The translations under genes were made by a program, and so were the position numbers. Below are positions 1 through 32,181 of a stretch of 32,181 nucleotides of DNA, one piece after another; position 1 is the stretch's first letter, and every line of letters starts with the position of its first letter. A model generated the notes under the pieces. The model was not told the DNA's origin, searched no databases, and saw only the letters and a list, made by a program, of their open reading frames with translations. This DNA comes from Candidatus Giovannonibacteria bacterium (GTDB taxonomy: Bacteria; Patescibacteriota; Minisyncoccia; JACPKW01; UBA11713), in NCBI GenBank assembly GCA_023266875.1, contig JAHFOJ010000008.1:1-32181 (forward strand), given 5' to 3'.

Positions 1-1094
1 CTCTCATTTATAATTTCTGCGATTTCTTCTCTTTCAAGATTTGGGTTTACTTGTAAAGCTAAAGCAAAAAGTCCAGCAAGATAAGGAACAGACCAACTTA
101 TTCTCCCTCTTCCGTTATACATATATTGACCCTCTTTACTCCATGAAGAAGCCATTGTGCGATAATCAGACGGAACAACTATTTCTGTTTTTCTTTCATT
201 CAAATGTGTTTCTACTTTTTTTCTTAAATCTGAATCAGAAATATTTGCCAAATCTTCTTTTTTAGTTTCTCTTAATTTTTTTAGTATCTCATCTATATTT
301 CCTTCGGAAATAAGTTTGTTTAATTCCTCATCTCCTTCATCTTGACGCAACCAAGATAAATAACTTTCAGTGTCATCTTTTTTTTCTGGACTTCCACCAC
401 CGCTAAATGGAATACCAATTTGATCGCCACCAACATCTACGACAAAAATTCCTGCCTCTTTTGCTTTTTTTAGAGCGTCAATCCATTCATTAAGTCCTGG
501 TTCTGGATTTTCTACCATATAACCAATAGAACAACTAACAACTCTCACCTTTTCATTTTGTGGAACAATTTTATTTTTTTCAACAATATCGTTTAACGCT
601 TCAGCATCAAAAAGAAAACTTCTGCCAGCTGGAACAGCCCTGTAAACCAATTTTGCTGCAGGTGCTACACCGCAATCTTTTCCAACGAGTAAACTGGCTA
701 CCGATGGGCCATGCATACTTATAGCCTCCTTTCCAGTTTCACCATATTCAGAATAATCAGAAATGGAATCTTTATATTCTGGATGATTGATGTCCAATTT
801 TTGATCAATAATTGCAATTACCACTCCTTGACCAGTTACACCTTGCTCGTGTAATTCTTGAATCCCCAAACCAGGATTCTTGCTTTCCTCTAAAAGTTTT
901 TCTGGATCAAATCCTTGTGGTAAGTTTTCTTTTCCTGGCCATAAAGTTTCTGTATCAAATTCTATCGTTCTTAAAACATCAATGGGAATATTTGAAAAAT
1001 TTTCTTTTGATAAATCTTTCCCTCTAAAATCTTCACATTTAGAAACTAAAGTTTCTTGTTCTTTTTTATGTTCAATTTTTTCAAAATTTTTCAT
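1..1094 (-). CDS. subtilisin-like serine protease (peptidase S8 family), C-terminus truncated by window edge
   Basis: Not in the ORF track (open to edge). Manual minus-strand translation gives MKNFEKIEHKKEQETLVS..., Asp motif VTGQGVVIAIIDQKLDINHP, His motif MHGPSVASLLVG, Ser motif RISWSVPYLAG. No signal peptide seen. Confidence 0.88.
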   Translation of the reverse strand, partial: MKNFEKIEHKKEQETLVSKCEDFRGKDLSKENFSNIPIDVLRTIEFDTETLWPGKENLPQGFDPEKLLEESKNPGLGIQELHEQGVTGQGVVIAIIDQKLDINHPEYKDSISDYSEYGETGKEAISMHGPSVASLLVGKDCGVAPAAKLVYRAVPAGRSFLFDAEALNDIVEKNKIVPQNEKVRVVSCSIGYMVENPEPGLNEWIDALKKAKEAGIFVVDVGGDQIGIPFSGGGSPEKKDDTESYLSWLRQDEGDEELNKLISEGNIDEILKKLRETKKEDLANISDSDLRKKVETHLNERKTEIVVPSDYRTMASSWSKEGQYMYNGRGRISWSVPYLAGLFALALQVNPNLEREEIAEIINE

Positions 1095-1096
1095 AT

Positions 1097-1306
1097 TTAT
1101 TTTATTAAATCATCAACACTTACATTCAATCCTTTGGCAATTTTTTTAAGTGTTTCAATACGAGGGTCGGAGGTAGCCCCAATTTCAATTTTAGTCAAAG
1201 TGTGCAAAGTCGTCCCCGCAAGTTTTGAGAGTTTGTCTTGTGAAATTCCGAGTTTGTCTCGATATTTTTTAATGTTTTTTGCTATGCTTGATAATTCTTC
1301 TTGCAT
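1097..1306 (-). CDS. XRE-family HTH transcriptional regulator
   Basis: MQEELSSIAKNIKKYRDKLGISQDKLSKLAGTTLHTLTKIEIGATSDPRIETLKKIAKGLNVSVDDLIK is a classic HTH_3 domain. ATG at 1306 preferred over the TTG at 1339. Directly precedes the S8 protease. Confidence 0.9.
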   Translation of the reverse strand: MQEELSSIAKNIKKYRDKLGISQDKLSKLAGTTLHTLTKIEIGATSDPRIETLKKIAKGLNVSVDDLIK

Positions 1307-1436
1307 ATGTAGTAAAACTATACTATACTTTATTTGCAAGTATTTTTATTACTTGTTATTATTAGTATATGAAATTTATGCCATTAAGTCAAAAATTTTG
1401 TATCGGCGAAAAAAAATTGAAATCCGTCCGAAATCC

Positions 1437-1545
1437 CGCCCGCATTCCTCCCCAGACCCCTCCTGCGGGCGGGAAATCAGCCGAGGCAGGGCGAATCCAA
1501 AACCCCAGACAAATTGTTTCGCCCTGCCGAGTCCGTATTATTAGT
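1437..1545. repeat. intergenic region with nested GC-rich inverted repeats
   Basis: cccgcccgca ... tgcgggcggg, then aggcagggcgaa ... ttcgccctgcc. Confidence 0.6.
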
Positions 1546-1674
1546 TTTAATCATTTGGATTTTGCTCGAAATAGTTTCGAACTTTGTCCAACAAACACCG
1601 CCAAAATAAATAAAAATATGAAATTATTGCTAACCTCTAGACGATGACTCAGCTTTTTGTAGTAATATAGACGA

Positions 1675-3282
1675 ATGACACAAGCTCAAGCGCTTTCTAT
1701 TCTCAAAGCCGGCGTAAATGTTTTTCTTTCAGGCGAGCCTGGATCTGGTAAAACGCATACTATTCGCGACTATGTAAAATATCTGCGAAATCACGGTATT
1801 GAGCCCGCAATCACCGCGTCTACTGGAATTGCCGCAACACATATTAGCGGATCGACTATCCATTCGTGGTCGGGGATAGGAATTAAAACGTTTCTCGATT
1901 CATATACGCTTGACCGCATTGCGTCAACTGAACGTATTGTTAAGCGCGTAAGTAAGGCAAAAATTTTGATTATTGACGAAGTTTCCATGCTGCCCGCGGG
2001 GACTCTTTCCATGGTTGATCAAGTCGCGCGTGAGATTAAACAATCCTCCGAGTCCTTTGGGGGACTGCAAGTGGTTTTGGTGGGAGATTTTTTCCAATTG
2101 CCTCCTATTGTGAAGGCAAGAGAAAAAGAAGATGAGGAAACTATTCAACTTATCGAAGACGCTCCCGAGCCACGCTTTGCCTACGATTCTTCAGCGTGGG
2201 CGCACTCAAATTTTGTAGTTTGCTACCTTACTGAACAGCATAGGCAAGATGATGCTGAATATCTTTCTATTTTGTCTGCAATCCGCAGAAATAGTTTTAC
2301 AAGCGCGCATTTCGAGAAAATCAAGACGCGGCAAATTGAAATTGCGTCTTCCCCGTACGGCGCGCCGAAATTATTTTCGCATAATGCCGATGTTGATCGA
2401 ATTAATAATGACATGCTCTCGCGCTTGCCAGGCGACCAGTTCGCGTTTTCCATGACATCGACCGGTTCGCTACCCATTGTAGAAGCGCTCAAAAAAGGAT
2501 GCCTCTCACCCGAAAAGCTATTGCTGAAAGCAGGCGCGATTGTTATGTTTACAAAAAATAATCCGAAAGCAAATTTCGTAAACGGAACACTGGGACGGGT
2601 TTTAGGATTCGATGTGGCATCAAAGCGCCCAATTGTGCGCACGAATTCGGGAACGCGCATAACAGTAGAACCGATGGAATGGACAGTTGAAGAAAATGGA
2701 AAAATCCGCGCGGCGGTTTCCCAGTTGCCTTTACGCCTTGCTTGGGCGATTACAGTGCACAAAAGCCAGGGGATGAGCATGGACGAGGCTGTTATGGATT
2801 TGTCGGAAGTTTTTGAATATGGGCAGGGATATGTCGCGCTCTCACGTGTCAGGCGGCTTGCGGGACTTCATTTACTTGGCTCAAATGAGCGCGCGTTTCG
2901 GATTGATCCCGCGATTTTGGTGAAAGACGAATCGTTTCGCGAGGCGTCTAATGAAGCGGAAGCGACATTTGCACAAATTCCGGCGCCTAAACTTGAAGGC
3001 ATGCACAGAAATTTTATTTTGGCGTCTGGCGGAAGTTTTGGGGCAAAAGCGCGCGGAAAAACAAAGAAAATTCCGAAGAGCGTTTCGCGCGCGGGATTCG
3101 AAGAAATTCGAAGAACTTATCCGAATGCGTACGTATCGTGGGATAAAGCCGATGACAAAAAATTAGAAGAACTTTTTCATGATGATATTAATGTTTCAGA
3201 ACTTGCTGTTTCGTTCGGCAGAAAACCTGGAGCAATCCGCTCGCGGCTTGTAAAATTAGGGTTAATGCAAGAAAATATATAA
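1675..3282 (+). CDS. Pif1-like superfamily 1B DNA helicase with C-terminal HTH-like domain
   Basis: Walker A GEPGSGKTHT, STGIAATHISGSTIHSWSGIG, IIDEVSML, AITVHKSQGMSMDEAVMDL, YVALSRVRRLAGLHLL. C-terminus WDKADDKKLEELFHDDINVSELAVSFGRKPGAIRSRLVKLGL. Confidence 0.92.
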   Translation: MTQAQALSILKAGVNVFLSGEPGSGKTHTIRDYVKYLRNHGIEPAITASTGIAATHISGSTIHSWSGIGIKTFLDSYTLDRIASTERIVKRVSKAKILIIDEVSMLPAGTLSMVDQVAREIKQSSESFGGLQVVLVGDFFQLPPIVKAREKEDEETIQLIEDAPEPRFAYDSSAWAHSNFVVCYLTEQHRQDDAEYLSILSAIRRNSFTSAHFEKIKTRQIEIASSPYGAPKLFSHNADVDRINNDMLSRLPGDQFAFSMTSTGSLPIVEALKKGCLSPEKLLLKAGAIVMFTKNNPKANFVNGTLGRVLGFDVASKRPIVRTNSGTRITVEPMEWTVEENGKIRAAVSQLPLRLAWAITVHKSQGMSMDEAVMDLSEVFEYGQGYVALSRVRRLAGLHLLGSNERAFRIDPAILVKDESFREASNEAEATFAQIPAPKLEGMHRNFILASGGSFGAKARGKTKKIPKSVSRAGFEEIRRTYPNAYVSWDKADDKKLEELFHDDINVSELAVSFGRKPGAIRSRLVKLGLMQENI

Positions 3283-3288
3283 AACTTC

Positions 3289-4047
3289 ATGAAAAAGGGA
3301 AGCGAAAAAATTTATATTTATGGCAAACATGCTTTAGTTGAGGCGTTGCACGCCATTCCCCGCGCGGTGAAAAAGGTTTATTTGTCTCGCGAATCTGCTG
3401 ACAATGAGACGCAGAAACTTCTTGATTCGCAAGGCATTTCGTGGAATACGCTCAAAGGTGGCCAGGCCGCAAATCTGGCAGGGAAAGACGCTGTGCACCA
3501 AGGCGTGATAGCCGTTATTGATCCGGGATTAGTCATGGTTGATTTTGATAGTTTCTCGCGCGAGCTTAAACCAAGTCGCGAGACTATGCTTGTGCTTCTT
3601 GACGAACTAACCGATCCTCATAATGTCGGCGCGATAATACGTTCCGCGGTGGCATTTGGATCATCCGGAGTTTTAATTCCGCAACATAAGCAGGCGCAGT
3701 TAACGGGGGCTGTGGTTAAAGTTTCCGCAGGCATGGCTTTTCGAGTTCCGCTAGTTTCAATCGGAAATGTAAATTACACGATTGACGTATTAAAAAAGAA
3801 AAATTTTCGCGTATATGGGCTTTCAATATCCGGCTCGAAAGTTGCCCGAGATGAAGAGTTTGATGAACCGTCTCTTTTTATAGTGGGCAACGAAGGCCGC
3901 GGAATCCGACAGAAGACTTTTGGCAGATGCGACGCGACATTAAAAATTCCTATGCACTCGCGGGCAGAATCGCTTAATGCTTCAGTGTCGGCGGCAATTA
4001 TTCTTTATGAGTGGAGTGTAAAAAATCCCATCGCTCTAAGAAAATAA
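3289..4047 (+). CDS. rlmB: 23S rRNA 2'-O-methyltransferase, TrmH/SpoU family (RlmB-like)
   Basis: YIYGKHALVEAL N-terminus; LLDELTDPHNVGAIIRSAVAFG, VGNEGRGIRQ, IPMHSRAESLNASVSAAIILYEW. Confidence 0.92.
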   Translation: MKKGSEKIYIYGKHALVEALHAIPRAVKKVYLSRESADNETQKLLDSQGISWNTLKGGQAANLAGKDAVHQGVIAVIDPGLVMVDFDSFSRELKPSRETMLVLLDELTDPHNVGAIIRSAVAFGSSGVLIPQHKQAQLTGAVVKVSAGMAFRVPLVSIGNVNYTIDVLKKKNFRVYGLSISGSKVARDEEFDEPSLFIVGNEGRGIRQKTFGRCDATLKIPMHSRAESLNASVSAAIILYEWSVKNPIALRK

Positions 4048-4065
4048 TTTGATAATTTAATTGAT

Positions 4066-4923
4066 GTGAAAAATAATAATCTAATCGCACCCGCTTGGCC
4101 TGACTATGAATTAATTGATTCGGGTAATAATCGAAAGCTAGAGCGATTCGGAGCTTATAAAGTAATCCGCCCCGAACCGCAGGCGATTTGGCGCGCGCTT
4201 AGGCCGGAGCGCTGGAAACATGCTGACGCGGAATTTTCTTTTTCTGGAAGCAAAGGAAATTGGAAAAAGAAAAATTTGCCGGACGAGTGGACAATTTCGG
4301 TTGGCGATATGAAAGCTGCTCTTAAGCCAACTAATTTTAAGCACGTAGGGATTTTTCCGGAGCAAGTCCCAAATTGGCAGTGGATCTGCGAGTGCGTTCG
4401 GCACTTGCGTTCGCCCCGTGTGCTTAATCTTTTCGGTTACACCGGAATTGCAAGTATTGCCGCGGCGCGGGCCGGCGCAATTGTTACTCATGTTGATGCG
4501 TCAAAACAAGCCAATACTTGGGCAAAATTCAACGCGGGTCTTTCTAAAATCCCAGACGGGCATATTCGATATATCACCGATGATGCGCTGAAATTCGTGG
4601 AACGCGAATTTCGCCGAGGATCAATCTATGAAGGCGTAATTCTCGATCCGCCCGCTTTCGGTCGAGGACCCAAAGGGGAGGTTTGGCGGATTGAAGAAAA
4701 TTTTTCTCGTCTAATTGATGCAGTCAAAAAACTTATTAGGCCTTCCCGAGGATCATTTTTCCTTTTGAATGGCTATGCTGCCGGATATTCGTCTCGTTCA
4801 TTTAGCCAAGCTGTTGAAGAATATTTTCCAACGGGCGAAAGCGAATTCGGCGAACTTAATATCGAGGAAGCTGGTTCAAAGCGTCTTTTGACATCGGGAA
4901 TTTACGCAAGGGTTGTGTTATAG
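4066..4923 (+). CDS. class I SAM-dependent methyltransferase (RlmI/RlmK-like)
   Basis: VLNLFGYTGIASIAAARAGAIVTHVDASKQANTWAKFNAGLS and GVILDPPAFGRGPKGEVWRIE. GTG start. Confidence 0.85.
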   Translation: MKNNNLIAPAWPDYELIDSGNNRKLERFGAYKVIRPEPQAIWRALRPERWKHADAEFSFSGSKGNWKKKNLPDEWTISVGDMKAALKPTNFKHVGIFPEQVPNWQWICECVRHLRSPRVLNLFGYTGIASIAAARAGAIVTHVDASKQANTWAKFNAGLSKIPDGHIRYITDDALKFVEREFRRGSIYEGVILDPPAFGRGPKGEVWRIEENFSRLIDAVKKLIRPSRGSFFLLNGYAAGYSSRSFSQAVEEYFPTGESEFGELNIEEAGSKRLLTSGIYARVVL

Positions 4924-4951
4924 TATTAATTATTAGCTAATTTAAAATATT

Positions 4952-5380
4952 ATGGTTCCAGTTAACTATTCGGCGGTGCTTCTGGGAGCGATTTCGAACA
5001 TGATCATTGGTTTTTTATGGTACGGGCCGCTTTTTGGAAAACCTTGGTCCGAAATGATGGGATTAGGTATATTCTCTCCTGAAGCCCAAAAAGAGATGCA
5101 GAAAAAAATGATGCCCGGATACATTGCGAGCTTTATCGGCGCTCTCGCAATGGCTTTTGTTCTCGCGCACGCGATAATTTTTGCCAGTGCTTATCTCAAA
5201 ACGAGCGGAGTTTCTGCAGGACTCACGGGAGCATTTTGGAATTGGCTTGGATTCATTGCGCCAGTAACGATCGGAGTAATTTTCTGGGAATCAAAACCGC
5301 TTAAACTCTGGCTAATTAACGCTTCCTATTGGCTTGTCTCACTCTTGGTCATGGGCGTAATCCTATCTTTGTGGGTATAG
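4952..5380 (+). CDS. DUF1761-type small integral membrane protein
   Basis: NYSAVLLGAISNMIIGFLWYGPLFGKPWSEMMGL and multiple TM segments. Confidence 0.75.
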   Translation: MVPVNYSAVLLGAISNMIIGFLWYGPLFGKPWSEMMGLGIFSPEAQKEMQKKMMPGYIASFIGALAMAFVLAHAIIFASAYLKTSGVSAGLTGAFWNWLGFIAPVTIGVIFWESKPLKLWLINASYWLVSLLVMGVILSLWV

Positions 5381-5383
5381 TTT

Positions 5384-5632
5384 ATGGGATTATTCGATAA
5401 AAACGATCACATAAAAAATTCAAAGGATCTCAATCGCGAGCTCAAAAAGCAGAAATTTCTTTCTCCATCTGAGCGTAAATTAATCGAAAAAAAAGCAAAG
5501 AAACTAATTGACGAGCCTTCGGGACTTTCAAAAGAGGAGTGGCGTAAAAAAGTTGCCGGATCGATGGAAAGAAACGAAGGCGATAATATAGATCGAGAAG
5601 AAGCAGAGCGTTTAAAAAGACTGGGAAAATAA
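5384..5632 (+). CDS. small highly charged hypothetical protein
   Basis: 82 aa ORF, adjacent to the upstream gene and followed by a hairpin. Confidence 0.6.
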   Translation: MGLFDKNDHIKNSKDLNRELKKQKFLSPSERKLIEKKAKKLIDEPSGLSKEEWRKKVAGSMERNEGDNIDREEAERLKRLGK

Positions 5633-5635
5633 AAA

Positions 5636-5669
5636 AGCTCGTCGATTCTTGCTAGAGAATCGACAAGCT
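5636..5669. terminator. hairpin terminator between convergent genes
   Basis: agctcgtcgattct-tgctag-agaatcgacaagct, A-tract on the left. Confidence 0.65.
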
Positions 5670-5697
5670 TCTTGCCCGGCTTGTTACCAGGAAATTC

Positions 5698-6003
5698 TTA
5701 TTGAATAGGAGGCGGAAGTTTTTTTGTTTTTGCCACGAACCGAGCTCCACAATCCCCCCCGCAATACCGGAGGTGGTAAATGTATGCTACTTTTTCTGCT
5801 TCGCTGAAGGTCGGGGATTCATCAATTAATTTATCGATGCCTTCATCTGACAGATGCCCGACAAGAAAAAATTCAGATTGTCTGGGCGCAGTCGTGTCAG
5901 GACTGAAAGATACCAGTGTGGCTCCAAATGCAGACTCGAGGGCGGTTCGGATGGGGCTTGTAGCGGTAACTTCTTTGCTATCTTTGTTTGTTAACATAGA
6001 CAA
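5698..6003 (-). CDS. hypothetical protein
   Basis: 101 aa ORF overlapping the end of the upstream minus gene; CGGDC motif. Confidence 0.55.
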   Translation of the reverse strand: MSMLTNKDSKEVTATSPIRTALESAFGATLVSFSPDTTAPRQSEFFLVGHLSDEGIDKLIDESPTFSEAEKVAYIYHLRYCGGDCGARFVAKTKKLPPPIQ

Positions 6004-7051
6004 TTCTCCTTTTGTGGTGCCTTTGTGGGTTTTCGATTTGTCCTTCTTCGACTTTTCTGATTTGATCTAAGCATTCTTTTGGTAAATTGTCAAGAAATCT
6101 TTGTTTGGGAATCCCGCTAGGAAAGCTTATTTCATTTGGTCTGATATCTTCGCTTGGAACACGCGCAAGAATCGGCGCGAGTCTCTGGGCGCGCAAAGAT
6201 TTATTCTTTCTTACCCATTCGACGACTCCCTGGGCATCTTCCGGAATCTCCGCGCCCCGCTCGGGCAAAGGATAGAAAGTTTCAAATTTTGTCTCCGGTC
6301 CATCACCTCTTTCGGTTGGTTTTGCTTGAATTATGAGAGCAAATTCTTTCTCGGCAATTTTCTTTATTGCCACAAAATCAATTTTATCTACTGCATCATA
6401 ATACCCGCCGGAGGTTTCGCATTCATATCCAAGCTGTTCAAAAATTTTTACTGTGGTTACAAGGCGTGCTATCCCGTGTTGTTCATTTTCGATGCGATAA
6501 TTTTTCGGTCCGAGTAATTTTTTATTTAGCACTGCAAGCGGAGTCCAGAGTTTGTTTAAATGATCTTCTAGCCCTTCCCAATTTCTATTTTTTAAAATAA
6601 ATAGTGCCATTTGCTGCTGCCACCAGGCTTCTCGCTTTTCCCGTGCCTTGGCAGCCTCGTTAATTTTCCCTTTTTCCAATCTTTGACTGTTCCAATCAAG
6701 CCGTTCGACTTGTGTTTTTTTTAATTCTTCTTGCTCGCGAAGACGCTCGCGATCCATTACTCGGCCTACTCCGAAAAGTATTTCAACGTCATGGCTCTGG
6801 TCGGGAGATAGATGTCTTTCTCTTTTTAGGGCGTTTTCTGCCTCATCAAAAAGTGCCATAACCTCATCCCATTTTGGTTGCTTTCCAGCTTCTTCTGCAA
6901 TTTTAGCTATTCGTTCGATAACAAGAGCTGCCGTATCAACATCAGGTTCAGGAGATTCTTGAAAATGTTTTCCTGTTTCAAAAAACGGTTTAGATTCCTG
7001 ATTTGGCGAAGGAGTGTTATTTGCATTTTCCCAAGAATTTTCCGTGTTCAT
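5978..7051 (-). CDS. hypothetical protein with possible PD-(D/E)XK-like segment
   Basis: Long ORF; RLVTTVKIFEQLGYECETSGGYYDAVDKIDFVAIKKIAEKEFALIIQAKPT. Start set at ATG 7051 because a -10-like TATACT lies between 7069 and 7051. Confidence 0.7.
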   Translation of the reverse strand: MNTENSWENANNTPSPNQESKPFFETGKHFQESPEPDVDTAALVIERIAKIAEEAGKQPKWDEVMALFDEAENALKRERHLSPDQSHDVEILFGVGRVMDRERLREQEELKKTQVERLDWNSQRLEKGKINEAAKAREKREAWWQQQMALFILKNRNWEGLEDHLNKLWTPLAVLNKKLLGPKNYRIENEQHGIARLVTTVKIFEQLGYECETSGGYYDAVDKIDFVAIKKIAEKEFALIIQAKPTERGDGPETKFETFYPLPERGAEIPEDAQGVVEWVRKNKSLRAQRLAPILARVPSEDIRPNEISFPSGIPKQRFLDNLPKECLDQIRKVEEGQIENPQRHHKRRIVYVNKQR

Positions 7052-7131
7052 GTTTTCAGTATATGGCAATTATAAATAACATGGAATACGTACGGACTAG
7101 CCAAATTTAATGATTACATAGTAATATATAT

Positions 7132-7400
7132 ATGATTACAGACAAAGATATCAATAAAATGCAGAAAGTGTTTGCTACGGTAAACGATCATGTGAATGTC
7201 GAAAAAAAGCTCGATGGGATAACCGATAAGCTTAATCAGGTGAGCGAAGATCTTAGCCGTGTGAGTGAAGACTTAAGTAGAAAGCCTAACCGGGCGAATT
7301 TCCAGAACTTTTGCGCCAGACTCTGGATTGGGTAACCATGAAAGCGTAACACGACCGAATGAAGAAAATTATCCGCGAGAAGCTTAACGCGGAGGTTTAG
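7132..7400 (+). pseudogene. degraded small coiled-coil protein
   Basis: MITDKDINKMQKVFATVNDHVNVEKKLDGITDKLNQVSEDLSR..., then the natural continuation EFPELLRQTLDWVTMKA*HDRMKKIIREKLNAEV* appears in another frame with an internal stop. Confidence 0.6.
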
Positions 7401-7486
7401 TTATATGTCCTCCAATTAATTTTTAAAAACGCGCTGTATGAACATATGGCGCATTTTTGATTTTGGCTTTGTGCTAAAATGAATGT

Positions 7487-7873
7487 ATGGCGCAAGAGCA
7501 GTTAAATCAAGATATAAAGTGGCTTGAAAGCCAGCTGGAGGCCAAGAAAAAAGAGCTTGCCGGCGCCGGCTTGGAACAAAAAGAAGAGCGCGAAATTGTG
7601 AAAGATATAATCAAAGAAGCCCCGCAAGTGCCGGCGCCTCCGCCTCCGAAGCTTTCTGATGACGCCGCGCTTAAAGCTTCAGACGAGCTTAAAGAAAAAG
7701 AGCATGCACATGTCGTCGATGAGTTAGTTAAATTGGTATTTACAAAAAACTTGTCATCAGCGCTTAAAGTTGCGCGAAATCTTAAGAATCCGCATCTCTT
7801 GGATGAATTTCACGACACTCTCGCCGATAAATATTATGAAAAACTTCTCGAGAGCCGGAAAATAAAAAAATAA
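7487..7873 (+). CDS. hypothetical coiled-coil protein
   Basis: 128 aa ORF, coiled coil plus Pro-rich linker, immediately upstream of the conjugation-type ATPase; TAAAAT 6 nt before ATG. Confidence 0.75.
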   Translation: MAQEQLNQDIKWLESQLEAKKKELAGAGLEQKEEREIVKDIIKEAPQVPAPPPPKLSDDAALKASDELKEKEHAHVVDELVKLVFTKNLSSALKVARNLKNPHLLDEFHDTLADKYYEKLLESRKIKK

Positions 7874-7874
7874 T

Positions 7875-10277
7875 ATGGATCCAGTTATCCCCGTTATTAC
7901 AGCAATTCTATTAATAATGGTGATTGCCTTGGCGTTTGTTTTTCGCTATAAGCGTGCCCTTGCGCTCGGCCGTTCGCTTGAGCTCGCTCTTTTTTTGGTG
8001 GCGATTCCGGAGAGCGCAGAGGAAGAAACGGAGAATGGGCCCGAGAGACTGAAAAATTTTATAGGTGAGATGGAAAAATTTTTAGCCGGTCTTTCGTCCG
8101 TCGGCGCCAAAGGCTCGAGCGGCACTTCTTCTTTCGCGCTTGAGATTGCCGCCCACAACGACGGGCGGGAAATATTTTTCTACGTAGCATTTCCGCGCTC
8201 GATGTCACAGATGCTTCAAAACCAGCTTGCCGGCTCTTTTCCCGAAGCAAAAATAGAGCGAGTTGAAGATTATAATATTTTCCATCCAGAAGGACCTTAT
8301 GCGGGCGCAGTCTTATCGTTAAGCGAGTCAGATCTTCTTCCAATCAAGACGTACGAAAAAGTTTCCGGAGATCCGGTTGAAACAATCACGTCCGCTTTTT
8401 CTAAGCTTAAGGAATATGGCGAGGGCGCGGCATTGCAGATAATTTTGAGGCCAGCATTGGGAAGTCTCAAATCCCGCGCGCACCATGCCATCGAAAACTT
8501 AAAGAAAGGAAAATCAAGAAAAGAAGTCCTTGAAAAAGGAGAGGCGGCAAAATTTGCGGGGGAACTTTTGGGAACGGGCCAGAAAAAGAAAACGGATGAA
8601 GTAAGTGATATTAAGCCGCAACACGATGAAAATTTGGTGCGTATGATTGAAGAGAAAACGGCTAAAATAATATTCGATTGCAATATTCGCGTTTTGGCTT
8701 CTTCAAGAACAATTGAAGAGACAGATAGGATTTTGCGGGAGCTTGAAGCGTCTTTTTCCCAATTTGAAAATCCCGCCGGAAATTCTTTTTCGGCAAAAAA
8801 ACTTTCAGGCGCGCCGCTTCGCGCGTTTGTAGAAAAATTTGCGTTCCGTCTATTTGATGAAAAAACTGCAATAAAATTAAATACCGAAGAGATAGCGTCG
8901 ATTTATCATTTCCCCTATTCAAAAAAAGCGGCTCCGCAAGTGCGCATGCTAAAGTCGCGCGAAGCGACCCCGCCGGTAAATTTGCCCAAAGAAGGAATTT
9001 TAATCGGAAAGAGCGCTTTTCGCGGGGAAGATAAGGAAGTTAGGATCAAAAAAGACGACCGCCGCAGACATTTCTACGTAATTGGGCAGACCGGCACAGG
9101 AAAATCAGTGTTGCTGCAAAATATGATCGTGCAGGATATTCGGGCGGGCGAAGGGGTTGCCGTGATCGATCCGCACGGGGAGCTTATAGAAAAAATTCTT
9201 GAATTAGTTCCGCAAGAGCGCGCGGAGGATGTGATTTATTTTGATCCGGGGGATGTCGGCTATCCCATGGGATTAAATATGCTCGAATATGATCCGAGAT
9301 TCCCTGAACACAAAACGCTGATAGTGAACGAACTTCTTGATATTTTTAATAAACTTTTCAATATGGCGACCGCGGGCGGCCCGATGTTCGAACAATATTT
9401 CAGAAATGCGACTCTGCTCGTCATGGAGGATCCGGAATCGGGAAATACGCTTTTAGAAATCGAGCGCGTGCTCGCGGATAAAGCATTTCGGGATTATAAG
9501 CTATCTAAATCTAAAAATATCGTTGTTGATACTTTCTGGCGACAGATCGCGGAGAAAGCGGGAGGGGAGGCGAGTTTGCAAAATATGGTTCCATACGTCG
9601 TCTCGAAATTCGATACTTTTCTCGCAAATGACATCATGCGCCCGATTATCGCGCAGGAAAAATCCGCGTTTAATATCCGCGATGTTATGGATGGCAAAAA
9701 AATTCTCCTCCTAAATCTTTCAAAGGGGAGACTTGGCGAACTTAACTCAAGCTTGCTTGGCCTGATCATGGTCGGGAAGATTTTGATGGCGGCTTTGTCC
9801 CGCGTGAATATGCCCGAGGCCGACCGCAAAGATTTCTACTTATATATAGATGAGTTTCAAAATGTGACGACTAAATCCATCGCGACGATTTTATCCGAGG
9901 CAAGGAAATATAAATTGGATTTGATAATTACGCACCAATTTATCGGACAGCTCGAGGAAGATATCCAAAAAGCGGTATTTGGAAACGTCGGTTCAATCGC
10001 TTCTTTCAGGATTGGCTCGGACGACGCGGAATACATGGAGCGTCAATTCGCGCCGACTTTTTCCGCGCATGATTTGTTAAACATCGATAACCGAAACGCG
10101 TACTTAAAACTCTTAGTCGACGGACAGACCTCAAAACCGTTTAATATTAAAACCATAGCTCCCGAAGCCGGCGACCCCAAAATGGCGGAGTATATTAAAC
10201 AACTTTCCCGCTCAAAATACGGCCGCCCCCGCGACGAAGTGGAGGCAGAAATAATTCGCAGACATAAGGGGAATTAA
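7875..10277 (+). CDS. type IV secretion/conjugation-type DNA-transfer ATPase (TraD/VirD4-like) with N-terminal TM
   Basis: Walker A RRHFYVIGQTGTGKSVLLQNMIVQDI, VAVIDPHGELIEKILELVP, FYLYIDEFQNVTTKSIATILSEARKYKLDLIITHQFIGQL. Confidence 0.9.
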   Translation: MDPVIPVITAILLIMVIALAFVFRYKRALALGRSLELALFLVAIPESAEEETENGPERLKNFIGEMEKFLAGLSSVGAKGSSGTSSFALEIAAHNDGREIFFYVAFPRSMSQMLQNQLAGSFPEAKIERVEDYNIFHPEGPYAGAVLSLSESDLLPIKTYEKVSGDPVETITSAFSKLKEYGEGAALQIILRPALGSLKSRAHHAIENLKKGKSRKEVLEKGEAAKFAGELLGTGQKKKTDEVSDIKPQHDENLVRMIEEKTAKIIFDCNIRVLASSRTIEETDRILRELEASFSQFENPAGNSFSAKKLSGAPLRAFVEKFAFRLFDEKTAIKLNTEEIASIYHFPYSKKAAPQVRMLKSREATPPVNLPKEGILIGKSAFRGEDKEVRIKKDDRRRHFYVIGQTGTGKSVLLQNMIVQDIRAGEGVAVIDPHGELIEKILELVPQERAEDVIYFDPGDVGYPMGLNMLEYDPRFPEHKTLIVNELLDIFNKLFNMATAGGPMFEQYFRNATLLVMEDPESGNTLLEIERVLADKAFRDYKLSKSKNIVVDTFWRQIAEKAGGEASLQNMVPYVVSKFDTFLANDIMRPIIAQEKSAFNIRDVMDGKKILLLNLSKGRLGELNSSLLGLIMVGKILMAALSRVNMPEADRKDFYLYIDEFQNVTTKSIATILSEARKYKLDLIITHQFIGQLEEDIQKAVFGNVGSIASFRIGSDDAEYMERQFAPTFSAHDLLNIDNRNAYLKLLVDGQTSKPFNIKTIAPEAGDPKMAEYIKQLSRSKYGRPRDEVEAEIIRRHKGN

Positions 10278-12232
10278 TGCGCGACTCGAATCCAGAATTT
10301 GATTTAGGGGGCACAGCACCAAACGTTCAAAGCGTTCAAAAAGGAACGAGTGAAGGGGTAGAGACAAATCCTGATAAACCTACCCTGCGCGATTTTTCTA
10401 AAGAATTTTCTCAAGCCGATAGAGATAAAGCGGCAGAAGAAATATGGGCAACCCGCAAAGAATATTTTGGGAAAAAGCGCGAAAATACTCAGGATATAAA
10501 GAGATTAACAAAAGAAGGCCTAAATAAAGAAAAGTCCGCCGAAGAGATTACTAAAGAAATTGAAGGGTTAGAAAACTCTATTGTGGCAAGTAAACAGAAC
10601 AAGATTTTGGAACTTTTCAGCTATTTCAAGATCCGGAAAATGGAAGAGAATCTCGGTATTAAAAGAGGAGCTCGGGCGCAAATGGAAAGAGATTACGGTT
10701 CAATCAGAGATATTCTGGAAAATTTAAATGAAAGTGTAAGAGATAAAACTAAATTATCAGAAGCAAAGGGAGTACTTGATAATTTTTACGCAGGCCAAGA
10801 GGGGAAATGGAGTCAACATCAGGAAGAATTAAAAGATCGAGATGTTAAGAATATTGCAAATAAATATGATGTCACTTTTATTCATGGTATTCATCCAAAT
10901 TTTATTCCAGGCGATAACTCCATGCTAGAAGACTGGGTTGACTGGAAGATTAAACTTAAAATTCTAACAACATTTGAACCAACTATTTCAACTTCGACTA
11001 TTAAAAAAGGAGATGATTGGAGAAGAATGTGGTCACGGATGGGAGTGGTTTTGAGCGGAGGATCTGTCGAGAGTGCTTCTTTCGGAGATCAGGGCAGTAG
11101 AGCCAGAGGAATTAAAGAGCGAGCCTTAAACCGTCAGACCGGTTCAATCCAAGAGCAGATAGGTAAAGCTATTACAACTGAAAAAGATCCAGATCAGCTT
11201 GGCTATAATGAACTCGTAGTAAAAAACCCAGAAATAAGTGGTTTTTATGTTTGTTTGGAAGACACAGTCCTTAAAGGGAAGGTTATCGACGACGCTAAGT
11301 TAGCGTCCGGGTATCTTATTAAGAATGATCTTGTCCCGCACGAAGAGATTGCCAAAACAGCAAAAGAAATGGATCTAAATCTGTATGCAATTAAAGACGG
11401 AGTAGTTTACGAAGCGGAATTTGATGAAAATTCTAAAACTATAGTTCCAATGACCAAAATTGAAAGTGATAGAGTTTTATCAGAAAGGTATGAGGTCGGA
11501 GAAAATAGGAGGAATGCAGCGCTGCAAGAAATTTTTGAGGATTCTCCATTTAAGATTAAGTCCCCAGAATTAAGCTATGTAGATTCTTCTGGGTATGGGA
11601 GGCAATCATATATAAGTTTGGTTGGAGAAAAAAACAAAAATCTTCCAGGAATAAAATCGGAATTTCAGGACGATGCGTACGGTTTAGTAATTGATTCAAA
11701 GGAACAAATCAAAGTCATTGAGGAAATTCCAATTGTAGGTCAGAAACTTAGAATATTTGAGCAAAAAGGAAAACTTTGTATGGAACGGATAAATACTCAT
11801 GGAAATACAAAGAACGCAATGGGAATTGAAAGAGGTGATCTTAATTTTCCTGATAGATATATCAATCTTGGCCATGGAGGCGCACATGATCTAAAAAGAA
11901 AAATAAATTCAGTTGAAGATTACCTTCGGGGTATGGGCGATTCCATCACGGATGTTAAACAGAAAATAGAAAAATTTGATGAGGAAAAACAAAATTGGGA
12001 CGAATTCAATCGCAACCAAATGGACAGGACACTAGATAATTGGATAAAAGATTTGGCATTTCATCTTTTCGGTTTTGCGGAACAAGCTAAAAAATTTGGA
12101 AATTTTGAAACACAAAAGAGAGCTGAAAAAATAGCTTCACAAGTGGTGGATAAAGAATACTATGAAGATGTCTTAAGGCGAAGGCTAGATAAAGAAGGGA
12201 GATTGAAAATTACAGAGGAAGACTTAAATTAA
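10277..12232 (+). CDS. large uncharacterised protein, translationally coupled to the ATPase
   Basis: 651 aa ORF; start overlaps upstream stop as taATG. Block FIHGIHPNFIPGDNSMLEDWVDWKIKLKILTTFEPTISTSTI and YNELVVKNPEISGFYVCLED. Confidence 0.8.
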   Translation: MRDSNPEFDLGGTAPNVQSVQKGTSEGVETNPDKPTLRDFSKEFSQADRDKAAEEIWATRKEYFGKKRENTQDIKRLTKEGLNKEKSAEEITKEIEGLENSIVASKQNKILELFSYFKIRKMEENLGIKRGARAQMERDYGSIRDILENLNESVRDKTKLSEAKGVLDNFYAGQEGKWSQHQEELKDRDVKNIANKYDVTFIHGIHPNFIPGDNSMLEDWVDWKIKLKILTTFEPTISTSTIKKGDDWRRMWSRMGVVLSGGSVESASFGDQGSRARGIKERALNRQTGSIQEQIGKAITTEKDPDQLGYNELVVKNPEISGFYVCLEDTVLKGKVIDDAKLASGYLIKNDLVPHEEIAKTAKEMDLNLYAIKDGVVYEAEFDENSKTIVPMTKIESDRVLSERYEVGENRRNAALQEIFEDSPFKIKSPELSYVDSSGYGRQSYISLVGEKNKNLPGIKSEFQDDAYGLVIDSKEQIKVIEEIPIVGQKLRIFEQKGKLCMERINTHGNTKNAMGIERGDLNFPDRYINLGHGGAHDLKRKINSVEDYLRGMGDSITDVKQKIEKFDEEKQNWDEFNRNQMDRTLDNWIKDLAFHLFGFAEQAKKFGNFETQKRAEKIASQVVDKEYYEDVLRRRLDKEGRLKITEEDLN

Positions 12233-12246
12233 AAATATAAACTCCA

Positions 12247-12277
12247 TCCGACACTCGGTGTCGGACATTTGAGTTTT
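12247..12277 (+). terminator. rho-independent terminator
   Basis: tccgacac-tcg-gtgtcgga, outer aaactc/gagttt pairing, followed by ttttt. Confidence 0.8.
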
Positions 12278-12302
12278 TGATATGAATCTTGTTTGGAGCG
12301 GG

Positions 12303-12330
12303 TTGAATTTTGAAGACGGACGAGTATAAT
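12303..12330 (+). promoter_or_regulatory. sigma70-type promoter for toxin-antitoxin pair
   Basis: TTGAAT (12303-12308), 16-nt spacer, TATAAT (12325-12330), ATG at 12337. Confidence 0.75.
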
Positions 12331-12336
12331 AGGGAT

Positions 12337-12555
12337 ATGCCAGAAGTCACTGTAGAGAAAACTAAGAATTATCTAATTGTAAAGATTCCCCTAAAAGCTA
12401 CTGAAGAAGGGCGGGCGGAGTTTTCGCCACGCGCGCAAAAGATTGTCGATTCCGCAATTCAGGAGGGGATGGAGGATATTGAAGCTGGGCGTGTCTCTGG
12501 ACCATTTCGAAATATGAAAGAGTTCAAGAGTTCGCTGAGAAAAGCGAAGCGATAA
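12337..12555 (+). CDS. putative type II antitoxin
   Basis: MPEVTVEKTKNYLIVKIPLKATEEGR... small ORF directly upstream of a RelE/ParE-like toxin. ATG 12337 preferred over TTG 12310, which lies inside the promoter. Confidence 0.65.
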   Translation: MPEVTVEKTKNYLIVKIPLKATEEGRAEFSPRAQKIVDSAIQEGMEDIEAGRVSGPFRNMKEFKSSLRKAKR

Positions 12556-12556
12556 C

Positions 12557-12802
12557 ATGCAAATAATTTTCTCGAAGAAAGCAACTCGAGATTACGAAAA
12601 TTTAACTTTGGAATTAAGGAAAACTGCCGACAAACAGTTTAATTTTTTGCTCAAAAATTTGAAATATGTTTCTTTGCACGCCAAAAAGTATGACGAAGCC
12701 CAAGACATTTGGCAGGCGAGAATAAATAAGGATTGGCGATTCTATTTTCAAATCCGCGGGAATATTTATTATATAGTTACCATTATTAAACATCCCAAAT
12801 AG
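12557..12802 (+). CDS. RelE/ParE-superfamily toxin
   Basis: MQIIFSKKATRDYENLTLELRKTADKQFNFLLKNL...WQARINKDWRFYFQIRGNIYYIVTIIKHPK. Confidence 0.75.
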   Translation: MQIIFSKKATRDYENLTLELRKTADKQFNFLLKNLKYVSLHAKKYDEAQDIWQARINKDWRFYFQIRGNIYYIVTIIKHPK

Positions 12803-12826
12803 CTATTTTCGTGTTCTAATTTAGCT

Positions 12827-13282
12827 ATGCCAAAGAAATCTCAAAATAAAGGTATTTCCATTATATCTTTCCAGGTACTTAAGCATAATTATTGGACGAT
12901 AGCGGATCATCATCGGTTGTATGATGAAGTATACGCTCCGTTGATGGCGAAAGAAATTGGTGTGACATTTTTTAGGAACAAAGATCGTATCCGCGTTGCG
13001 GTGCCGTTTGCGGTTGAAGATTGGTACAAGAATTACAATATGCTCCTCTCCGAGTATCCGGGAGGGATAAGTAAAATGCATAAAGCGTGGTCGGAAATGC
13101 CCAATGGGCCGACGAAGGAATCTCTCGAGCGCAAAATGATTTTAGGCGTTCAAAAATATTTTGTGAGTAAAATGAACATTATAAAAAAACAAGCGAAGGC
13201 GCTGATTGCTTTGGATATGGGAACAAAATCTCTATCTGTCAAACAGGCTCACGCCATTCATGAAAAAATCGGATTGTTGTGA
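12827..13282 (+). CDS. hypothetical protein
   Basis: 151 aa ORF in collinear context. Confidence 0.65.
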   Translation: MPKKSQNKGISIISFQVLKHNYWTIADHHRLYDEVYAPLMAKEIGVTFFRNKDRIRVAVPFAVEDWYKNYNMLLSEYPGGISKMHKAWSEMPNGPTKESLERKMILGVQKYFVSKMNIIKKQAKALIALDMGTKSLSVKQAHAIHEKIGLL

Positions 13283-13308
13283 CCGAGGCACTGTTTAGTT
13301 TTTCTATG

Positions 13309-13336
13309 ACACGGAGGAAAATCCGTGTTTTAATTT
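13309..13336 (+). terminator. terminator hairpin whose U-tract overlaps the next gene's -10-like element
   Basis: acacgga-ggaaaa-tccgtgt followed by tttaattt; TAATTT lies 6 nt before ATG 13343. Confidence 0.6.
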
Positions 13337-13342
13337 AGATAT

Positions 13343-15940
13343 ATGCCAGAAGGCGAAAAACTTGGACAATTTGACTATAACAACCTTGACGAATCGCAGG
13401 TCAGGGCGAAATCTGACGTGGATAATAACGAAAGCAAGCCGGCTAATGAGGCGGCGGAGAAACCATCCGAAGCTGAATTAGCCAAAGAGTTTCGGGGTGA
13501 GGTGGATCCAAAGATAGAAGCACAAGAATATAAGCGCCCGGAACACCAGCAAGACGTTCAGGAATTACTGAAAGCCGAGGCAGGCAAATCTATTTTTGGA
13601 CGCGCCAAGGAAAGGGTTTCTGATTTTTTCAGCGGTGACGGAAAGATGATTGGCGAAGAAAAAGCTTCGGAATTGCTGGCTGAAACCGCAGAAAAACAAT
13701 CACGCTTTTTTAGTGATAAATTTAAAACTCCAGATCTGGATGGGAAAAAGTTTTTATCAGCACTGAAAGCCAAAAAGATTTTTGGCGCCGATTCCTTAAA
13801 ATTTTGGGCTGGATTTGCAACTGGTGGCGCGGTTCGGAAAGTTGCCAAGTGGGGAATAGGGGCATCGGGTGGTTTTTGGGCTGCAGCGGGTATTGGTGCT
13901 TTGGCAGGCGGTTCGACGGAATTTGTTAGGAGTATTATTGCAGAAAAAGAACGATTGAGAGAAAGTCCTTTGACCGCAGATCAAGTATTTGATAAAGCGA
14001 AAGAAATTGGTGTTTCCAACCAAGATATAAAAAAGAAGTTAGACGCAATTTTATCATTGGATGTTTTAGAGACCGGTTACCCTGAATTAGCGAATGTAGA
14101 AACGTTTGACGGCCATAAGAACGAACTATTTCAGGATCTTAGAAAAGAAATAAAAGCAGATTCAATTAATTGGAAAAAAGTAGGACGCGCAACCTTGAAA
14201 GGTTCGATCATCGGCGCATTGGGCGGAACGTTGGGCAGTGTGTTTAGCCACTTTGTTTTTGGCGCCGAGGATGTCAAAGAAATAGCAAAAGCCGCTAGCG
14301 CGGCGGGAGGGGCTCTATCTGAAGAGGCCGGTTCACATATCCAAGATCAAATTTCAGACACATATGTAAAAGCTTATGAAGGAGCATTATCAGAAGGAGT
14401 GGCAAGTTTAGATGCGAAAGATTTTTACGCGATTGCCGACAAGGGCGATAGTCTGACGACCGTGGCTCGCAGTATGATACATGATTATATTTCGCAAAAA
14501 CAGTCGACCGGAGTTGAAATTGCGCTCGACAAAAGCCAGCTTGTATACGCAGAAGACGCGCTGAAAAACGTTTTTGAAGGACGAGCGTTAAATCCAGGAG
14601 ATGAGCTTAGTCTCACAGGAGAACAAATTTATTCAGCGATAGAAAAAGCGCAGCTTCTCACTTCGGCCGGCAAGGAGCATATTAAAGAAGGGTATGTGTC
14701 ACAAATAAGCGATAAAGTTTGGGAAGAAACCACAAATTATGATTCTCCATTTCATAGTGATAATAATTTTTCAGAAGGAATATTGAATAATGCAAGCAAT
14801 GAAGCGGCGGAGGCGGTTATGGATGCCAAAGAAAGCATTGCGGTGGAGCTTGCATATCGGGAAGGATCGGAATTATATAAAGACAAAGTTGCGGTAAAGT
14901 CAGCCGAAAATGCAGCCCAATGGTGGATTGGCGGACTTGTTACAGCTTTCGGCGTAGGTGTTGCATATAAATTCGGGCAGAACCGCGAAAAAGCAAAAAT
15001 AGAGGCAGAGCAGGAAATTGAATTACACGAAGAAGATAATACCAGATCGGCTGAAGATGAAAAATATATTGACCAAGCATTGCCTAAGAGAATTTCTGAT
15101 GAATATCTAGATAAGAATAAAAAAGAAAAATCCAGAGTAAAAAAAGGTAAAAAAGCTAAGGTTAAAACCAATCCAAAATCAACAGAATTGCCAAAGCCAG
15201 ATAAAAAAGAGGATAAGAATGAAATAGAAGCCGCGGCAAGGCCGCCGGAAGAAAAAAAAGAAAGATCAGCCGAATCTGATCCGATATATGAACATTTAAA
15301 AGAAAGAGGGTTAAATATTAAACAGGGATTAATTAAATATTTAGTAGAAACTCCGGGCGGCAAAGAAGAATTTGCCAGTTATAAAGAAATGGCGAAGTGG
15401 TTTAACGGCCTTCCTCAAAATAGGAAGGATTGGCTTTTAGAGCGAGAGCTTAATGAAGATGAAGATCCGCCATTTAAACTATCATTTCCAGACGAGTTAG
15501 AGAAAATTATGAAAGAGAGCAAGTTATCTGGTGAGAGTCTAAAAAAAGCGTTGGAAAATATTGTCAGAAATATGATGGGTGTAAGAGAACGGGTGCCAAA
15601 AACAGAGGAAGAAATTATTCCAGAATTAGAACACAAAACTTCGCTGACAGAATCGCAAAGTCAAGAACTGCTGGATGCCGCCGCTAAAGCACTTTTGGAG
15701 AGGCAACTACAAGATGAAGTAGACGTTCTTAAGGGTTATGAAGATATGGATGATAAAAAATTATATGCCGAGGAAAAACGGCTAGATGAAAAGCTAAAAG
15801 AAGATATTAAACAAGCGGGCGGCGACATAGAGGCGATAGAAGATTTAAAAAGGATACACAAAGAAAGAATTGATACAATATATGAAATTATGGAAGAGCG
15901 AACTTCCAATAATGATCAAGTAGAAAAAAATGCTGCATAA
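13343..15940 (+). CDS. large hypothetical membrane/coiled-coil protein with Gly-rich hydrophobic segments and a LysM-like stretch
   Basis: 865 aa; WAAAGIGALAGGSTEF, GSIIGALGGTLGSVFSHFVFG, WWIGGLVTAFGVGVAYKFG; KGDSLTTVARSMI ... LNPGDELSLTGEQIYSAIEKA. Confidence 0.8.
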   Translation: MPEGEKLGQFDYNNLDESQVRAKSDVDNNESKPANEAAEKPSEAELAKEFRGEVDPKIEAQEYKRPEHQQDVQELLKAEAGKSIFGRAKERVSDFFSGDGKMIGEEKASELLAETAEKQSRFFSDKFKTPDLDGKKFLSALKAKKIFGADSLKFWAGFATGGAVRKVAKWGIGASGGFWAAAGIGALAGGSTEFVRSIIAEKERLRESPLTADQVFDKAKEIGVSNQDIKKKLDAILSLDVLETGYPELANVETFDGHKNELFQDLRKEIKADSINWKKVGRATLKGSIIGALGGTLGSVFSHFVFGAEDVKEIAKAASAAGGALSEEAGSHIQDQISDTYVKAYEGALSEGVASLDAKDFYAIADKGDSLTTVARSMIHDYISQKQSTGVEIALDKSQLVYAEDALKNVFEGRALNPGDELSLTGEQIYSAIEKAQLLTSAGKEHIKEGYVSQISDKVWEETTNYDSPFHSDNNFSEGILNNASNEAAEAVMDAKESIAVELAYREGSELYKDKVAVKSAENAAQWWIGGLVTAFGVGVAYKFGQNREKAKIEAEQEIELHEEDNTRSAEDEKYIDQALPKRISDEYLDKNKKEKSRVKKGKKAKVKTNPKSTELPKPDKKEDKNEIEAAARPPEEKKERSAESDPIYEHLKERGLNIKQGLIKYLVETPGGKEEFASYKEMAKWFNGLPQNRKDWLLERELNEDEDPPFKLSFPDELEKIMKESKLSGESLKKALENIVRNMMGVRERVPKTEEEIIPELEHKTSLTESQSQELLDAAAKALLERQLQDEVDVLKGYEDMDDKKLYAEEKRLDEKLKEDIKQAGGDIEAIEDLKRIHKERIDTIYEIMEERTSNNDQVEKNAA

Positions 15941-16226
15941 TAAAAACCAACTTATTGAGGCGCTTAATTTAGAAAAACTTTCCGAGTCTGATCGGGAGGA
16001 AATTTTGGCGAAAGTAGACAAGCGGCTCGAGGAGGTTTTGGCGGCCGTTTTGGTGGCGAATATTTCCGACGAGGAAGCCAAGAAAATACACGATGTAATG
16101 AAGGAAAAAGGCGATCTCGAAGAGGTTGTCGCTCAAATTGCGTCAAGAGTCCCGGGTTTGTCGGTCAAAATTGAGCAAGCAATAACTCGAGAAATTTTAA
16201 TTATTAAAACTGCGCTTGGATTATAG
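15930..16226 (+). CDS. small helical protein (DUF5663-like)
   Basis: MLHNKNQLIEALNLEKLSESDREEILAKVDKRLEEVLAAVLVANISDEEAKK...; overlaps preceding ORF by 11 bp. Confidence 0.7.
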   Translation: MLHNKNQLIEALNLEKLSESDREEILAKVDKRLEEVLAAVLVANISDEEAKKIHDVMKEKGDLEEVVAQIASRVPGLSVKIEQAITREILIIKTALGL

Positions 16227-16239
16227 TTGGGCCATTATT

Positions 16240-16267
16240 TTGAAGATTTATAGATTGGTTCTAGAAT
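16240..16267 (+). promoter_or_regulatory. sigma70-type promoter for dnaG-rpoD
   Basis: TTGAAG (16240-16245), 16-nt spacer, TAGAAT (16262-16267), ATG at 16273. Confidence 0.65.
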
Positions 16268-16272
16268 GAGGC

Positions 16273-18069
16273 ATGGCCTCTCCGGTTGAAGAAATTAAAT
16301 CGCGCCTCTCCGTTCAAGATGTGGTGGGCTCTTATGTCCGGCTTATTAAAGCCGGCGCGAATTTTAAGGCGAATTGCCCATTTCATAATGAAAAAACACC
16401 GTCATTTTTTGTCTCGCCCGCACGGGAAACTTGGCATTGTTTTGGCTGCAACGCTGGCGGCGATATTTTTGAATTTGTAAAGCAGATGGAAGGCGTGGAA
16501 TTTCCGGAAGCTCTCGAAATCTTAGCCTCTCGCGCCGGAATAGTTTTGAAACGTGAGAATCCGAATCTAACATCAGAACGCAAGCGACTGTTTGATCTTA
16601 TAGAGGAAGCGACGAAATATTTTGAGGGCGAGCTTAAGGGGCGCTCTGATGCCGAAGCATATCTCGAAGCGCGCGGCGTCAAAGACGAAACGTTGAAATC
16701 TTTTCGAATCGGATATGCAAAGTACGGATGGGACGGTTTATTCAATCACTTATCGTCGAAAAGTTTTAAGCCTGAAGAAATGGAAAAGGCGGGACTTATT
16801 TTAAAAAGCCCGAATCCTAACGCGAGAACGAAATTTTACGACCGATTCCGCGCAAGAATTATTTTCCCGATTGCTGAATCATCTGGGAAGATAGTCGGTT
16901 TTTCAGGAAGAATTTTTGAGCCCGCAGTTCCGGCGGCAGATATTGGCAAGATGGGCGGGAAATATATTAATTCTCCGCAGACGGCGCTTTTCGACAAGTC
17001 ACGCGTATTATATCTTTGGGATCGGGCAAAAAATGACGTACGGCGCGAAAATGTTTGTATCTTAGTCGAAGGGCAAATGGACGCGCTAATGTCGCATCAG
17101 GCCGGAGTGAAAAACGTGGTTGCGGTTTCCGGCACCGCGCTTACGCGCGAACATTTAGGCATGATCAAACGACTTTCATCTAGATTATTTTTATCTTTTG
17201 ATGCCGATCTCGCCGGTGAATCCGCAACTCGCCGTTCAGTGGATCTTGCCCTAGCTTCCGGGCTTGATGTTTCGATAATTAATTCGATTGGCGCTAAAGA
17301 CCCCGCGGATCTGATTAAAAAAAATCCAAACGCGTGGCAAGACGCGGTTAAGGGCGCGCATCCGGTTATAGAATTTTTTCTTGAAAATCTAAAGTTAAAG
17401 AGCGGCGGGGATTTGCATAAGCTGCGCCAAAACGCCAATACGCAGGTTTTGCCTTATGTAGCACTGATTACAAATGAGATAGAAAGAGCCCATTGGGTGC
17501 TTGAGGTGTCGCGGTCGCTCGCGCTTCGGGAAGAGCCTGTTTGGGAAGAGGTAAAAAAACTTATTACCGCAAGAAAGCCCGAGCGATATGTGGCAAATTT
17601 AGAGCGAAATATTCCTAGCGGCGCATCATCGAGAACGCGGCTTGACTTAATAGAGGAGCGCTTGATTGGTATCGCGGCTTGGAAGAGCGGGATTTTTTTA
17701 GACGAGCTTAAGAAGTGTGACAAAATCAATTTTGCCGAGGATCGCCAAATTCTATTTGAATATGTTATAAGTAATAAAGTCGCTCAAGCTCCCAACGAAG
17801 TTAAAGCTTCTGTAGAGCGTGTGGCATTGGAAGCGGAGCTTTCGTATGGAGAAATAGATAGCAAGAAAGATATTGGTCAGAGCGACAAAAAAGCGAAAGA
17901 AGAATTCGAGCTTTTAGCAAGCGAGCTCCAAAGGGAGCGCGCAAAAGCCCGGCTCGAGATTCTTGCGTCCAAAATTAGAGATGCCGAAGCGACTGGCGAG
18001 AAGAAAAATCTTGAAGTATACCTCGTAGAATTCAAGATGGCTTCCGAATTTCTAAATAAACGTGAATAA
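16273..18069 (+). CDS. dnaG: DNA primase
   Basis: CHC2 zinc finger [35 protein letters not shown]; core [42 protein letters not shown] and LSFDADLAG. Confidence 0.96.
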
Positions 18070-19283
18070 TGGCTATTAAATCTAAAATCAAGAAGAAAAA
18101 ATATAAAGCGCCGCAAAAAAGCGCACGCTTTTTGCGTTTGCCAAGACGAAAGACGGGTCGTCCGATTGCTAAAATGAAAAAACTGAAAAAAGAAGATGAA
18201 TTTTCTGATGAAAAAGTTAACGCGGTAATTTCAAAAGGGAAAACTAGGGGATTCGTAACCTATCCAGAAATTCTTTCTGCTTTTCCTCATTTAGAAGAAA
18301 ATATTATTTTTTTAGACGAGCTCTATGACAAATTTCAGGCTTCTGGGATAGATGTTCTAGAAGGGCGCGAATTGCTTGAGGTTAAAGAGAAAGAAGCAAC
18401 GCCGCCGATAGGACGGCGCGGGCGTGCATTGGCTGATGAGAGTCCGGATCATTTTACTTCCGATTCCGTGCAGATGTACCTTCGCGAAATCGGGAAAATC
18501 TCTCTAATTAAAGCGGACGAAGAAAAAGAGCTTGCCAAAAGGATCGAAAAAGGGGACGAAGAAGCGAAATCAAAACTTGCGCAGGCGAATTTGCGATTAG
18601 TTGTGTCTATTGCCAAGAAATATGTAGGCCGCTCGCCCAATTTGACGCTTCTTGACCTTATTCAGGAGGGGAATTTGGGTCTTTTCCGCGCTGTTGAAAA
18701 ATTTGACTGGAGGAAGGGTTTTAAATTTTCGACTTATGCAACATGGTGGATAAGGCAGGCAATAACGCGCGCGCTAGCTGATCAGGCCCGCACAATCCGC
18801 ATTCCGGTGCATATGGTTGAAACTATCTCAAAATACCAGCAGGTGGTAAGGCGTTTAACGCAGGATTTAGGGCGCGACCCTTTGGCTGAAGAAATCGCCT
18901 CCGAAATGAATTTGGAAGTTGATAAGATACGTCATATTCAAAAAATTTCTCAAGACACAGTTTCGCTAGAGCAGCCGGTAGGGGAAGATGATGAAGATTC
19001 GCTCTTGGGTGATTTTATCGAGGACGAAAAAATTCTTTCGCCTTCCCAGCAGGCGGCGCGAAGGTTTTTGCGCGATCAGGTACTGGAGATCTTAAACGAT
19101 CTTTCGCCAAGAGAACAGAAAATTTTGCAAATGCGCTTCGGGCTTGATGACGGTATTTCACATACGCTTGAGGAAGTTGGCAAGGAATTCGGCGTTACCC
19201 GCGAGCGTATCCGCCAGATTGAAGCGAAAGCTCTTATGAAAATTCGGGACCACGAAAAGTCAAAAAAACTCGAAGGATACTGA
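18069..19283 (+). CDS. rpoD: primary RNA polymerase sigma factor (sigma-70)
   Basis: [109 protein letters not shown]. Confidence 0.97.
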
Positions 19284-19357
19284 TTTAGCTATATTTTATA
19301 GCATTTTTTGGCAATTTGTCTAAAAATTGACAGACTTATTATGATATTGTATAGCTA

Positions 19358-19386
19358 TTGACTTTTGGGCGTTGGTTTGCTACAAT
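19358..19386 (+). promoter_or_regulatory. strong sigma70-type promoter with extended -10
   Basis: TTGACT, 17-nt spacer, TGcTACAAT. Confidence 0.75.
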
Positions 19387-19392
19387 GCCTGC

Positions 19393-19516
19393 ATCAATGT
19401 GATACCGCCAAATATGGCGGTTTTATGTTGAATTTAAGCCCCCACACCAACTTTCACGAGGTATTCAACGCTGCGAATGCAGATATTCGCTAAAGTTGGC
19501 GTGGGGGTAAAGGTTT
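19393..19516 (+). ncRNA. candidate structured RNA or regulatory leader
   Basis: Downstream of the strong promoter: hairpin accgcc-aaatat-ggcggt, then 16-bp stem (one mismatch) cccccacaccaacttt ... aaagttggcgtggggg enclosing gcgaat/attcgc. Confidence 0.45.
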
Positions 19517-19548
19517 TAGGCAAAACTATCTAAAGTATAAACAAAAAT

Positions 19549-19962
19549 ATGCCCTATTTAGCTATAGCAATCGCGCTCATCATGTATGCGTTCCCGCAGG
19601 TAGTGCACGAGGCGAATTCAACAGTCCCGGTTCCAATAGTGGACAATGGGGGCACTGTTGTATCGCATGACGCGATAAATTCACGATTGAATAACCAAAT
19701 ACCAGATATATTGGTTAAAATCGCTAAATGTGAATCATCTTCGAGACACTTTGATCAGAACGGCGATGTTGTTTCTGGTTCAGTAAACAAATTCGATATC
19801 GGAAGATATCAAATCAACACTCTCTATTGGCAAACCGAAGCTGATAAGATGGGTTTCGATCTCTATACAGAAGAGGGGAACGAGGCCATGGCTCTCTATC
19901 TGTTCCGCAAATATGGGACAGATCCATGGAGATCTTCCCAAAAATGCTGGGTAAATGCTTAA
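19549..19962 (+). CDS. lysozyme/transglycosylase SLT-like protein
   Basis: N-terminal hydrophobic segment; PDILVKIAKCESSSRHFDQNGDVVSGSVNKFDIGRYQINTLYWQ ... NEAMALYLFRKYGTDPWRSSQKCW. Confidence 0.75.
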   Translation: MPYLAIAIALIMYAFPQVVHEANSTVPVPIVDNGGTVVSHDAINSRLNNQIPDILVKIAKCESSSRHFDQNGDVVSGSVNKFDIGRYQINTLYWQTEADKMGFDLYTEEGNEAMALYLFRKYGTDPWRSSQKCWVNA

Positions 19963-19981
19963 GCATAATCATGCATAAAAG

Positions 19982-20005
19982 CCCCCGCTATCGCGGGGGT
20001 TTTTA
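19982..20005 (+). terminator. rho-independent terminator
   Basis: cccccgc-tatc-gcggggg-ttttta. Confidence 0.9.
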
Positions 20006-20030
20006 TTATTTATCTAAATTACGCTCTATA

Positions 20031-20059
20031 TTGCAAAAAATAGCAAGGCGTGCTAAAGA
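20031..20059 (+). promoter_or_regulatory. promoter of exported-protein operon
   Basis: TTGCAA, 17-nt spacer, TGcTAAAGA. Confidence 0.5.
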
Positions 20060-20117
20060 ATGTAATTAGCAAGGGGGAACAGACCCTTAAAATCTAAATA
20101 AGGAAAGGAGTCGGGAT

Positions 20118-20801
20118 ATGAAAAAGATCTTGTTCGTGTTGGTGCTCGTTTTTGGTGCAATAGGCACGCGGGAGGTTTTTGGAGCGACGGGTCTGCCGTT
20201 TCTCTGCAAAGAAGACCCCACGATGACCAAGGGCAGGCTAATCGAGGCTGTGAGGCGTGAGCCTCGTGGTTTCTTCTGCGCTCCGCTCGAAAAAATCGGG
20301 GAGCAATTGAGCAGAATCACGGGAGAAAAAATTCAATCGCGCTCGGACTTGCTCTCTGTTCTGGAAAGATCGGAGGAGGCTGTCTGCGATTGGAAAGATG
20401 GCGAGGTTGGAGTTGACTATATCAGTCTCAAACAGCGCCAAGGCTTTGGGACTTTCGAGCGCGGGTGCAAACCCGGCGAGAAGGTTCTCAAGTTCAAAGG
20501 AAGAGTGATAATGTCATTGATGTGTGGCAATACCCTCTGGGATCGTCGCCGTCCCGAAATCATTCGGGAGGTGAAGGTACCCGTTGAAGTAAAAGTTCCA
20601 GCAGAACCACGACAGAAAGCTCGCGGACCAGTTCAGATCGCAGAAGAAAAAAAATGCGAGGTGGTCGTCGAGTCAAACCCTTCTCCACCAATTTCCGTCG
20701 GAGTTTTGGGAGGAGTTAGTTTTCGCGGGACCGGCGTTATCACTGGTTCAAGTATGTCCATTGGCGCAAGCCATAGACAAGAATATAAACTCTGTAAATA
20801 A
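20118..20801 (+). CDS. exported hypothetical protein
   Basis: Signal peptide MKKILFVLVLVFGAIGTREVFGA; upstream aaggag SD. Confidence 0.75.
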   Translation: MKKILFVLVLVFGAIGTREVFGATGLPFLCKEDPTMTKGRLIEAVRREPRGFFCAPLEKIGEQLSRITGEKIQSRSDLLSVLERSEEAVCDWKDGEVGVDYISLKQRQGFGTFERGCKPGEKVLKFKGRVIMSLMCGNTLWDRRRPEIIREVKVPVEVKVPAEPRQKARGPVQIAEEKKCEVVVESNPSPPISVGVLGGVSFRGTGVITGSSMSIGASHRQEYKLCK

Positions 20802-20822
20802 ACAAACGGAAGGAGAAAGACA

Positions 20823-21884
20823 ATGAAAAGGATTTTTTTGTCGATCTTGGCGATGATCGCTCTAGTTGGATGCTCCGCTGCGGGGCATAAGCAGATGGGC
20901 GATTGGATCAAAATGCCTGATGGCTCTTTGTTGAGCGCTTTTCAGGCTAAGAATTCCGGCGTTTCCGGACCGGATGTAACGGCGATCGAGACGTGGCGAT
21001 GCCCGGAAAAGAAAAATTGCGAGAGGGTCGGAACGTATTCGGGCTCTGCTCCCGGGGCGATCGAAGTTGGTGTGGCCGGCATGGGTCAAGCTGGGTTAAA
21101 CGCCGTTGGCGCAGGAGTTGCTGCTCGCTTTTTAAGCCAGACAAAACCGACGCAAATTCACGAGTCCACGAACGTTACCGGTGTGGCCGGAGATGTCAGC
21201 CCAACTGCCAAGGCCGAAGCCAAAGCAGAAGGCGGAAAGGCAGAGATTAAAGATAGTGGAAACAGTAAAGTCAACACCAAGAACAACTTGATAAACCAAC
21301 CTGGTCCAGTCACCACATCAAGCACGTCTGCCAGCAACCCCATGACTACCGTTAGTCCGACTTTCAAGAACGAAGTTGAGGGTAGCAAAGCTACGATAGA
21401 AAAAGGCGCGATTGCCAACAACTCACAAGGTGGCACTGGCGGCTCTGTCGGTAATGTTTCAGGTGGTAGCGTCGGGTCTGTCAATAACTCAAGTTCCAGC
21501 TCATCGAAAACCGGCGAGGTTGAGTTCAAGCCGGTCACGACTATCAGTCCAAAAGTGGAAGTTGAGACTAACGTCAAGCCGGTTATAAATAACGACCCAA
21601 AGTTTGAAAACAAGCCGACGACAACCATCAATCCGACAATAAGCCCAAAGATCGAAGTCGAGAACAAGCCGGTGGTATCTACGACGGTCAGTCCGAAGGT
21701 TGAAATTGAGAATAAGCCGACTGTAACCGCAACCATAAGTCCGAAGATCGAGGGCAGTTCCACTGAAATCAAGCCAGTCATCAGCCCGGTCGTCAATCAA
21801 AATCCGGTGGTAAATGTGATGGTTCCTCAATCAAAACCGCCGGAGAAAGATGGCGGCGGACATAGTGGAAATGGCTGGGATTAA
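20823..21884 (+). CDS. lipoprotein with degenerate Pro/Val/Lys-rich tandem repeats
   Basis: Lipobox MKRIFLSILAMIALVGCSAAG; C-terminal [KPxxxTxSPKxExEN]-type repeats; SD ggaagga upstream. Confidence 0.8.
   Translation: MKRIFLSILAMIALVGCSAAGHKQMGDWIKMPDGSLLSAFQAKNSGVSGPDVTAIETWRCPEKKNCERVGTYSGSAPGAIEVGVAGMGQAGLNAVGAGVAARFLSQTKPTQIHESTNVTGVAGDVSPTAKAEAKAEGGKAEIKDSGNSKVNTKNNLINQPGPVTTSSTSASNPMTTVSPTFKNEVEGSKATIEKGAIANNSQGGTGGSVGNVSGGSVGSVNNSSSSSSKTGEVEFKPVTTISPKVEVETNVKPVINNDPKFENKPTTTINPTISPKIEVENKPVVSTTVSPKVEIENKPTVTATISPKIEGSSTEIKPVISPVVNQNPVVNVMVPQSKPPEKDGGGHSGNGWD
21540..21800 (+). repeat. degenerate protein-coding tandem repeats, about 16 aa per unit
   Basis: KPVTTISPKVEVETN / KPTTTINPTISPKIEVEN / KPVVSTTVSPKVEIEN / KPTVTATISPKIEGSS. 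Confidence 0.7.
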
Positions 21885-21913
21885 AACAAAACAAAGAAAC
21901 GGAGGAAAGTAAG

Positions 21914-22960
21914 ATGAAATACGTTGCAATATTGGTTATCGCCGCTGCCTGCGTTTTCGCAGGCACGGCGCGTGCGTATGAAATGGACGACAAAATCGGT
22001 GCTGAGATCGTGAAGATCGATGCCGGAGACAAAGGCGTTTACGGCGCCGCGAAATGGCTTCGCGATCAAAAGCTTCTGCCAATGGGTATGAGCGTCGCGG
22101 AAGCTTACGTAAAGATTTGCCGCAAGAACTTCGATGGTCTCAAGGAATGTGAAGAGGCCAGCCTGAATTTTCGGCCGGGCCAGACTCTGAAAATCTTTGC
22201 CCCGGTTATCTCGAGAGCGGCATATACCGAGCGAGTCACCGAGCCGTTTAAGAAAGAAATCGCGCTCCTGAAGGATGAAAATCTGGAAGCGCGCCATGAA
22301 TTTATTAAGGCGCGGCGCGAGCAAATTACGGCCGCTGCGCTTGCAAAAGCCGCAGTTGCAGAAACAAAAAAAGCTAATGCTGAAATCGAGAAGCTAAAGC
22401 AGGCGAAAACAGAGCTGAAAGAGCAGAACAAAATACTGGCAGAGCAAAATGCCAGCCGATTAGCCGCTGCTCAAAGGGCCATGGTATTGCAGGCCCTTGC
22501 AATAAAAGATCTTAAAAGAGATTCCGCGTTCGGTCTTCGAGCCGAAATCTCCGGCCTCATGAAGTCGTTTGACGATTTCATGGAGCGCGGGGGTACACTC
22601 TTGAGTTTGGACTACGGAATTGTTTGCCAGTTGCTTGCACTTGCCTGTCTTGTCATGATTCTGCCGCTTCTGCGCCAAGAGCGAAATGCAAGAGCACTTT
22701 CCGCTTTGGTGGAGAGAATCAGAGGTCTGCCAAGTGATGGGAACCTTTTGCGAGAAGACGCAAGTCTGAAAACAGCTCTCGCTAATAAATACTGCACCGA
22801 GCTCCCCGAGTTCTATGAACAGGGCGGCAGGAAATTTCGTGTCGGTGTTCAGGACACGACGGATGGCGCTTCGAAGGATTACAGGTTGCCCAAGAATCTC
22901 AGGGGTTATCTGAACGGGCTTGACTCCAGCCAGAAGGAAGTTGATCTTTCACTAAACTAA
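21914..22960 (+). CDS. exported coiled-coil protein with internal TM
   Basis: Signal peptide MKYVAILVIAAACVFAGTARA; coiled coil KKANAEIEKLKQAKTELKEQNKILAEQN; TM VCQLLALACLVMILPLL; SD ggagga upstream. Confidence 0.75.
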   Translation: MKYVAILVIAAACVFAGTARAYEMDDKIGAEIVKIDAGDKGVYGAAKWLRDQKLLPMGMSVAEAYVKICRKNFDGLKECEEASLNFRPGQTLKIFAPVISRAAYTERVTEPFKKEIALLKDENLEARHEFIKARREQITAAALAKAAVAETKKANAEIEKLKQAKTELKEQNKILAEQNASRLAAAQRAMVLQALAIKDLKRDSAFGLRAEISGLMKSFDDFMERGGTLLSLDYGIVCQLLALACLVMILPLLRQERNARALSALVERIRGLPSDGNLLREDASLKTALANKYCTELPEFYEQGGRKFRVGVQDTTDGASKDYRLPKNLRGYLNGLDSSQKEVDLSLN

Positions 22961-22988
22961 AACTCAAAAAATAATCTAGCATAACGCA

Positions 22989-23063
22989 GAGAGGCGGCAA
23001 CGCCGTTCTCATAAGGGTCATGCGAATTCAATGCGTGGAGAGGCGGCATGTCCGTTCTCATAA
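22989..23063 (+). repeat. two tandem hairpin-forming repeats in 3' region of the operon
   Basis: gagaggcggcaacgccgttctcataa (22989-23014) and gagaggcggcatgtccgttctcataa (23038-23063). Confidence 0.7.
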
Positions 23064-23097
23064 ATGCAAAGGAAGATTAAACTCCGATAACAAAGAA

Positions 23098-23137
23098 AAG
23101 CCCCGGAAGCGCCATGCGCATCCGGGGTCTTTTTTTA
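23098..23137 (+). terminator. rho-independent terminator
   Basis: ccccgga...tccgggg followed by tcttttttta. Confidence 0.85.
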
Positions 23138-23220
23138 TCCCGTTAGAAAGAAATAATACTCCGCCGCTTGCGGCGTGGGTTACTAATTGAAATAATCCCC
23201 GCGGGAATTTCTAACGGGAT
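23137..23220. repeat. 84-bp inverted-repeat element
   Basis: Perfect 13-bp terminal IR atcccgttagaaa / tttctaacgggat; internal cgccgc-tt-gcggcg and cccgcggg. Confidence 0.65.
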
Positions 23221-23241
23221 TTATTTACTGGCATTTGTGTT

Positions 23242-23784
23242 CTAAAATTCAATTGGGACGACCAACTCGTCATCGTGTTCAGGAAGACCCGATGGATTGT
23301 CTTTTGAAAAAATAATAGCGCCTTTTTTTGTCGGCGCGGGAGCGAATTTAAATTCCAATTTAAAAGGGACGAAATCCGTAGTCATCCAATTTCCTTGTGC
23401 TTGGGCAACTCCAGAGACAAGTGTGTCACCGTTTGAATCTGCGATTCTTACCGGAAAGCTAGCTTCAAAAAACCAGCTGCCCCGAGCTTCGCCCGTGATT
23501 ACAAGCGGGCTTTTTATTAATTCATTGGGCTTTGGAAAATTTACCCGTATTAAATTAGCCTTCTCAATTCCATTTCCAATGTATTCTTTAAATGTTCTAT
23601 TATCGGATGTTTTACATAATCTCGGGTAACTTTCCATTATAGGGAAACCGGAGGCGAGGCATGAATCAAAGTCTGAAATGGAAGCCAGATTGGTCCGATT
23701 TTTAAAATAAAAATAAATTCCGGAAATCAAAACGATCGCTATAAGTGCGGATACAATTAAAAGTGTACTTAATTGCTTAGTCAT
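23242..23784 (-). CDS. membrane-anchored protein with Gmad2-like immunoglobulin-like domain
   Basis: N-terminal TM; LIRVNFPKPNELIKSPLVITGEARGSWFFEASFPVRIADSNGDTLVSGVAQAQGNWMTTDFVPFKLEFKF. Confidence 0.8.
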   Translation of the reverse strand: MTKQLSTLLIVSALIAIVLISGIYFYFKNRTNLASISDFDSCLASGFPIMESYPRLCKTSDNRTFKEYIGNGIEKANLIRVNFPKPNELIKSPLVITGEARGSWFFEASFPVRIADSNGDTLVSGVAQAQGNWMTTDFVPFKLEFKFAPAPTKKGAIIFSKDNPSGLPEHDDELVVPIEF

Positions 23785-23793
23785 TGAGTAAGA

Positions 23794-23997
23794 TCATAAT
23801 CCTAGATTGCCGAGCGAGCTAAAAGTCTTTATGAAAGACGGGATTATAAAAGCAAGCCCGATTAAAGGGATTACTATAAGCGCGATGGTAATTATGGAAC
23901 GCCATAAAAAATATCTGCGCATTTTTTCAACAGAGCGCGCGGTCGCGTCTATTTTTGCTTCAAGCTCGGATAGTTTTTTTAATATTTCAGTTTCCAT
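23794..23997 (-). CDS. small membrane protein
   Basis: 67 aa: coiled coil then [25 protein letters not shown]. Confidence 0.65.
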
Positions 23998-24394
23998 TTT
24001 TTTCAGGATTAAATTCTAACGCGCAAGAATTGACGCAATAGCGCTTGCCAGTGGCCTGCCTGCCGTCAGGCAGGGTCTTAGGCCCATCTTCAAAGACATG
24101 TCCCAAGTGCGAACAGCATTTCTGGCAAATAACTTCAGTCCGCATCATCCCCGAAGATAAATCTGGAGCTGTTTTAACGCTTTCGCTTGTAGCGGGCGCA
24201 TAAAAACTTGGCCAGCCGGTGCCAGAATCGAATTTTGTTTCCGATGAAAAAAGTTCTGCACCGCAGGCTGCGCATTTATAGAATCCTTTATCTTTGGTTT
24301 TGTAATATTTCCCTGTAAAAGGAGGCTCTGTTCCTTTTTCACGCATCACGTGATATTGGTCGGGGGGTAGTTTCTTTTTAAAATCTATGTCCAC
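23987..24394 (-). CDS. msrB: peptide-methionine (R)-S-oxide reductase MsrB
   Basis: [44 protein letters not shown]...[17 protein letters not shown] start; palindromic in-frame insert TLPDGRQA. Confidence 0.93.
24055..24074. repeat. perfect palindromic mini-element inside msrB
   Basis: cctgcctg-ccgt-caggcagg. Confidence 0.8.
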
Positions 24395-24413
24395 TGATTT
24401 ATTATAGCAGAAC

Positions 24414-24446
24414 TGAAAAGTCGGCGTCCTTGTGGGAAGCCGACTT
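24414..24446 (-). terminator. hairpin terminator for the small minus-strand unit
   Basis: Minus: aagtcggc-ttcccacaaggac-gccgactt-ttcag. Confidence 0.6.
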
Positions 24447-24458
24447 GGTTGGCATGTT

Positions 24459-24629
24459 TTAGTTTATGAACATGCCGGAGGGGTTTGCTGGCAAGCTTTC
24501 TGCGATCCTATGGATCACGTTGAAGACGGCAACAAGCGCGCCTTCAAATGCTCCAAATACTCCACGCATTAAGATGAATTTGAGGAGCAGGATGCAGAGC
24601 GCGAGGCCAATCGCTCGTAAGATTTTCAT
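24459..24629 (-). CDS. small (56 aa) membrane protein, not in ORF track
   Basis: Manual translation [56 protein letters not shown]; upstream consensus promoter, downstream terminator. Confidence 0.65.
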
Positions 24630-24768
24630 AGATTGCTATGAAACTTAGAGGGAACGACTGATGCCGTTCGACCTTGGCACTTGCTTGCTAATCGCAAACC
24701 TTCCCTCCTATCCGGGGATATTTTAATCTCCGCAGATAGGAGGGAATCATCCATGATTTAATGTACTT
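24626..24768 (-). ncRNA. structured leader with SD-containing hairpin
   Basis: ttccctcctatc / gataggagggaa perfect 12-bp IR (24701-24712, 24735-24746) plus inner cggggat/atctccg; a second ttccctc copy on the minus strand near the start codon. Confidence 0.5.
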
Positions 24769-24774
24769 ACCAGC

Positions 24775-24803
24775 ATTATATATTATTATTTTTTATTTGT
24801 CAA
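24775..24803 (-). promoter_or_regulatory. consensus sigma70 promoter
   Basis: TTGACA (24803-24798), 17-nt spacer, TATAAT (24780-24775) on minus strand. Confidence 0.85.
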
Positions 24804-24830
24804 GTCATCGTATTCGTCAAAAAAAGGAAA

Positions 24831-24865
24831 ATCCCGTATCGCTTTATCTTTTTTCGATACGGGAT
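24831..24865 (-). terminator. rho-independent terminator of the DUF378 gene
   Basis: Minus: atcccgtatcg ... cgatacgggat followed by tttccttttttt. Confidence 0.8.
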
Positions 24866-24885
24866 AACCTCTAAACAGCTCTAAA

Positions 24886-25101
24886 TTACATTGATCCCTG
24901 CCCGCACAAACGGCAATTTTGCTTGTGAGTCGCGATTTCGTATATTGCGGAAAGACCCACCAATATGTATATGACCTTAGCCACAGTGCCGGACATACCG
25001 CCCAAGTATGCGCCAATGTCCCATCCGAAAAGACCGAATAGGAGCCAATTGAGGCCGCCGACTATGATTAAGATCCAAGTTATTGTGTGTAATGCCTTCA
25101 T
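24886..25101 (-). CDS. DUF378 family small membrane protein
   Basis: MKALHTITWILIIVGGLNWLLFGLFGWDIGAYLGGMSGTVAKVIYILVGLSAIYEIATHK. Confidence 0.85.
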   Translation of the reverse strand: MKALHTITWILIIVGGLNWLLFGLFGWDIGAYLGGMSGTVAKVIYILVGLSAIYEIATHKQNCRLCGQGSM

Positions 25102-25244
25102 ATTTTTGGATATTTAAAGCCCGGACCTTTATTTGTTAATTATACCAGTTTGGCTTTGCTTTGCAGTGGATTTCTTTTGGGTGCAAATCGTTGTTAAAAA
25201 CACGAGTGCGCGGCTATTTTTTTTGGTTTATAATTATAGGCAAT

Positions 25245-25718
25245 ATGGCAAATCTCTTAATAAAGGATTTTATGATAAAAAATATTATTTCGGTAAGTCC
25301 GGAGACGACTTTGTCTGAAGCGGGGAAATTGCTTGCAAACCATAATTTCAATGGCATGCCGGTCATCGACGGGGCGGGCAAGCTTGTGGGCATTATCACA
25401 GAATATGACATGATTTCGAAAGGGCTTGCTATTCATTTGCCGACATTTCAAACTATCCTCGAAAATATTCCGGTTTTCCGCGAAGATCGCTCACATTTCA
25501 AGAAAGAAGTCCAAGAAATCGCGGCGCTTAAAGTAAAGGATGTTATGAATGATGATCCGCTCACTTTGCCGGAAGACGCGACATTCGCAGAAGCGGTAAA
25601 AGTTTTTTCTGAACACCATCGCGTAAATCCAATTCCTATAATAAATAAGTCAAGAAAAGTTATAGGCATAATCAGCCGCTTCGATATTTTTAAGCCGCTC
25701 GCGCTTCTAAGCCCATGA
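25245..25718 (+). CDS. CBS-domain-pair protein
   Basis: MIKNIISVSPETTLSEAGKLLANHNFNGMPVIDGAGKLVGIITEYDMI and VKDVMNDDPLTLPEDATFAEAVKVFSEHHRVNPIPIINKSRKVIGIISRFDIFK. Confidence 0.88.
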   Translation: MANLLIKDFMIKNIISVSPETTLSEAGKLLANHNFNGMPVIDGAGKLVGIITEYDMISKGLAIHLPTFQTILENIPVFREDRSHFKKEVQEIAALKVKDVMNDDPLTLPEDATFAEAVKVFSEHHRVNPIPIINKSRKVIGIISRFDIFKPLALLSP

Positions 25719-25721
25719 TAA

Positions 25722-25912
25722 ATGGGGCAAAAATTGTCTGACGAAAAAGTAAATAAAGATGAACTTGCTGGGCTAGCGCTCGGGGCTATCAAGGATGAAC
25801 CCGTATTTGTGTGGCGCGGGCTCGCCCGCTCGCGGACTTTTTAGCTTGTCGTCTCGGCATCGTTGCCAGCATTATCGCCGATCTGATTTGGATTGCCAGA
25901 AGATCGATATAG
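25722..25912 (+). pseudogene. frameshifted small protein with C-terminal hydrophobic segment
   Basis: Frame 1 MGQKLSDEKVNKDELAGLALGAIKDEPVFVWRGLARSRTF*; continuation in another frame LACRLGIVASIIADLIWIARRSI*. Palindrome gcgggc-tc-gcccgc lies at the junction. Confidence 0.4.
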
Positions 25913-26578
25913 TTAGAAACTTTGAGCGTCTTCAGTCCCGATGCTAATATGAAATATTTTTCTATCTGCTTTGAAAATGGATTCGGCTATCGAGAAAATG
26001 CTGTAGGTTATGAAAAATGCCGCCAGCACGTCTATCGAATAATGAAGATGCCCGAGAAGCACTATGATGCCAAAAAAGATTGATGAGAGAATAAAAAAGA
26101 TGCGCGGATAAAATAATCCCCAAAAAGTAAGCGCCATAAGGAAGGGTAGGCCGGTGTGCGCCGAGAAGAAAAGATCGGCGCCGGATGAGAATTTATAGAT
26201 GAAATTCGCGGAGCCTATTGCGATCTGGTCGGGGAATGGGCTGATATGGGTAATGCTTACAAAAACAGACCGAATAAATACGAATAAGGCGATGCTTTTG
26301 AGTGTAAAGGGGATCCTGCTCGGTTTTTTCAGGCATAAGAATATTACTACAAGCCAGACTAATATCGGTCCGTAAACAAACGTGCCATCTACGTCGAAAA
26401 CCGGAATATTTGAGAGTACTATATCCGTTACGGAATTAGACGCTTTTTCCGTGGCGTAGAATGCCGCGTAATAATTTAAAACAATACTTGCGGTCAGTAG
26501 CAAAATACCCTCGATCGCCATCAAGAGAAAATCCTTGTTTCCAAAAAGGAATAGATAATTTTTTTTGAGCTTTTCCAT
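25913..26578 (-). CDS. PAP2/sphingomyelin-synthase-like membrane phosphatase
   Basis: Multiple TMs; GADLFFSAHTGLPFLMAL and GHLHYSIDVLAAFFITY. Confidence 0.75.
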   Translation of the reverse strand: MEKLKKNYLFLFGNKDFLLMAIEGILLLTASIVLNYYAAFYATEKASNSVTDIVLSNIPVFDVDGTFVYGPILVWLVVIFLCLKKPSRIPFTLKSIALFVFIRSVFVSITHISPFPDQIAIGSANFIYKFSSGADLFFSAHTGLPFLMALTFWGLFYPRIFFILSSIFFGIIVLLGHLHYSIDVLAAFFITYSIFSIAESIFKADRKIFHISIGTEDAQSF

Positions 26579-27304
26579 TTATCTTACATCAATATATTTT
26601 TTTGTTATTGGTTTTCCTCGCAAAGCTACCCACAGATAATTAACTGTGTATATTATGGCCGTTTTAAAAATACCTTGATAACGCAGTCGCCTTGCGGAAG
26701 TCAGCATGATAAGTTTAGCATCAAATTTTACTTCGCCGAATTGATGCGCTCGCCGAGCGATGTCGGTATCTTCCCCATAAAAAGATATTGATGTATCAAA
26801 GCCGCGCATTTTTTCTAAAACTCCGCGTTTAACGGCAAAGTTCCCGCCTATCATCATATATCCAAAAAAGCGATAGAACGGCCGCGCGCAAAAAAAATAA
26901 AGATTTATAAAAGGTTTTTGCCATAATGTTAAGTCATAGTATGAATACGGTCCAGACAATATCGCAAGTTTTGGATTGTCCGAGAACTCGCGAGCGATCG
27001 CATTAAACCAATCTGGCGGCATTTTAGTATCAGCGTCAATGTATGCGAGAATGTCGCCCCCAGCTTCTCTGAATCCTCGTTCGCGCGCTTGCGTGAGCCC
27101 TTTTTTTTCTTCACGTATAACCCTGACTCCAGAAAAACTCTTTGCAACTTCGCATGTTCTGTCAATCGAGGCGTTATCAACAACTATAATTTCAAAGAAT
27201 TTATCCGTGGCGTTTTTTTGAACATGCTCTAAGCATGCGCCTATGTAATTTTCCTCATTATAAGCTGGAATTATTAGGCTTATTTTGGGATTTGGCTCTG
27301 CCAT
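26579..27304 (-). CDS. glycosyltransferase family 2
   Basis: ISLIIPAYNEENYIGACLEHV, VVDNASIDRTCEVAK, AYIDADTKMPPDW. Confidence 0.92.
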   Translation of the reverse strand: MAEPNPKISLIIPAYNEENYIGACLEHVQKNATDKFFEIIVVDNASIDRTCEVAKSFSGVRVIREEKKGLTQARERGFREAGGDILAYIDADTKMPPDWFNAIAREFSDNPKLAILSGPYSYYDLTLWQKPFINLYFFCARPFYRFFGYMMIGGNFAVKRGVLEKMRGFDTSISFYGEDTDIARRAHQFGEVKFDAKLIMLTSARRLRYQGIFKTAIIYTVNYLWVALRGKPITKKYIDVR

Positions 27305-28481
27305 ACTCTGTTATGGTTTCATTATAGATGTTTTCCCAGCGGCCTGCTATCGCGCTAACCGAGAGTTCTTGGGCGTATTTGCGCGCTCCTTTAGTTGAAT
27401 GTTCACGCATAGTCTCGCTTTCATGGAACGTTCTTAATTGACGCGCAAGATCGCGCGCGTTTCCCGGCTCGAAAAGAAGTCCATGTCCTTTTTCAACATA
27501 TTCTGGGAGCGCGGCGGCGCGGGCTCCTATAACCGGAAGTCCTGCCGCCATCGCTTGCATCATCGACATGCATTGGCTTTCCGACGTGCTTGCGGTTGCA
27601 AAAATTTCGGATGCGTGATAGATATCGTAAAAAGTTTTCTTATTTTCGCCGGCATATGGCCCCATGAATTTTATTTTTTGGGCGAGTCCGAGTTTTTTAG
27701 CTTCATTTCTAAGTTTATCGCGCATTGTGCCTCCGCCTACAAGCGCCAGCATTGCTTCCGGCGCTCCTTTTACAAACTCTGCAAACCCGTTAAAAAGAGT
27801 CTCGATTCCTTTTTCGGACGAAATGCGGCCGGTATACAATATAACGAAATCAGAAAATCCAAACTCTTTTTTGAGCGCGTTCCGGTCTTTGCCCTGATCG
27901 AAAAAACCAGTATCGACTGGATTTGAAGCCGCCTCTACTGGGCGATTAAGCCCGCGTTTTTTCATATCACGCGCGAGAAATTCCGAAGGCGTTGAGACAA
28001 AATCACATTTATTGTAATACCATACGACATAATTTAGGAGAAAACGTTTAATAAGCTTGGCGTTGATTGGGCTGTAGTGCACAAATTCTTCAATGATAGT
28101 ATGGTTCGTGCCGACGAGCGGGATTTTTTTTATTTTTGAAAATAAGAGCGCGTCGAGCCCCGGACCGAAAAAACTATTCGTGTGGATTACGTCGAAGCTA
28201 TTATTACTCAACGAGCGAAAAATGTTGGGGATGCCGAGCCGTCCCTGCATAGTCGGAGTCGGGTAGTGAAAAGAAAAACCACGGTGGATTTTTATATTTT
28301 TCCCGAGCTCCAGCTCTTTTTCGGGCATTGAGACTATTTCATAATCGCGCGCGGAATATTTCGGGACAAAATAATGGATTTTGTGTCCGCGGCGCGCAAG
28401 CTCGGATCCTGTAAGAAAAATCGAATCTGCAATTCCAGAAAGTTCGGGATAGAAATTGTCGGAAAAAAATGCGATTTTCAT
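27258..28481 (-). CDS. glycosyltransferase family 4 (GT-B)
   Basis: MKIAFFSDNFYPELSGIADSI, LYTGRISSEKGIETLF, FATASTSESQCMSMMQAMAAGLPVIGARAAALPEYV. Confidence 0.93.
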   Translation of the reverse strand: MKIAFFSDNFYPELSGIADSIFLTGSELARRGHKIHYFVPKYSARDYEIVSMPEKELELGKNIKIHRGFSFHYPTPTMQGRLGIPNIFRSLSNNSFDVIHTNSFFGPGLDALLFSKIKKIPLVGTNHTIIEEFVHYSPINAKLIKRFLLNYVVWYYNKCDFVSTPSEFLARDMKKRGLNRPVEAASNPVDTGFFDQGKDRNALKKEFGFSDFVILYTGRISSEKGIETLFNGFAEFVKGAPEAMLALVGGGTMRDKLRNEAKKLGLAQKIKFMGPYAGENKKTFYDIYHASEIFATASTSESQCMSMMQAMAAGLPVIGARAAALPEYVEKGHGLLFEPGNARDLARQLRTFHESETMREHSTKGARKYAQELSVSAIAGRWENIYNETITEYGRAKSQNKPNNSSL

Positions 28482-28492
28482 TTCAGGCGGTA

Positions 28493-29106
28493 TTAATTTC
28501 CATTTTCTCTTTCCATCTCCTCGATCTTTTTTCTGGCAAGCCGCTGTATAAAGTAGAAAATTCCGGCGAAGATCAGAGCGGCGATTGTCACGAATATGCC
28601 CAAGTTTTTAATATATTTATCCGCGATTTCAAATGAATTTCCAAGAAAAAATCCTAGCGACATGGTTAGAATATGCTGGCCGAATGTAATCGGAAAGGCG
28701 TTTTTCATAAATTTTTTCACTGGCATGCCGACAAGCCCGGAGCTTATGAGAAGGGGAGTTGAAAGCCCATAGGCGAATTTAGTAAGCAGCATAGTTTTGC
28801 CAGGATGGCGCTGCCACAATTTTTTGGCAATTTCTAAATGATTTCCAATGATGGGGAAGCGAGTGCGATATTTTATAACGAATTTAGTTTTCGCGCCGAA
28901 TCTCCCCGCAAAATAGTAGAAATATCAGGAATTATATCTCCCAAAACCAAAACAATATAAGCGGGGATTATGCTCAAAAAACCTGTATAAACCAAAAAAC
29001 CTGAAGCAAGCGAAATAAGGGGACCTTCAAAAAAAGCAATAAATAATATAGCCACATATTTATAAATTACGGGGAGGTGCAAAACAAATTCAAGCTGTGG
29101 CGGCAT
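28493..29106 (-). pseudogene. DedA-family (SNARE-associated) membrane protein, interrupted by -1 nt frameshift
   Basis: N-terminal ORF YVAILFIAFFEGPLISLASGFLVYTGFLSIIPAYIVLVLGDIIPD shifts to YFYYFAGRFGAKTKFVIKYRTRFPIIGNHLEIAKKLWQRHPGKTMLLTKFAYGLSTPLLISSGLVG. Confidence 0.85.
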
Positions 29107-29153
29107 ATTTAAAGTATATAAATTTCCATAGCCAGCTTCTAGGCATATGCCAA

Positions 29154-29176
29154 ATACGGAGATCGGATCTCCGTAT
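29154..29176. repeat. perfect 10-bp inverted repeat hairpin
   Basis: atacggagat-cgg-atctccgtat. Confidence 0.7.
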
Positions 29177-29181
29177 GTAAT

Positions 29182-29916
29182 TTATACTTCTAATGCTCGG
29201 GTTATTGCTTTTTGCCAGGCGCAATATTCGCAGGTCTCGCTTGGCTTGGGGAACGAGCCGTCTAGGCATTTTTTTATTTTTGTAAGTGTCGGCGCTATCC
29301 ATTCGGTCTTGCCTTCGTAGGGGATAAGTGTTAAATCGAATTCTAATTTAGCGTCGAATGCCTCGCGATCTTTTTTCCCGTTAGCGTAAACAAAATAGCC
29401 TACGCTCGAAACTTTATGTCCGTTTTGGCGGATTAGCCATTGATAAACTTCCATCTGCCGCTTATAACCGTCGTGCCACTTTTGATCAAGCTCTATGACA
29501 GCTTCAAATTTTGAAGTGGCTTTGTAATCTACGACAATAAATTCGCCTTTTGAATTTATCCAAAGATCGTCGATGGCTCCCGTTACCAAAAAATTAGTTC
29601 CTTCGTCTAAAAATTCGACACCTTTAAAATTTGACCGCCATATATCCAGCTTTTCATGTTCGGCTGGTTTAGCGTCAACTCCGTAACGGGCAAGAAGCGG
29701 ATGCGCAGTGTTTTTTGCTCGGTGTATGTCAAATTCTTTTTTCAAGAGATGGTCCACTGCCGAATTAAGCGTGAAAGGGAATCCCGGCGGCCGAGAAATC
29801 CCGATTCGTCTATCAAGATAGAAACAAAACGGGCACTCAATAAAAAGATCGATTTTTGATCGCGAAAGCTTGAATGGCTTTTCAGTATCAGAATTATATA
29901 GATTTTGTCGCGGCAT
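29182..29916 (-). CDS. PD-(D/E)XK family nuclease (RecB/Cas4-like)
   Basis: LSRSKIDLFIECPFCFYLDRRIGI, GAIDDLWINSKGEFIVVDYKATSK, QMEVYQWLIRQNG, C-terminal CEYCAWQ. Confidence 0.85.
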   Translation of the reverse strand: MPRQNLYNSDTEKPFKLSRSKIDLFIECPFCFYLDRRIGISRPPGFPFTLNSAVDHLLKKEFDIHRAKNTAHPLLARYGVDAKPAEHEKLDIWRSNFKGVEFLDEGTNFLVTGAIDDLWINSKGEFIVVDYKATSKFEAVIELDQKWHDGYKRQMEVYQWLIRQNGHKVSSVGYFVYANGKKDREAFDAKLEFDLTLIPYEGKTEWIAPTLTKIKKCLDGSFPKPSETCEYCAWQKAITRALEV

Positions 29917-29945
29917 TTATTGATTATATAATGTATCGTAGATTT

Positions 29946-30527
29946 ATGCTTTTTTGGGTCAAAAACATTCGGGCCACGGTTTACTCCGTCAATTTTGCGT
30001 TGGCGCTTATGGTTTACGGCGTTTTTGCTTCAAATATTCGCGCCGAAACCGAGATATACGGAGTGCTTGCCGCTTTTTGCCTCTATTTAACCCTACTTTC
30101 AAGTCCGCTTAAAGCAGTTTTTCCCGGCTTTAAGTTTTTGATTATATATCACAAAGCGCGGAAAGCTCTTGGAATATCTTCTTTCTTTTTCGCGCTTATG
30201 CACGCGAGTTTGATTTATTTTGGAGTGATCGGCGGCATTTCAGGATTGTTGCTCCAAAGCCGCCCTGTTTTTTTTGGTATGTTCTTTGGTTTTATGTCCT
30301 TGTCGATTCTTACGGCGCTTGCCATTACTTCGATTCAATATTTTCATAAAAAGCTTGGCGCCAATTGGAAAAGGCTGCATCGAATGGTATATGTGGCGGC
30401 AGTCTTTTCTGTTCTTTATGCTTGTCTCGCTTATGCCAACTTATTTAAAGTTCAAAAACTTTCAGCCGTAATTTGGCTTTTTTTGCTTTTAGTCCTCGCT
30501 TTGCTTGAAGCATTGAGGTTTCTTTAA
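29946..30527 (+). CDS. ferric-reductase-like transmembrane protein (MsrQ/YedZ-like)
   Basis: Multi-TM with ALGISSFFFALMHASLIYF and NWKRLHRMVYVAAVFSVLYACLAYA. Start moved downstream of 29874 to avoid the divergent gene and its promoter. Confidence 0.7.
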   Translation: MLFWVKNIRATVYSVNFALALMVYGVFASNIRAETEIYGVLAAFCLYLTLLSSPLKAVFPGFKFLIIYHKARKALGISSFFFALMHASLIYFGVIGGISGLLLQSRPVFFGMFFGFMSLSILTALAITSIQYFHKKLGANWKRLHRMVYVAAVFSVLYACLAYANLFKVQKLSAVIWLFLLLVLALLEALRFL

Positions 30528-30530
30528 TAT

Positions 30531-31094
30531 CTAAACCTTAAGCCGCTTTCGCTTGAAAAGCAAAATATTACTGAAAGCAAATGCGAAAGCGGGGATTGCT
30601 CCGCCAGCTATATCTGCGAAAAGATCGCCCATTGTGTCGGCGTTTGAAGGCTGGGCGTGGATGTTTAAAGTTGGTATGTTGTTGCTTACCAGAAAACCTT
30701 TCGATTGGTCATAGAAAAATTCTATGAATTCCCAACATACCCCAACCAGCGCCACGAGTGCCAATAAGACAATAGCAGTCTTTAGACGGTTTTTAAAACG
30801 AACGCTGAATTTTGGGAATTCGTCACCGAGCCAAATTACGAATATAGCAGTCGCTGTCCCGCTTAGAAAGTGAACTAGGAAATCATAGCCAAAAAATCCG
30901 GCGTTGCATCCGATATAGTCGAAGCAAAAAAAATTATTCATAAAATCTGTTGGCCAATGACCAAAATATGCGCCTGACGCCCAGGAAAGTCCTGACGCGG
31001 CTAAAAGCAGATTGAGCAGAAGGCTTTTTTGTTCTGGCTTCACAAATTCATTATAATCTAGCGTTTGCAATGCTGAAAGGAATTTGTTTTTCAT
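30531..31094 (-). CDS. multi-TM membrane protein (DUF2238/VanZ-like)
   Basis: GYDFLVHFLSGTATAIFVIWL, GVCWEFIEFFYD, NADTMGDLFADIAGGAIPAF. Confidence 0.65.
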   Translation of the reverse strand: MKNKFLSALQTLDYNEFVKPEQKSLLLNLLLAASGLSWASGAYFGHWPTDFMNNFFCFDYIGCNAGFFGYDFLVHFLSGTATAIFVIWLGDEFPKFSVRFKNRLKTAIVLLALVALVGVCWEFIEFFYDQSKGFLVSNNIPTLNIHAQPSNADTMGDLFADIAGGAIPAFAFAFSNILLFKRKRLKV

Positions 31095-31110
31095 CTATTA
31101 AATTTTCGAC

Positions 31111-31121
31111 CATGCTATAAT
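31111..31121 (+). promoter_or_regulatory. extended -10 promoter element for PEBP gene
   Basis: aTGcTATAAT ending 5 nt before ATG 31127. Confidence 0.65.
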
Positions 31122-31126
31122 TTATT

Positions 31127-31717
31127 ATGAAAAAGATTTATCCACTCGTAATTTTATTAGTAATAATAGTAGTCGCCCTCGCGGCGTATAAATATAGGGG
31201 CCGGGAATTAACTTCCGAGCCTAATAATCCAATTTATAATTATATGAAATTAGAAAGCAGTGCGTTTAAAAATAACGAATCCATACCGAGCAAATATACC
31301 TGCGATGCAACTTCTCCTCCGAATCCCCCGCTCGCGATTTCAAATGTTCCAGCAGGAATAAAATCTTTGGCGCTTACCATGGATGATCCGGATGTTCCGA
31401 AAGCGCTCCGTCCGGATGGAGTTTTTGATCACTGGGTTTTATTTAATATTTCTCCGGATATCGTAACTATTCCGGAGGGAGCAAAAATTGGCACAGGCGG
31501 GAATAACAGCACAGGGAAACCGGGATACGTCGGCCCATGTCCGCCCTCGCAATATGAACCGAGCGAACATCGTTATTTTTTCCGAATTTATGCGCTGGAT
31601 ACGGAATTAAATCTCAAAGAAGGCGCAAGTAAATCAGAAGTTCTCACCGCGATGAATGGGCACATACTCGCCCAAGCCGAGCTCGTCGGCCGATATAGGC
31701 GCGTTCAAATAGAATAA
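31127..31717 (+). CDS. YbhB/YbcL-family phosphatidylethanolamine-binding protein
   Basis: IPSKYTCDATSPPNPPLAISNVPAGIKSLALTMDDPDVP, FDHWVLFNI, YVGPCPPSQYEPSEHRYFFRIYALD. Confidence 0.93.
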   Translation: MKKIYPLVILLVIIVVALAAYKYRGRELTSEPNNPIYNYMKLESSAFKNNESIPSKYTCDATSPPNPPLAISNVPAGIKSLALTMDDPDVPKALRPDGVFDHWVLFNISPDIVTIPEGAKIGTGGNNSTGKPGYVGPCPPSQYEPSEHRYFFRIYALDTELNLKEGASKSEVLTAMNGHILAQAELVGRYRRVQIE

Positions 31718-31730
31718 CGGTTCGTTATTC
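31712..31730. terminator. short hairpin between convergent genes
   Basis: gaataacg-gtt-cgttattc, overlapping the end of the PEBP gene. Confidence 0.5.
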
Positions 31731-32181
31731 TACAACAATCGTTCCCGTTTCTTTGGGGTCTAGGTGGTTATGATATTTCCAGGTGCCCTTGATATCGAAA
31801 ATAAACGCCCACGAGCTACCCCGAGCAATATTTTTGCAAGAATCAAATGTGCTACCAATGCACCCGCCAGTTGTTGGGTAAGATCTATGTGTGGGATGAA
31901 TCGCCGAAGCAACCCACATAGAATCTGAAGCTTTGTTGGCAAAAGTGACGGTTGTCCCGGCCTTCACCTTCAATACACTTGGCGAAAATCCAGAATTAGT
32001 GTATGTCACTACATTTTCACTCGCTGTTTCTGGCGCCGAGGCTTGCGAAGTTGGCTGTGGCGCCGATTGATTGGCTTGTGAATTTTCTTGCGGCGCTGAC
32101 GTGGTGTAGTCGCGCTTTTGTTTAAATATAAAATAATAAATTAAACCATATACGATCACGGCCAGAACCAAATAGATGAAG
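31725..32181 (-). CDS. membrane-anchored cupredoxin-domain protein, N-terminus truncated by window edge
   Basis: TYTNSGFSPSVLKVKAGTTVTFANKASDSMWVASAIHPTH ... KGTWKYHNHLDPKETGTIVVE; frame open upstream of 32171 to the edge. Confidence 0.85.
   Translation of the reverse strand, partial: FIYLVLAVIVYGLIYYFIFKQKRDYTTSAPQENSQANQSAPQPTSQASAPETASENVVTYTNSGFSPSVLKVKAGTTVTFANKASDSMWVASAIHPTHRSYPTTGGCIGSTFDSCKNIARGSSWAFIFDIKGTWKYHNHLDPKETGTIVVE

Follow-up and report, generated by a model that had tools for sequence, protein, structure and literature searches.

A Covarying Structured RNA Leader Accompanies a Small Predicted One-Helix Membrane Protein Across One Class of Patescibacteria

Introduction

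The closest described counterparts of the locus studied here include the AapA/IsoA and Hok/Sok systems, which it resembles in encoding a small hydrophobic peptide on a structured mRNA with more than one anti-Shine–Dalgarno (SD) partner around an SD sequence (PMC6733600). In AapA3, successive anti-SD hairpins keep the mRNA inert (PMC6733600). Unlike these systems, the SD-like motif of our locus lies about 80 nt before the open reading frame (ORF) and is not its SD, and neither an antisense promoter nor a consistent 5'–3' long-range pairing was found. Dual-function small RNAs such as VcdRP (PMC8672173) are likewise short independent transcripts that contain a small ORF in addition to a C/U-rich motif, whereas the element described here keeps a narrow range of distances to its own ORF. 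In translational riboswitches and RNA thermometers, as at our locus, structure in the 5' leader masks SD-like and start-codon sequences; however, our leader has no Rfam match, GUC provides its sole conserved loop letters, and it controls no metabolic gene. Finally, the locus is reminiscent of leader-peptide coupling or attenuation in that the SD-like motif is followed by a TTG-initiated ORF overlapping the main ATG, but this leader ORF is not conserved.

Patescibacteria, to which Candidatus Giovannonibacteria belong, live in association with other cells, and few of the regulatory RNAs and small proteins that they use have been described. Here, we analyze a unit on the minus strand of the window (the whole 32,181-nt stretch of DNA under study), which is part of a 0.68 Mb genome close to Candidatus Giovannonibacteria, and compare it with its relatives. 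An initial description made without database searches (hereafter, the sequence-only reading) had proposed a self-contained regulated unit, to be checked by covariation of its stem and by homologs of its 56-aa ORF; both checks came out in favor, with three stems covarying and a protein family found across the class.

Transcription Unit and Gene Neighborhoods

The unit spans positions 24803–24412 of the minus strand, where a promoter is followed by a structured leader, an ORF of 56 aa, and a terminator. The promoter, TTGACA-17-TATAAT (24775–24803), matches the consensus at 12/12 positions and is the top of 7 promoter-like sites in a scan of 23500–25500; based on its position, the transcript is expected to start near 24768. 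The ORF (24459–24629), which encodes a small one-helix membrane protein as judged by homologs, pN/pS, and a predicted helix, is followed by a terminator-like hairpin, AAGUCGGC...GCCGACUU, and then UU (24412–24446, with the hairpin at 24446–24418). The sequence-only reading had listed the same promoter, a hydrophobic 56-aa ORF, and a terminator hairpin, and our results support its view that the locus is a self-contained unit for a small protein, complete with promoter, SD-like structured leader, and terminator. Near-consensus promoters also precede most relatives, about 40–106 nt upstream of the purine motif GGAGGG described below, and a hairpin, often followed by U residues, is found right after the stop codon in nearly all of them. 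Promoter, leader (P1–P2–P3–CCUCU), ORF, and terminator travel together across one Patescibacteria class.

We did not identify a gene neighbor common to most loci in a comparison that set aside the neighbors of the window itself; homologs recur mainly between close relatives. We therefore regard the ORF as a stand-alone gene, and an operon or defense-island context was rejected on the same grounds. A phage origin was likewise rejected given that no relatives were found in viral contigs or phage records. Insertion beside tRNA or tmRNA genes does not hold as a rule, since such a gene lies within about 3 kb at 6/20 loci, three of which are from one genus.

Several individual neighborhoods deserve description. 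In the window, the upstream neighbor (25101–24887, minus strand) is a small hydrophobic ORF, MKALHTITWILIIVGGLNWLLFGLFGWDIG..., which we take to resemble DUF378 proteins and which has its own terminator-like hairpin near 24860–24825. The downstream neighbor (23987–24394, minus strand) carries a GTGWPSFY motif and is presumably a methionine sulfoxide reductase B; it has a promoter-like site to itself and is therefore probably outside the unit. In three Giovannonibacteria genomes, the unit adjoins the tmRNA gene (L103 6100–7001, L104 6100–6998, and L105 5139–6000), and a different small ORF lies between the two each time, making this a variable spot at ssrA. In L007, L008, and L009, a second hairpin (CUUCCUC...GAGGAAG), possibly a further leader or the border of a cassette, is located just after the ORF and ahead of unrelated small ORFs.

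Distribution of the Family

The unit is carried by about 21/384 genomes of the class and is spread over many families; these numbers refer to a single class, of which our sample of about 380 genomes is a part. A two-sequence protein profile identified relatives in five genomes of the window's family (counting that of the window itself) and gave weaker matches in other families, and an iterated profile identified 19 solid members in addition to G071 in the 384 genomes. G323, which was recovered through the RNA, brings the family to about 21 members. The named relatives carrying the unit are Candidatus Giovannonibacteria. Within the window's own family, 2/7 genomes have neither the protein nor the RNA.

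Architecture and Conservation of the Leader

Compared with dinucleotide shuffles, the fold of the leader has a z score of −6.0 and that of the whole transcript a z score of −9.3. The leaders of most relatives score about −3 to −8, and control stretches of the same loci are mostly near 0. Side by side, the relatives share a common anatomy of promoter, P1, P2, P3, CCUCU element, often a hairpin at the AUG, ORF, and terminator. P1 (24746–24735 paired with 24712–24701, plus an upper stem-loop; 24701–24746) is defined by sequence, fold, and covariation across 14 members. In the window it is a perfect 12-bp stem with AGGAGGG within its 3' arm, exactly as the sequence-only reading had it, and in relatives it comprises about 10–17 bp with GGAGGG in the 3' arm. 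The P2 hairpin, UUUGC-GAUUA-GCAAG (24684–24698), has double changes at 5/5 pairs with 95.7% of cells paired, and the P3 hairpin, GUGCC-AAGGUCGAAC-GGCAU (24661–24680), which contains a conserved GUC in its loop, has double changes at 5/5 pairs with 98.6% paired. Downstream is a conserved pyrimidine element, UUCCCUCU (24647–24654; CCUCU core at 24651–24647), which is complementary to the purine arm of P1 and in which CCUC is nearly invariant; the second ttccctc copy placed at 24654–24648 by the earlier description is thus present. The P4 hairpin, UUUCAUA-GCAAUC-UAUGAAA (24624–24643; −10.2 kcal/mol, z −3.6), encloses the start codon, and comparable hairpins occur in most relatives though not all, being weak or absent in several members. 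All of these features are on the minus strand. Conserved letters are limited to GGAGGG, GUC, and CCUC, and loops other than GUC vary freely.

The distance from the purine motif to the ATG is 73–88 nt in the 18 members with an uninterrupted leader. It is 82 nt in the weak member L059, in which the motif itself is doubtful, and 336 nt in L066 because P3 holds an insert. This insert (G071; L066 1194–1470) breaks the P3 region with roughly 220–260 nt and bears long inverted repeats, CTAGGCCTCTAAGTATAGTTTGAATTC and its complement. L058 and L059 have the protein common to the family and no clear P1–P3, and were missed by the RNA models.

P1, P2, and P3 covary. Across 14 sequences in an alignment trimmed by hand, 94% of cells are paired, and double changes are found at 17/21 pairs (81 double-change cells vs. 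24.2 in shuffles), a signal that collapses when the partners are slid by 1–3 columns. Since the stem arms of this alignment were picked and trimmed by eye, we also draw on three tests that depend less on that choice: the z scores above, an automated hairpin scan, and the discovery of members through the RNA alone. The scan found a hairpin with GUC in the loop in 17/18 leaders (1.26 expected) and the P2+P3 tandem in 11 leaders (0.13 expected). In a search of 374 genomes with strict filters, whose counts are therefore lower bounds, the best matches of the RNA-only model R3 in 14 genomes (E < 1e-4) all lie directly before a family ORF. R3 found G323, with the ORF MIGAILLIIIIAVFVPETLSALTELLMVTLGKMIEIVDFIEIP, which the protein profile had overlooked; an additional match in G323 corresponds to the opposite strand of this site. 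Model R2 recovered the interrupted leader of L066, which was outside its training set. Five members (L014, L010, L035, L057, and L062) score weakly with, or were missed by, one or more RNA models. Weak R3 matches without a family ORF (L095–L097, L099, L101, and L102) were taken as chance, as were the extra matches (L051 and L053) of model R1, which lacks P1 and is too weak.

There is no Rfam match at the gathering score in the window or at the element in 14 relatives, permissive E-values yield just weak chance matches, and nothing specific to the leader motif was found in the open literature. The RNA leader is previously undescribed.

The GGAGGG Motif Is Probably Not a Conventional Shine–Dalgarno Sequence

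The sequence-only reading had placed, six nt after GGAGG, a 23-codon TTG-initiated ORF (24626..24697, minus strand), the TGA of which overlaps the main ATG, and had inferred that the two are coupled. This leader ORF is present at 24697–24626, whereas the functional, coupled role does not stand: the overlap is unique to the window among 18 leaders, the LRLASK start is found in the window and G004 only, and in 12/18 leaders the purine motif is not followed by a start codon at SD spacing. Given this lack of conservation, leader-peptide coupling was rejected, the leader ORF was judged not functional, and GGAGGG is, on comparison of these leaders, not the SD of a leader ORF. An N-terminal protein extension starting from GGAGGG was also rejected based on the GGAGGG-to-ATG spacing, which is not constant modulo 3.

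The motif is also not the normal SD of the main ORF, from which it is about 80 nt away. No SD-like 4-mer is present in the 18 nt before the ATG in 14/21 main ORFs, and in four of the remaining seven the 4-mer pairs with the start of the coding region; in relatives from genera g3 and g5, a GGAG before the ATG is present and paired in this manner. The anti-SD looks ordinary in G002, a member of the window's family, in which the likely 16S 3' end reads GGATCACCTCC; the 16S 3'-end pattern had no match in the window's own genome. The conserved anti-SD-like CCUCU sits near the usual SD position before the AUG, and this is the premise of a reading in which ribosomes would be recruited remotely, 73–88 nt upstream, at what is for most of these transcripts the only strong SD-like site. 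The folding of P2–P3, with a purine–pyrimidine exchange or a triplex on P1, would then join ribosome and AUG solely when the GUC loop reads a signal. We consider this reading as a whole highly improbable.

A Possible Switch Between GGAGGG and CCUCU

Most members have a downstream CCUCU that complements the purine arm, and the pyrimidine copy is conserved in nearly all, so that the CCUCU element, from its complementarity, is a possible alternative partner of GGAGGG. What is conserved is the sequence of such a switch; the switch itself is possible. The pairing has almost no covariation, and controls differ little from the observed values, since both sides are almost constant and an invariant pair cannot covary. 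A parallel triplex and antiparallel CCUCU/purine pairing are moreover indistinguishable given that GGAGG has the same letters from either end.

In energy predictions for 17 full-length leaders, the purine arm always pairs upstream, within P1 (17/17). When the 5' arm of P1 is removed, the purine arm pairs with CCUCU by 7–11 bp in 4/17 leaders (L012, L014, L015, and L035) and by 2 bp in L010; in other f1 members, CCUCU pairs instead with GAGAGG beside P3. P1 is very stable, so a spontaneous switch of GGAGGG to CCUCU is unlikely. This stability, together with P1 being the predicted purine-arm partner in every full-length leader tested and with loops that, apart from GUC, vary freely, unlike a ligand pocket, would suit a passive leader whose folds stabilize the mRNA or fix a low translation rate without switching; however, a need for stability would not account for the conservation of the GUC loop, the CCUCU element, and the purine motif, and we regard this explanation as unlikely.

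The near invariance of CCUC, which need not pair within the predicted full-length fold, bears on another alternative, namely that the transcript of ~330 nt is a dual-function small RNA that encodes the protein and also acts in trans on other mRNAs, with the anti-SD-like CCUCU or the GUC loop as seed. The predicted promoter and terminator, which would yield an independent short transcript, fit this alternative, whereas the CCUCU can be masked by GGAGGG or P3 sequences, and the RNA element precedes its own ORF at an almost constant distance, with no copy found apart from that ORF. On balance, a trans-acting role strikes us as unlikely, if slightly less so than a passive leader.

The Small Membrane Protein

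Members of the protein family have 43–72 residues, a sequence pattern of roughly GLxLxIVxLxxLxPxVFxxFExxLLxFF, and, in all cases, one strongly hydrophobic stretch. AlphaFold2 predicts a single helix (residues 2–45, mean pLDDT 79). The pN/pS ratios are 0.34–0.44 for pairs including the window and 0.11–0.29 among other f1 pairs; this range of 0.11–0.44 within family f1 indicates purifying selection on the encoded protein. The window protein is 53% identical to that of G004, and no relative of note was found in Pfam, NCBIfam, PHROG, PADLOC, or PDB. Purifying selection and the identity to G004 led us to reject the interpretation that the whole transcript is a noncoding RNA with a spurious ORF.

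A small hydrophobic peptide encoded by a heavily structured mRNA with two anti-SD copies around one SD-like motif, distributed patchily and reminiscent of the metastable anti-SD hairpins of AapA3 (PMC6733600), could be a type I toxin, with stacked anti-SD structures keeping the mRNA inert and an antisense RNA as the antitoxin. However, an antisense promoter scored above shuffles in 0/21 loci (in a scan for a sigma-70-like consensus only), the family has one copy per genome, the SD-like motif does not serve the peptide as its SD, and no long-distance 5'–3' pairing is conserved among relatives; a Hok-like pairing of this kind, suggested by the window's own fold, was rejected as inconsistent in relatives. 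We accordingly view a toxin as quite improbable.

Predicted Control of Translation in cis

Our preferred reading, held with moderate confidence, is that the structured leader acts in cis on the translation of a stand-alone gene for a one-helix membrane protein. In this predicted mechanism, the folding of P1, P3, and the start-codon hairpin would block or limit the entry of ribosomes. A signal, possibly read via the GUC loop of P3, would remodel the leader, perhaps such that GGAGGG exchanges its upstream pyrimidine partner for the downstream one, upon which the small protein would be made and then insert into the membrane.

This work adds two items to those described for Patescibacteria, a structured RNA with conserved stems and a family of small membrane proteins, neither of which has an entry in the public family libraries that we searched. 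With a covariance model, defined stems, and the GUC loop in place, the proposed mechanism is directly testable.
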